Below are positions 1 through 64,000 of a stretch of 64,000 bases of DNA, one piece after another. Source of the stretch: Rhizophagus irregularis (taxonomy: Eukaryota > Glomeromycota > Glomeromycetes > Glomerales > Glomeraceae); the NCBI RefSeq assembly GCF_026210795.1, contig NC_089441.1, positions 558,001-622,000 of the forward strand. The letters are read 5' to 3'. The notes under the pieces are model-generated. The model did no database searches and was not told the DNA's origin. It was given only the letters and a program-made list of their open reading frames with translations. The position numbers and the translations under genes are program-made. Position 1 is the stretch's first letter; the number at the start of each line of letters is the position of its first letter.

Positions 1-709
1 TCTTTATCAAACTGCAATTTGCGGATCATCATTAATTTGAATGATTTTTGAAATAAACTATTCTCTTGTATTTAGTGATTTATATACGATAATTTCTTCT
101 TTCCATGCACGTTCTCTTCACATTATTTTACCCTCTTAACTATTGAAACTTATCTTTAATTTTTTTTTAAAAGTTTTTTAAATCGAAACTTTTTAATTAT
201 TTCTTTTAATTTTTTTAAAAGTTTTGATCGAACTGTCAAACTTTTTTTGAAAAGCTTTAAAATTTTTAACGTATAATATTAGAGATCATAAGCTTTCTCA
301 CCAGCTGGCAAAATGTATGAAATTTCTTTTAAATCACAAAGAAAGCCTTGCTAAAGTTATCTTTAGTGTAGGTCTAGTAATACATTGCCTTAATTGAGCA
401 TGGCTACGAAGTTTGTTGTTTTTTTTTTGTTATTTTGTAATGACATAATGATAATGGTGTGAAAAAAGGTAATTTTTTACGATTAAAAGATGTGGGAATA
501 GGTGTAAAGGTGTAAAAAGGAGAATTTTTGATTAAAGAATATAGGAATAATGTAAAAAAGAAATTAAAGAAATGTAATAAATCAATAAAAAAAATAACAC
601 AGTTACGTTATTATTTTGTGCAGATTGATTAAGTCACGAATTTTTTAAGTAAACTTAGCCAAGTCACATGATCAAAATTATATACCAGTGCATTTGGAGT
701 ATTGTAAAT
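1..709. other. AT-rich flank, no gene seen
   Basis: This stretch is AT-rich with long T and A runs. I see no reading frame of coding character and no RNA gene. It is the left genomic flank of the non-LTR insertion. A T-rich patch around 150-260 with an AAAGTTTTGATCGA-type motif resembles sequence near 50600-50800, which suggests a shared low-complexity repeat. Confidence 0.6.
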
Positions 710-724
710 ACATATGACATTATG
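710..724. repeat. Target-site duplication, left copy
   Basis: ACATATGACATTATG, identical over 15 bp to 18874-18888. It brackets the non-LTR insertion. Confidence 0.85.
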
Positions 725-1120
725 GGTAAAATTTGAGAAAAAAAAAAAAACTCTCTCCGCTCTACCCAATTTTTGTTAAAATGGCGCAGTAGAATTACTT
801 TTATTATTACGAACTAGACGTTTTTTTTATTTTATTTTCGCTAGCTATTACATTTTTTTTTAACTTACAACAACTCGCGAATATACACAAGTCACTCCAT
901 ATCTTTTAGTATATACATATGGTAAAAGTTTTACTTTTAATAGAATTATACAGTCAAGAGACAACGTCATATATACCCCCTTTACGTAATATACACCCCA
1001 GTAGTTATATAAGAGTTTTTTTTATTTTTAACTGTTGCTACATTATATACTTGAACCTTTATATTTTAATATTCAAAATATAAAATTTTTACTATCTTTT
1101 ATTATTATATATCCCTTAAA

Positions 1121-2156
1121 ATGTCTTCCAAAAATTTTTCTTTGGAAAAAAATTTTTCGAAAACTCCTTTGCAGGTATCCCTGAAAAAATTCCATGTGAC
1201 CAAACCAAATCGATCAGGTTACAACAAGATATATGAAATACGTCGATCAAGAAGTTTCTTTTTTGAGCTTGCTGATCATAATTCAAACACCAATAATATT
1301 CAATTAACAATACACACAAATGATTATCAGATGAACACAAAACCTATTAATTATAAAAACACGAGTTCATTTCCAAATAACAAATACCAAATTAGTGTTA
1401 TGCTCACACACTTTTTTTCTTCACAAAGAGTTATACCCCGACGTATTCAACAAAAATATTTCAATATGATTCGTAATAGATTATTGGACCGAATCAATAT
1501 TATAGAATCACGTGGTTCGTTGGTAACGTCCAGAAATATTCACACTCGAACTTTTTTTAATTTTAGTTACAAAAAATATAGATTTTATTTTGGAATTTTT
1601 ATACCCTGTTCTCATAATCAATCAACTCCCGACACCTTCCCTATGTTAGGCAAATGTAGAATTCCCGCTCCTTTTATTATGTCACGTGATAGACGTGCTT
1701 GCGTCAATCACCAACCACAATTTTTTAAAGAAAAGATTTTTCATAATATTAAACCCAAACCTGAACACAATGATAAAGATATCACGCCTGATTTTACTAA
1801 TAGTAAAACTTCACACGCTAACCTGTTGTATTTTAGATGGTTAGCTGGACGACCAAAACATATTTTCTCTAAAAGAATGGGTATATCCTTTATTTCTTCT
1901 TACCATGCTCGGGACAATTTATCGGTCCTGAAATTTCACAACAAACACATGTACAGAAAAAGACTATCCAACTTTGAAAAGATTCCAAGTCCTAATCTTC
2001 GTACACAGAAAAACAAGAAATTCGTTTTAATCGCGCTTGTCGTCGCATATTCAGTAAGATGAAATTACCTTCTGGACGTACCGCTCAACACTCAGATTAT
2101 TTGGCTATGGGAAGAAAATACCGATTCCTATTCGTTAAATCACAGTATATCGTCAT
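1121..2156 (+). pseudogene. Left part of the LINE-like unit's coding region
   Basis: An open frame from 1121 to 2062 encodes 313 residues starting MSSKNFSLEKNFSKT. It is rich in K, N, R, S and F, with no domain I recognise. Coding character then continues in another frame (about 1998-2156, with RIFSKMKLPSGRTAQHSDY), so either a frameshift or a small intron lies near 2000-2065. A GTAAGA donor-like site is at about 2055. The Polinton-like element interrupts the sequence at 2157. Coding character resumes at 17568 on the far side. The product could be an ORF1-like protein of a non-LTR element or a retrocopied host gene. I do not assign a function. Confidence 0.5.
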
Positions 2157-2839
2157 CGGGCTGGTAGTGTGCTCTCGCTAGCGCTCACCCCACCTCGGCC
2201 TCAAGGGCCTCGCAGTACCTACATCTCCCCTCCGTGGGGCAGGTTTACCTGCCACAGTACCATGGTCTGCCACGGTATTTTTCCACTTATTTTTTTTTCT
2301 ACATTTTTTCTTATATATAACTTACTATGACAACTATGGCAACTATGGCAGACTACTTAAAAACGGAATAAAAACGCGAATAAAGCTGAAATCAAACAGA
2401 ATCTCCTGCCATAGTACCTGCCATAGTATGAAAAATCTTATAATAATACTATGGCAGCCTTAGTCAGCCCCTCAGACCCCAAAACCCGATTCACGCTATG
2501 ATTACCCTTTATATACTCACCTAGACCCCCAAGTATGACCCCCTATGTCCTGAACTATGGCACCCGAACTATGGCAGCCGAACTATGGCAGCCGAATTAT
2601 GGCACCTGAACTATGGCACCCGAATTATGGCAGCCGAACTATGACCCCAAGTATGACCCCCTATGTCCTGAACTATGGCACCTGAATTATGGCAGCCGAA
2701 CTATGACCCCCAAGTATGACCCCCTATGTCCTGAACTATGGCACCCGAACTATGACCATCAAACTATGACCACCGAACTATAACCACTTGCCCCCGTCAG
2801 AAAAAATATATTTGGCAATTGAAGATTAGGTAACTATAA
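2157..2839 (+). repeat. Left terminal inverted repeat of the Polinton-like element
   Basis: Starts CGGGCTGGTAGTGTGCTCTC and is mirrored at 17051-17567, down to the inner boundary GAAGATTAGGTAACTATAA. It contains a minisatellite of about 14 bp (CGAACTATGGCASC and variants such as CCAAGTATGACCCC) between about 2525 and 2790. The array has roughly a dozen units here against about five in the right copy, which explains the unequal lengths of the two repeats. Confidence 0.85.
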
Positions 2840-2849
2840 GTAACATACA

Positions 2850-3365
2850 ATGATAAACTTACACGCCGCCACTTCTCTTGCCGAAGATCTTGGTCTCGAT
2901 CTTGTAGACATCTATGGAATCTGTAAATGGATCCAAATGCAGGCTTCGCCCTTCAATGACCCGGACATAGTAGCAGAGATGGTCAGAAACCTTCCGGTTA
3001 AAGAATTCAGAAAACATCTCAAGATTAACAGACTCTGGTATAACTGTTGTAAAGCCGAGTTGTGGAAGCGGCATAAAGAAGCTGAAGAGGTATACAAACA
3101 GGCAGTAGACTACTACAAAGAAGCCATTGACAATTTCAATGAAGCCGATCAGAAAAAATACACCAGGTTTGCAGGGATGGTAGTAATAGAAAGAGCACTC
3201 CTCAGATGCGGCTTTATAACGCAAGAGTCTGACTGGGAGAAATGGACTCAAATAACGTACAACATCCAATTGCTTAAGGAAGGTCGCACTCCTGACGACT
3301 CGGATGATGAATCAGATGATGGAGAGGTATCTCTCGATGACTCAGATGATGAGGAATACTTTTAG
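2850..3365 (+). CDS. Polinton gene of unknown function, acidic tail
   Basis: 171 residues, starting 11 bp inside the left terminal repeat boundary. The N-terminal two thirds look like a folded helical domain with scattered Cys (YNCCKAELWKRH) and many Glu/Lys-rich helices (KEAEEVYKQAVDYYKEAI). The last 25 residues are almost all Asp, Ser and Glu (DDSDDESDDGEVSLDDSDDE). The GCAATTGAAGATTA motif at 2816-2829 lies just upstream and resembles the motif found before several other genes of this element, so transcription may start inside the terminal repeat. I do not recognise the family. Confidence 0.65.
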   Translation: MINLHAATSLAEDLGLDLVDIYGICKWIQMQASPFNDPDIVAEMVRNLPVKEFRKHLKINRLWYNCCKAELWKRHKEAEEVYKQAVDYYKEAIDNFNEADQKKYTRFAGMVVIERALLRCGFITQESDWEKWTQITYNIQLLKEGRTPDDSDDESDDGEVSLDDSDDEEYF

Positions 3366-3374
3366 AAGGCGGTA

Positions 3375-3695
3375 CTAATCCGTCTTCCTCTTTTTTGCCT
3401 CCTTAAGGCATTTATCAATACACTGCTTACACGTGTCATCAGAATCTAAGATTTTCTGCCCGAGTTTTTTGCATTGCCGATTGTACGCCGTCTGATGTCT
3501 TTTAGCCGCAGTTTCTTTTTTCTTCTCCTTGGTTTTCTTTTTGATAACCCAGTCTATCCCAGTAAAAGTATTCTTATGCATCCCACAAACTACACAGTCA
3601 CCATGTAAACGATAGCGGCCATTTGTGGTCATATCTTGTATTTCACTAGCAGTCTCGGTTTCCTTCTTACACTTTAGGCAGTAAAATCGTGTCAT
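3375..3695 (-). CDS. Small zinc-ribbon protein (DUF5679-like)
   Basis: 106 residues starting MTRFYCLKCKKETETASEI. I chose this ATG, 8 bp from the divergent integrase frame, because upstream residues in the same frame are antisense to integrase. The N-terminus holds CLKC, then NGRYRLHGDCVVCG, a two-knuckle zinc ribbon of the CxxC…G.CxxCG form. This arrangement is known from small proteins of large DNA viruses and Polinton-like elements (DUF5679). The C-terminal half is Lys-rich with a further CKQC. A nucleic-acid binding or transcription role is plausible but inferred. Confidence 0.7.
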   Translation of the reverse strand: MTRFYCLKCKKETETASEIQDMTTNGRYRLHGDCVVCGMHKNTFTGIDWVIKKKTKEKKKETAAKRHQTAYNRQCKKLGQKILDSDDTCKQCIDKCLKEAKKRKTD

Positions 3696-3703
3696 CTTAA
3701 GAT

Positions 3704-4831
3704 TTGAAGTCCGAAATCTTTCCTTTAATTTGTCGTAATATGTCGCATTTAGAGAATTACTACAAATACTACAATCTCTCCAGAGTACCGGCACGAATTC
3801 TGAAAGGTGAGGAGCACTACAACCTATATAAAAAGCCCCTAAAGGAGAAGTCATCAGAGCGTCCACGAGTAGTTGTATGGAAACCAAATGCAACACATCA
3901 GGCAGATCTTGCAGAGATGCCAGTCGACCCCAAAGGATTCCACTATTTCCTCGTAGTGGTGGAAGTCGCGGGTAAACAAGTCGATGCAGAACCCCTAAAG
4001 GATAAAACCGCAAATAAGGTTCTCAATGGATTTGTTAAAATCTACAGAAGAAATCGCATTAAGCCACCAACACATCGAATAGAGACAGACTCCGGATCAG
4101 AATTCACCAATGATCAGGTACGTGATTTTTTCCTGAACAGCCTAGGGGTGATGATGAGGTTCGGCGAACCAGGAAGACACAAACAGCAATCATACGCTGA
4201 ACGAGCCATCCAAGCAATCCAGGAACCTCTCCTAAAACGAATGGTGGCACAGGAGTTGAAGACCGGGGTGATATCCGTGGAATGGTCAGAAGATTTCCGT
4301 GATGTAGTTAATAAAATAGATGAAATCTGGCAGAGAAATCCCCCAGACATTCCGACAGGGTCACCCAAAGTGTCAAAAAAGACGGAACTTCTCTCTGAAG
4401 GAACACATGTCCGAGTCAAGTTAGACGAACCTATTTCAGTACTCGGGAATAAACTCCATGGAAAATTTCGTACAGGTGACATAAGATGGAATCCCAATAT
4501 CCGTGTTATCAAAAAAATGATCCTCTCACCCGAACAGCCTCCTACGTATCTTCTTGATGGACCACACGGGCGTCTAGGTGTATCCAGATGTGCGTACACC
4601 CGAAAAGAGTTGCAGATTGTTCCAGAAAATGAACATCCCCCACCTGACTCCGTGATAAGAGGGCAACCCGAAAGATTTGTACCTGAGCGGATACTCCGGC
4701 ATCGCATCAGGAAGGGTCAAGACCAGTATCTAGTCAAGTGGGAACGATACCCAGATACCGAAGCCACTTGGGAACCCGCTGACCGGTTGGAGGAGGATGT
4801 CCCTGCCTTAATCCGCAAGTTTTGGGAATAA
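3704..4831 (+). CDS. Polinton integrase with C-terminal chromodomain
   Basis: 375 residues of rve-type DDE integrase, the enzyme that inserts linear element DNA. The catalytic triad is visible: Asp in HQADLAEM (about residue 67), Asp in RIETDSGSEF (about 128) and Glu in QQSYAERAI (about 165), with the usual spacing of about 36 between the last two. The last 50 residues (PERILRHRIRKGQDQYLVKW … WEPADRL) form a chromodomain, a module that can direct insertion to methylated histone marks. Polinton integrases are known to carry such domains. A second Met (MSHLENYYKYYN) 12 residues in may be the real start. The gene ends 14 bp from the convergent retropepsin-like gene. Confidence 0.9.
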   Translation: MKSEIFPLICRNMSHLENYYKYYNLSRVPARILKGEEHYNLYKKPLKEKSSERPRVVVWKPNATHQADLAEMPVDPKGFHYFLVVVEVAGKQVDAEPLKDKTANKVLNGFVKIYRRNRIKPPTHRIETDSGSEFTNDQVRDFFLNSLGVMMRFGEPGRHKQQSYAERAIQAIQEPLLKRMVAQELKTGVISVEWSEDFRDVVNKIDEIWQRNPPDIPTGSPKVSKKTELLSEGTHVRVKLDEPISVLGNKLHGKFRTGDIRWNPNIRVIKKMILSPEQPPTYLLDGPHGRLGVSRCAYTRKELQIVPENEHPPPDSVIRGQPERFVPERILRHRIRKGQDQYLVKWERYPDTEATWEPADRLEEDVPALIRKFWE

Positions 4832-4845
4832 AAAATAAATATTCC

Positions 4846-5595
4846 CTATTTTTTGTCTCCTCGATTCACGTCAGAAACTATCGGGATAAAAACATTCTTC
4901 TCATTACAAGTAAGGGCGATATGTTCACGTGATTCATGGACATCATAATTGTAACGTTTCAGACACGTCCGGCTCAATCCAATCTCCCTATGCTTGTAAT
5001 CGCTTAAAACCGCGAGATTCTCAGTGATTACACAATCAGGGGTTAGTTTGATTGACACACCTTTTACCATGCCGAATGTCCTACCAGAACCCGGAGCACC
5101 GGATATGTTATGTGTAATACTCTTGTCGATATCCAACCCTAATTCTTCAGCGGCTTCCCTCTGAATAAAAGACGCGTTAGCACAAGTGTCTGCTAAACAC
5201 TGAATTGCTATCTCATTGACCTTCCCATCCAGCGCTAAAAGATCTTTAGTATTCTCCAAACGAGCTATGTCAATATCCATCGGGTCATCTTCCCTGATAT
5301 CCTCTTCTTGTTTTTCCTCAACTAGGTCTTCTGGAATCTCTGTACTTTTACGAGCAGACTTTAATTCTTCCCGAAGAATCTCGCGGAGTAATTTTCTAAA
5401 ATCTGCAGACCTTAATAAACTTAATGAATCATTTTTGGTGACGGCTTTTATAAGTGTGGGCTTACTACTAGTAACCTTCACAGGAATCTTAATAGGAGTC
5501 ATTTTAACTGATTTTTTTGGAACAGATTTAAGAAGTTTCGAGATACTTACACTCTTATCCGAGTTTACTTTTTTTTTGTACTTCAAACCGCACAA
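4846..5595 (-). CDS. Retropepsin-like aspartic protease of the Polinton-like element
   Basis: 249 residues. The first half is a basic, Lys/Ser-rich region and an acidic linker. The second half has a retropepsin-like fold signature: IQCLADTCANASFIQREAA (about residues 130-148) matches the catalytic Asp-Thr-x loop followed by the hydrophobic and Ala/Ser pattern of retroviral-type proteases. It has DTC in place of the common DTG/DSG, and a later SDYKHREIGLSRTCL segment sits where the ILG.D.L region lies in relatives. The gene starts within the last codons of the Gag-like gene (overlap 5583-5595), the arrangement seen for gag and pro in retroelements. Its presence between integrase and ATPase of a Polinton-like element is unexpected. 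Confidence 0.7.
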   Translation of the reverse strand: MCGLKYKKKVNSDKSVSISKLLKSVPKKSVKMTPIKIPVKVTSSKPTLIKAVTKNDSLSLLRSADFRKLLREILREELKSARKSTEIPEDLVEEKQEEDIREDDPMDIDIARLENTKDLLALDGKVNEIAIQCLADTCANASFIQREAAEELGLDIDKSITHNISGAPGSGRTFGMVKGVSIKLTPDCVITENLAVLSDYKHREIGLSRTCLKRYNYDVHESREHIALTCNEKNVFIPIVSDVNRGDKK

Positions 5596-6929
5596 ATCCG
5601 AAAACCACCTTCCTCATCGGGAACAATTTTCAAGTCATCAAAACTCGCGGTATTAGTATCAATATCCATAGCATCATCATTAAGATCGAGGTTTCTCATT
5701 GCTCGGGCTAATTCCAAATCATCGCGTCTATCTTTAGCCTTCTGAAGTCTCTTTGGAAATCTTTTAGACGTCTCATATCCCATAATAAGATCAATAACAT
5801 GTTGATCATCCTCACTAGTCCACTCAGGAGCATCAGGGTCACCAGGGTCATCACCAAAATCATGATCTACATAACCATCATCCCAATCAGGATCCTGATG
5901 ATCCTGAACAACGCGTAGCCGTGGCTTTGGCCGAACAGGTTTAATCTGTTGTCTATAGACCGGTGGTTTACGAACTGGCTTAGATGCTTGTAATTGTTTA
6001 AATTGTGCCTGGAAATTCTTGGTAAGTTCCTCGGCTTGTGCCTTGAGCAATTCTTGTAATCGTTCTTGAGTAATAACGTCTGTCGACCTTTGTATTACAG
6101 CACCTTCGTGTGGAGTCACGGGATGAGTATAGCCAGCCAATTCCTCTTTTTTAGCCTTTTCAATACCCTGACGCCTTTGTAATCCATAGAACATTTCGCC
6201 CTTTCGTCGCTCAAGATCACTTAATCTATCGATTAATATATTAAGAGGCGCCGCCCCGATTCTGGAAGCTTCAATAACGTTTTCTGGCAAAAGTCCTCTA
6301 TAGAACTGGTCAGTAACCATAATTCGATTATATCCTACAATATCCCCAGCCCTCTCAACTCGCTTATAGTAAGATCGAACAGGTTCGCCTTGTTCCTGGT
6401 AAAGGTTACTAAATCGTATCTGAAGTCTTTCTTCCACGACGGTTGGAAAATTTGTGCGCATATGCATAAATGCTTGATCCAGGAGAATCCCCTGTAAGAC
6501 TATCGGTTGATTCTGGACAGCAGCATTAAATGGACCTCCATGATTTCCCAACCCATTAACGGGTTGATGAGTAGGACGTCCGCCCGCACGCCTCCACTGC
6601 TCTTCAACTTTAAAATTCGATCTAATGATATCAGCGCGTGATGGGAAAAATGCATCTCCAACGGTTACCGCCGCATTACCTGCAACCCTTGAATATACAT
6701 CAGCATCAGACCCGGGTAAGTAAGTACCAACATGTAATCCATTAGCAACCTCAGGAACAGCCAAAGCTCTGAATGCTCGGCGAGTAGCACCGGCTCCACC
6801 ATTTGCAGCAGCCACTAACCGAATATTTGAGAGTTCCCAATTTTTTCCAGTAAGTTCTGCATCAAACCACCTCGCCGCTTCATCTCTCATACAGCTACGA
6901 ACACAGGTCGAAATGCTAAAAATCGGCAA
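5583..6929 (-). CDS. Gag-like structural protein (main part)
   Basis: 448 residues. The segment RFSNLYQEQGEPVRSYYKRV followed by a FYRGLLPENV pattern matches the helical Gag (retrotransposon gag) domain, where a Q.. SV.eY…R….aG motif is typical. Upstream, EAARWFDAEL is the matching WF element. A long Gln/Glu-rich coiled-coil stretch and basic proline-containing segments follow (KPVRKPPVYRQQIKPVRPKP). The C-terminus is acidic, and no zinc knuckle is seen. A coiled-coil frame (7246-7950) and a short Gag-type segment (about 7090-7245) lie upstream on the same strand. A palindromic MITE-like insertion sits between them and this frame. The gene is therefore broken in this copy. Capsid-like assembly is an inference from the family. 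Confidence 0.7.
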   Translation of the reverse strand: MPIFSISTCVRSCMRDEAARWFDAELTGKNWELSNIRLVAAANGGAGATRRAFRALAVPEVANGLHVGTYLPGSDADVYSRVAGNAAVTVGDAFFPSRADIIRSNFKVEEQWRRAGGRPTHQPVNGLGNHGGPFNAAVQNQPIVLQGILLDQAFMHMRTNFPTVVEERLQIRFSNLYQEQGEPVRSYYKRVERAGDIVGYNRIMVTDQFYRGLLPENVIEASRIGAAPLNILIDRLSDLERRKGEMFYGLQRRQGIEKAKKEELAGYTHPVTPHEGAVIQRSTDVITQERLQELLKAQAEELTKNFQAQFKQLQASKPVRKPPVYRQQIKPVRPKPRLRVVQDHQDPDWDDGYVDHDFGDDPGDPDAPEWTSEDDQHVIDLIMGYETSKRFPKRLQKAKDRRDDLELARAMRNLDLNDDAMDIDTNTASFDDLKIVPDEEGGFRICAV

Positions 6930-7103
6930 AAAAAATGGCGCGAAAAGCAGTGGCTATTCTTGGCTATTCTTGGCTATTCTTGGCTGTTTTTGGCAATTTA
7001 CGAATTAACCTATACTATTTGCAAATAGTTTATACAAATTTGCGAATAGTTTATGCGATTTGCGCCATTTTTTTTGCCTATTTTTGATCATTTAACGTGT
7101 GGA
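6900..7103. mobile_element. Small palindromic MITE-like insertion in the Gag-like gene
   Basis: About 200 bp bounded by imperfect inverted repeats. AAAATCGGCAAAAAAAATGG near 6918-6938 mirrors CCATTTTTTTTGCCTATTTT near 7064-7084, and weaker matching extends outward to both ends. The interior carries three copies of TTGGCTATTC and related AT-rich words with no coding character. It separates two Gag-like coding stretches. A spliced intron is the alternative, but the inverted repeats favour a MITE. Confidence 0.55.
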
Positions 7104-7950
7104 AGAACCCCTATCGCTCTCACCCGACCAGGAGGCGCACCGGCATCGTCCAATGGATCAATACCAACGGTATTAATATACCCTAAAAAGTTATCAATAA
7201 AAAGATTAAGATCTTCATCTTCCCGACCATGAAATATGGGGGCAGCTATACCAACAACAGCCATATCGTATTTTGTGGATGGTTGAGAGGAGGTGGAGGA
7301 GGGTTCAATTGTCTAATCCGAAACCATTGTACTTGGATACGCAGAGTGGCTATTTGTTGGAAAAGTCGATTCCTAAGACGTCCCAATGTCCGAATTCCAA
7401 AAAGAACCCGATTATTGGCATATACAAGCCGATTTCGTGCCACATCACGCTCGCCTATAGCCCTATTACGTTCACCTATAGCTCTATTACGTTCTCCTTT
7501 CATAAGATTATATTGCTGCTGAAGACGATGATTAGTCGTCCGCATACCACCAAACTCACGTTCCAATTCAGCCAAATTAGCTTCTAAACTAGTAATAGTA
7601 TCTTGTACGTTATTTAGCTCATCTTGTGTAAGACCTAACAAACCTGTTTGAACCTCGAGTTCGTCTTGTAATTCATCGCATTCTTTTCGAGATCGATCGC
7701 GTTCCGCTTTTAATATATCGCGTTCTTCGTATGTTTCTCTACAGCGATGAATTAATAAATTAAGAGCATATTTAAGACGATGGTTTGCATTTTGTACATC
7801 TCGATTAACAACCATGCGATCACTGACAGTTAAAAAATCTGTTAGATCCTTAATTACCGCAACTAATGGTATATTATTCATATCACGCAAATCCCTAGGA
7901 GGCGGTCCAGTAGGCTCTGAAGGAGTATAAATTGCAATTGGTGTCGACAT
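7090..7950 (-). CDS. Coiled-coil N-terminal region of the Gag-like gene
   Basis: The frame 7246-7950 encodes 234 residues starting MSTPIAIYTPSEPTGPPPR. A helical region is followed by a long coiled coil (about residues 75-200) with repeated ERNRAIGER units. It ends in a proline-rich piece (LNPPPPPLNHPQN). A further short frame on the same strand, about 7090-7245, carries APIFHGREDEDLNLFIDNF. This is the PxFxGxxDED start typical of retroelement Gag domains and stands just upstream of the MITE-like insertion. A coiled coil ahead of a Gag core suggests an oligomerising structural protein. The ATPase gene diverges 31 bp away, so the two starts share one short promoter region. Confidence 0.65.
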
Positions 7951-7981
7951 CGTATTTAAACTAAGATAGAATAAAATTCAA

Positions 7982-9172
7982 ATGGATCTTTATGTATACA
8001 ATTTGGACGAGTACACGACCGACTCGAGACAGGGTAATGAGTTTGCCCCATCATGGCCTTTCCGTCTTGCCGTAGCAGGAAGTTCTGACTCGGGTAAGAC
8101 AACTATGATCATTAATTTATTAATGGGAGACAAGAAGGCAAAGGAGGATGGCGAAAGGTACATATTATGTGATGCGGTAATTCTAGTTGGCAGATACCTC
8201 GATGAACCGAAGTGGGCAGTCGTACGTGATTTTTTCAAAGAAGAAGAAATTCCGTTTACCGCAGTATCCCATAGTGAGATTCCAAATGTTAAGGACTTCA
8301 ACTCCACCCAGGCTACTGTGGTAATCTTCGAGGATTTGATGGATGCGCCTAAAAAAACCCAGGATCTCATCACTGGATTTTTTACACACGGACGACACAA
8401 AAATATTTCATGTATTTATGTGGCCCAAAGATTCTTTACCATTCCCAAGGCTATTCGTGAAAATGTGAATTATATTTCCCTACATGGAGGTCACGGAAGT
8501 TTGACCGATACTAAGAGGATCATCCGCCAGTATACAGAAGAATCGGAGTCACTAGCTCCAGTAATCGATGACCTTACTCTACAACGCGAATTTGTAGTGT
8601 TTGATCTTAGAAGATCCAAGAGCGATCCGTTATCCATTCGGGTTAGATGGGATACTAGTCTCAGTTCGATCACTGATCAATCTCAGTTCGATCCTAGTTC
8701 GAACTCAGTTCAATCCCCGTTCGATCCGAGTTTGAACCCAGTTCGATCAAAGTTTAGTCCTTATGGCCAGAAAGCTGTAGCTGAAGCAAAAAAGTCCTCC
8801 CAGCTAATTGAGTTTGCTCGGGAATATCCATCGCCTAAAGAGAGAAAACACCTCCTCGTATCTGGTATTATAGCTAAGAACGCAGATACCTGGATTAAGT
8901 ACGTCTTTCGGGAAGCCTACGGACTATCTGGTAAAACCCTGGGATCAGACTTCCAAAAATTCTTAGCAAAAGTACGGGATAGGACCGCGAAGACTGAAAT
9001 TCCAAAACCTGAGACCGTAAAGGAGTTATTCTTCCGATATGAAGTCCTGAAGTCTAGTCACCCTTTGGATAATAAAAAAATAATAGAAGGCATCGGGGTC
9101 CTTTTACAGATCTTTTCTAAGGGTCATATGGACCGTCGAGCATTACGAGTAGGGATCAATAGTATTTTGTAA
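7982..9172 (+). CDS. FtsK/HerA-type packaging ATPase
   Basis: 396 residues. FRLAVAGSSDSGKTTMI (about residues 27-43) is a Walker A P-loop and ATVVIFEDLMD (about 111-121) a Walker B strand. FFTHGRHKNISCIYVAQRFF (about 133-152) is the sensor-type segment with the Gln typical of A32-like genome-packaging ATPases of Polintons and large DNA viruses. After about residue 225 comes a low-complexity Ser/Gln/Phe/Asp repeat (SQFDPSSN…), then about 140 residues of a helical domain I do not recognise. Such an ATPase normally loads DNA into a capsid. Its retention beside a Gag-like gene, with no jelly-roll capsid in sight, is notable. Confidence 0.88.
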   Translation: MDLYVYNLDEYTTDSRQGNEFAPSWPFRLAVAGSSDSGKTTMIINLLMGDKKAKEDGERYILCDAVILVGRYLDEPKWAVVRDFFKEEEIPFTAVSHSEIPNVKDFNSTQATVVIFEDLMDAPKKTQDLITGFFTHGRHKNISCIYVAQRFFTIPKAIRENVNYISLHGGHGSLTDTKRIIRQYTEESESLAPVIDDLTLQREFVVFDLRRSKSDPLSIRVRWDTSLSSITDQSQFDPSSNSVQSPFDPSLNPVRSKFSPYGQKAVAEAKKSSQLIEFAREYPSPKERKHLLVSGIIAKNADTWIKYVFREAYGLSGKTLGSDFQKFLAKVRDRTAKTEIPKPETVKELFFRYEVLKSSHPLDNKKIIEGIGVLLQIFSKGHMDRRALRVGINSIL

Positions 9173-9185
9173 GAATCTGGTTGCT

Positions 9186-9737
9186 TTAGCAACCCATCTC
9201 GCGAAGTTCTTCCGCAGAAGCCCTAAGAATCATGGCGCTTTTTTTACGTCCTTCGAAGTCAATCCGTAGCATCCTAGCTTTTAATCCAATAGCTCCTAAG
9301 GCTCGAGAAGCAAAGTTCTTAGTCATCGGATTTCTTACATGATTTACATAGTTCTCATAGAATGTAGTAAAGGGTTCGTCAATACCATCTGGGTATGTAT
9401 TCCGTAAGAACTGATATAAGGCAATTTCCCCACTGTCACATCCAATGGCTATAAGCTGTTCAAGAAGCCACTTCCTAGTATCCTCGTATGAATCTCCGTC
9501 CATAATTTTCATATCTAGTCTTTGTGTGAATAATTGTGTAAAATCCGCATTACTTGCCCGACGGATAATCTGGACCAACTTATCCCTGGCAAGTCCCAAG
9601 GCTTGTAAAGGTTCACTCTCGTCACCAATCTTCTTTATAATCTGTCTATACAACATGCTGGATAATCCTCTATATGCCGCTTTTGCAGAGAATACTCCAC
9701 AGTTCTGACACTGGTTTATTACGATTGATGTTGACAT
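9186..9737 (-). CDS. Polinton gene of unknown function, helical
   Basis: 183 residues starting MSTSIVINQCQNCGVFSAKA. A CQNC pair near the N-terminus precedes an otherwise all-helical, mixed-charge domain (RQIIKKIGDESEPLQALGLA, FASRALGAIGLKARMLRI). There is no signal peptide or membrane segment. It lies tail to tail with the ATPase gene, 13 bp apart. The ATPase's own C-terminal domain and this protein are both unfamiliar and could be partners. I see no jelly-roll signature and do not assign a capsid role. Confidence 0.65.
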   Translation of the reverse strand: MSTSIVINQCQNCGVFSAKAAYRGLSSMLYRQIIKKIGDESEPLQALGLARDKLVQIIRRASNADFTQLFTQRLDMKIMDGDSYEDTRKWLLEQLIAIGCDSGEIALYQFLRNTYPDGIDEPFTTFYENYVNHVRNPMTKNFASRALGAIGLKARMLRIDFEGRKKSAMILRASAEELREMGC

Positions 9738-9897
9738 GGCTATCTTTCTTTGATTATTCGCTCATTTAGTATCCTTCACAATCTTTTTTATATATTGTTA
9801 TCTTTAAATACCTGTCATTTGTATAAAAAAAAAATAACTGGCATTAAGGGATCAACCGTTGGAAAGACCGGAAGACCAGAGGACCGGAGGACTGACC

Positions 9898-10484
9898 ATT
9901 AGGAAGCGCAGTCCTTGCACAACTTGTCCGTTAAGTCACTTGGGCTTACAGGCATGAGACATTCCCTACACAACTCAATATTAAGCTCTGCAAGTCTCAG
10001 GGCATAGTCCTCCAAAGTTCGTGGACGACCGGAAGGACCGGAGGAAGGTGTCCCGTTAGTCGTATTCTGCTGTAAGATAAAATCATCATATTCATCTTGG
10101 TCAGCTTGAATAGCGGCTCTGATTTGTTGTATATTATTGAAAGTTAACCGCTGGCCATCAAGATTTTCCTCATTATAGCGTGTTTCATTGATGATTTCCT
10201 CTATAAGCTCCTCCTTTTCAGAATGAACAAGGTAGTAGTCCTCAACTACCTCGTAGTCACTCTCAACCAGTCTATGATACGTTCTAGTACCGTGTTGAAT
10301 ATAGCGTCCTGTATCTGTATTTAAATATACAGGTTGTTCCTGGGTGGAGGCGGTACGGTTTGTCTACGGACAAGCCTTCCATCGATATAATCATGGGATT
10401 CCATAACTATTCGATTAAAGGTATCTCCACCAACACGGATTGGACGTCCGGTTATAGGATTAGTTATATAAGGGTATGACATGT
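9898..10484 (-). pseudogene. Broken Polinton gene with repeated NPxTGR motif (2-cysteine-adaptor-like)
   Basis: The minus strand starts MSYPYITNPITGRPIRVGG and later shows a second, related motif, NTDTGRYIQHGTRTYHRL. NPxTGRxI followed by Gly/Thr-Tyr/Phe is the signature of the short 2-cysteine-adaptor-like domains common in large DNA viruses and Polinton-like elements. A C-terminal CREC…CKDC pair suggests zinc binding. Between them is an acidic helical stretch. The gene is broken in this copy, so no full-length frame is present. The role in the family is not firmly known; scaffold or adaptor functions have been suggested. Confidence 0.6.
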
Positions 10485-10978
10485 CTTTTTTCTGTACGTG
10501 TCTACATACCTAATTGTTATCTTCAATTTACAATAACCAAGTGACATCGTCATCAGTCCTTGTCAAAAAATGCGAGGATGCCTGATGATGAGGTTACATG
10601 GTCATCAGTCCTTGTCGCAAAACACGAGGATACCTGATGAATAAGTTATTGGATTATTGGCCTAAAAAGCATTCATGGAAAAACTATGGATTATATTACA
10701 GAAAATGTGAACGGAGTTCATGTCACGTGATACCCTGAACAAATGTGTAGAGTGTCACGTGATTTCATGCGGTACGTAGATCATTTCCTTTTTGGGCGAT
10801 ACCCGTTCCACAAAAAATCGATTTTGGTAAAAATGCGTTTGGAACCTTGTGTAACATAAATTTCCTTTTTCGGTAATTCGGGATTACGCGGTAATGCCGG
10901 CCGGATCTAAAAAATATGACTCTGCAGGGTAATTCCTACGAAAGTCAAGTACAAAATGCTTACTCTTGTTGAGTCCAT
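10485..10978. other. Polinton intergenic region with two hairpin repeats
   Basis: No gene seen. Two copies of a short element, CATCAGTCCTTGTC…GAGGATRCCTGATGA, lie at about 10550-10588 and 10611-10650. Each is self-complementary at its ends (CATCAG against CTGATG) and could form a hairpin. A TTATCTTCAATTT motif at 10517-10530 precedes the minus-strand gene. The rest is unremarkable. Confidence 0.5.
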
Positions 10979-11379
10979 TCATACCACTCCCAGTCCCCAA
11001 GGATCGCCTCCCCATCTTTGTTCACTTAATGCATACTCTATGGTTTCCCTCTCTTGGGGGTCCACGACCATCCCATTCCTAAGCATTTTCTCCATAATAT
11101 AAAGCTGATCCTCGGTGAGGCGGTCTATCCAGTTTTTATAGAAGTTGTTTACATCTTCAAACGTCATCCACTCAATATCCCCCTTTTCAAACCGCTTTCC
11201 AAGAGCCTGGATTTCCCAGTACACATCCCCGATCGTAGTGGCATAATTTTTCCACCTCTTATATGCCTCTTGACGAACTTCCTGCCACCACACTCTACCT
11301 TACTCACTGCAATAAGGTCAGTATCCGGGATCTTTGCGACAATGCGTTCGACTATTTCTACTGGTAATCGGTCCAACAT
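10979..11379 (-). pseudogene. F-box-like gene in the Polinton, broken
   Basis: The minus strand begins MLDRLPVEIVERIVAKI and continues PDTDLIAVSKV, a good match to the N-terminal half of an F-box (LP.Ei…I…i…dl…s.V). F-box proteins link substrates to SCF ubiquitin ligases through Skp1. A second overlapping frame (10979-11293) has WWQEVRQEAYKRWKNYATTI and a helical remainder. The gene is broken in this copy. F-box genes are abundant in fungi and some large viruses use them to redirect host degradation, so capture from a host is plausible but inferred. Confidence 0.55.
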
Positions 11380-11488
11380 GATGTTATGTTACTTATACTA
11401 TAGCTATCTTCAATTACTGTATGCCTATTACACATGGATAAAAAATATATACTAAATTCGTACAGAATCGTAGGACCACAGAAGCCGC

Positions 11489-11959
11489 TTATGCAAGAAG
11501 TTCTGTTAAGGTTTTCTCAGCCTTGTTTTTAGTAATAGCTCGCTTTGGGGGACCGGTTGATGAGTCCTTAGTCGCATTATAATACAATTCGAAGAGGGCC
11601 TCAAGCTTATCTAGGAGAGCTTGTTTATTCTTGTATGATTCGCGGATTTTTGCTATTTTAGCAGTATATGCCGCATTATCTGGGAAGAGTTTTCTGGCCA
11701 CGAACTTCACATATGATACAGGAGAATTTGCCGTTTGGATTCGCTTGATATACTTCACGTGGTCCTGGACGAGGTAACTGGTTTTGCTAAACCCAGATAC
11801 TAATGCGATTACTATAGTATCTTTTAATGCGCGGATAATCTTGGGGACAGTTTCGTCAGAGACAACATTAGGCTGAATGCGCGATGCCTCGTAAATAACC
11901 TCCTCACTAGTGCTGTCAGTGCTGTTAACAATGCTTGCGAATTCGGTATATGTTGACAT
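11489..11959 (-). CDS. Polinton gene of unknown function
   Basis: 156 residues starting MSTYTEFASIVNSTDSTSEE. It is all-helical, without Cys or membrane segments. The last third is basic with a coiled-coil tendency (YKNKQALLDKLEALFELYYN). The start is preceded about 30 bp upstream by CTGAAGATTT on the coding strand, related to the motif seen before several other genes of the element. Compact neighbours on the same strand suggest co-expression with the polymerase cluster. I do not recognise the family. Confidence 0.6.
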   Translation of the reverse strand: MSTYTEFASIVNSTDSTSEEVIYEASRIQPNVVSDETVPKIIRALKDTIVIALVSGFSKTSYLVQDHVKYIKRIQTANSPVSYVKFVARKLFPDNAAYTAKIAKIRESYKNKQALLDKLEALFELYYNATKDSSTGPPKRAITKNKAEKTLTELLA

Positions 11960-12041
11960 GATTCTTTGTACTTTGTAAAAAATATAAATCTTCAGTTACC
12001 TGTTCATTCGAATGAGAAAAAATAAATATGAACCTCGGGGT

Positions 12042-12578
12042 TTACACTTGGGATACTGCAAGACAGTAGAAGCGTCGCTCGGCCTTTTGCATCAATGGAG
12101 AGCCTGGTCTATATAACCAGGGGATAGCGACTTTCTGGATTATCCTAGCCGCTTTATTGTTCCTTCTTTCTATATATCTCCTAAAGGCATTCTGGATCAT
12201 TTCAGCATGATGAGTATAATAGTCGAAATTAAAATGCTTTGGGCAACTATATAAATGTAGTCGCACCGCTTGATCCATGAAAGCGTCAGCTCCCCATCCG
12301 CGATCAATAAAAGATTTACAGTAGGTACAGTACCACCTATTTGGTAGTCGTGATACTATTCTCCTAATGTGCACAATATAAGCATATACAGCTTGACGAG
12401 ACCTTGGATAAGGTAGCCGCCTATGAAAACCTATTCTACTACAAGTCTCATAATATTGCACAGCATTCTGAATGCGCTTAGCCCACGCGTGGAAACTTTC
12501 GTCGTCTTGTCTACCTAATCCGTTGGTGTTTTGCATTTGGGTATCTCGTAAGATTACATATCCCATAGGTTTATTCAA
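12042..12578 (-). CDS. Polinton gene with zinc-finger-like and IQ-like motifs
   Basis: 178 residues. The centre holds CTYCKSFIDRG … LHLYSCPKHF, a CxxC…CxxH pattern likely to bind zinc. The C-terminal part contains AEMIQNAFRRYIERR and AARIIQKVAI, close to IQ calmodulin-binding helices (IQxxxRxxxxR). The N-terminal half is basic (RLPYPRSRQAVYAYIVHIRR). The gene lies directly downstream of the polymerase gene on the same strand, 57 bp apart. A nucleic-acid binding role is possible, but I do not know the family. Confidence 0.6.
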   Translation of the reverse strand: MNKPMGYVILRDTQMQNTNGLGRQDDESFHAWAKRIQNAVQYYETCSRIGFHRRLPYPRSRQAVYAYIVHIRRIVSRLPNRWYCTYCKSFIDRGWGADAFMDQAVRLHLYSCPKHFNFDYYTHHAEMIQNAFRRYIERRNNKAARIIQKVAIPWLYRPGSPLMQKAERRFYCLAVSQV

Positions 12579-12635
12579 TTATGCCATCACAATATGTCAG
12601 TAAAAAATATACATACCGGTCCCTAGCAATCATGT

Positions 12636-14483
12636 TCAGATAACCTTGTTCGCATTTTTCACATGGCAGTATCCCGCGGTTTCAAACTTGAAAGTCTTTA
12701 GAGTCATATCTGCATTTTCTGAACAAGTGAAAAGCGCGGGGCTATCTGGCTGTTCTTCTAAAATAAATCCATCTGTATGGATACGTCGTACTTTATCCTT
12801 GTATGGTTGAATTGCCTCAGATGTGATTTTGCGACCACGTGCTAATAAGAATGGGGCGATCCTGGGATACTCACCTTTGAAGGGATTACCCGGGTTTGTA
12901 AACTGGAATCGCCACTGGTCAGATCCTACTGGTATGATAGAGTCGAGTGTATGGCCCTCTGGAAATGTAAATGGGTCTGTTTGATCTGTGGTGAGTATCT
13001 TGTAATTACGCTTCCTCTGGTATAATGCTCCCCATAATGTGTTGAGGACTCGCTTTGCCACGCGGCCAGCTATGCCACCCTGGTTTTTAATTTTGAAGAG
13101 GAAGTGTACATACTCACCGAATATTACGGTCCCAGGGATTCTTGCGTCTCTGTCGTATATCAAGGCATTTGGCTTCCCATCCTGTATTAACTGTATATTG
13201 AGACCAAGTTTTTTTGCTCGTTGTAAGTCGATGAATGTATAGATTCCCCTTTTATTCTGTCGGAAGAGAATATTATTCCCATTTACCCTAGCACGGAATA
13301 ATCCATATAAGGCATAACCCCTGTGGTCAACAAAGTCATTAAGTGTCTGGAATTTACCCCGTCTGATTGGAAAGTTCGCGTTCGATTGTTGGATACTCGG
13401 GTATAAACTTGTTGCATCGTACTGTCTTCCATAGCCCTTCCACTCGTTATCTGCCCAGATTAATCCGCCCATCATTGCATCACTTAACCACTCTGCTTCT
13501 ATCGGGTCAAGAGGATCATTGGCTGGAATCCCTACACTTAATCGTTCGAATAACCAGAGAGCCGTTCTTTTGTAAGACCAGTTATGGTATGATAAGTCGA
13601 TTCCTAAACCGAACTTCTTTGTCTCCTGTAGAAAGGAATTCCGCTCCTCGTGGATTCTCTGATATGCTTCTTCGAGAGTTTCATATACCCCAGTCTTACG
13701 GTTTTTCTCGACGGGGATGAAAGAACTCTTGGAATTCTTAGTTTTTTGAAACTGCCCAATTGTGCAAGACTTAACCGTTTTGCCGTTGTATATTGTGACT
13801 ACATTATTGGTCCCATCTTCATGGTATACAATGGGTAAATTATGCTTTCTATCTATTTTACTGGGGTGGAGTCTTCCGGGATTTAACGTGAGGGAGTAAT
13901 GGCCCTCAGACAGGATGAGAGTCGCACGTCTATCGGACTTACTCTTAGAGATTCGGGTGATGTCCCCCACAATATTAATTGCGAGACTTCCTGCGAGTTG
14001 TTCAACCTTGTCCATGCATGAAACTGGGATGGGAGCATCGCGATTGAGACCTAATGCCTTTTTGATATACTTGGGCTTTTCGATTGACTTTGGCATTTTA
14101 GAGAATGTGCCGTAGATATTTTTCAGGCATTCATACAGGCAATCATTTAGCTCCCCGTTGCAACCTCCTGCAACCGGTGGGGCATCTCTCACATAAATTA
14201 TGAATCGTTCAAAATAATCAGGGTCTGCGTCATCCGGTAGTTGTGCTTCGTCGTAGTGGTCCAAGAGTGAGAAAAGGCTAGCTGGTTGGTTTCCTGATGT
14301 CCATCCACCGGGTTTCCAGTTTTCATAGGGGAGCAGGATCTGAAATTTATGTGTCGGATACCGGGATTGGAGTCGCTGTCCAAGTTTTGCTATTGCTCCT
14401 CTGGAAAATCTTGCGCCTGAATACTGTAATTCTTTGATATCCGGTCTTGTAGGTAAAGCACGGACAATCTCTGAATAAACCAT
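12636..14483 (-). CDS. Family-B DNA polymerase of protein-primed type, with OTU-like N-terminal segment
   Basis: 615 residues. The palm motifs are visible: YDATSLYPSIQQ (about residue 355, motif A), RVLNTLWGALYQRKRN (about 475-490, motif B) and RIHTDGFILEEQ (about 565, motif C with HTD in place of DTD). This is the replication enzyme of Polintons. The protein is shorter than usual (often about 1000 residues or more), and I cannot see the exonuclease motifs. The N-terminal part has GGCNGELNDCLYECL (about 105-120) and SEGHYSLTL (about 190), a Cys/His arrangement like an OTU-type cysteine protease. This could be a peptidase domain or a divergent terminal-protein region. Confidence 0.85.
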   Translation of the reverse strand: MVYSEIVRALPTRPDIKELQYSGARFSRGAIAKLGQRLQSRYPTHKFQILLPYENWKPGGWTSGNQPASLFSLLDHYDEAQLPDDADPDYFERFIIYVRDAPPVAGGCNGELNDCLYECLKNIYGTFSKMPKSIEKPKYIKKALGLNRDAPIPVSCMDKVEQLAGSLAINIVGDITRISKSKSDRRATLILSEGHYSLTLNPGRLHPSKIDRKHNLPIVYHEDGTNNVVTIYNGKTVKSCTIGQFQKTKNSKSSFIPVEKNRKTGVYETLEEAYQRIHEERNSFLQETKKFGLGIDLSYHNWSYKRTALWLFERLSVGIPANDPLDPIEAEWLSDAMMGGLIWADNEWKGYGRQYDATSLYPSIQQSNANFPIRRGKFQTLNDFVDHRGYALYGLFRARVNGNNILFRQNKRGIYTFIDLQRAKKLGLNIQLIQDGKPNALIYDRDARIPGTVIFGEYVHFLFKIKNQGGIAGRVAKRVLNTLWGALYQRKRNYKILTTDQTDPFTFPEGHTLDSIIPVGSDQWRFQFTNPGNPFKGEYPRIAPFLLARGRKITSEAIQPYKDKVRRIHTDGFILEEQPDSPALFTCSENADMTLKTFKFETAGYCHVKNANKVI

Positions 14484-14566
14484 TTGATGTATTTATGAAT
14501 TGTGTTCAGTTGTAATATAGGTTTTTTATACAAAAAATATAAGATAACTAAGAAGTGCTTATCTTA

Positions 14567-15874
14567 TTAAAAGGAGTCAATCTTGCTGCATACACGATCA
14601 AGATCCTCTTCATCCCAGTCGTCGATGAGTCCATTGGCGGCTTCCCATTCACGTTCCATATCGGTTTTTGGACATTCCTCGGGGATCTCTCGCGCTTTAC
14701 CCTTATCTGCCCTCATAGTTTCATAACCAGAGGGGGTGGGGATAATTTCAGCATCACGATTATCCTTGTATACTCTTATTAAATCCGTGAGTTCTTTACG
14801 GCTAGGTGTTTTGGGTAAGTATCCATTATATTCGATCCAGTCCTTGAAGCGGTCTACTACTTCCCTAAGGTAGTACTGGTACTCGTTCTCAATACGTGTT
14901 GTGGGACATTCCTTTACTTCAAACGCGAGTATTTCCCAGTCATAGTCATCTGACGCGTCTTGGTACTTGGCCCATAATTCCTTACCTGTATTGTAGAGAT
15001 CATTGAAGACCTGGTCCTTTGAATTTTTAACCCACGGTTTGCGATCCCATCGGTGCCTTTCATACCAAGCCCAGTGCGCTCGAGTACCTTCCTTTGGTTT
15101 AGGGTCCCAGTCAACTTCTAGTTCTGTGTCGGGTTCTGGGATAGGTTGCTCTTCAGGAGCCGGTTCTGGGTCAGGCTTAGTGACAGATGCAGAAAATTCT
15201 GCGAGGGATTCGGATTTTGTGGAAGATTCTGCGGGTGACTCGGGTTGTTGCTTAAGAACTGGGTCTACGGTTGTAGAATCCGAGTCTGATAACAAGTCAT
15301 CTAAGACGTCGTAGTCATCTGACTCGGGGATGGATTCTTCTTGGTCAGATTCCTCGTCAGATAGATAACAATCTGAGAAGCTATCTATAAGTTCATCGGT
15401 GTCTGACTCATTAGTATCTTTATCGGGATCCGGTTGTTCTTCCCTTAACTCTTGTTGACGTTCTTTTAAGTGGTCAGGCTTGGGTGGAAGCGGTGGAGGA
15501 GTCTTACGAATTACAGGTGCGGGTTTTTCCTCAGCGGGTTCGGGTTTTTTCTCAGTGGGTTTTTCCTCAGCGGGTTTTTCCTCAGCGGGTTTCTCGGCAA
15601 CTAACTCTACTCCCTCTACTGGTGCTTCCTGTACGTCTTGTACATCTTGGATTACTTTACTAAAATTCTCCACGATTTTTGCTTTATCTAGTATGTAATA
15701 GTTTATTCGGGTACCTGAGCGGCTTACACGCATTTTAGGGGCGAATTGTTTAATCTCCATACCGAATTTATTGTCACTTAGTGTTTTGTTTTCACCCTTC
15801 TCACTGCACCAATTCTGGTAAGTGCTATAGAAATTTGTACACGGGATTTCAAGTGTGTCGCAATTGTCGGCCAC
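14567..15874 (-). CDS. Winged-helix-like domain plus long acidic linker, next to the SF3 helicase
   Basis: 435 residues. The first 75 residues contain FYSTYQNWCSEKGENKTLS then FGMEIKQF, the pattern of the small domain found behind the helicase in D5/P4-type primase-helicases. A long Pro/Glu/Lys repeat (PAEEKPAEEKPTEKK) and Ser/Asp/Glu-rich linker follow, then a C-terminal helical domain (HWAWYERHRWDRKPWVKN). The frame overlaps the end of the helicase gene by about 97 bp. Whether the cell makes one product or two cannot be told here. The C-terminal domain is unfamiliar. Confidence 0.7.
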   Translation of the reverse strand: MADNCDTLEIPCTNFYSTYQNWCSEKGENKTLSDNKFGMEIKQFAPKMRVSRSGTRINYYILDKAKIVENFSKVIQDVQDVQEAPVEGVELVAEKPAEEKPAEEKPTEKKPEPAEEKPAPVIRKTPPPLPPKPDHLKERQQELREEQPDPDKDTNESDTDELIDSFSDCYLSDEESDQEESIPESDDYDVLDDLLSDSDSTTVDPVLKQQPESPAESSTKSESLAEFSASVTKPDPEPAPEEQPIPEPDTELEVDWDPKPKEGTRAHWAWYERHRWDRKPWVKNSKDQVFNDLYNTGKELWAKYQDASDDYDWEILAFEVKECPTTRIENEYQYYLREVVDRFKDWIEYNGYLPKTPSRKELTDLIRVYKDNRDAEIIPTPSGYETMRADKGKAREIPEECPKTDMEREWEAANGLIDDWDEEDLDRVCSKIDSF

Positions 15875-17037
15875 ATCATTTCAAGGTAATATTGTATAAA
15901 ACGCTGGGGATTCGGGATACTTGCTTCAATTAACTCCCGTTTCATTTGAGTATCAGGAATAGATCGGGGATTGAAGCCAGTTAAGTCTCGGCTAAGTAGA
16001 TAGGACATGAAGGAACTGGCTGTATCCGGATTTTCTAATACTTTTACGAGAGAACCGAAGTATTCTCTATTGCCCTTATATTTGGCTGAGACGTTGAGAG
16101 CTACAAATCTTTCATCTCCCATTTCTATGCGGATTGGCATAGCATGATTACTGAGGATCATGTAGCCAGCAAAGTCATCAATAACCTTCACATCTATCCC
16201 CTTTTCCTCAATAGAGATGTAAGGCTCGGTGATTAAACTCTTGAGTCGGTTGTTTGCCCCGTGCCATTCCTTGCCTGACATATCGCATTCATTGAGGATG
16301 ATAAGTTTTTTGGCACGAACAGCCGCATTGAACCTTCCCATTACATCTTCAAGACGAGTAGTGGAGAGGAAATTTTCACGGCCAAGAATACGTTCTCCGA
16401 TAAAATCGGTTAAGATATTCTTACCACATCTGGGGGGACTGCGCATGATAATTGCTGTACCGGGTTTTTTGTCTGGATTTTGAATTAGAAATGCGAGCCA
16501 GTTGAGGATGTATATAGTTAATTGCTTATCTTCTGCACACCATACCTCATGAACATGTCGGATGATTGGATTAACTAGGTTTGGTTTGATGCGCTCAGCG
16601 GGTTGGGCCCTGAAACCTAGGAAGAGATTGAAGAATTCAGGATTATACTTTGGCGCATTTGGGGGATAAGGCATGAAGTTTACATCTGTATAACAGATCT
16701 TTGCGATTGATGCTTGGAGAAGAAGATCCTTTAATTTGGTGGATGTGGTCACGTCACTGTCTTCTCTGGTATCTGACCGAATAATTACCTTGTGCTTAGT
16801 AGAAATCCCCTTAAGATCTGCGGCGAACTCGAAGTATATGCTTCCATTGTAAGCCTTCTTTTTTCTAATCCACATGCTGGATTTTGTGGTGATGAAAGCC
16901 ACAGAAGCCAAGATTGCTGAATTGACGCTTTCCTTCGTGTGTGTACCTACACATTTTTTAAGAAGGTCATCGTAGAAGAAACGGTTGTTGGGGTTAAAGA
17001 TTGCTGGAACTTGAGCGGCCATTTTTTGTTCTATCAA
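15778..17037 (-). CDS. D5-like superfamily 3 helicase
   Basis: 419 residues. IIMRSPPRCGKNILTDFIG (about 193-211) is the Walker A loop, KKLIILNECDM (about 242-252) Walker B, and FAGYMILSNHAMPI (about 285-298) the SF3 motif C with the sensor Asn. This places it with D5/P4-like replicative helicases of viruses and Polinton-like elements, which unwind DNA for the polymerase. No archaeo-eukaryotic primase domain is obvious in the N-terminal 150 residues, although a divergent one could hide there. The gene starts 14 bp inside the right terminal repeat boundary. CAATTGAAGATTA lies about 28 bp upstream of its start on the coding strand, mirroring the first gene at the other end. Confidence 0.87.
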   Translation of the reverse strand: MIEQKMAAQVPAIFNPNNRFFYDDLLKKCVGTHTKESVNSAILASVAFITTKSSMWIRKKKAYNGSIYFEFAADLKGISTKHKVIIRSDTREDSDVTTSTKLKDLLLQASIAKICYTDVNFMPYPPNAPKYNPEFFNLFLGFRAQPAERIKPNLVNPIIRHVHEVWCAEDKQLTIYILNWLAFLIQNPDKKPGTAIIMRSPPRCGKNILTDFIGERILGRENFLSTTRLEDVMGRFNAAVRAKKLIILNECDMSGKEWHGANNRLKSLITEPYISIEEKGIDVKVIDDFAGYMILSNHAMPIRIEMGDERFVALNVSAKYKGNREYFGSLVKVLENPDTASSFMSYLLSRDLTGFNPRSIPDTQMKRELIEASIPNPQRFIQYYLEMMWPTIATHLKSRVQISIALTRIGAVRRVKTKH

Positions 17038-17050
17038 ATCGAGTACTAAT

Positions 17051-17567
17051 TTATAGTTACCTAATCTTCAATTGCCGAATGTATTTTTTCTGACGGGGGT
17101 AAGTGGTCATAGTTCGGGTGCCATAGTTCGGCTGCCATAGTTCGGCTGCCATAGTTCGGGTGCCATAGTTCAGGACATAGGGGGTCATACTTGGGGGTCT
17201 AGGTGAGTATATAAAGGGTAATCATAGCGTGAATCGGGTTTTGGGGTCTGAGGGGCTGACTAAGGCTGCCATAGTATTATTATAAGATTTTTCATACTAT
17301 GGCAGGTACTATGGCAGGAGATTCTGTTTGATTTCGGCTTTATTCGCGTTTTTATTCCGTTTTTAAGTAGTCTGCCATAGTTGCCATAGTTGTCATAGTA
17401 AGTTATATATAAGAAAAAATGTAGAAAAAAAAATAAGTGGAAAAATACCGTGGCAGACCATGGTACTGTGGCAGGTAAACCTGCCCCACGGAGGGGAGAT
17501 GTAGGTACTGCGAGGCCCTTGAGGCCGAGGTGGGGTGAGCGCTAGCGAGAGCACACTACCAGCCCGA
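17051..17567 (-). repeat. Right terminal inverted repeat of the Polinton-like element
   Basis: Reverse complement of 2157-2839 with fewer copies of the internal CGAACTATGGCASC minisatellite. It ends …CACTACCAGCCCGA. Confidence 0.85.
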
Positions 17568-18434
17568 CGACATATCAACAAACCAATCAAACATTTATTA
17601 TACAAAAAGGACAACATTGCTCCGAATGCTGACAACTACCAATTTTTTATACCTTTTTATATAAACAATTCCCAACACGCTAATACAATCAAGGCGAATG
17701 TGAATCATCTTGGGGCTCGTATTCACATTTCTTCTACTTCACTATCATTCGATGATTTGATTCCTTGGGTTGAAGAATATAATCCTATTCCTAACATATT
17801 TATCCCGTTAAAATACCGAGATATTATCCCAAAAGAACCTATTTACATTTTGACTGAAGAAGGTGATACTTATATTCCACCTGGCTCTAGACAGTGGTTC
17901 ACTTATATGTACAATTTAGAAAAGAGAATCAGAAGACAACAACGTTTCGATGAACAGGATCGCCAACTCCAGGCTGAAGCTCTAGCCGAATGGAATTTAC
18001 GAGAACAAAATAATAATGCAAGGGCCGCTTATTATGGTACAAGTCGCAAACATTTAGGATCACGTTTACGAGATCCAGTTATACTTACAACCGTACAGAA
18101 TTGCTATGATGAATATATACGCCGTCATATTGAAGACAAGAATCACCCCGATCATATCAATAATGAAAGAAAACAGCGTAATCTTAACAAAAATTTATCT
18201 AAATTTTTGAAACAATTTACATTCAATTCTCTTACTCGTCAAGACGACTTATCAGATGATACTAAAATTTTAGAACATCGACCCAACAAACACGATTCAA
18301 CTCGATTTACTAATACAATTTCCAACAATTTATCACATCCTAACAAACGTCCTCGTCCTTCTACTGATACATTAGACAACTCCACAGTAGCTGGACCGTC
18401 AACTAATTCAGAAAAATTTTTTATTTATATGTAA
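17568..18434 (+). pseudogene. Right part of the LINE-like unit's coding region
   Basis: After the right end of the Polinton-like element, an open frame runs to 18434 (…HINKPIKHLLYKKDN… to …NSEKFFIYM). Upstream of 17568 the frame belongs to Polinton terminal repeat, so the ATG at 17535 is an accident of the insertion. The product is hydrophilic. It has a Q/R/E-rich helical stretch (EKRIRRQQRFDEQDRQLQAE) in the middle and a Ser/Thr/Asn/Pro-rich tail. The target duplication encodes Arg-His on both sides (CGTCAT and CGACAT), in the frame that is open on the right side. No known domain was recognised. Confidence 0.5.
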
Positions 18435-18873
18435 TTTTTATACATTAGGAGTTAAATACCCTTATCAAGTAGTTTAATCTACATTTTATTTCACTTAATT
18501 TTTTTTATATATATTTTAACAAAAAACAACTTAAAATAGTGTGAAACATTCCACTTCTTACAGTATTTACAAGTGGCGACCTTGGTCGAAAGAAAAATAC
18601 GGATTCTTATTTTTTAGTTTGAATTGTTTTTAGATTCTTTTTTACGGATGGGTCTTTAGGTTTTCTTTTTTTCTTTTCCCCATTCGAAGTATTAGCGTAG
18701 TTCTAGTAGTTTGAATAGTATTGTTCGAAGGGTGGGGTCCCGTAGGGGATTAATTTCCAAAATTCTATACACGCCTATTTGTACCATCATGTAAATGATG
18801 TTTTACTCTTATTTTGTAATAGTTTTGGGAGTACTACTCTTTTAGTAATAAAATAAATAAATAAATAAATAAA
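18435..18873 (+). other. 3' untranslated part and tail of the LINE-like unit
   Basis: This T-rich non-coding stretch contains CGAAGGGTGGGGTCC at about 18727 and ends in a run of AAATA/TAAA units (18846-18873) against the right target duplication. The same type of motif plus tail appears in reverse orientation at 46730-46913, which supports calling it a LINE 3' end. Confidence 0.65.
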
Positions 18874-18888
18874 ACATATGACATTATG
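18874..18888. repeat. Target-site duplication, right copy
   Basis: ACATATGACATTATG, directly after the TAAA-type tail. It is identical to 710-724. Confidence 0.85.
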
Positions 18889-19436
18889 ACGTAAACTACC
18901 AAAATGTACTAGATTAAACAAAAAATTTAATATGACTATTTGACGATCATTTAGTATAGTATCATCATTATCACTATGCAATTACAAGTATCATATCTAC
19001 ATTTTGACATCTCTGAAATTTAATAATACAAATAATTTTTTAATACAAAAAAAATTTAAATTTACAGTATTATTACAATATATCTAACAACACAGTCACA
19101 ATGTCATAAGTGTATTGCAACTTTGTGTTAATGTACAATGCATTGTCACGTTATTACAACTGTGATGTTATACCATAGTGGAAGTGTTGTCTTAAAATCA
19201 TAAGTTTCTGCTATGTAATTTATTCAATATGAATTTTTTTCTCTCTTTTTCGATACATCACGTGATGTAAACATTAGTCACGTGACTGTGCGAAAGTGAA
19301 ATTACTGATAATTTATTTTATTATTTTTAAGTAATAATAAATAATTGTTCTTTATCCATTAAAGTAATTATAAATGATTTTTTTATAGCTTAAAAATATG
19401 TTGATTCATTAAAAAAACCAATTTTTTAAAAATTTA
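18889..19436. other. AT-rich spacer, no gene seen
   Basis: I find no coding frame here. A CACGTGA-containing pair (about 19258-19285) forms a short palindrome. The rest is AT-rich sequence flanking the LINE-like insertion. Confidence 0.5.
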
Positions 19437-19468
19437 CCGGGTGGTCCTAAACTTTTGACGCGGGAGTG
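19437..19468. mobile_element. Solo end of a Tc1-like transposon
   Basis: CCTAAACTTTTGACGCGGGA followed by GTG and then TA resembles the terminal repeat of Tc1/mariner-like elements, which begin with CACT/CAGT and a TCAAAAGTTTAGGACCA-type core and sit at TA. I found no partner end nearby, so this would be a remnant. Confidence 0.35.
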
Positions 19469-19680
19469 TAGCTTATTGGGATGAACATATAAATGATAAA
19501 GTTAATGTACAAGATGCAAAAGTGATTAATAATAAATAATTTATTGGGATGAACACGAATGATGATACAAATTTATTGAGGTGAACGCATCAATAATAAT
19601 TATAAATTTGTTAATATAGTATTTAGACGAATCTATAGCAAAAAATTAAATCGTTTGCAACATAACGACTTTATCGCTAC

Positions 19681-20547
19681 TGTTACGCGAATTTTTGCGC
19701 ATGTGATTTCCGATATTATATGGTGATCCGATGAAATTCGGTACATTTGTGTACATGTCGATTTCCGGTGTTATGAGACGATTTACGCCGATATATGATT
19801 TGTATATATCGGTTAACTATATTAAAGATATTGATTTTGTTTGATAGATTTACTTATATATCATTTTTATAGTTATTTTATTTTATTTAGATAATTTATT
19901 TATATTATTTATTTTCTTTATTTGTATTGTTTATATATAAGATTTTATTAGAAGTTATTGTAGGGAAATTAGCTCAATAGTAATTAACCGTCTAAAATTA
20001 TCATTTGTACTTTATTAAAAATGGCTTATAATCGTATTGTAATTGTATTGATATATTACGAAATCAATAACCCATCAATAGACATCTATAGATTAGATTT
20101 TGCCTTGATGACAGGAAAAAGAGATGACGGTTAGATAAAATAAGATATAAATACACCTTCCGCCAACTCTTTGATAGAGTAGTTACCATATAGCTATTTT
20201 TCTGTAGTTATTTTGTCGTTAAATATCTTTAAGATATATTTCCTATCCCTTTCTGTCACTTTTTATCACTTTGTTGTAAAGATCCGAATTTACACCTGTT
20301 TAATAAAATCGTTATATTTGGTCAATATTACACGTTGTTTCTAACAGTCATATAACAGTTGTTGTTATAACCATTGCGTATTTTCATTTATCGTATTTAT
20401 AGTGTTTACCTTGACGATTCTTAACGAACAATACCGGAAGTACCTTGGATAGGTAGTATTGAGTAAGAATTTTGTTGGTATTCGTGTAGTTATACGATAT
20501 AAGTCATCCGCCATTCGTCCCTTAATTACCGTCATTATTCGGTAACA
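19681..20547 (+). repeat. 5' LTR of the outer Gypsy element
   Basis: TGTTACGCGA…GGTAACA, 867 bp, near-identical to 39961-40827. A TATAAATACACC-type box at about 20146-20157 and a downstream AATAAAA-like signal (about 20300) are candidate promoter and polyadenylation signals. Confidence 0.92.
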
Positions 20548-20549
20548 AT

Positions 20550-20565
20550 TGGTGCCTTCTGCCAG
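20550..20565 (+). promoter_or_regulatory. Primer-binding site of the outer Gypsy element
   Basis: TGGTGCCTTCTGCCAG begins two bases after the 5' LTR and starts with the TGG complementary to a tRNA CCA end. I cannot name the primer tRNA. Confidence 0.65.
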
Positions 20566-20606
20566 AAACTAACAAAAATCGACCGTGTGATTACCCCTGA
20601 ATTGAG

Positions 20607-22271
20607 TTGACAACAAAGGATAATCTTTCCTATTGTATGAACAATAGAAATCTCCTGAAACGCCACGATCAGTTACACCGGATATACCCTAATATTCTCC
20701 TATTTGAATTAGCAGACGATTCTTGTTGTATTTGTCATCCCGTTCTCACAATACCAGACCGATATTTCCTACGATTTTGGAACTGGTATTCATTAGAGAT
20801 TCCCACGTTATCTTATTCTGCAAAAACAGTCCAATATTTCTACGAATATAGCCAAGGAACGGTATTAAGACAGCAATATCTTATACGAAAATTAATATCA
20901 AGTATTAGATATCAAAACGCCTCGTTATCTTACGACCGTTTAGCCATCAAGATATATACCGCTCGTGAAAGGTTTCAGAACTTCAACCTTGACCCTTTTG
21001 TTTGTTATCAGCACGAAGACGAACCATTAGGATACGAGTTGTCTTTTATAACACCACCGACCTCTCCGATATTACGATATCCCAGAAATTTTCTTTTTAT
21101 TAACGAACCGTTATACCTAGAATACCTGTTTGACGACGAAAATATGTCGAATCTTCAGAATAATCAAGGTCAAGGACAGCCTCCTAACCGATTCAACCAA
21201 GCTCCTCAAGTCAACCAAGCAGATATACAAGCCTTGACAGCAGCCGTACAGGCCTTGACAGGACAAATGTTAGCGCCTAATAATCTCGGAAACGCAATGA
21301 ACACGTTAAACGCAACGGTAGCCGCGAATAACAATGCTTTACAAAACCGAAACCATAACGTTGCGCAAGTACCGACGTTTAACGGAGGAAACCAAGATCC
21401 AATCACCTGGTTAAACGAGTTTAATGCAACTGCGACGGCTAATGGATGGAACGACGCACGAAAACTACAAGTTGTCCCCGCTTATTTAAAAGGACCAGCT
21501 GCCGTTTGGTATCAAGCAGCGGTATTGGCGCCTATTAAAGCTTGGGCAGCAGCAGCCAACGTTAACAACTTCGAACATGCCTTCCTTACTCGGTTCTGAA
21601 CTGCGGCTATGGTAGAGATGTGGGCGACTGAGTTAGATCAGAGACAGCAACAACCGAACGAAAGCGTGGATGAGTATGCCTCGTCTATCCAGGAACTATA
21701 TCAACGAGTTAACGATGCCGCCTTCGCCTACCCCGATAATTTACAAGCTCGGAAATTTGTTTCTGGATTGCAACCTGAGCTCTATATGGCGGTAAAGCCC
21801 TTTGGGGATCAAACGTTAGCGGATGCAATAGGAAGAGCCAAGGGCTGTGAACTCACCTTACGATCAGGAAAAACTAAGTTATTGAACTATACCGGTCAAA
21901 CTACGTCTGAAATCACCGAACTCACTAAATTGGTCGCAGCTCTAACTGAGCAAATCACAGAAATCGGAAAGAAGGTTACAGGAAATCGACCGCCACCACG
22001 AAGTGATAGTAGAAATCCGAATGTTCCTTCGGGACCAAATCGAACGATTGTTTGTTATACGTGTGGAGAAGCTGGGCATGTGAGTCGAAGGTGTCCGAAT
22101 AACGCAACAAACACCAGCGTTACAAATCCAGTAATTGCACCTGTTGTAACAACTACACCACCTACTTCAGCCACTAATGATACTCAGAGTTTAGTACAAG
22201 AATTACTGAAACAGTTGAATTCCGCGAGTAATACGACCACCACTAATGGTCAACAATCGTCTTTAAACTAA
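20607..22271 (+). pseudogene. gag: gag of the outer Gypsy element (broken)
   Basis: Two open stretches (20607-21599 and 21609-22271) carry Gag features. Near the N-terminus DDSCCICHPVLTIPDRYFL gives a CxxCHP signature that is also present in the inner element's Gag. In the middle, VPTFNGGNQDPITWLNEF and ESVDEYASSIQELYQRV match the helical retrotransposon Gag core. CYTCGEAGHVSRRCPNN is a CCHC zinc knuckle. A Gln/Asn-rich region sits ahead of the core and a Thr/Asn-rich tail follows the knuckle. The product would form the particle and bind RNA. The copy is broken. Confidence 0.85.
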
Positions 22272-22369
22272 GTGGTGCATCTGCGGGAGGTGTAGATGCG
22301 AAACCTGATAAATCCTCTATATCATTAAATACCTTATTCGAAGCTTATCCTGCCCAACGAAGGAGTCAA

Positions 22370-23698
22370 ATGAGAAGAGCCGAACCATATTCTAGACCAG
22401 TCGTTTCAGAAGAAGAGGAATCGTCACAACCTCTTGATATTCCGACTGCTCCAATTGATATACCAAAAACAGTTGAACCAATGATAGTTACCGAAACGGC
22501 GGAAACATCATCCAAAGCTATTGAACGAACTACCGTTAATATAGCCGCGAAGAAAAAGAAAGCTCCGGTAGTTAAGAAGAAAAAGAAGATGAATCTTCAG
22601 CCCTTGATATCACTACATGTACCACCTTATTCGATGGTAGACGACATCAAGAATCAACAAGCTCGTATCACATTCGGACAATTATTGGAAGTTGCGCCGA
22701 AGTGTCGTTCAGAACTGATACGAGGAATACGAAAACCCACGGTTCGAAAGATGAATCTCGGTGAACAGGAAACAGAAGATACGGCCACTGCATTGTATTG
22801 TGATGCAACGGTGAAAGGAACTGAGATCCTGTTGATTATCGATAGTGGTGCCGCCGGAAGTATTGTGTCATGTCAATTATTAAAAGACCTTAAGATCCCT
22901 ATCGATAGGCCATCGACCACCATGATGATTAATGTGAATGGTGAACGAAAACGACCGTTAGGAGAAGTGTTGAATTTCCCCATCACCATTCAAGATATTA
23001 CTGTTCCAATTAACGTAGTAGTAACTGAAGCCGAATCTTATGCTGCAATTGTTGGAAATGATTGGTTAAGTAAAGTCAGGGCTAACATCGACTACGAATC
23101 GTCTACCATGAACCTCACTTGGAATAAGCGGACCATCGGAGTGCCAGTTGAATATCGGCTCATGCCTCAAGAGAAAAGGAAGCTACAAGGCCTTATTGAT
23201 TCAAGCAGTCCACCGAAAGAAGACGATGATGGATCGGAAAAAGAAGATACCGACGAAGAGGAAACTGATGATGACTCCATTAAAGAAGAAGAGGAGGAGT
23301 TTGAAGACGATGAGCCTGAAGAACGAGTGTTCTTCACTATGCAGTTTGAAAAACCTAGACGTCCGACGCGTATTCGGTATCGCAATAATAAAAAGAAAGC
23401 TGAAGTTCGGAAGCGAGATCCACTTCCAGAATCTTCAGTAATATTAGACTGCAAGTTTGCTAACGTTGTTATAGACGCCATATATCCATGTGAAGATTTT
23501 GTGTTAACCAACGAAGGGATTTACCTTGGTAAATGTTTCCATACGTGGGGACATCTTCAACATTTGAATCAAAAGTTCAAGACGACGCCTCCTAAGAAAG
23601 CAACTTGGGTATATGATTGGAAAGGGCCGAAAGCTAAATGTTGGTGTCGAAATTCATTATACTCCCCGGTGTCACCCCCGTCTGCCACCCGGCGGTAA
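22370..23698 (+). pseudogene. Protease region of the outer Gypsy element (cut by the inner element)
   Basis: LLIIDSGAAGSIVSCQLLKD (about residues 155-174 of this frame) is a retropepsin active site with DSG, and YAAIVGNDWLSKVRANIDY supplies the downstream G.DWL motif. Before it lies a Lys-rich segment (KKKKAPVVKKKKK) and after it a very acidic linker. At 23670 the sequence turns into the LTR of the inner element, so the last residues of this frame are not native. Coding sequence of the outer element resumes at 36806. Confidence 0.82.
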
Positions 23699-25044
23699 AC
23701 AAAGTTCCCTGCTTCTGTTATATGTGCTCCACGAAACATTAATATTCTTGCTTGGTTTAGTTTTATTACTACTTAACTTTCAAATTGCGATAGCTCTCGC
23801 CACGATATTTCATCCATTATCTTCTTTCAAAATACGATAGTTCTCTTTACAAAAGTTTATATTTTATTCATTTCATAATTCTCGTTATGACATTAAATTC
23901 ACCATGAATTTGTCCAATTAAAATTAATTAAGCGAACATTACAGTAAAGTTTAGGGCGAACCTATTACCTTTAAAATAACATTACGCTTTACTAACAATT
24001 AATTAAACAAAATTACTTTTTCATCATAAGAAAATAGTAACAAAAACAATCGAAACAATTAATTTTCATATAAAGGGTATTTTATTTATTCTTCATAAAA
24101 TTCACAATTAACTAATTTACTTAAAGTTTTACATCGTATCTGACGACTGTGGAATTCACTTCCCATTCCGCTCCTATTTAAACCAACTTTCTTATTCTTT
24201 CTTTTCCTACTTCTTATTTCTTTCTAATATTTTATATGTTATCTTTTATGCGCTATCTTATATGCTATTTTATATGTTATCTTTTCTAATATGTTATACT
24301 ATTTTAATACGCTATCTTTTCTTTAAAATAATCTTTCGCATGTTATGTTGTAAAGATATAATCCATCTTTTGTGGCCGTGCTATCTTTTCTTTAAAATAA
24401 AATAATCTTTCAAATATTATATCGTAAAGATCCATCTTTTGTGGCTGTGCTATCTTTTCTTTAAAATAAAGTAATCTTTCAAATATTATATCATAAAGAT
24501 CCATCTTTTGTGGCTGTGCTATCTTTTCTTTAAAATAAAATAATCTTTCAAATATTATATTGTAAAGATCCATCTTTTGTGGCTGTGCTATCTTTTCTTT
24601 AAAATAAAGTAATCTTTCAAATATTATATCGCAAAGATCCATCTTTTGTGGCTGTGCTATCTTTTCTACTGCATCTCGTCAACTATTCTTCTACTGCGGC
24701 TGCAGTTCATCAATATTTTACATGTTCCTATTTTTTTGTTCCTTTAATTCGCTATCCTTCCTTTTTATATGATTTACCATTTGTGGCTTATGATTACTCC
24801 TCCTAATTGCTCTTATTGTTGAACTTGATAAACTGGTTGCTAAGCCACATCGATCAACTCCCCACTTGATCTATTGGTTCTCCGTTAATCATTTAATAAA
24901 CATTACATCATGTAGATCATTCCTTCTCCTAAAAGTTTATCCTTTCCGGTTAATTTTATCCTATCATGTGACTTCCTATCGTTTAATCTTTTATTCCATA
25001 TTATTCCTCCATATTATGCGATTACTCCAGTATCTATGGCTACA
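23670..25044 (-). repeat. 3' LTR of the inner Gypsy element (minus orientation)
   Basis: 1375 bp, near-identical to 35431-36805. It contains the 69-bp tandem repeat at 24343-24642. Confidence 0.93.
24343..24642 (-). repeat. 69-bp tandem repeat within the LTR, open in the sense direction
   Basis: Four units of 69 bp, each a multiple of three and open on the element's sense strand. They read as repeats of MDLYDIIFERLLYFKEKI followed by AQPQK. The same array is in the other LTR at 36104-36403. A repeated enhancer-like U3 segment is the simpler reading. Translation is possible but unproven. Confidence 0.75.
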
Positions 25045-25060
25045 GTTTGCCCCCCACCTA
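25045..25060 (-). promoter_or_regulatory. Polypurine tract of the inner Gypsy element
   Basis: On the minus strand AGGTGGGGGGCAAAC directly abuts the LTR start (TGTAGCC). This is the expected primer site for plus-strand DNA synthesis. Confidence 0.75.
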
Positions 25061-25074
25061 AAATTTGAGTCCCA

Positions 25075-26262
25075 TCAAATTCGAACTATTACTTCAAAAT
25101 TTGTCCTATCAATATATTCTTTCAGTAATTCACCATTTACTGGTGTTTTCAATATCTTCCCTTCCATAGTTTTAATTCTGTATGATCCTTTAGAAATTAT
25201 CTCATGTACATAATAAGGTCCTTTCCATTTTTCTTCTAACTTTCCAGACCATTGTTTCTCTTTTGCTGCATCATAATATAGTACTTTATCTCCGATTTGT
25301 AATTTCTGCTTTATTCTATTCTTTTTATCATGGTACGATTTTTGTTTTTCCTGAGATTTCCTGACATTTTCTTTAGCTTGATTCCTAATGTTTGGTAATC
25401 CTTCGATCAACCCATTAACTCTCTCTGCCATGGTAATTTCCTTATCTTCTAAATCTAATAATGTCTTCATTTGTCTCCCATATATTAAATATCCTGGTTC
25501 CATTTTCGTTGAATCATTCCTTTTAGTTCGATACGCGAACAATACTCCTGGTACTTTCAAATCCCAATCTTCGATATTACTTAGCTTTGCTAATGATTCA
25601 CATAACGTCTTGTTAAATCTTTCAATTAACCCATTAGTTTTTGGATGATAAGGCGTCGAAAAGTTATGTTTTATCTGAAATTCCTCCATTAATGATTTCA
25701 CTAATTTATTATTGAAATGACTTCCTCTATCACTCAGTATCTTCTTTGGACATCCATGCCTACATATTATATCTTCATAAATAAATCTTGCAATTTCCTT
25801 AGCGTCTGCTGTTTCCAATGCCTTTGCTTCAGGCCATTTCGTAAAATAATCCATCGCTGTAACTATATATCTATTATTTCTCTTTGTTACTGGTAATGGT
25901 CCCACTACATCAATCCCAATTTGATAAAATGGTTCTATAACTTTGATTACATTCAGTTCATGTTTTCCTATTGGTTTTCCTCTTCTCTGACAATTATTAC
26001 ATGATTTGACATAAGCTTCCACATCTTTTCTCATCCCTTTCCAATAATACCCATCCTTGATCCTATTATACGTTGCATCTATTCCAAAGTGTCCTGATAA
26101 TTCATGATCATGAGCTATGTACATTAATCCTTCAAATTCGTATTTTCTTATCACTCTTAGTCTTTTCTCATCTTTTATTTTGTAAATTGATCCTCCTATA
26201 ATTTCATATTCCCGTTCGTCATTGATATTCCTCGCTATCCTATTATATTCTTCCTCTTCCAT
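25075..26262 (-). CDS. Integrase of the inner Gypsy element
   Basis: 395 residues. A zinc-binding HHCC module opens the protein (H.…GHFGIDATYNRI … SCNNCQRRGK). The catalytic core shows Asp in IGIDVVGPLPVT, Asp in ILSDRGSHFNN and Glu in TNGLIERFNKTL, with the D,D-35-E spacing. The C-terminal part has a GPYYVHEI…GSYRI segment like the GPY/F module of Ty3/Gypsy integrases. No chromodomain follows. The frame is open throughout. It is a separate frame from RT, about 555 bp downstream of it. Confidence 0.92.
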   Translation of the reverse strand: MEEEEYNRIARNINDEREYEIIGGSIYKIKDEKRLRVIRKYEFEGLMYIAHDHELSGHFGIDATYNRIKDGYYWKGMRKDVEAYVKSCNNCQRRGKPIGKHELNVIKVIEPFYQIGIDVVGPLPVTKRNNRYIVTAMDYFTKWPEAKALETADAKEIARFIYEDIICRHGCPKKILSDRGSHFNNKLVKSLMEEFQIKHNFSTPYHPKTNGLIERFNKTLCESLAKLSNIEDWDLKVPGVLFAYRTKRNDSTKMEPGYLIYGRQMKTLLDLEDKEITMAERVNGLIEGLPNIRNQAKENVRKSQEKQKSYHDKKNRIKQKLQIGDKVLYYDAAKEKQWSGKLEEKWKGPYYVHEIISKGSYRIKTMEGKILKTPVNGELLKEYIDRTNFEVIVRI

Positions 26263-26282
26263 GTCTATGTTGTAATTCTAAA

Positions 26283-26440
26283 AGCTAAGGTGTTGTAAAA
26301 GGTTGAAATGTTATAAAGGGTTGAAGTCTTGTAAAAATTAAGGTGTTGTAAAAATTAAGGTGTTGTAAAAAAAAAAAATTAAGGTGTTGTAAAAATTAAG
26401 GTGTTGTAAAAATTAAGGTGTTGTAAAAATAAAGCGTCGT
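26283..26440 (-). repeat. 17-bp tandem repeat inside the inner Gypsy element
   Basis: About eight degenerate copies of TTAAGGTGTTGTAAAAA lie between integrase and the small frame. No coding function is visible. Confidence 0.7.
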
Positions 26441-26460
26441 GATAACTGTTCCATATATTT

Positions 26461-26802
26461 TTAATTTTTATCTCTTGATTTATTTTTGATCCTTGGTATT
26501 TCTATCCTTCTTATATATTTTTCATTCCCTATAATCAATTTAGATCGTACCCATCCCAATCCTTTTTCTATTGGTCTTTCTTCTATTATCATATTGTTTC
26601 CATCTTCCATAATTAATTTCACCTTTTTCTCTTTTAGTCTTATTATAATGTGTACATCTACTAGTATGAAGTCTTCTTCTTCTTCAATCCTTAAATGGAT
26701 AATTGTTTCGTTCTCTTCCTCTTTTATAGTCACTTTCCATATCTTATCGACCTTTACTCGATAGGTAAGAAACCAATTCATATAACAATCTCCTAATACC
26801 AT
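26461..26802 (-). CDS. Small frame of unknown function in the inner Gypsy element
   Basis: 113 residues starting MVLGDCYMNWFLTYRVKVDK. It alternates hydrophobic and charged residues (EEENETIIHLRIEEEEDFIL), suggesting a small beta-rich fold, and ends in a basic tail (RIKNKSRDKN). It lies between RT-RNase H-kinase and integrase on the same strand, where a spacer would normally be. I do not recognise it. It may be an accessory protein or an additional polyprotein segment. Confidence 0.45.
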   Translation of the reverse strand: MVLGDCYMNWFLTYRVKVDKIWKVTIKEEENETIIHLRIEEEEDFILVDVHIIIRLKEKKVKLIMEDGNNMIIEERPIEKGLGWVRSKLIIGNEKYIRRIEIPRIKNKSRDKN

Positions 26803-26817
26803 TTTGGAAATATAATT

Positions 26818-29151
26818 TTAAGCTCTTTGATGTTTTTCTATCTCCTTATATACTTTTCTCCAACTACTATCGTCATTCCTAACTTCAATTTGACTGTATC
26901 TTTTGGTATCTTTGTATACATCCTGGTTTTCTTTAAACATTTTAACCATGTCCAAATATTCATCTTTCTTTAATGTTGGGTATGACGATTTCTCCATTTT
27001 CTTCATTTCTCTTCCAATATAATTTTCCCAACATACATCGCCATCTTTTTCCAAAAATATCACTATTGATTCATCTATTGTTCCTTTTAATCTGAATATT
27101 TCTTTTTCCATCTCATGGTTCCCATGTGGAGTAATTAATCCTCTGTTGAAACTTTTCGTCTTCTGATAATAATATTCGCAATATGGCGATTTGTCTAGAA
27201 TTATTATATCCGTATCTTCATCATATTCTAATATTCTTCTGTTTATTTGTTCTACTACTTCCTTTCTAAATTTCCATTCTGTTTCTAATTTTGATTCGTG
27301 AAATTCACCTTTGTCTTTTCTTCTCCTTTTGAATGTATTAAATCTTACTTTTAATCCTTGCTTTTCCCACTCTTTAATCAAATTTTGTACTATACTTGTT
27401 TTTCCTAATCCATCCACTCCGTCGATTATAATAACTTGTGGCTTATTTTCTCTTCCCAATTTCTTTAATAATTCTTTTTCTGTCCTTTCCTCCAAATTCA
27501 AAAGTATTGCTTCTTTATCGGTAAAATATTTTTCATCATTCCATCTCCCTTTAAATCTTTTAGCATTATACCATTTATTCCTAAATTTGATATATCTCAA
27601 TTTCCCCTTATTACTTTCTATTTTTGTTATTTCTTGATTCTCGTTCCTTTCTGTTTCTTTTTCTTTAAATCTCAGTCTTGATAATCCATCTGCATTTTTA
27701 ATTTTCTTTCCACTTCTATGTACTATTTTAAAATCAAATTGTTGTAATTTCATTACCCATCTTGCTCTCCTTCCCGTTTGTTCCTTTCCATCTGTTAATC
27801 CTTTTAATGCTGCGTGATCTGTTATCACTATAAATTTCCTTCCCACTAAGTATTTCTGAAAATGTTGTATTCCCCAAAATACCGCTAAGCATTCCAATTC
27901 TGTTGGTGGATAATTCTTCTCTGCTCCAACTGTACTCCTACTTGCGTAAGCTATTACAACCTCTTTATTTTCTTCATTCATTTGAGCTAACACTGCTCCT
28001 AATCCTATCTTAGATCCATCAGTTATCAATATAAATTCTCTGCTGAAATCCGGATATACTAAAATTGGATTTTCTGTCAATTTTGTCCTTAATACGTCAA
28101 ATGCTTCTTGTTGTTCTTCTTTCCATTCAAACTTTTCGTTCTTTCTTGTTAAGTTAAGCAAAGGTTTTGCTATCTTCGAAAAACCTTTTATAAATCTCCT
28201 ATAATATGAACATAATCCTAAAAATGATCTTACTTCTGTGACAGTTTTCGGCCTCCTCATATTTTCTATTTTCTCAACTTTCTCTTTATCTGGTTGCAAT
28301 CCATCTCTTCCTACTATATGCCCTAAGAAATTTATATTTCTCAATCCAAACTGACATTTCTTCAATTTCACAATCATATTATTCTCTCTCAATTTACTCA
28401 ATACTTTATCTACATGTTCTATATGTTCCTCAAAATCTTCTGAATAAATCATTATATCATCTAAATACACTGTAACAAATTCTCCTATATATTCTTTTAA
28501 TATTTTATCCATTAATCTCTGAAATGTTCCTGGTGCGTTCTTCAATCCAAATGGCATAACATTGTATTCATATAATCCTTGTGAACAAATGAATGCTGTT
28601 TTCTCTTTATCTTCTTCTGCCATTTCTACTTGATGATATCCTGCTGCTAAATCCAAACTTGTGAACCAACTTCCCTTTCTAAATTTTTCTAACAATTCGT
28701 CTATCCGGGGTAAAGGATATTCATCTGATTTTGTCACATTATTTAGCTTTCTATAATCTATACAAAATCTATAATTTCCAGTTTTCTTTCCTGCTAACGT
28801 TACTGGAGATGCCCAATTACTCCATGATTCTCTTATCTTTCCCATCTTTAACAATTGTTCAATTTCTTTCTTTATAAACTTTCCTTTTTCATCAGTTTCT
28901 TTATATCTCTTTTGTGCTATTGGTCCTTGATTTTCTTCAATTATTATTTCATGTTTAACTGTATTTATCCTTCCCAGTTTCTCTTCGTCATATTCGAATA
29001 TATCTTCATATTCCCTTATCAATTTTTTAAATGCTATTCTCTCCTCATCGTTCATTTCTCCCAGATGTGTTTTCTTTTCAAATTTTTCTTCTTTGCTCTC
29101 ATTTAGCATCTTTACCGTCTCTCCTTCATTCAGAAAGCCAAGACCATTCAT
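26818..29151 (-). CDS. pol: RT-RNase H of the inner Gypsy element fused to a thymidylate-kinase-like domain
   Basis: 777 residues. Reverse transcriptase lies at about 60-300, with WASPVTLAGKKTGNYRFCID, MPFGLKNAPGTFQRLMD and the catalytic VYLDDIMIYS (about 228). RNase H lies at about 365-500 (LITDGSKIGLGAVLAQ, TELECLAVFWGIQHF, ITDHAALKGL). After a basic linker, residues about 570-777 contain VIIIDGVDGLGKTSIVQNLI, a P-loop of thymidylate-kinase type (compare the family's EG.DG.GKST). Further on, IIILDKSPYCEYYYQKT stands where DR…SS.AYQ occurs, and ESIVIFLEKD fits the later core strand. This suggests phosphorylation of a nucleotide, a dNTP-supply role comparable to retroviral dUTPase. The start overlaps the protease stop by 4 bp. 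Confidence 0.88.
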   Translation of the reverse strand: MNGLGFLNEGETVKMLNESKEEKFEKKTHLGEMNDEERIAFKKLIREYEDIFEYDEEKLGRINTVKHEIIIEENQGPIAQKRYKETDEKGKFIKKEIEQLLKMGKIRESWSNWASPVTLAGKKTGNYRFCIDYRKLNNVTKSDEYPLPRIDELLEKFRKGSWFTSLDLAAGYHQVEMAEEDKEKTAFICSQGLYEYNVMPFGLKNAPGTFQRLMDKILKEYIGEFVTVYLDDIMIYSEDFEEHIEHVDKVLSKLRENNMIVKLKKCQFGLRNINFLGHIVGRDGLQPDKEKVEKIENMRRPKTVTEVRSFLGLCSYYRRFIKGFSKIAKPLLNLTRKNEKFEWKEEQQEAFDVLRTKLTENPILVYPDFSREFILITDGSKIGLGAVLAQMNEENKEVVIAYASRSTVGAEKNYPPTELECLAVFWGIQHFQKYLVGRKFIVITDHAALKGLTDGKEQTGRRARWVMKLQQFDFKIVHRSGKKIKNADGLSRLRFKEKETERNENQEITKIESNKGKLRYIKFRNKWYNAKRFKGRWNDEKYFTDKEAILLNLEERTEKELLKKLGRENKPQVIIIDGVDGLGKTSIVQNLIKEWEKQGLKVRFNTFKRRRKDKGEFHESKLETEWKFRKEVVEQINRRILEYDEDTDIIILDKSPYCEYYYQKTKSFNRGLITPHGNHEMEKEIFRLKGTIDESIVIFLEKDGDVCWENYIGREMKKMEKSSYPTLKKDEYLDMVKMFKENQDVYKDTKRYSQIEVRNDDSSWRKVYKEIEKHQRA

Positions 29152-29669
29152 TTTTCCTCATCCCTCTTTTCTCTATCAGTTTTTACAATCGATAACAACT
29201 CTTCTTTTTCCATCTCCTCATATTCATCTTCACTCTCTGACTCTTCACTAGAATTGCCATCTATATCATCTATATCCTTTGGATCTCCATTAAATTCACC
29301 CCTATTCCCTGACTCCTCAAATTCAACATTTTTCTTTCCTCTAAAATCAATTGGTATTTCATATATTCCATTATCCCATTCTATTGTTAACAGACCTTCT
29401 TTCATATTTATTATCCCATATCTTAATAAATCAGTTCCTAATATTAAATCTTTTCTTCTCGAGTCGATTACTTCGAACTCCAAAGGTATTTCTAAATTTT
29501 CGTCAATTTCTATTCTAATTTCCACTCTTCCTAATGAAGCTATGTTATTTCCATCTGCTATTGTTAATACGACATTACTTTCCTTCGTTATTGGTATATT
29601 TAATTCTTTTCTCAGCTCATTCGTTATTACTGAAGGTCCTGCTCCTGTATCAACTAATGCTCTAATCAT
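29148..29669 (-). CDS. Aspartic protease of the inner Gypsy element
   Basis: 173 residues. MIRALVDTGAGPSVITNELR has the DTG active site, and DLILGTDLLRYGIINM the ILG.D.L motif of retropepsins. The C-terminal third is very acidic (EESESEDEYEEMEKEE). The coding sense probably begins upstream of this Met, because the preceding codons also have coding character. Its end overlaps the RT frame in an ATGA junction, which would allow stop-and-restart translation. Confidence 0.88.
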   Translation of the reverse strand: MIRALVDTGAGPSVITNELRKELNIPITKESNVVLTIADGNNIASLGRVEIRIEIDENLEIPLEFEVIDSRRKDLILGTDLLRYGIINMKEGLLTIEWDNGIYEIPIDFRGKKNVEFEESGNRGEFNGDPKDIDDIDGNSSEESESEDEYEEMEKEELLSIVKTDREKRDEEK

Positions 29670-29753
29670 TTTTCCTTCAATTATTATATTACATCTTGTT
29701 GCTTGTGATTTTTCTTCTTTCTGATTAATATTCTTTAATTCCCCCGAGTGTAG

Positions 29754-32700
29754 TCAATATCTCAAACCATTTAATAACTTCTTCCTTACTTCTGGTCTCT
29801 CATTCATCATTTGTTCCCAATTAATTGGTACGCTTGAATTTACAAATTGCTCAAAAGGATCAAAATCTCCAACATTTGGTATATTTCGATTTAACTTCAC
29901 TTTCTCGTTTGTACATTCTCTAGCAAAATGTCCTTGTTGTCCACAATTGTGACACCTATTATTATTCTTTCTAGTTTCATATCCTTTCTGTAATTGTTCT
30001 TTTGTAAAACCCCTCTTATTATTCTCCTGTGCTTTTTGCTGTTGTCCTTGCCATTGTGCATTTCTCCTTCTATCTCTTTCATCGTTCATAACCTTGTCTT
30101 TATTTCTTTCACTCTTTCTAGGTGGTACTGGGAACATATCATATCTCTCCTCATCTTCATAGTTATTCACTTCGTATCCATCGAATCCATTATTATAGTT
30201 ATCATATCCACCACCCTCATTATATCCATCATATTCATCATTATATTCCATATTATACACATTATATCCTTTACCATAATATTCTTCATCAAGGTAATTA
30301 ACTTGATTATTTTGGCTATATGACCCTTTATTATTTCCTCCATATGATCTTCTTTGACCTTCCCTACAAACTCTAGAAGTATGTCCTTTTCTTCCACATG
30401 TATAGCAAGTCATTCTATCCCAGTTCATATTATTTCTTTGGACATTATTATTTCCGATCGGTCTCCTATCATTCCTATTCCTTTGCATTACATACGCTTC
30501 ATTTCTTTGCATTACATGTGCTTCCAACCTTTTTATTCCATCAATTAACTCATCCCATTCCTCACTTTTAACTTCTTTTTTTTGTAATTCTTTCGCAATT
30601 GGATTCATTCCTTTGTATTCATTTGTCTCTTCTTTCAAAATTTCTTCCATGTTTTTCTCTTGTCCTACTCGTTTCATATCTAATCCCGTTGTTTTCATTA
30701 ACAACTCATCCTTCGCTTCCTCTTCTCTTTTTGCTTCGTTAACTGCATCATTCAGATTCGTCGGATTACTTCTCCTAACATGATAACCTAGCATGGCATC
30801 TAACCCTTGAATAAAATAATTCACTTGATATAAATCATCTAACGCATGACCTCTAGTTGCAACTCTTAATATTGACCTAAATCTCCTAGTATATTCTTCA
30901 ACACTTTCATTTGTTCCCTGTTTAACTCTTGTTAATTCCAACATTTTTCTTCTTTGAACATCATTCCTAGTAAATCTGTCGATTAATCTTCTTTTTAAAT
31001 TCCTGTCCTCATTATGGTCACACCAATTCACTAAATTAGCTGCTACCTTTTCTTTTTCCTCATTATACCATTGTAATGCAATTCCTCTTAAACAAGTTAT
31101 AGCTATGTTTGCCTTATTTTGTCTACATACACCTCCTCCAACATTTCCTTCTGGTCGTCCACTTACTGTAAATGCTATCTCAAATTGTCTAATCCAATCA
31201 TTAATATCTTCATCCTCTTTTCCACTAAAAGTTGGCATACCTACTATTCCTCCCATTCCTGCAGTCTGAATCCTATCCGCCAAAGTCTGTCCTGCTCCTA
31301 ACGCATTATCTAATGCATTTGGTGCCAATCCCATAGCATTCTCCATTATTCTTCTTATTTGTGCTTCATTTGCCATATTTACTATATTCTCTTGAAATAA
31401 TTCTTGTAAATTGTAATCAGATATTTCACTTTCTGTGTCAGAATTTTTAAAATTTAATGAACTATTCGAATCTGAATTTTGATTCAGACCAAAACCTCCT
31501 GTATTTATAACATTTTCGATTTCATTTTCAGATTCTTCTTCTTCAAAATCTTCATCACTTCCGTCCCATATTTCATCCGGACTTAATATTTCTCCAATCT
31601 TTTCTGAATTATCCGTATTGTCTTCTTCTGATTCTTCATTATCACTCTTTTCACCACTTTCTTCACTATCCATTACTCCTGCTTGTTCTTTCAACAACTT
31701 ATCTAACTTTTTCTTCAATTCTTTTTCCGACTCATTCTTATTTTCTTGAAAGATTTCAATGAATTCTTTATCTAAAATTTCTCCATCTGTATATCCCATA
31801 CTAGTTAATCTTAACAATTCTTCTTCAGTTATCATTGTTCCAATATCTTCAAAAATCTTTTGCAATCTTTTTACCCGATCATCAATTTCATCAATATCTT
31901 CTTCCTCACAATCTTTGCATATAGTTCCTTCTAATCTAAACATATCATTCATCCATCTTATTTCGCATCTTTCGCACCAAGTTGTATTCTCATTTAACCA
32001 CTTATGAATCTCTTTTCTTAACTCTCTATCTTCTAATTCTATTATTCCCATATACCTTTCTATGAATTCTTCTGTTACCATTATTCGATTATTAACTCCA
32101 AAATTCTTTATTCTTTGAATTTCCGATACATCCATTTCGTATCCTAATTTTTCTAAGTTGTTTTTTAGTTCTATTAATTCATCTTGTTCATCTTCCCGTA
32201 TTTCCCGATTACATTCTTCACATCTGCCGTCCTCTTCCGATATCACATAATCTAATTTCTGTTTATTGCATCTACCACATATTTTTGTACTCAAATCTAT
32301 CCACTCCTTTATGTCTTCAGACTTATCAAATTTCCCCTCCTGAAAAATATAATATCTTATAAAATCATATGTCAACAGTACTCCCGTCTCTATCTTTTCT
32401 TTTATTCCAAATTTCATTATTTCTCTGATGAATTCTTCTTTTGGATTTACCATCAGTTGTCTTAATCCTGTCCTTATTTCACTTAACTTCCACGTTTTAT
32501 CTTCTACTATTATTTCTATTTCTTCTTCAGAATCATACATTTCATTATCTTCTCCTTGCTTTATCTCCACTAACTTGAATTTTTGTGTTCTTTCCATTGT
32601 TTCTTTTAAGTCTGTTACAACCCATTCTATTACACCATCATCTATTCTCAATATGATAGGATTTCTTGTATATATATCTTCGCTATCTTTAAATGTCATA

Positions 32701-33671
32701 CTATCCATTAGTTTTCTTACAGTATCTTCTTGCAAATTTTCTCCCTCAGATAACATCTTCTCGAACCATTCTGGTGAATCATTTTCATGATATGTATGTA
32801 TTTGTCTACCTTCATATTTGTCATTCCACCAGTACCTAAATCTTTCAAATCTAAGATATAAACTCGTGTTAAAATTCTTTTTCATTTCGTAACTTTCTAA
32901 ACTATCTTCGCTTTCTGAATCTTCTGGTTCTTTTATAAAGCCCCTAGTATCTATAAATATTCTTATTATCTTTTGTACCATATTCCTGTGATATTCGTGA
33001 ACATTTTCTATGTCTATATTCCCATATTCCATATTGGACATTAATTCTTTTACTTTCTCCTCATTCGTAGCTATTCCTTCTTCTTCATAAAGTAATTCCC
33101 TGAATGTCTTTATTGCTCCCATCTTTACCCGTAATGGTTTAACTTCTTTCGATGTGATCTTGTACCATTGCCAAAATTTTTCAAACCTTCTTTCAACATC
33201 CCAATCTTCCAAAATATATTTGTGTTCTATTAATTCAGGATTCCCAATTAATCTATCAAATACTTCATTCCCTAAATCTCCTTCAATACAATCTCTTACA
33301 ATTACTAATATAATTGTTCGTAATCCTTTTTCTTTCATTTTTGGTTGTATTCTATATCTTATCGACTCTGTTATTCTATCCATTATGTCTCTACATTTTC
33401 CCTTGTGTATTGTATCTTCTCTTTCTGAATTATCCATACTTAATAAATCTATTACTCCCTTGATCGTTACATTATTATATATTATTATTGTATCTTCGAA
33501 CTTAAATAATGCATCCCAAAATTTCTTGAATACCATTGGTTCATTTCCTATCGGATGACATAATTCACAATTTAAACATTCATCTAATTCTCCCGTTCTT
33601 AACTCATGTTCTCCTTTATGTGTCCTATATTCACTTTCCCATTGATGGTACCATTCCATCGTATACTCCAA
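29754..33671 (-). CDS. gag: Very large Gag of the inner Gypsy element
   Basis: 1305 residues, two to three times the usual Gag length. The Gag core is at about 810-960 (MPTFSGKEDEDINDWIRQFE, NESVEEYTRRFRSIL). Two zinc knuckles follow, CYTCGRKGHTSRVC (about 1090) and CHNCGQQGHFAREC (about 1245), separated by a Tyr/Asn/Gly-rich stretch. The 800-residue N-terminal extension carries ECLNCELCHPIG at about 33-44, then paired CxxC modules (CGRCNKQ…CEEC, about 463-485; CERCEIR…CKDC, about 567-590) and a highly acidic region. The CxxCHP start is shared with the outer element's Gag. The extension is of unknown function. Confidence 0.88.
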   Translation of the reverse strand: MEYTMEWYHQWESEYRTHKGEHELRTGELDECLNCELCHPIGNEPMVFKKFWDALFKFEDTIIIYNNVTIKGVIDLLSMDNSEREDTIHKGKCRDIMDRITESIRYRIQPKMKEKGLRTIILVIVRDCIEGDLGNEVFDRLIGNPELIEHKYILEDWDVERRFEKFWQWYKITSKEVKPLRVKMGAIKTFRELLYEEEGIATNEEKVKELMSNMEYGNIDIENVHEYHRNMVQKIIRIFIDTRGFIKEPEDSESEDSLESYEMKKNFNTSLYLRFERFRYWWNDKYEGRQIHTYHENDSPEWFEKMLSEGENLQEDTVRKLMDSMTFKDSEDIYTRNPIILRIDDGVIEWVVTDLKETMERTQKFKLVEIKQGEDNEMYDSEEEIEIIVEDKTWKLSEIRTGLRQLMVNPKEEFIREIMKFGIKEKIETGVLLTYDFIRYYIFQEGKFDKSEDIKEWIDLSTKICGRCNKQKLDYVISEEDGRCEECNREIREDEQDELIELKNNLEKLGYEMDVSEIQRIKNFGVNNRIMVTEEFIERYMGIIELEDRELRKEIHKWLNENTTWCERCEIRWMNDMFRLEGTICKDCEEEDIDEIDDRVKRLQKIFEDIGTMITEEELLRLTSMGYTDGEILDKEFIEIFQENKNESEKELKKKLDKLLKEQAGVMDSEESGEKSDNEESEEDNTDNSEKIGEILSPDEIWDGSDEDFEEEESENEIENVINTGGFGLNQNSDSNSSLNFKNSDTESEISDYNLQELFQENIVNMANEAQIRRIMENAMGLAPNALDNALGAGQTLADRIQTAGMGGIVGMPTFSGKEDEDINDWIRQFEIAFTVSGRPEGNVGGGVCRQNKANIAITCLRGIALQWYNEEKEKVAANLVNWCDHNEDRNLKRRLIDRFTRNDVQRRKMLELTRVKQGTNESVEEYTRRFRSILRVATRGHALDDLYQVNYFIQGLDAMLGYHVRRSNPTNLNDAVNEAKREEEAKDELLMKTTGLDMKRVGQEKNMEEILKEETNEYKGMNPIAKELQKKEVKSEEWDELIDGIKRLEAHVMQRNEAYVMQRNRNDRRPIGNNNVQRNNMNWDRMTCYTCGRKGHTSRVCREGQRRSYGGNNKGSYSQNNQVNYLDEEYYGKGYNVYNMEYNDEYDGYNEGGGYDNYNNGFDGYEVNNYEDEERYDMFPVPPRKSERNKDKVMNDERDRRRNAQWQGQQQKAQENNKRGFTKEQLQKGYETRKNNNRCHNCGQQGHFARECTNEKVKLNRNIPNVGDFDPFEQFVNSSVPINWEQMMNERPEVRKKLLNGLRY

Positions 33672-34310
33672 TTAAATTATTATAAATATTCATCCAGAAT
33701 TCAAATTGAAATTCCACTCTCTTATATATCATTTTTATCGCTTCTATTTTGATCTTCTAACCATCCTTTACTATATTGTCCTTTCCTATTACCTATATTG
33801 AATGTATAATCTTTCTTTCATTATGAATATTCATTTAACAACTTATTTTTTTTTCTAAATCTTTTACTTATTCATAATATTCTTATATTAATCTTTCAAT
33901 CTTTAAATCCTCTCTTTTTTTTTTTGATTTTCACAAGTTTCTTCTGCTATTCTTATCTTTCATAATTTCATGTATATATTTTACTGCGCCATTAATTCAA
34001 AAATTATTCTAAGTCCACAATCTCCTCAGACTGCGGAGGTTTTTACTGCGCATTCTAAAAATTTCAAAAATTTTCTAAGTTTTTACTGCGCCTCAAAATT
34101 TTCTCTTATCATCAAAATTTATAATTTTCGCATTTCACGAATTTCAAAATTCTCATAACTTCTAAAGTTCGTGAATTTTTAGTTCTTTTTCGTTATATAT
34201 ATGTAATCTTTACATCTATATATTCAATATTACGCAAAATATCTTCTTTGTTTAATCTTGTACTAATTCTTATTATAACCATTATGTCGACACACAACAT
34301 ATTATACTTT

Positions 34311-34402
34311 ATGCGACACACGCATTTACACTTATGCGACACACGCATTTACACTTATGCGACACACGCATTTACACTTATGCGACACACGCATTTACAC
34401 TT
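34311..34402. repeat. Four perfect 23-bp tandem repeats
   Basis: ATGCGACACACGCATTTACA plus CTT, repeated four times without spacers. Each unit contains GCGACACACGC, a small imperfect inverted repeat. Confidence 0.85.
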
Positions 34403-35410
34403 ATTTAACGGTGTTTCTTCTTATTTATTATCTTTTACAATTTAATAACCTATACTCGGCTTGCCTTTACCTTCACAATGAAGTATAGTAGTTTCGAGGT
34501 TTGCTATTCACATTTTATCATTTGACCAGCAAATATTCCTAAATTTCGCATTATTCCATAATATTCATCTTCTTTTCGTGAGTTCAATTGCGCATTTCCC
34601 TAAATGCTTTCAGTTTCATCTGAAGAAGTTATACTCACGATGGTTTCTCTTTTTGCCTTGTGAATTCAATTACGCATTTTCAAAATGCTTTCAGTAGGGA
34701 GATGTTCCACTCACGTCTGAGTCCAATTATTTCAATTCCCATCTGAAGAAGTTATATTCACAGCCGGTGTTTTTGTAATAGGTTCTCACGTAACCCTTGT
34801 GTTTTAAATAGGTTCCCACGCAACCCTTGTGTTTTGGTAATAGGTTCCCACGTAACCCTTGAGTTTATAGCTTACTCGTCAACTTTTCGTTACAACATTG
34901 TATCCCCAGGAACTTCTGGCATCTGCAAAATACAATGGTGCCCCTCCCAGAATACCACATCTTACGAGGGCTTCCTTAATTTCTTGGTTTTACAATTATT
35001 AGCGCGAAAACTTCAAAGACGACAACTTTTGTGACTTACTACAATACTTTCCGGATTTTCCTGTAATAAATCTATTATTTTGAAACGAGTTCATTATATT
35101 CCATCATATCACCGCATCCTTCTTTTTATAATTCCTAAGGTAGGTGTACAATATCGCTATTTTTGCCCGTTTCTATTTTAAAGTTTTTCAGGTACTTACA
35201 ACCTTTTTCCCCAATATTATATTTTAATTCTAATACCTCTTTTCTGAGTTCAGATTCTTCGGAATACCACGTCGGTACCATGATCAGAACGATCCTTCCC
35301 TTCGCGAGTGATCAATTCACTTAGTTGTTGACCGTTTCCTTCTTAATACCGCATAGGTACTTGACTATATGAAGATAGTCAAAATGTCGACGTAAAGTCA
35401 ACATTTCCTT

Positions 35411-35427
35411 TCTCGGAGCATGCACCA
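35411..35427 (-). promoter_or_regulatory. Primer-binding site of the inner Gypsy element
   Basis: On the minus strand TGGTGCATGCTCCGAGA starts three bases after the LTR end (GGTGACA). It shares TGGTGC with the outer element's site, so the two may use related primer tRNAs. Confidence 0.65.
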
Positions 35428-35430
35428 AAT

Positions 35431-36805
35431 TGTCACCCCCGTCTGCCACCCGGCGGTAAACAAAGTTCCCTGCTTCTGTTATATGTGCTCCACGAAACAT
35501 TAATATTCTTGCTTGGTTTAGTTTTATTACTACTTAACTTTCAAATTGCGATAGCTCTCGCCACGATATTTCATCCATTATCTTCTTTCAAAATACGATA
35601 GTTCTCTTTACAAAAGTTTATATTTTATTCATTTCATAATTCTCGTTATGACATTAAATTCACCATGAATTTGTCCAATTAAAATTAATTAAGCGAACAT
35701 TACAGTAAAGTTTAGGGCGAACCTATTACCTTTAAAATAACATTACGCTTTACTAACAATTAATTAAACAAAATTACTTTTTCATCATAAGAAAATAGTA
35801 ACAAAAACAATCGAAACAATTAATTTTCATATAAAGGGTATTTTATTTATTCTTCATAAAATTCACAATTAACTAATTTACTTAAAGTTTTACATCGTAT
35901 CTGACGACTGTGGAATTCACTTCCCATTCCGCTCCTATTTAAACCAACTTTCTTATTCTTTCTTTTCCTACTTCTTATTTCTTTCTAATATTTTATATGT
36001 TATCTTTTATGCGCTATCTTATATGCTATTTTATATGTTATCTTTTCTAATATGTTATACTATTTTAATACGCTATCTTTTCTTTAAAATAATCTTTCGC
36101 ATATTATGTTGTAAAGATATAATCCATCTTTTGTGGCCGTGCTATCTTTTCTTTAAAATAAAATAATCTTTCAAATATTATATCGTAAAGATCCATCTTT
36201 TGTGGCTGTGCTATCTTTTCTTTAAAATAAAGTAATCTTTCAAATATTATATCATAAAGATCCATCTTTTGTGGCTGTGCTATCTTTTCTTTAAAATAAA
36301 ATAATCTTTCAAATATTATATTGTAAAGATCCATCTTTTGTGGCTGTGCTATCTTTTCTTTAAAATAAAGTAATCTTTCAAATATTATATCGCAAAGATC
36401 CATCTTTTGTGGCTGTGCTATCTTTTCTACTGCATCTCGTCAACTATTCTTCTACTGCGGCTGCAGTTCATCAATATTTTACATGTTCCTATTTTTTTGT
36501 TCCTTTAATTCGCTATCCTTCCTTTTTATATGATTTACCATTTGTGGCTTATGATTACTCCTCCTAATTGCTCTTATTGTTGAACTTGATAAACTGGTTG
36601 CTAAGCCACATCGATCAACTCCCCACTTGATCTATTGGTTCTCCGTTAATCATTTAATAAACATTACATCATGTAGATCATTCCTTCTCCTAAAAGTTTA
36701 TCCTTTCCGGTTAATTTTATCCTATCATGTGACTTCCTATCGTTTAATCTTTTATTCCATATTATTCCTCCATATTATGCGATTACTCCAGTATCTATGG
36801 CTACA
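35431..36805 (-). repeat. 5' LTR of the inner Gypsy element (minus orientation)
   Basis: 1375 bp, near-identical to 23670-25044. Followed on the plus strand by CCGG, the duplicated target. Confidence 0.93.
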
Positions 36806-38533
36806 CCGGAAGACGCCTGTTATTTCTGCCAAGATGATTTAATAACCTATCAATCAGTATGCCGACTCTCATCAACCATTCTAAAAGAATTGAGTAGAGG
36901 ACGATGTGATGATGGAGTTGTACCTTCCGAGGAACAACGAAAATTTGCATTAACCAATCAACTTTATAATCAGTTAGTCTTGGAGAAGGTTGCCGCTGAA
37001 AATGACCGACAGTTATGCTATCACTGTGGACAGAAGACGCATTTGGAGTATGAGCGATTATCCAAGGAAGTCGAATATTATCATGTAGAAGTAGGATCCG
37101 GAATTGAGACTACCCCTACTACCATTAAGATGAAAGTCGGAACTCTTCCTACTGATTTAGAATTACCATTACTTCGATTTCTTGTTCAACGTCGTGGTAA
37201 TTTTGCATGGAGTTCTTCTGAGTTAGGTCGAACTAATTTAATCCGACACTCCATCGATACCGGTAACAATAAGGTGGTACGAAAACATTAGTATCGCACG
37301 TCCAAAAATGAGCGGAATTTCATTGAGGAAGAAATTCAACGTATGTTACAAGAGGGACTAATTGAAAGATCAACAGGTCCATGGGCCGCTCCGGTAGTCC
37401 TAGTTCGGAAGAAAAACGGAAAGCTGCATTTTTGTGTTGATTACCGAGAATTGAATAACGTTACGATAAAAGATGCCTATCCTCTTCCCAGGATAGATGA
37501 CATGCTCGACTCATTTGGAAAAGCTCAATGGTTTACATCCCTGGATTTAGCCAGTGGATATCGGCAAGTAGAGATGAACCCCGCAGATAGACCCAAAACT
37601 GCTTTTATTACTCAATTCGGCACTTACCAGTTCAAAGTAATGCCGTTCGGCTTATGTAACGCTCCGGCCACATTTCAGCGTCTGATGGATGAAGTCTTAC
37701 GAGGTTACCTTTGGAAATTTGTAATGGTATATTTAGACGATGTTATCATCTATTCGGATACCTTTGAACAACACCTAGAACATCTTCGAGTTATTTTTGA
37801 TCGATTGGAAGATGCTGGCTTAAAGTTAAATCCCGATAAATGCTCGTTTGTAAAAGAAGAGCTGGAGTTCTTGGGACATATCGTTAGCAACAAAGGGATA
37901 AGGACCGACCCTGCTAAGATACAGAAAGTAAAAGATTTTCCAGTACCGTTGAATGTCACCCAATTACGAGGTTTTCTTGGGCTTGCTTCTTATTATCGAC
38001 GATTTGTGCCTGGATTTTCTCGTATTGCAACACCCTTAAATAAGCTATTGAAGAAAGGAGTTGCATATAGTTGGGGTAAAGAACAGCAAGTTGCGTTTGA
38101 ACAGTTGAAACAGACCTTGATCGCCTCACCTATCCTCATCTTTTCTGATTTTGAAAAACAGTTCGTATTATTAACGGATGCTTCGACCTTTGGGTTGGGC
38201 GCGATATTATCTCAATTGGATGAAGATGGGAATGATCGTGTAATCGCGTACGCTAGTCGTACATGTAATAAGGCAGAGAGTAATTATTCGGCAACTGAAT
38301 TGGAATGTCTTGCCGTAATATGGGTAGTAAAACATTTCCACGCGTATATCTATGGGCAACGATTCAAATTAGTCACTGACCATGCAGCGTTATGTCATTT
38401 ATTTAATACGGCTACCCCTATCGGAAGATTGGCCCGTTGGGTCATGAAGCTCCAAATGTATGATTTTGAAACTACACATCGCTCCGGAAGGAAGCACCTC
38501 AACGTTGATAGCCTATCTAGGATAAGAATCTAG
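36806..38533 (+). pseudogene. pol: RT-RNase H region of the outer Gypsy element (broken)
   Basis: The outer element resumes here. The first part (to about 37290) has an unusual Cys-containing segment (EDACYFCQDDLITYQSVC, then LCYHCGQKTH) that could bind zinc and has no counterpart in the inner element. From 37343 an open stretch of 396 residues holds reverse transcriptase (WAAPVVLVRKKNGKLHFCVD, MPFGLCNAPATFQRLMDEVL, MVYLDDVIIYSD) and RNase H (LLTDASTFGLGAILSQ, LVTDHAALCHLF). The copy is broken, in keeping with the inner insertion. Confidence 0.88.
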
Positions 38534-38599
38534 ATATATACCTAAATCATCTTTTTACCATTCTCCATTATTACCGACGCCGATTTTTGGATTATTTTT

Positions 38600-39910
38600 T
38601 TGATTTCAACCCAACCTATGGATTTCACCACATATTTTAACATTTTACGCTATTTGGAAACCTTAGAATTGCCTGATAATATTGATGCTGACCAACGCCG
38701 TGCTTTTAAACGAAAGGCCCATTATTATGTTTCGATAGATGGCCTATTGTATAAAAAGAATAAGGAAAGCCCTACTCGACCTTTACGTGTATTAAAGAAA
38801 AGTGAACTGGCCACTGTGTTATATAATTTTCACGAAGATCCACTTGCAGGACATTTTGGGTTTTCCAAAACCTATCGTGCTATTAGTTTACGATATTTTT
38901 GGCCACAGATGGGAAACGATATTAGAAGTTATGTCCAATCGTGTGATATATGTCAACGACGAAAAAGACCATTAAGAAATGAGCCTCTTCACCCTATAAA
39001 GATCGGACAACCCTTCGACCGTGTTGGGATGGATATTGTTGGCCCGTTACCTATTACCACTCGTGGAAATAAGTATATTGTTGTATTAACCGAATACTTA
39101 ACGAAGTGGCCCGAAGCTCGAGCATTACCAGATGCCAAGGCCGCGTCTGTTGTTTCTTTCTTTTATGAGGACGTTATTTGTAGACATGGATGTCCGAAAG
39201 TTCTTTTGACTGACCAAGGGACACATTTCGTAAACGAACTTTTAGATTTGTTATGTACTCGACTAGGTGTTAAACATCACTTATCAACCGCATATCGACC
39301 ACAAACTAACGGGTTGACCGAACGATTCAATCGAACATTATGTGAGACTTTAGCAAAATATTCTATGGAGGATCAATCGAATTGGGACCTATATTTGCCT
39401 TCTGCGTTGTTTGCATATAGAACCATCCGACAACAAACCACCCGATTTGAACCCTTCTACCTTACTTACGGAAGGGAAGCAACTTTGCCGATTGAATTGA
39501 AATTGCCTAGTGATCCTACTGTTATCAGATCAGATGTTCAACAAGACCAACAAGTTGAAGATTTTCAGGAACAGTTTTACCAAAGGATTCGGATGTTGAT
39601 AGGACCCTTAGAGGACAATCGTCAGTTAGCTAGAAGTAATGTGCATACTAGTCAAGAGAAACAAAAGCAACGATATGATGCTCAAATTCATCCTAAACAA
39701 TACGCTATTGGAGAACAAGTATTGTTGAAGAATTTCCGACCGAAGAAGCTGGATACGAAGTGGAATGGACCTTATTATGTGCATGATCGTCGTAACAATG
39801 GAAATTATCAATTACAAACAATCGATGGGAAAATTCGTAAGAAGTGGGTGCATGCCGACCAACTTCGTCCTTATATCAGTAGATCATTGGAGATGTCGGA
39901 TATCGGATAA
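38600..39910 (+). CDS. Integrase of the outer Gypsy element
   Basis: 436 residues. The zinc module has H…GHFGFSKTYRAI and SCDICQRRKRP. The catalytic core has Asp in VGMDIVGPLPITT, Asp in LLTDQGTHFVNEL and Glu in TNGLTERFNRTL, the D,D-35-E set. A GPYYVHDRRNNGNYQLQ segment near the end is the GPY/F-like module. The frame is open throughout. It is about 50% similar by eye to the inner element's integrase in core motifs, which makes the two elements relatives rather than copies. Confidence 0.9.
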   Translation: MISTQPMDFTTYFNILRYLETLELPDNIDADQRRAFKRKAHYYVSIDGLLYKKNKESPTRPLRVLKKSELATVLYNFHEDPLAGHFGFSKTYRAISLRYFWPQMGNDIRSYVQSCDICQRRKRPLRNEPLHPIKIGQPFDRVGMDIVGPLPITTRGNKYIVVLTEYLTKWPEARALPDAKAASVVSFFYEDVICRHGCPKVLLTDQGTHFVNELLDLLCTRLGVKHHLSTAYRPQTNGLTERFNRTLCETLAKYSMEDQSNWDLYLPSALFAYRTIRQQTTRFEPFYLTYGREATLPIELKLPSDPTVIRSDVQQDQQVEDFQEQFYQRIRMLIGPLEDNRQLARSNVHTSQEKQKQRYDAQIHPKQYAIGEQVLLKNFRPKKLDTKWNGPYYVHDRRNNGNYQLQTIDGKIRKKWVHADQLRPYISRSLEMSDIG

Positions 39911-39948
39911 TATTCGATAGTGTTCTCGTTCGCAGGAGCTCACGTTTC

Positions 39949-39960
39949 AAGAGGGGATGA
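39949..39960 (+). promoter_or_regulatory. Polypurine tract of the outer Gypsy element
   Basis: AAGAGGGGATGA directly abuts the 3' LTR. Confidence 0.7.
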
Positions 39961-40827
39961 TGTTACGCGAATTTTTGCGCATGTGATTTCCGATATTATA
40001 TGGTGATCCGATGAAATTCGGTACATTTGTGTACATGTCGATTTCCGGTGTTATGAGACGATTTACGCCGATATATGATTTGTGTATATCGGTTAACTAT
40101 ATTAAAGATATTGATTTTGTTTGATAGATTTACTTATATATCGTTTTTATAGTTATTTTATTTTATTTAGATAATTTATTTATATTATTTATTTTCTTTA
40201 TTTGTATTGTTTATATATAAGATTTTATTAGAAGTTATTGTAGGGAAATTAGCTCAATAGTAATTAACCGTCTAAAATTATCATTTGTACTTTATTAAAA
40301 ATGGCTTATAATCGTATTGTAATTGTATTGATATATTACGAAATCAATAACCCATCAATAGACATCTATAGATTAGATTTTGCCTTGATGACAGGAAAAA
40401 GAGATGACGGTTAGATAAAATAAGATATAAATACACCTTCCGCCAACTCTTTGATAGAGTAGTTACCATATAGCTATTTTTCTGTAGTTATTTTGTCGTT
40501 AAATATCTTTAAGATATATTTCCTATCCCTTTCTGTCACTTTTTATCACTTTGTTGTAAAGATCCGAATTTACACCTGTTTAATAAAATCGTTATATTTG
40601 GTCAATATTACACGTTGTTTCTAACAGTCATATAACAGTTGTTGTTATAACCATTGCGTATTTTCATTTATCGTATTTATAGTGTTTACCTTGACGATTC
40701 TTAACGAACAATACCGGAAGTACCTTGGATAGGTAGTATTGAGTAAGAATTTTGTTGGTATTCGTGTAGTTATACGATATAAGTCATCCGCCATTCGTCC
40801 CTTAATTACCGTCATTATTCGGTAACA
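39961..40827 (+). repeat. 3' LTR of the outer Gypsy element
   Basis: 867 bp, two differences from 19681-20547. Followed by CTAC, which matches the four bases before the 5' LTR. Confidence 0.92.
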
Positions 40828-41742
40828 CTACGCTACAAATTTAGATTTAATCGACATATTTATTATTTAATTATTAAAAGCGAACAAAGGATAAAAGTCT
40901 TAAATTTGATTTGTATACTAAATTCAAACCATTTTGGTAAAGTGATTAAAAATGTGAAGTATAACGGGAAAAAAATAATTCAAATATATGTACCAAAAGG
41001 GTGTAAATATGGAACGTTCTGAAAAAAAAAAATAATATGTATTTATGTAAAGTGTAACAAACGTAATTTGCCCACTAAAAATATTCTTAAACAAATTAAA
41101 TCATTTGCAGCATAATAACTTTATCACTACACTACAAATTTGAATTTAATACAAATTAAATCATTTGCAGCATAACGACTTTATTGCTACACTACAAATT
41201 TAGATTTAATCGGCGTATTGTAACAAGAAATTCCTACATATGTTTATACCTTAATGGATTATCTTATAAAGATTTTTCTAAGCTAAAAAAATATTATGCT
41301 ATTGCATAGGTGAGCTGTATTTCAATAATTTACGTTAAACGAGAAAAATTGAAATATAAAAGTCTCAATATAATAAATCAAACCATTTTGATAACGTGAT
41401 TAAAAATGTGAGAAAAAATAATTCAAATATGCGACAAGTGACTTTGAATTAATTAGATAAGAATAAGAAATTTATTAAACAAATACATTGCTTGGTTTAT
41501 TATTACATATAAATATAAGACGCGAATTTTGGGTTATAAAATATAATATTTATTGGATTAAAATTATTACATTGTGAAAATTGTGAAAATAATTTTAAAA
41601 GTAAAGATTTTAATTAACATCTCCCTTTTTTAAAACTTCTCCAAAAGTTACTCCTTATATAACTATTTTAAGGGTACTTATTTTAGGGCTATTAACTTCT
41701 AATGTTTCATTATCCTTTAACATTACCGAGTTGGACTAAACT
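40828..41742. repeat. Local degenerate repeat units, no gene
   Basis: A unit of roughly 300 bp recurs. CTACAAATTTAGATTTAATC and CATTTGCAGCATAACGACTT occur around 19650-19680 with 40828-40855, at 41095-41150 and at 41152-41215. CAAACCATTTTGRTAAMGTG recurs at about 40927 and 41381. A further partial copy lies at 42205-42330 (AACGTTCTGGAAAAAAAAAA). No coding frame is seen. Confidence 0.55.
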
Positions 41743-42104
41743 ATCAGGCATGGATAGGCAAAATGTCACATTATGTCTGACATTTTACCTGTTCATGCTT
41801 GATGTTCATCTGTCCGTGTTTGAAGTTTCTCTATCATGTGATTGATATTTAACTGATATTTATGTGTTTGTGCTTTATATTTAATCCGTCTATTAAAATA
41901 TCAGGCATGAACAGATAAAACATCAAGCACGAGATAAAAAATGTGATAGATAAACATCAAGCAGATAAAAATATCACACACATGACAGGTGAATATCAAG
42001 CATACAGATAAAATATCAAGAACGGACAGATGAATATCAAGCATGAACAGGTAAAATGTCAGGCACGGTGTAACATTTTGCCAGTTTTTCACGCCTGATA
42101 GCTC
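41743..42104. mobile_element. Foldback (inverted-repeat) element
   Basis: About 360 bp with long imperfect inverted arms. CTATCAGGC at the left end mirrors GCCTGATAG at the right. GACATTTTACCTGTTCATGC (about 41779) mirrors GCATGAACAGGTAAAATGTC (about 42042), and GATGTTCATCTGTCC mirrors GGACAGATGAATATC. The right arm also contains AACATCAAGCA/AATATCAAGCA repeats. No frame is seen, so this is a MITE or foldback element, with the transposon family unknown. Confidence 0.75.
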
Positions 42105-43751
42105 ATAATTACTGTATGTCCATCACCATGCGGGTTCATGAGTTTAGAAAATGATTTACATCACGTGTTAATCAATTATTTCAATACTGCGCCACATATC
42201 ACGAAGTGGGCAGTGTAAATATGGCGAAACGTTCTGGAAAAAAAAAAATAATGTGTATTTATATAAAGTGTAACAAACGTATATCCTACGCTACAAATTT
42301 AGATTTAGTCGATAGCGATGGAATATTACGTTTATGGATTGTCTTACAAAGCTAAAGAATATTTTGTTATTGCATAGGCGTTTCATATCATGACCATTAA
42401 TTGTTAAGTGTTAACAAAACTTTTTTGATAAAAATTATAAAGATAAGATTGAAGTTTTTTTTAGTTATTCATAATTTATTTGTCACACCAAGAAATTTTA
42501 ATGTATGGAAAAAAATTAATTTATAATTTCTACATACCGACGCACGAATAAATTTTTTTATTACAGAATTCCAGTGATGTGCTCTTGGAAGATTGGAAGC
42601 ACCATTGGAAGCTTCCAATTTTATACTATTGCACATGACTGCAGAATTCTATGGAATCATTTCTACGACTGATCTGATCCGAATAAGTTATTACGGTTCT
42701 CTCAACATTCCTTTTTTGAATGATCACCTAAATTATCTAAATTACGTAAACTTTGCCCACCCATCATAAATATCGTAAATTATAAGTAGTTTCGTAACAC
42801 GGTGTAGTTAGTATCTTAAAGAATATTCTTTTTTTTCCTTCTTTTTTTTCTCATTTAAAAAAGAGAAATTCTTAAAGTTCCACATGAATAATAATTTACA
42901 AATAATTATAAGTTACGCTGCAGAATTTTTATATTTTTACCAAAAACTTATTAAATATAACATAATGGACTTCCACAGATTATATGGACAGAAGTATTGT
43001 AAACATGTTTATTATCATCATACATTGAAAGTATAACGCAAATTTCTTACAAGAAGCATTTAGAAATTCATATCTTTACTACAACGCAATATATTTTTAG
43101 AAACATATGGTTTTCTAATATGTTCAAAATTCTTTTTTAAAGATACAGTATTAGCAGTAATACTTTGTACTGTTCTCTTCTTTAATTGGGTACTTTCATT
43201 TCCTAATTGTATTCTCTTCCTACAATTGGATAACTTTTCCATCGAATTTTAATTCAAGTTTTCAGGGATCATTCGGATAGTATTCGAATGCCATCTTTAA
43301 ATATTTGTAATATAACAAATAATTATTGGATGACAATTGTGCGTTCTGCTAATTAGAAAAATTATTTAACACAAATGTACTATATTTAACATTCCTTATT
43401 TTACGTTTAACTGTTAGCACAAATTTAATTTTTTCTTTTCACGGCAGTTAATGCAGAAAATGTACTTGTCAACAATCCTTATTATAGCGAATTTGGTGGG
43501 TTAGAAATTAAAATTCATTATAATGAAGAATTCTGGTATGGTATCACATATAGCGAATAAAAGATTAATATTAAATCAACATAACTTATTATTAACGAAG
43601 CAAATTAACTCAACTTTTGCTACAATTAATTTATATTCAAAATAATTAACATAAATAATATAAATAATATAAAACTATACCTGTATATCTCACTTAATTT
43701 ATACTAGGGATCGAAATAAAATAAATTTTATATTCTAAAACAATATTAATT
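42105..43751. other. AT-rich spacer with a small palindrome, no gene seen
   Basis: A partial copy of the local repeat lies at 42205-42330. An imperfect palindrome of about 90 bp at 42565-42655 (GAATTCCAGTGATGTGC against GCACATGACTGCAGAATTC) may be a tiny MITE. No coding frame is convincing. The 60-residue minus frame at 43060-43242 is too short to support. Confidence 0.45.
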
Positions 43752-45200
43752 TTAAATAACTTTAAATAACAATATAAATATTTTCTTACCTTTATACATG
43801 TATTTACTAAATTCATTAACAATTCCAAATTCGATAAAATCATTAAAATCATCGTTATTATTTACAGAATTTAACCAAAAATCCGAATACTTTTGCAATA
43901 AATGATCATATAAAATAAAATTATGGATATTTTCTAGATCTATTATATTTGCTTTTGTATAATATAATATAGTTTTAATATATTGTGCCATATTACATAA
44001 AATTTCTCATTAATAATTAAACAACATATTTAATATTTTTAGAGCACTTAAATAATCTCCTTTTTTTTCATAACTGCGTGCATAATTTTTAAGTCATAAA
44101 TAATTAATTAGATCATTTTTTAATGCACATGGTCTTTTGGGTTTAAGAAACTAGCTTCTTTTAAATATAAATATTATTGCTCTTATTAAGTCATCTATAA
44201 ATATAAGCTAAAATGCATCTTTAAAATTTTTCTTAAAAGTTATTCTTTAAGATCCTTTACATAAAGATTCAGCTTTTTCATAATGATTTCATTTAGTTCT
44301 TTTATAATATTTGATAAGTTGGATGTTATTTTTTTATTTTTGGAAGTAATAATGAAATATTAGAATTTAATTTAATAATTGTACTATTCATAAATTTCTT
44401 ATTTTTTATTAATACAATATCTGATTAATTTCTGAATTATTCTGAATCATCACTATCAACATCTGATTCTGCTTAACTTTTTTAAATTATTTAATTGATC
44501 CGTTGGTTTAGTGTTAATTGGACAAATCATTTCATTTACTATAAAATCTAAAACATTAGAATTCGATATTTGTTTTATCTTTAAATATAAATTGTTTTTT
44601 TCTATCTCTTTCCCTTTTCTATTATCATTAGTTAAAATTTTTAAATCTTCAAGGTATTTTCTTTAATAAATTTTGAAATTTTTCTGAATCTGTTAAATTA
44701 TTTTCACTTCTTTTGTTTGTATTGATCAAAATCAATTTCAATCATTAAAAAACATTTCATTATCAATATTGTATAAATGTAATTATAATTCAATAGCTTT
44801 GAATTATATAAAACTATTTAGTGCTTTATTAAGTGACTCAATAGTCAAATAGTAACAAAGACTATATGAGTAGATCTTTAGATAAGATTTTGTGCAAGGT
44901 CTAATACTTCAAACCACAAAGTATGTGGTATCATAATGCGATGGCTTAGTTTCTAGCAAGATCATTTATAAAATTTCCTTAACGATTTTATTTGATACTT
45001 CTTTAAATTTTGTTTGAGAATCCAAAATAGGTTTATCTGTAGCTCTAAGATATATTCCATATACTCTATTAATATCAATTCCCTAAAATTTTTTACTAAT
45101 AGTCTTTTCAGAACCTTCAGAGTTCAGACGAGATAAAAATATTATTTTGAATATTAACATAATACTGGATATTTAAAACTTAAACTTCGACTTACTTGAG
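43752..45200 (-). pseudogene. Decayed gene with TPR-like repeats
   Basis: Minus-strand fragments of clear coding character lie in several frames: SEGSEKTISKKF then GIDINRVYGIYLRATDKPIL (about 45020-45130), MIPHTLWFEVLDLAQNL (about 44890-44940), SLNKALNSF (about 44810-44840), NYARSYEKKGDYLSALKILN (about 44020-44085) and the last frame MAQYIKTILYYTKANII (43752-43991). YARSYEKKGDYLSALKIL fits a tetratricopeptide helix pair. In-frame stops (for example between KKF and GID) and frame changes show it is not functional. The parent family is not recognised beyond TPR-like helices. Confidence 0.5.
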
Positions 45201-46729
45201 TAAGAAATTAGCTAGTTTAATTGTATATAAATATTATAACAACAATAAGTAATAATAGAATTAAATAAATAATAACTTACTTTCTATAAAATAATTTTAA
45301 ATAGCAATGATAAAATTGAACAATTATCTTTTGGAAACGCAATTCTGCCATTGATAAAGTCCTTGGTGTAATATTTAATGCAGCTTTAAGAAAGTTTTTA
45401 GTTCTTCGTATCAATTCTTGAAACCAAGTCGTAGACTATGAAATGTATCTCTCAAATGGATTAATGAAAAATCAATATTAATATAGTTACGCCTTTTATT
45501 GTGATTTATTCATGCTGATTATTGTTTTGTTGATTAAATTGATTAAAATTTGACCTAAAGTTATTATAAAGTCCTATTTCAATAACCTGCTGTGTTGTTT
45601 ACGATAAATCTCAGTAAAGGACTTCGAGATAAAGTTTATAATTTTTTAGCAAAATTTACAAAGTACTATCGGTGTAAAACATATTCGTTCTAAGACTATC
45701 ACTAAAGTTCTTAAATGTAACTAATCTAGTAGTCATGCTCTCTTTATGAATAATAATTAAAGGAACTGGTGAATGGTGTCAACTAGAGCTTCTAATGAAT
45801 TTATTTAGGATTGAGTCGAAAACTCATTTTTTAAATTTTCAAAAAGCACCTTCAAAGCATGTAAATAGTTTATTTCGGACAGTTGCTTAATAGATTTTTT
45901 TGCTGGGCGTGATAAACTCATCCTCTTCTAATTTGAGAATTCATGAGAATTGGTTTCATAAACAAGGTTATTAGTTTCAATTATTGGAAGCAGCGTTGCT
46001 AGAAGAACCTTCGTTCTATATACGCAAAAAAATTATAGATAGTTTTTTAACCTAGTTTAAAATTTATAATTTACCTGATTTGAATTTCCAACGATATTTT
46101 ATTATTATTATTATTGTTGATTATTTTTTTTTATTACAAGGAAAATAAGAGCAGTATTAAATATATTCCGATTTGTTTCAGACTAAATTTATATTAGAAT
46201 CGATTTTCCGTAGTACCAATCAAATGATTTGCGCTGCGTCATATTTTTATTTTGATAATAATTACGTAAGATTTGTTTTAATCACCGGATTATACGTTGT
46301 ATAATTAAATTATATCATTAAAACGAAGGACCAATCAACTTTATTATTTAACCGAGTATTTTCATTAACGGCAATTAAACATATTTATATTTATCGCACA
46401 TTTATTTTACCGTAAAAAAAAGAATACATCTATTGATTCTATATACAGTAATTAGGATAATTAAATAATGTATTTAAAGACAACAAGATAGTAAATTATT
46501 ATTAATTTCATGTGCACTTTACCATCTTCACTTAAATAGGATAAATAAGTTTCAATACAACGATAATTTTGGCGTTTGGAATCGTTGAATAACACCACAA
46601 TGTTTTCTAAATACTGTATATATTTCATATGTTTTTTTGGGTAAATCTTATTTTTTAGCTGTGAGTGACGCCCGTGACTTCCATTTCAATTTTAGGTAAC
46701 GTTGGACGTACTACTCTATAAAAAGGCAA
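45201..46729. other. AT-rich sequence, possibly the decayed upstream part of the TPR-like gene
   Basis: No open frame and no RNA gene recognised. Short minus-strand patches may extend the pseudogene downstream of this stretch, but I cannot support them individually. Confidence 0.35.
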
Positions 46730-46913
46730 CAAGAATATTTATTTATTTATTTATTTTATTCTAAAGAGCGTCTAGCCGTCTAATACAATTATAACTATAA
46801 TGTTACATGAAGAAACAAAGTGAACTATCTGGTATTAAGAACTAAATATTCATCCCGACGCCAGGACCTCACCCTTCGGATAGCACTATTTTAGCAGTAA
46901 ACTACGCTACGAT
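46730..46913 (-). mobile_element. 5'-truncated LINE 3' end
   Basis: On the minus strand the sequence reads CGAAGGGTGAGGTCC, then about 100 bp, then an AAATA-type simple tail (plus strand 46738-46760). The motif matches the 3' end of the LINE-like unit at 18.73 kb. AAAGGCAA flanks both sides (46722-46729 and 46914-46921), a probable short target duplication. Confidence 0.6.
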
Positions 46914-46921
46914 AAAGGCAA

Positions 46922-47590
46922 GAAATAATTCCGGCATGCAGATCTCTTGTTATCACCTAAAATCACGTGACTCAATTTTTAATGTCTAACAGTTAACGTT
47001 AAATATACAATAAAAAATACTAAAATTATTTGAAATTTAAAAAATATTCAATATTTGAATTTAATAGATGAGATTAATTAAATTAAATTAAATTTAAAAA
47101 TTAGAATTAGAAAATATTAATCAAAATGATAGTAAAGAATATAATAAAGATGATGATTTTTTTTCTTTATTTGATATTAATGATAATAGTTTCTTTTTTG
47201 GTAACTTACTATGTCTTAAATTTTGTTAGTAACTTACCCGTTACTTTACTGTTAATTTTACTAACTTACCAATTTTGACCAAGAACCTATTGTGGAACCA
47301 AACCGGTTCACTCCAGTTCGAAACAGCTCAAGTCAATCCATTCAATAGATTAACACTTTATCTATCGTTATTGCAAAAATAAAAAAAATAATGAAGTGTG
47401 TACGGGTACAAAGTACAAGCGAGAAAGAAGATTAACACTTTTATATTATATTATAAATGGTTTAATATTTATATGTTATTTGTTAAAAACATAAATGTGA
47501 TATACCGTAAATAATTTCCTGGCAAAACATTTCATAATGTCAAGCACTCTAGTTTAAAAACTTAAATTTGACCAAAATTATTAATTCGGC
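46922..47590. other. AT-rich spacer upstream of the first kinase gene
   Basis: No gene seen. The segment from about 47460 (TTGTTAAAAACATAAATGTG, ATACCGTAAATAATTTCCTG) is shared with 62740-63000 upstream of the second kinase gene and preserves the unoccupied MITE target there. Confidence 0.55.
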
Positions 47591-47838
47591 TAGGGTTAAT
47601 TACGAAATTACTTATCCTGTTATACCGTCGATCATTTTGTGTACATAGCATTTTTTTTTCTGTACAGCTTTACAATTTTACGCCAATCTAAATGAATTTC
47701 TGTAATACAAACATTTCTATCGTACTATTCTATTTTTTGGTTATATAATTCCTTTTTAATCCTTTCTAATAAAAGTATTTAAATAAACGCTCAATTTTTT
47801 TACTAATTTATTTTCTATCGAAATTTTTAATCATAAAA
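47591..47838 (+). promoter_or_regulatory. Upstream region shared by the two kinase paralogues
   Basis: The blocks TATACCGTCGATCATTTTGT, TTTTACGCCAATCTAA, TCTGTAATACAAACAT and TTGGTTATATA recur in order before the second kinase gene (63140-63362). TTTTTGGTTATATA lies about 90 bp before the ATG and could be the core promoter. Confidence 0.5.
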
Positions 47839-49134
47839 ATGAGTTACATTAATAGAAAAATAAAACAATTAGTATCCAAATTTAATAAATTAAATATCAA
47901 CCATAAAAATTGTAATCCATGGTGTAAAGAATGTGTTCCTCGTTACATAATTGAAGGATGGACCAGTGAAAATCACGATGTTGATGAATTTATCAAGGAT
48001 ACGATTTATAATGCAAAATATCCATTATGGGGTGATGATACAAGATGTCCATTATTTCTTGAATGGGTACCATTTGATAGATTTGAAGATATGAAACAAA
48101 TTGGGGAAGGTGGATTTGCTAAAGTATATTCTGCAACATGGGTTGATGGTAAAACGAAATATGAAAGACAAGATGATGGAATTAGGAAAAAAAAAGAATC
48201 CAACCCAATGAAAGTTGCCTTGAAAGGGTTAAATGATTCACAGAATATATCAGTTGAATATTTAAATGAGGTATATTTTATATTCAAATTTACAATATGT
48301 AATTTTGTTATGTTAATTAATATATGTTTAAACTATTTTTAATTTAAATTATAGCTTCAAATACATTGGAATTATTTTAAGAGAAGTAAGATATCATTTT
48401 TAAAATTTTATGGAATGACAAAAAATCCGGTAACTAAAGAATTTATGATGATTATTGAATTTTCAGAAAAGGGGAATTTAAGAAGTGTACTTACAAAAGA
48501 TTTTAACAATATTTTATGGAAAGATAAAATTATGAATTTGTTTAAATTATCAGTTGAACTTTGTAATTTTCATAAATTAGGATATTGTCATAAGGATTTA
48601 CATAGTGGAAATATATTACAAATTTATAATGAAGAAGTAAAGTCTATTGTTTCTTATATTTCAGATTTTGGATTATCAGGATCATTGAATAAACAAAAAT
48701 CAGATGGTAAAATATGTGGTGTGTTGCCATATGTTGCTCCAGAAGTATTAAATAAAGAGCCATATACAACATCATCTGATATTTATAGTTTTGGTGTAAT
48801 TATGGCTGAATTATCATCTGGAAAACCACCCTTCCATAAAAGAAAACATGATGCTATCTTAGCATTAGAAATATGTAATGGACTCAGGCCAGAATTTGGA
48901 AAAGGAACTCCTAAAATTTATAAAAAATTAGCTTATAGATGTATGAATGCTATTACTAATCAAAGACCAACAGCAGGAGAATTAGTTAGTATAATAATGT
49001 TTTGGTATAAGTCCATAAAAAGTGAAGGTGATTATCAGGAAAAAAAAATATTTCTTTGCAGAAACCTTAAATTTTTGCGAGGTATCATTGCGTCATTACT
49101 AAGATATATGCAAGATATATTTAGGGTAATGTGA
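47839..49134 (+). CDS. Protein kinase of a glomeromycete-expanded family, two exons, altered C-terminus
   Basis: Exon 1 is 47839-48270 and exon 2 48355-49134 (intron GTATAT…ATAG, phase 0, 84 bp), giving about 403 residues. The N-terminus has CNPWCKECVPRYIIEGW. The kinase domain shows the glycine loop IGEGGFAKVYSATW, Lys in MKVALKGLN, the catalytic loop GYCHKDLHSGNIL, ISDFGLSG and VAPEVLNKEPYTTSSDIYSF. It is Ser/Thr or TKL-like. The final residues after KSEGDYQEKK (from about 49050) do not resemble the tail expected from the family. A kinase-type tail sits alone at 56964-57298, so this gene is probably split by the DNA transposon between them. The catalytic domain itself looks intact. Confidence 0.85.
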
Positions 49135-49152
49135 CGATCCTTTTTTATTAAT

Positions 49153-49225
49153 GAATTGTTCCGATGTTAATCCAGTATCACAATGAGATTTGCACAGTAT
49201 TTTGACTGCATCGGAACAATTCTTT
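49153..49225. repeat. Short perfect-stem palindrome just after the kinase gene
   Basis: GAATTGTTCCGATG and CATCGGAACAATTC form a perfect 14-bp inverted repeat about 45 bp apart. TTCCGATGT resembles the reverse complement of ACATCGGAA at about 56943, just before the kinase tail. It may mark the end of the element that split the gene. Confidence 0.5.
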
Positions 49226-49474
49226 TTATAATATTGTTAATTCATTGAAAATATACATAGAAAAGCGTATTATAGGTATTTTCACGGTATTTTAAAGACA
49301 TTATAAATTACTTTGCTAACATCATAAAATTTTCGTAAATTACAAATAACTTAAATATAGCAATTAACAATTTAAATTACAATCTAATTAAAAATCTTTT
49401 ATAATATAACCATTTGTAATTATTGCGCTTTTCAAAATTGTGCCACCCCCTGCAGGTCATCTAATTAAAAAGAT

Positions 49475-49645
49475 TATGAGATTATGATTTTACAGGACGA
49501 TTACTGGACAAAAACCGGACAATTTTGTCCGGTAATTGTCCTGTAATTGTCCTATAATCATCCTATAATCGTCCTATAATCATAATCACTCGGTAATTAT
49601 CCAGTAATTGTCCAGTAATTGTCCTGTAATCATAATCATCAAGTA
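49475..49645. repeat. Foldback repeat of 11-bp units
   Basis: GATTTTACAGGACGATTACT at the left is mirrored by AGTAATTGTCCTGTAATC at the right. The interior is a run of 11- to 12-bp units (TAATTGTCCTG, TAATCGTCCTA, TAATTGTCCAG). This is a MITE-like or expanded foldback sequence without a gene. Confidence 0.6.
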
Positions 49646-49969
49646 ATTACAACGTATACAGAATTCTGAAAACTGCGATAATAATATTATTTCAATATGT
49701 AAAAAATATATATGCATGATTATCTAATGTTCCTCTTGTTATAATTGGATAGCCGCGGATTTTTAAGCGATCAACGTACTAAATTTCCGTTGACATAGCG
49801 CCCCTGGTGACACAACTATAACAAGGTGGGACCTGATTTGGACAATGGTATCATACAATCATCTGATTTGACCTGATGATCTCCGTGTTCACCTGGAATT
49901 TCAATTCTCAAGTCGGAGCTAATTCTTCCATACAAAAAAAAGTTAAAAGCCATTTTTTATTAAAGGTTT

Positions 49970-50620
49970 CCCATACGTCCAGATTCACCTAAAAAGAAAG
50001 GGTTGAAATGTCAAGAGATGTTTTGTTAAAATAATAAGTTGACACAAAGAAAAACCCACTTACCGAATTCTCATGTGTCTAATGAACATCTAAAAAAGTA
50101 TAAATGTAACATATTAGGAAACGTTTTGTTAAGAAAAATGAACTGATTTCCTACCGAGATCCCATGACTCTAATATTCGTACCATCGCCTTGATATATTG
50201 AAAGATAGATTTTTGAATTCGGTACATTGGTACTGTTATACAAGGCGATCAACTTTAGCTTTAATAGTGTTACATCGATATTATAGATCCATCTAAAAAA
50301 AAAGAAATATTAATAACCATTCGTTAAAAGTATTTATAGGAAACAAAGAAAAACTCACTGAAATTCATGCACAAAAAGCTAAAGAACCAACTGTCTAATA
50401 AAAGAAAGAAAACAAACTGTAGTAAATGTTTATTAGAAGACAGGTAAAGAAGAAAAGTTGAAAATTTGCACTTATCAAAATTTTACATAAAAACCTCCTA
50501 AAAAAAACGTAAAGTGTTAATAATGTTCGTTTAAAGAGGGATAAAATTTAAAAAAAATTGCACATACCAAAATCTCGCATTAAAATTTTTTGAAATTTTA
50601 AACTAAAAAAAAGTATCGAA
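49970..50620 (-). repeat. Micro-exon/mini-intron array, minus-strand copy
   Basis: Read on the minus strand, tiny exon-like blocks alternate with T-rich intron-like units. For example TTTTTTTAG, then ATGTTCATTAGACACATGAG…, then a CG|GTAAGTGGG donor, then AACAAAACATCT…GACATTTCAA, then TTCTTTTTAG. About five units are visible. The layout and the AACRAAACATTT…AACRTTTC motif match the plus-strand array at 60.53-62.11 kb. Confidence 0.6.
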
Positions 50621-51097
50621 ACTAAACTTTTCAAGAAGTTGATTAAACTTTTAAAAAAGTAATTTGACAGTTTGATTGAAAAAAAAATAATTAATTAATT
50701 AAAAAAATTCGATCAAAACTTTTTAAAAAAAGTTAAAAAAAGTTTCGATAGTTTAATTGAGAAAAAAAAAGAATTGATCAAAACTATCTTGAAACTTAAA
50801 AGTCTAAGTCCGATTTTGATCAATTACCGTGACACTACCATGACACACGTAATTTTTATTAATTGCAAAGTTTATTATAAATTATTTATAAAATTTATGT
50901 ACAATATGTATATATAAATCTTATGAAAATATTGTGAAAAATAAATATATTATATATATTTATATATTTTACGAATGTTTGCAAATAAATTAATGCATTG
51001 CCAGAAATATTTAAACATTATTATCACGATAAATAATTACATATCGATATCATAACTAGTTCCTATGAGTTTATCTTGCATTTTATTACTATTACTA
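50621..51097. other. T/A-rich non-coding stretch
   Basis: Long A and T runs with repeated AAAGTTTCGATAGTTTAATT and GATCAAAACTTTTT words. On the minus strand it would be the pyrimidine-rich leader of the micro-exon array. GACACTACCATGACACACGT at 50831-50850 contains CACTA and could be a terminal signal of the neighbouring CACTA-like transposon. No partner end was found. Confidence 0.4.
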
Positions 51098-52712
51098 TTA
51101 ATATAATTCCAAATTCATAGCGATATTACGGCCACTTTTTGAAAATACTTGCATATTACATGTAATAGCATCCAGTGCTTTGATAGCTTTTATATCACGT
51201 TTATTGAAACTAGCTTTAAATGCAGATTGTAATAACCCTACTAATATTTCCATATTTCCGTTTTCATTAAAAAGTCGTCTATTTGTAGCAGCAAGAAATC
51301 TGGAGAATACTTTATTGGCTACTGCTTCATCTATAAAATCCTCAATTTCAAGGTCATTTAACGTAACCCTCCTAATTAAAGAAGACAGTATGTAAAGAAA
51401 ATTAAAAATATGCTACTATTTTTATTAATTAATTATTTTATTTTTTTTTTTTAATGAGAATTGAACTCAGGTTGGTAGTGACAAAACTCTATACTTGCCT
51501 TTGTTGCCGCTCTTTATATTTTGTAACTAGTGCATCAATATCATTGTTAAAATTATTTCGAAAATCACCAAACACTTTTTTTGTATGTTTAATAATGTCT
51601 ATGGCGTTATCGGTATATGGCTCGTATCCAAATATTTCTTTAATGAGTTCTTCAATACTAGACGCAGGTGGTGATCGACATCGTAAAAATAAACATTTTG
51701 CTTCTTCCAACCATAGACGTGCAGATCCCTTATAGTCAAAATGCTATTATTTATTATTTATGTACTATAACTGAATAAGAAAAAAAAATTTTTTTGTACC
51801 TTGTCGTCAGATTGTGGTGTTGGCACTGATGATGCTGTCAAAACTGTCGAAGTTTTAGATGTTATTTCATTATCAAAGGATTGTGGTGACATATTTCTCA
51901 TAGCACAAAGTTGATTTGCTACTTGTAAAATATGCGGATTATTTGACAGCCATATACATATTTCAAACATATTTCCTATATTGTTAAGTGCCACTGATAT
52001 TTTAAGTATAACAAATAAGAGTTAAACTTTTTTAATAATCAATAGATTTTTTTAATAATATTTACCAGGAGTTGAATTCGTATTTAACCCTGCCACGGCT
52101 CCAGATACATTTTTAGTGGCTTTCTTGTCGTTAAGCTTTACTAGGTTGGAAACGGCTTCCTCATCATCATCTATTTCATCAACGCCAATCCTAGTATTTG
52201 CTGTTTTTGTTGTTTTTTGCTGGTTTTTCGGTGGCATAGTTGGTTGTGGCCGTGATGATTTTTCCAGATCATTTTTATTAGTGACTTCTTTTTGGACGGT
52301 TTCATCATCTTCGGTATCTAATATAATATACCATACTATTAAATCTAATATAGAATATGCTTTAATATTAATAAATTATGTAAATACCAGACAAATAATC
52401 ATTAGTTTCATTTAAAAAATCAATAAGTGCATTGCTTTCTTTTAGCGTAATACTATCTTCTAATTGCTGTGTCAATGGCTCTTCTACATCAATTATAGTA
52501 TAGACATCTGATGGTTGTATTGCTGCTTCTTTTTGTCTACTAGTATATGATCGTTTTTGTTTTTTTTGCGACCCTTCAACACCAATTATAGTAGATTGCA
52601 GCGTTTCTGCTTTTTTTTGCCTAGTATATGTTCGTTTCTGTTTATTTTGAATTGAAGTAGTCTGTACTACTTTTTCTTGAATTCTACTATTATTACGTGT
52701 TCTTGGTGGCAT
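51098..52712 (-). CDS. Five-exon gene head-to-head with the transposase gene
   Basis: Exons 52712-52388, 52317-52066, 51993-51800, 51728-51499 and 51371-51098 join in phase into 424 residues with no internal stop. The fourth intron has a GCAAGT donor (GC-AG type). The protein starts MPPRTRNNSRIQEKVVQTTS and has a basic N-terminus with nuclear-localisation-like KKQKRSYTSRQK. A low-complexity acidic region follows (GVDEIDDDEEAVSNL), then conserved-looking C-terminal helices (SARLWLEEAKCLFLRCRSPP, EDFIDEAVANKVFSRFLAA). It starts 388 bp from the divergent transposase gene. The arrangement resembles the second gene of CACTA-type elements, so it may be a DNA-binding partner. No known domain was recognised. 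Confidence 0.7.
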
Positions 52713-53100
52713 GATAGTTTTTATTATTTCTTCAATTTATTTTTTAAAGAGAGAATTAACTAGATTATCAATAATAAATTAATATGATCCTATTATATAT
52801 TTTTTACTTAGCTTATTAATATCGTGAGAATTTAATTTTCGTTTCCAATAAAATCTGATGTTATTTATTGATTACTAATTAACGCGATTTAACTTTTTTT
52901 GACTTTTTATATAACTAATATTAATAAAAAAAGATATTATGACTAATATGAATAAAAAGCCTAACTAATTTAACTTAAATATATTTTTCGGTAAAGTTTT
53001 TCTCATAAAAATTTTATTTTTAACCTAAATATATTTTTTGGTAAAGTTTTCTCGAATTTTTTTTATTTCTACTTTTAAAATATTTTAAAAAAATATAAGC

Positions 53101-56100
53101 ATGATTCGAAATAGAATTAATTCTTTACATAAAAAACCATTTTATTTACGCCATAAGTTTTTTACAAACACATCTTCAAATGTTTTAAACGAAAATGAAG
53201 TCAATTTGAATAGTAATAATTTAAATATAAACGATCATAATTTGAATGAAAAAGATAATGATATAGGTGAGGCTAATAATATAAATATAAATGATAACAA
53301 TGATGATAATCTAAATGAAGATGACAGTTACAACGATTTTAACGATAATGATAATAATCTGAACGAAGATGACAGTTACAACGATTTTAACGATGATGAT
53401 AATAATCTGAACGAAGATGACAGTTACAACAACTTTAATAATGATGATAATGATCTGAACGAAGATGACAGTGATGACAATTTTAATGATGATGATAATA
53501 ATGATAACCTGAACGACAATGATTTTAATGATGATGATAATGATCTGAATGAAGATGATAATTTTGAAGATGATATAAATACTATTATTAGCGAGGCAAT
53601 TGTTGATGAGGCATTAAAATCAGATAAGTTACTACAAAATGATTGTGAATTTGGACCATATTTTGAAAGTATTACTGCCACATTACTTTTTTGTTGGATT
53701 CAAAAACACAGCATTTCTACACGTGCGTATGATGAGTTAGTTGACATATTAAAGCATCCACAATTTCGTGTTAGTGATATTATTTCAAATAACCGACGAT
53801 TTAGAGAGTGGCGGCGACGTTTACCGTTAATACCTATTCGATCACATTCCATTAAAATATCTACTAAAAAAACTCCATCAATAACTCCTAGTATTAAGCC
53901 TGCTTATTATTTATCAATATCAGATATAATATGGCATATTCTTAACAATAAATCAATATTTGATCGGATGTACTTTGGACCAGCCATTGAAACTGAAGAA
54001 CATTCAGAATTCTGGCATGGAGAAATTTGGGGTGAATCTCCTTGTTTTGGCGATAATAGTATTATGATAAGACAAGGTAATATTTATAGAGAAATATATA
54101 TAGTACAGTATTTAATTTTTATAGGAATAGCTTATTTAGAATTTTAAATATTTATTTTTTTATAGTTAAATATCAAATTGGAGAATATTTATGCTATAAT
54201 GACAATAATAGAAGAAAATTAGGACGTCTTTTGGCTATTTTATATGGAAACGATGGCTACAAATTAAAAATACAACGTATATTAACCTATAATGAGCTTC
54301 CAACAAATTTTAAAAGTAACTCTCGATCAAGAAGTTATGAGCAAGGTGAATTTTGGTTACTTGATCGTAATGAAAATAATGCAGTTATACTAATTGAACC
54401 TCAAGATGTTATCAAACGTGTCAATATTTCACAAGATCCAAATGCTGACGGACATATTAATGAGATTTTATATAAACATAATAACCGCTGGAAATTGAGA
54501 TCAGTATCATTGGAGTATAAGCATCCATCTGAATATGCTAAGTTAGAATTGACACAAAATTATGAAGATGCATTGCCAGTATACAAATTATTTGTTGATT
54601 TGTACTACGACGATTTTGGAACCTACAGGAATGTTTATCACTCTCTTGGAGGAGTCTATATACAATTTGGAAACATGCCATTTAATATGAGAAAGCAACT
54701 AAAAAATCACTTTATACTTGGATTTGTCCCATTTGGAGGTAATTTCAACGAATTTATTAAGCCATTTATTAACGAAATGAAGCAGTTAGAAAAAGGTAAG
54801 ATTTTCAAAATAAATGGACAAGATTCATTAATTATAGCGAGCATTGGACAAATTACTGCAGATTTACCGCAAGGAAATGATCTTACAGGTGTTAAACGTC
54901 ACATTGCTGTAAAAGGTTGCCGATCTTGTCAGGCAACTAGGGATATTTTTACTAACCCAAATTTAGATATAGCTGCAATATCTCGTTATCATCATGTTAC
55001 AGATACTCAATTTGAAGAAATAAATTTAGCAACAACAATAGTGGGTCAGAAAAGTATTGCTACAAATTATGGACTTTGTACAAAAAAATCAATATTAGAT
55101 CACTTGAAAAGAGAACGGCATTTGCAAACTCCACAGGATGTTTATCACCTAACTGCTGGAAAAATTCAAAGATTATTAAGTATAACTATGAATCTTCTTT
55201 CACAAGAAGGGAAAAAAAATTTTTAGAAATATGGAAACATTTTGAATATCCTAAACAATGGCATAAATTGCCAAATCCTGTAGGTCATCATGATAGCTTT
55301 ATGATGTCCGATTGCCTTAGGTTAGCTATGATGATGCCATTTATTTTGAATCGATTTTTAGAACCATCATGCATAAAAAAATTAGATCTTTCTACAATTC
55401 AACAAAGGTGCAATGTTAATCAGGGTAATGCAGCTACTAAAATTATCATTACATGCTGGAAAACTATAGCGGAAACAACAGCTTTCATTTTTAAAGAGTC
55501 TTTTAGTAAAGATGATTATATGGAATTGCAGCGATGTTTAGAAACGGAGATGATAATTCTCTCACAGGTAATTACTACTATTATTAATTATATTATAATA
55601 TTGTATATTAATATTATCAAATTATTTCAATATAGCTGTATTTACTATATTTTTTTCATAGGCATTTGAGGAATTTAGTAATTTACCAAACCTACATGCA
55701 AATTTTCATCTAGTTAAAAATGCAAAAACTTTTGCCACATTAATTAATTCTTCTGTAGGTGTCAAAGAAATTGTGCATAAAATTTTTAAGGGAATGGTAC
55801 CAAAGATGAATCGAAAAAATATTGAATTGGATTTAATGAAATGATATACGACACTTTTTGCATTACGACACTTAATTGATGGTGGCATCGATCCAAGGAT
55901 ATCCAAATTTTGTGAAGGTTTCACTAATTTATCAGATGATTTTGCACGGATAGCTGGTGATTGGTTTATTATTGAAGAACAACCTTATGACAGTGATATT
56001 GAAACAAATGGTTAGTTTTTGATATTTCATTGGTTTTATTATATTAGATTATTTTTTTACTTTGTTCTATTCTTTAGTACAAACAAACGCCGAAAATATT

Positions 56101-56640
56101 GTTAAGTTATCTCTTAGGCAACGTATATCAATATTAAAGCTAGGGAACGTTTCTGTAGATCTATATGGACCTTTATTCCGATCGGAATTAATGATATCAT
56201 ATTCAGATATGGGTTATAATGCTGCCTTGATACACAAAAAAATTTTCATTTATGAACTCGCGACATATTTTTACAAAAATGAACATGGCACTTTCACTAA
56301 AAATCACTTGCGTATTGGAGATGTTGTTATGATGCAAATACAAGATTACAATGAAAGTTACGCTATTGTTGAAGCAATTTTTAGTCACCAAGGTAACGAT
56401 AATAAGTTGTATGTATTTATTATTGTGAAATGGTTTGAAGAGACTAATCGGACTAGACTTGGCTGTCCAGTATATAGAATACAAACCGATAATAGATGGC
56501 GACATGTTTTTCCATTATCTGCGATAGATTTAGTTAATAATGTGTATTTTCTTCATGATTGTAGTAATAGTTGTACATCGTCTCATGATTTACTGAATAC
56601 TGACTATATAAGAAACTTGTACTACTTTAAGGCTATTTAA
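53101..56640 (+). pseudogene. CACTA/KDZ-like transposase with Asp/Asn repeats and BAH-like tail
   Basis: Exons 53101-54076, 54166-55567, 55662-56010 and 56078-56640 join in phase. Exon 1 has five or more copies of a 15-residue NLNEDDSYNDFNDDD-type repeat. Exon 2 holds the transposase core: LFVDLYYDDFGTYRNVYHSL, then ITADLPQGNDLTGVKRHIAV and KGCRSC, a pattern of EnSpm/CACTA-type (KDZ) transposases. Exon 3 carries LPNLHANFHLVKNAKTFATL. Exon 4 has RIGDVVMMQIQDYNESYAIV and a BAH-like remainder. Two lesions are seen: a one-base shift in the A-run near 55210-55218, and an in-frame TGA at 55842-55844. It is therefore a recently dead copy. Confidence 0.78.
53299..53570 (+). repeat. In-frame tandem repeat in exon 1 of the transposase
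   Basis: About 45-bp units (AATCTGAACGAAGATGACAG…) encode NLNEDDSYNDFND and variants such as DLNEDDSDDNFND. The highly acidic, Asn-rich repeats keep the frame. Confidence 0.75.
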
Positions 56641-56963
56641 TAGTAATTTGCAATAAATTTTGTTATTTATTAATTAATACAGCTCATATATCGTTAATAT
56701 ATCGTTACATAATTGTTCTAATATTTATACGATACTGATAAGTTATTAAAAATACATTATAATAAATCTTTTCGACTTTAATTTGATGTCTTGAAGATTC
56801 GTATAATAATATAGTGATAACATTGTAACGATAACTGATGATGTGCAGTTATTTTACCGTTACTTAATGGTAACTGTCTCGTGTAAGAATATAAACCATT
56901 ACAATATTGGTGTTTTACCGATACCTTATCAATACCATATTGACATCGGAAAAAATTTTATAG
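56641..56963. other. Probable subterminal region of the DNA transposon
   Basis: No gene. CGTTAC/GTAACGAT words recur in both directions (ATATATCGTTACATAATTG, TGTAACGATAACTG, TTACCGTTACTTAATGGTAA). Clusters of short repeats near the ends are typical of CACTA-type elements. ACATCGGAA at about 56943 is near the resumption of kinase-type coding sequence. Confidence 0.45.
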
Positions 56964-57298
56964 TTTCTGCAAAGTTGGTTACAAAGGAAAAGATATTAAA
57001 GCCATATTTGAAGAAGCTGATAAAGAGATACCAAATATTTCAACTACATATGAAAAGAATCCTGATGCCATTTATACTAGTAGATTATTTTCATTTAACA
57101 ATTTGTCTAAACCCATTAATTCACCCATCATTACTTCATATCTAAATGAAGAAGATAATAAAGGTACCATTTTCACATTTTACATAATCAATAATTGATT
57201 GTTCAAATAGTTACTAATGTAATACTTTAACAGATTGTCAAGATTCACAATTACTTGATTTAGAGGTCCCTAGCTCATTACACTCAAGAAGTATTTAA
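56964..57298 (+). pseudogene. Orphan C-terminal exons of a kinase gene
   Basis: Coding sequence 56964-57163 (GYKGKDIKAIFEEADKEIPN, DAIYTSRLFSFNNL, ITSYLNEEDN) continues after an intron (GTACCA…CAG, 57164-57233) at 57234-57298 (DCQDSQLLDLEVPSSLHSRS, then a stop). The splice joins in phase. From memory, this tail is what glomeromycete kinases of this family carry after the kinase domain. No kinase domain lies directly upstream. The nearest on the same strand ends at about 49050, with the CACTA-like gene pair in between, so this is best read as the displaced tail of that gene. Confidence 0.6.
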
Positions 57299-58380
57299 TT
57301 TACATACCGACATTGTTATAATTTTATGTATGTAATATTAATTTTTAATTTATTTAATAGAGATAGTTGATGACCAAAATGGTTCTTGAATTTTTCTTGT
57401 AAGTTTATATCTTACATTGGAAATCGGCATATATACTTTTATTTATATTATTACTTTTTTTCATGGTTTATATTATTAAATTGATTTGATAATTTCTTTA
57501 TTATTGATAAATATTAATGGATAATTAGTTGAATATTAATATACATTTTTATCTATTATTAGTGATATTGCAAATTAATTAAAATATAAAATATAACGAA
57601 AAGAAAATTTTACTTTACTTATTTCCAAATCAAACTTAACAATAATTCATTATGTAATAGCAATAGATATTAGTACTTAATATATTTGCTAGATGATTTT
57701 CGTATTATCATTAGACTTCTTTATCTGTTTTCGCAAATAACTCATATTTATATCAGATATTGTATAAGTTAATTGAAATTAAGAACAATAAACATAAACA
57801 TATTTTATTAAATTTAATCAAATATTATGTCCTTCGGCGAAATGGAGTTCGGTGGCTTCGGCAAAATAGATTTTGGCAAAAAGTCCCGATGCTATATACA
57901 CTATGTTATACGTCTACCTTATAAAAAATTTTTATCCGAATATTTCCATTATTTCTCCGTATCTTCCGTAAAAATTCCGTGAAAATGATACATTCACGGA
58001 TATCCGTGTTAGCGAGATGAAAATTTCCATGATTTAAGGCTATAAATTCCATGAAAATGATACTTTGCTAACAATGCTAAATTTTCATGATGCATTGTGC
58101 AATCATTGTACAAGCCTTGTACAAGGTATTTTAAATCTGAAAATATATAGTACGATATTTCTAACAATACATTTTTAAAATTAATTTATTCACAATCAAT
58201 TGTAAAATATATAATTCTGATACATTTTCTAATGAATCTTATAATCTTTTACAATGTTTTCACAAGATTTTACTTATATATATTGTACAAAATATTGTAT
58301 AATGAATTTCACAAGTTACGTTTAGATTAACCTGTATAAATTAATTTTGAATTGCTGATCTGTATTCTTTATAGCTAAGA
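57299..58380. other. AT-rich spacer, no gene seen
   Basis: No open frame of coding character. A G-rich patch at 57834-57890 (TCCTTCGGCGAAATGGAGTT, GGTGGCTTCGGCAAAATAG) stands out in base composition. ATACTTTGCTAACAA (about 58059) recurs inverted near 62450 as TTGTTAGCAAAGTA, so a dispersed small repeat is likely. Confidence 0.4.
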
Positions 58381-59610
58381 CCCACTTGATCGGCAAGTCA
58401 TATTGTTATCAATTGAAATTTTAATCGGATTATTAGACCGATTTATATTTTTTTTTAAACCTATTTTTAAAATTTTATCTTTTCTTTTGAACCTAATTGA
58501 ACTTTCAATTCCTTTTTTTTTTAATTTTCTTTTTTTTTCTTGAATCGATCTTTTACTTTCAGTTCTTTCTTTTTTTTAAGTTTCCTCTTTTCTCTTTCGA
58601 ACCTTTTTCCTTTTTCTTTTCCTTTTTTTTTCCTTTTTTTTAAAAAAAAATTTTCATTTTTTTCCCTCTTTTTCGGGGTTTTTTTTTCCAACCCGAGAAT
58701 TTTATTGGTTTTTTCCCCAAACTGAAAAATTTTTTTTTTATTGGTTATTTAAGACTATTTTTTTATATTATTATTTTTTTCGGTCTTTTTTTAGACCATA
58801 TTATTAATTTATTTAAAATTTTTTTTCAGTCTTTTTGGACCAGATTATTGTTCTTTTTTTTCAGAATTTTTTTCGGTACTTATTTTTTTTACGGATTCCT
58901 TTTGTTCTTTCCTTATCCTTTTTCTTTTCCCCCAAATTATATTTTTCGCTCTTTTTTCCAATTTTCTTCATTGTTATTATTTTTTTCCCAAACCACATTC
59001 TTAAACCATTTAGATTTAGATCAGTGATCGGATTGATGCTGTAGCACCACGGTAATTTCCTTTTTTCCCGATTCTTATTATTAGTAATATTTTCCCTAAT
59101 TATTTTTTAGGCTCAATATAAATAGACTGACATAATTTATTTATTTTTTGTAACAATAGATCGGTTTAGTAAATTCTATGGGAAAATGTTTTTTCATGAC
59201 AATAGATTGTTATAATTGGGGATGATTTTTTTCATGACAATAGATTGTTATAATTGGGAAATTTTTTTTCATAGCAATAGATTGTTTTTGGGGGATTGTG
59301 AAATATTTTTTTGGAAGGATTGCTAACTGTCGCCTGGGCGATCACCGCCTGGGTTTTTTTTCAAATATGTCACATGATGTACAAATTTATTAGTCGGCTG
59401 GGCTGATTTTTTAACTTAGCTATTTTGATCGGTTAAATTTAAATTTTATTGCGAAGATATTTATAAAAAAAATTTTTTTGCATAATTATTCAAAATAATC
59501 TTATTTGATAAAATTTTATTTGCAAATATTAAAATTTAAGCCACACATTTACAATTTTAAAGAAAAAAATCACTGTATTTAAACAATAACAATAAATAAA
59601 AAGATAAATA
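58381..59610. other. T-rich low-complexity stretch
   Basis: Long pyrimidine runs with occasional G. The small plus-strand frames here are Phe/Leu/Ser translations of poly-T and are not genes. Repeated ATGACAATAGATTGTTATAA (about 59195 and 59233) and a CGCCTGGGCGATCACCGCCT palindrome (about 59331-59353) are the only ordered features seen. Confidence 0.5.
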
Positions 59611-59614
59611 AATT

Positions 59615-59965
59615 ACAATGACCAAGGAGAAGATGCTAATAAAAAAACGAAATAACAATGGAGTAATGGAAAGTAATAGAAGATGAAAGAGAAAAAAAGA
59701 GTAATGAGAAGTGATAGGAAGCAAAAAGGAGAAATAGGACATGATGAGAGATGAAAAGTAGTGATGGGAAATGAAAAGAAGTGACGGGAGACGAAGAGGA
59801 GTGATGGGAAATAAAAAGGAGTGATGGGAAGTAAAAAGGAGTGATGGGAGAGTGATGGGAGATGAAAAGGCGTAATGGGAGACGAAAAGGAGTGATGGGA
59901 TATGAAAAGGAGCGATGGGAGACGTAAAGAATTGATGAGAAGATGAAGAGGAGTGATGGGAGACG
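59615..59965. repeat. Purine-rich minisatellite
   Basis: Degenerate 19- to 20-bp units of GGAGTGATGGGAAATGAAAA type, about 15 copies, nearly all purine on the plus strand. The minus strand appears open as Phe/Pro/Ser/His repeats, but composition explains this. Confidence 0.75.
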
Positions 59966-60339
59966 TGTGTTATTATTACTCTCTTTATACTCTCTTATTT
60001 GATGGGCAAGTATCATTCCCGCCACAACGCGACGGGTTACATCTAGTATATACTATTAAAATGTAATATTGACAATAGTGTATAATCTATAATGTGATGA
60101 AGAGGAGGGGCTTTTTGTTATATAAGATATATATATGTGTGTATGTATATGAGCACATATATACATGTCATTAAAAATATAAAAAAAAGTTTCGGAGAAC
60201 CCCATAAAATTATGTATCACGTGTATGTGATATAATTCGCAGTTCGATCAACTAAATTAAACTTTTTTTTTAACATTTTCTTTTTTTTAAAACTTTTTTT
60301 TTTTAACATTTTCTTTTTTTTTAAACTTTTTTTTTTGAA

Positions 60340-60530
60340 CCTTTTTTTTCATTTTTCCCTTTTCCTTCGTTCGTCCCTTCATTTCCCTTCATACCCTTCT
60401 TTTGTCTTTCCTTCATTCTTTCCTTTTCCTTCCCTTCCCCTTTCCCTTTACTTTTACATTTCCCATTTCTTTTTTTCTTTTTTCTGCTTCTCTCGCACCT
60501 TTTGTTGAAAAATCTTACTAGCTATCTCTC
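60340..60530 (+). promoter_or_regulatory. Pyrimidine-rich leader before the micro-exon array
   Basis: CTTCGTTCGTCCCTTCATTT and similar CT-rich sequence runs directly into the first acceptor-like site (TCTCTCCTTAG) of the array. Pyrimidine tracts are common at fungal transcription start regions. The reading as a promoter is an inference. Confidence 0.35.
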
Positions 60531-62120
60531 CTTAGATGCGAACTTCGGTAAATTTGTCTTTTTTTTTAATTGTTTTATTTTTTAACTAACGATTTCTAAT
60601 AGTTATTTCTCTTACTTTTTTTTAGACGATTTAGTTCTTCGGCTATTTTGACGCGTGGAAATAAGGTGGAAAATTTTTTTTTCTTAATTATCTATTTTAA
60701 TGAAACGTTTTAACATTTCAACTTTTTTTTTTTAGGCAGTTCTTTCGGTCTTCTTAGATGCAAATCTCGGTAAGTTATTCAAATTTTTTTTTAATTGTTT
60801 TGTTTTAACGAACAGATTCTAACAATTCGTTTACTTTCTTTTATCTAGACGATTCTCTCAATTCTCTTTGGATATGGGATTCTGGTATGATATTTTTTGT
60901 TTTTTTTTTGTTTTTTCTTTAATTATTTTATTTAACGAACTTTATTAATAGTTCGTTTTTCTTCTTTTAGAGTTGCCAATTCTCTTTGAAAATAGAAGTG
61001 AGTGTCCGTCTCTTGTGTAAATAGAGGTAGGTTTTTTTTTTATAGTTTGTTGTTTTGTTGTTTTCGTCTTTGGTACTAAATTTTCTTCTTTTTAGGACTT
61101 ATCTATCGGACATGTGGGATTTCGGTAAGAAATCAGACAATATTTTTTAATGTTTCTTTATATTTTTTTAACGAACCATTTTTTAATATTTTGGGGTTTC
61201 TCTTTTTTTTTAGGTGACCGGATCTTAAAAGTATTGGTATCAGAACTTTCTTAGAAATTATTCCTTTTAACGAAACATTTTACTAACGTTTTGATATTTT
61301 TCCTTTTTTTTTAGACGACAGATCTTTGAAAAATGTTGATTTCGGTAAGTATTGAAACTTTTCTTTGAACTTATTCCTTTAACGAAACATTTTATTAACC
61401 TTTCAATATTCTCTTTTTTTTAGGTTGAGCAGGTCTTTGGACACGTAGAGTTCTTTATAGGTAAACGAAATACAACAAATTGCCTGAATCTTTGAAAAAA
61501 ATGGTTAGACCAAATATATTTAATATATATGAATATTGAATTTTTTTAGAAAAGAACTATTATTTATTTGATTTAAAAGAATTTTTTTTAATTTATACTT
61601 TAATGAAACATTTTACTAACGTTTCAATTTTCTCTCTTTTTTTTAGACGGCCAGTACCTGGGTGCGTATTGTTTCGGTAAGGGATTCTGAAATATATTTT
61701 ATTAATTTAATTCTTTTAGTGAAACGTCTTGCTAACGTTTCAATTTTATCTTTTTTTTTTATATGCAGTCAAGTCCTTGGACGCGCAGAATTTTTGTAGG
61801 GGATTCTTTCTTTAACGAAACGCGGAATTGGTAAGTTTTTTCTCTGCTTTAGTTTATTTATACTAACGAAATTTATTTTAACATTCCAAATTCTATTCTT
61901 TTTTTTGATAGGCCTGAACGTATGAATTTTGAAAATTTTCTTTTTTTATACAGATTTAGAATGTGGATTTTGGTGGGAAGATGAATATGTTTTTTTAAAA
62001 TCTTTTTATTTAACGTTAACGAAATGTTTCTAACATTTCGTGTTGGTTTTCAGATTTTTGTAAGTATTTTCTTTATCTTTAGTTATATTAACGAACAGTT
62101 ACTGATGCATAATTTCTTTA
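60531..62120 (+). repeat. Micro-exon/mini-intron array
   Basis: About 13 units with a period mostly of 100-130 bp. Each has a T-run ending in TAG, then a block of about 12-55 nt such as ACGACAGATCTTTGAAAAAT or ACGGCCAGTACCTGGGTGCG, often ending TTTCG. A GTAAGT/GTAAGA/GTAAGG donor-like site follows, then a T-rich spacer holding AACGAAACATTTTACTAAC then GTTTC. That motif is an inverted repeat with a CTAAC branch-point core. Blocks lie near 60625-60664, 60736-60768, 60849-60883, 60971-61026, 61096-61123, 61214-61236, 61314-61343, 61424-61460, 61647-61676, 61768-61796, 61912-61919 and 61954-61972. There is no long reading frame. It is an amplified intron-like repeat, or a non-coding gene. Confidence 0.65.
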
Positions 62121-62767
62121 ATAGCGTTTACATCAAAAAAAGATGAAGAATGGTAGAGGAGTATTTAAATGAAGATAGAGGAAATGTATTTTACGATTAA
62201 AATTACAGATGTATTTTTACAATAAAATTTACAATTTATTTTATAATTAAATTTTACAATATATTTTACAATAATTTGCTACAATTTATATTAAATATAC
62301 ATATTAATAAATTAATATTACAATTAATATTATATAACTATTGTACGATGTCCCTACAAGACCAATAACGAGTATCTTAACATGGTTTGTATATAATGTA
62401 CTGTAATATTAATTTTACAATACATTTAAAAAATTTTAAGTTGTTAGCAAAGTACATTCACGGGAAAAAAATGGAAAGATAAAACACGGATCAGATTTTT
62501 TACAGGGCTATATAATACAATTTTAATAAATAATATAACATCCGAGTGAAATTCAAAAAATTATGTTTTTCTCATAAATAAATCTATATTGCTATAGGAG
62601 CAAAAAACAATTGTGAAGTGTATGAATGTGAAGATAAAGAGTCTAGGAGGAAGATAAAGAGAAAGCTACTGAAAGTTATTTAAACGTAAACATTTGATGA
62701 TTAACACTTTATTAACAAATGGTTTAAGATTTATTTATTATTTGTTAAAAACATAAAACGCGATATA
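62121..62767. other. AT-rich spacer upstream of the second kinase gene
   Basis: ATTTTACAAT-type words repeat between 62190 and 62300. No gene is seen. From about 62700 the sequence matches the region upstream of the first kinase gene. Confidence 0.45.
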
Positions 62768-62775
62768 CCGTAAAT

Positions 62776-62987
62776 AGGACCCCGAAATATATATGTAGAG
62801 GTCAGGTCCAGAAGTGGTCCAAAATACGCATTCTTTCAGGGCCGGAATTATGATAATTTCAGCCATTATCTAAATTAGGAAATATTATTTTGGCTGGGAT
62901 TATCCATAAAAGGAATGATCTACATGATTTTTTGACTCATTATACGCAAACTCTGACCTGACCCTTTTATGTATATTTCGGGGTCCT
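62776..62987. mobile_element. 212-bp MITE with 8-bp target duplication
   Basis: The ends AGGACCCCGAAATATA and TATATTTCGGGGTCCT are inverted repeats of about 30 bp (with GAGGTCAGG against CCTGAC further in). CCGTAAAT flanks the element on both sides (62768-62775, 62988-62995). The paralogous region at 47.5 kb reads ATACCGTAAATAATTTCCTG with a single CCGTAAAT and no insertion, a natural empty site. The 8-bp duplication fits hAT-type elements. Confidence 0.88.
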
Positions 62988-63139
62988 CCGTAAATAACTT
63001 CCTGCAAAAAATTCAGTGTCCAGTTTTAAAAAAACTTTTAAAATTATTAATTCGGCTAGGGTTAAATATTATGAGTGTTGAAATGGAATAAATTAACGGA
63101 TTTTATGTAATTTGTTTATAGGGTATAATACGTATAAAT

Positions 63140-63362
63140 ATACCGTCGATCATTTTGTACATCATTTTCTTTGCTGTACAACCTTAAAATTTTTACGCCA
63201 ATCTAATTCCTAATAAATAAATTTCTGTAATACAAACATCTTCTACAATACTATTCTATTTTTGGTTATATATCTCCTTTTTTACCCTTATTAAAAAGAA
63301 TTTAAATAAACGCCCAATATTTTTACAAATATCTTTTACTGAAAATTTTTAATTATAAAAAT
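63140..63362 (+). promoter_or_regulatory. Upstream region of the second kinase gene
   Basis: Shares ATACCGTCGATCATTTTGT, TTTTTACGCCAATCTAA, TTCTGTAATACAAACAT and TTTTTGGTTATATA, in this order, with the first kinase gene. Confidence 0.5.
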
Positions 63363-64000
63363 ATGAGTAAGGATAATTATAAAGAAAATGAAAATCAATT
63401 AGAATCTGAACTTGATAAATTAAATATTTCTGACAATGATTCAAGTTCAGTGAATATCAACCATAAAGATTGTTATGTCAACTATGTAAAATCATGGTGT
63501 AAAGAATGTGTTCCTCGTTGCATAATTGAAGGATGGACCAGTGAAAATCACGATATTGATGAATTTATCAAGGATACAATTTATAATGCAAGGCCGATAT
63601 ATAATAATTATGATGTTGATTATCCATTATTTCTTGAATGGGTACTATTTGATAGATTTGAAGATATAAAACAAATTGGGGAAGGTGGATTTGCTAAAGT
63701 ATATTCTGCAACATGGGTTGATGGTCAAGCAAAATATGAAAGACAAGATGATGGAATTTGGAAAAAAAAAGAATCCAGCCCAATGAAAGTTGCCTTGAAA
63801 AAGTTAAATGATTCACAGAATATATCAGTTGAATATTTAAATGAGGTAAATTTTATATTCAAATATACAATATGTATTTGTTATGTTAATTAATATATGT
63901 TTAAACTATTTTTAATTTAAATTATAGCTTCAAATACATTGGGATTATTTTAAGAAAAATAATGAATCATTTTTAAAATTTTATGGAATGACAAAAGATC
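63363..64000 (+). CDS. Second protein kinase paralogue, cut by the window end
   Basis: Exon 1 is 63363-63845 (161 codons). The intron GTAAAT…ATAG ends at 63927 and exon 2 runs on past the window. The N-terminus is longer than in the first paralogue (an acidic MSKDNYKENENQLESELDKL start). It then has WCKECVPRCIIEGWTSENHD, the glycine loop IGEGGFAKVYSATW and Lys in MKVALKKLN. The intron sits at the same codon and phase as in the first gene, and the first bases of exon 2 (CTTCAAATACATTGG) match. Shared upstream sequence shows a duplication of the whole gene region. The visible part is free of stops. Confidence 0.85.

Follow-up and report, generated by a model that had tools for sequence, protein, structure and literature searches.

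A thymidylate/deoxynucleoside-kinase-like P-loop domain between RNase H and integrase in Ty3/gypsy retrotransposons of Rhizophagus irregularis

In the 64,000-nt stretch of Rhizophagus irregularis DNA analyzed here (the window; NC_089441.1 positions 558,001-622,000, with coordinates given in window numbering), a complete Ty3/gypsy retrotransposon on the minus strand carries an intact P-loop kinase-like domain between its RNase H (RH) and its integrase (IN), and the domain is present in at least four element families. On balance, we lean toward the interpretation that Ty3/gypsy elements of glomeromycotan fungi captured into their Pol a P-loop kinase with the fold of thymidylate and deoxynucleoside kinases, which is under selection, has passed between families as a cassette, and would support the supply of dNTPs for reverse transcription.

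The ends of the element (LTRs running from TG to CA, with a 4-bp target site duplication, or TSD) and its order of protease (PR), reverse transcriptase (RT), RH, and IN, with the kinase between the last two, are those of a Ty3/gypsy retrotransposon (Table 1). The original prediction, made from the window's sequence, described a P-loop domain of about 205 residues behind RH, lying in an open frame continuous with RT and RH in a copy with almost identical LTRs. These features hold up on closer inspection, as the peptides it quoted occur in order within 207 residues, the frame stays open over its full length, and the LTRs differ at one of 1375 positions. Its coordinates, 26818..27440, were otherwise exact but included the stop codon and ended one base short of the first domain codon. 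Upstream of the kinase-like domain, the 779-aa frame matches RVT_1 at residues 124-282 and RH models at 345-474. The conserved start of the IN frame suggests that it has its own AUG.

Table 1. Features of the kinase-bearing element in window coordinates.
Feature	Position	Strand	Remarks
5' LTR, 1375 bp	35431..36805	-	contains a 69-bp tandem repeat in six register copies
3' LTR, 1375 bp	23670..25044	-	1 mismatch relative to 5' LTR
TSD CCGG, left copy	23666..23669		
TSD CCGG, right copy	36806..36809		
Gag frame, 1305 aa	29754..33671	-	N-terminal extension followed by Retrotrans_gag at residues 856-958 and by CCHC knuckles
Aspartic protease frame, 201 aa	29148..29753	-	
RT-RNase H-linker-kinase open frame, 779 aa	26818..29157	-	TAA stop at 26818-26820
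Kinase-like domain, 207 residues (573-779 of frame)	26821..27441	-	
RNase H-kinase linker	27442..27669	-	upper limit approximate, after NADGLSRL at the end of RNase H
118-aa frame	26461..26817	-	immediately behind the kinase stop, same frame
Short tandem repeats, mostly 17-base spacing	26304..26450		between 118-aa frame and integrase
Integrase frame, 400 aa (H2C2, rve)	25075..26277	-	conserved start MEE[DE].Y

Several other properties of this element deserve mention. The 69-bp repeats (24223-24805 and 35984-36566), with six register copies per LTR, show the same identity pattern in both LTRs, and the 17-base repeats just ahead of the IN start read TTAAGGTGTTGTAAAAA on the plus strand. Some 760 residues with paired CxxC motifs (31392-33671) precede the usual Gag domain; this extension has no Pfam family, and relatives of it are found by tblastn in most other kinase-bearing loci read. 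The 118-aa frame is matched 25 times genome-wide, 21 times at full length and 18 of these without a stop, with one 54% relative at C4:2360541; it has no Pfam family above that family's cut-off, and its predicted model is all-beta with low confidence (pLDDT 52.8). The window copy itself interrupts the pol of a second Ty3/gypsy element, which runs the opposite way (20900-23669 and 36806-40000, plus strand) and whose two flanks give one open frame across the insertion site. RT and IN of this host element are 47% and 43% identical to those of the kinase-bearing element, and tblastn gives no kinase match between its RH and IN matches, which lie 207 bases apart.

The domain is widespread in the genome searched (146.7 Mb, 32 contigs), with at least 151 matches, so that absence from all other copies was not seen. 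Copy counts are lower bounds based on 150 listed matches, some of which are two halves of one place; 135 of the 150 have no stop inside the match and 130 extend over at least 560 nt. Identities to the window domain fall into groups of 94-100% (21 matches), 83-88%, 62-66%, and 55-59%, plus stragglers, and 17 of the 21 closest matches lie in a 779-aa frame, one of the 17 with a TGA inside the match. A chance or pseudogene origin is ruled out by copy number, open frames, and dN/dS. The domain also keeps its place. Among the 112 nearest RT places, set against the 150 kinase places, 111 are followed by a kinase on the same strand within 1.5 kb, and the single exception (C13:673449) has one about 15 kb away; this comparison scored 111 of 344 candidates, namely RTs of at least about 64% identity, and one element contributes two of the places as separate pieces. 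The order RH, kinase, IN was found by tblastn at 19 of 20 further loci read. One of the 19 (L029) matched the RT-RH query in its last 34 residues alone, and the remaining locus (L043) retains RT-RH together with a broken kinase and shows no IN match. The kinase forms the end of the RT-RH frame in families A (that of the window), B, and C, followed by a stop and then by IN, apparently with its own MEE[DE].Y start. In family D, the RT-RH frame has 493 aa and the kinase opens a separate frame, of 600 aa in most copies, that runs into IN.

The original prediction read this domain as thymidylate-kinase-like. That reading holds for the predicted fold, shared by thymidylate kinases (TMPKs) and deoxynucleoside kinases (dNKs), while TMPK identity is not proven by the sequence. 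The domain contains the P-loop GVDGLGKT, LDKSPYCEYYYQ, and RE.KK in a lid-like region. Searched alone against Pfam, it ranks Thymidylate_kin (PF02223, EC 2.7.4.9) first (E 3.4e-5, profile positions 1-169 of 185), at 24.0-24.3 bits against a cut-off of 27, while some public homologues carry PF02223 in their precomputed annotation. It resembles TMPKs in predicted fold, length, the P-loop GxDGxGK[ST], and a [SC]..YYQ stretch reminiscent of their S..AYQ, and it differs in its sub-cut-off score, in having DK instead of DR, in its slight likeness beyond the P-loop, and in being part of a polyprotein. TMPKs are marked by a DR motif following strand 3, and its Arg is present in the wild-type TMPKs compared; at D83-K84 of the retroelement domain, Lys takes its place in 16 of 16 aligned sequences. 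In the same alignment, a selection that omits the public protein P0076 and others, G8, D10, G13, and K14 of the P-loop are present in all 16 sequences and G11 in 14. When P0076 is included, in an alignment of 23, the P-loop Asp and Lys columns are nearly invariant, P0076 having Asn and Glu at these positions.

Beyond the P-loop, similarity to known families fades. For residues 46-207 alone, Pfam gives no family in the window copy, and hhalign probabilities are 2.9% against a set of five TMPKs and 7.3% against three dNKs. Thus, most of the sequence signal comes from the P-loop. In a search with the whole polyprotein, FtsY (5.7e-5) and NB-ARC (9.8e-4) even rank above thymidylate kinase; we rejected FtsY, NACHT, and NB-ARC as identities because their matches are weak and confined to roughly the first 60 domain residues, the P-loop end. 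The phage profile phrog_761, with the P-loop part excluded, gave 0.001 and 0.011 for two of three members and was not among the listed matches of the third. Because it also matches the genome's dNK-like gene and all 14 control genomes, this profile names a superfamily and not a substrate, and a phage origin inferred from it was discarded.

Structure prediction bears out a nucleotide kinase fold in place of an unrelated P-loop family. The best AlphaFold2 model of the domain (pLDDT 87; the other four of five are poorer, at 62-72) has a predicted thymidylate/deoxynucleoside kinase fold, and its best 50 Foldseek and best 50 VIA-align matches are TMPK, dNK, adenylate kinase, AbmG, and, in two rows, a designed ATPase, with 10-18% Foldseek identity to solved TMPKs and dNKs. 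By this model, the dNKs (PF01712; dCK, dGK, Drosophila dNK, Giardia dAK) fit equally well, and the domain may instead salvage deoxynucleosides to monophosphates and not phosphorylate dTMP. The PF01712 match is near full-length but weak (E 0.0083, 16.3 bits, cut-off 27). E-x(4)-W after strand 2 is a dNK motif; the domain has a conserved EW pair at residues 55-56, which may or may not be its structural equivalent. On the other side, the retroelement domain has the P-loop Asp, and its full-sequence profile match is weaker to dNK than to TMPK. We regard the salvage role as unlikely, though it deserves consideration.

A second alternative is that the domain is another acceptor kinase of the nucleoside monophosphate (NMP) kinase fold, acting for instance on nucleic acid 5' ends in cDNA end processing or integration. 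The kinase-IN fusion in family D and the nearly invariant FKRRR motif would suit such a role. KTI12 is matched by 7 of 11 members (best 1.5e-5), and P0153, a metagenomic homologue, weakly matches a phage polynucleotide kinase profile (E 0.0016); profile matches to polynucleotide 5'-kinases are weak throughout. The top structural matches listed above are of other kinds, and P0153 carries a NUDIX domain, a fusion that points to nucleotides. We judge the 5'-end role improbable.

The strength of selection bears on whether the domain is an enzyme at all. Between families A and B, six pairs gave kinase dN/dS of 0.10-0.11 at dS 0.59-0.72 (Nei-Gojobori, codons with gaps or stops skipped). Other between-family pairs (dN/dS 0.11-0.23) have high dS and are only indicative, four of them without a finite dS, and among the within-family pairs two recent ones of family A gave 0.56 (few changes) and 0.17. 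These codon comparisons demonstrate purifying selection on the kinase domain. A non-enzymatic Pol module, which binds nucleotides or serves multimerization, Pol packaging, or nucleotide sensing, could account for the Lys in the DR position, the placement between RH and IN, and the loss of P-loop Asp and Lys in at least one public copy (P0076). Yet all 16 aligned sequences retain the P-loop Lys as well as the conserved acidic and basic residues, which pseudo-enzymes usually lose, and the low A-B dN/dS also speaks against this explanation, to which we give little credence.

The domain has evidently moved between element families, as judged from identities and trees. The window element and locus L048 are 91-100% identical in RT-RH and linker and 84-100% in IN, with only 60-78% in the kinase; against family B (L025), the values are 57-78% in RT-RH and linker, 76-92% in the kinase, and 53-71% in IN. 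An RT tree groups the window element with L048 and L049 (100/100), an arrangement that the kinase data reject (AU p 8.4e-6); in the kinase tree, it is family B that joins the window element (100/99), a grouping rejected in turn by the RT data (AU p 1.06e-5). The trees comprise 18 loci, each represented by its best tblastn piece with X at stops, and the AU groups were picked after the identity patterns and the RT comparison were known. Since RT, linker, and IN agree with one another, it is most simply the window-type kinase that was exchanged, as a unit.

LTR elements are known to acquire host sequence, and the kinase might thus be a neutral hitchhiker amplified along with its element. This scenario is already contradicted, as far as these comparisons go, by the dN/dS values and the tree conflict, and also by the occurrence in at least four families, an exchange by recombination that left the frame intact, and relatives under three further species names. 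Passive capture therefore seems highly improbable.

Searches of 5.8 billion proteins place the domain in a narrow set of named organisms: R. irregularis, with homologues up to 99% identical, R. clarus, R. diaphanus, and Glomus cerebriforme, all remaining matches among those listed being without an organism name. Beyond these relatives, matches drop sharply, from E 4.4e-7 to 0.35 in one search and from 1.4e-5 to 0.11 in another. Labels on single proteins, "thymidylate kinase" (jgi) and "Thymidylate kinase-like domain" (uniref), seem to stem from automatic annotation; the domain is thus already partly visible in databases. An R. clarus protein (P0031) joins RH, kinase, and IN in one predicted chain. 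Free ORFs of 251-267 aa with a Met start occur among the metagenome proteins, and their first 40-50 residues resemble the kinase-side part of the linker between RH and kinase in families A and C. In P0153 (393 aa), the NUDIX domain (residues 58-143, 24.8 bits, cut-off 21.1) lies ahead of a 44%-identical kinase; among the matches listed for this protein, none covers the NUDIX part, and the one that reaches into it, starting at residue 114, is broken by six stops. A kinase tree built from 25 sequences, in which 5 of the 22 inner branches are starred, shows the free forms mingled with those fused to RH or to IN.

As to a near source within the genome, PF02223 finds four places, which are two host genes (one on C13 in two exon pieces, one on C24) and a locus (L023) that overlaps a degraded copy of the retroelement kinase. 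Neither host gene is among the 150 listed domain matches, so the genome's own TMPK was set aside as a near source. Elsewhere in the genome, an open frame of 336 aa holds a sequence of dNK type (G000:C28:1224011-1224604; PF01712, 112.4 bits). A tblastn search of phages with the domain gave no E below 0.5, and short-pattern searches, which reach near relatives only, yielded 59 stretches in viral contigs and 54 in genome contigs, none confirmed.

Returning to the captured kinase that we favor, the domain would act as an enzyme that phosphorylates (deoxy)nucleoside monophosphates, with dTMP or a wider range of dNMPs as its most likely substrates, and would be packaged alongside RT as part of the Pol proteins. 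Together with host NDP kinase, it could raise local dTTP or dNTP levels, so that reverse transcription of the element could proceed in hyphae or spores even when their nuclei are outside S phase. The sense strands of the window element and seven other kinase-bearing elements are 43-46% A and 8.5-11.3% C in the stretches read (43.4% and 9.2% at 25045-35430 of the window), compared with 30.5% and 33.0% A in two stretches read from the host element, which lacks the kinase and is the single element available for comparison. The first cDNA strand is then equally T-rich, which would make dTTP the most consumed substrate. This is consistent with a dTMP kinase without testing for one, and it may simply be the composition of the clade. 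A more far-reaching possibility, which is plausible although we would not yet wager on it, is that a deoxynucleotide kinase acts as a mobile cassette that recombines between families, switches partners (free ORF, RH, or IN), and frees reverse transcription from the host's S-phase dNTPs, matched to A-rich RNA with its high demand for dTTP. If so, it would be the first kinase of nucleotide metabolism in an LTR retrotransposon. Waiting for S phase and antagonism of SAMHD1 by Vpx are other answers to limiting dNTPs.

Host dNTP pools limit retroelements, and dUTPase is one known answer in the portions of PMC2864245 and PMC6431247 available; a nucleotide kinase inside Pol would address this limit directly. 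Through this domain, recombination between retroelement families can be followed down to the level of single domains. The domain is likewise a marker of a large and young clade of repeats in an arbuscular mycorrhizal fungus, two thirds of whose transposable elements (TEs) were reported as unclassified (PMC11075540, in part). The original prediction knew of no described Gypsy lineage with such a fusion, and in open PMC literature (most subscription papers and bioRxiv lie outside this scope) we likewise found none, nor any paper describing the domain as part of a retroelement. Thymidylate kinase was not found there together with LTR retrotransposon, or with retrotransposon, Gypsy, and Rhizophagus. 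In the available text of two R. irregularis TE papers, "thymidylate" is absent, and "kinase" occurs 10 times in PMC8647823, where the passages available deal with signaling genes that have expanded or with genes that MULEs carry, and a single time in PMC11075540.

Among retrotransposons, the closest known parallels are those that have gained other enzymes. As far as the accessible parts of PMC2864245 and PMC6431247 describe them, the dUTPase-bearing Ty3/gypsy elements of Postia, Phanerochaete, and Tuber, and Burro of planarians, likewise add a deoxynucleotide enzyme to an LTR-element pol, fungi included, at a position that depends on the family; in fungal Gypsy pol it sits at the N-terminus, at the C-terminus, or between PR and RT (PMC2864245). 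The word "kinase" is absent from the main text of both papers, as available. Their enzyme is a pyrophosphatase that removes dUTP, whereas the window element has a P-loop kinase fold between RH and IN. An orchid Ty3/gypsy lineage with an AlkB-like m6A demethylase, as presented in the available part of PMC9289625, is similarly a case of a captured functional enzyme. That enzyme is encoded by a separate ORF and concerns RNA modification, in contrast to the nucleotide kinase fold that the window element carries within Pol.
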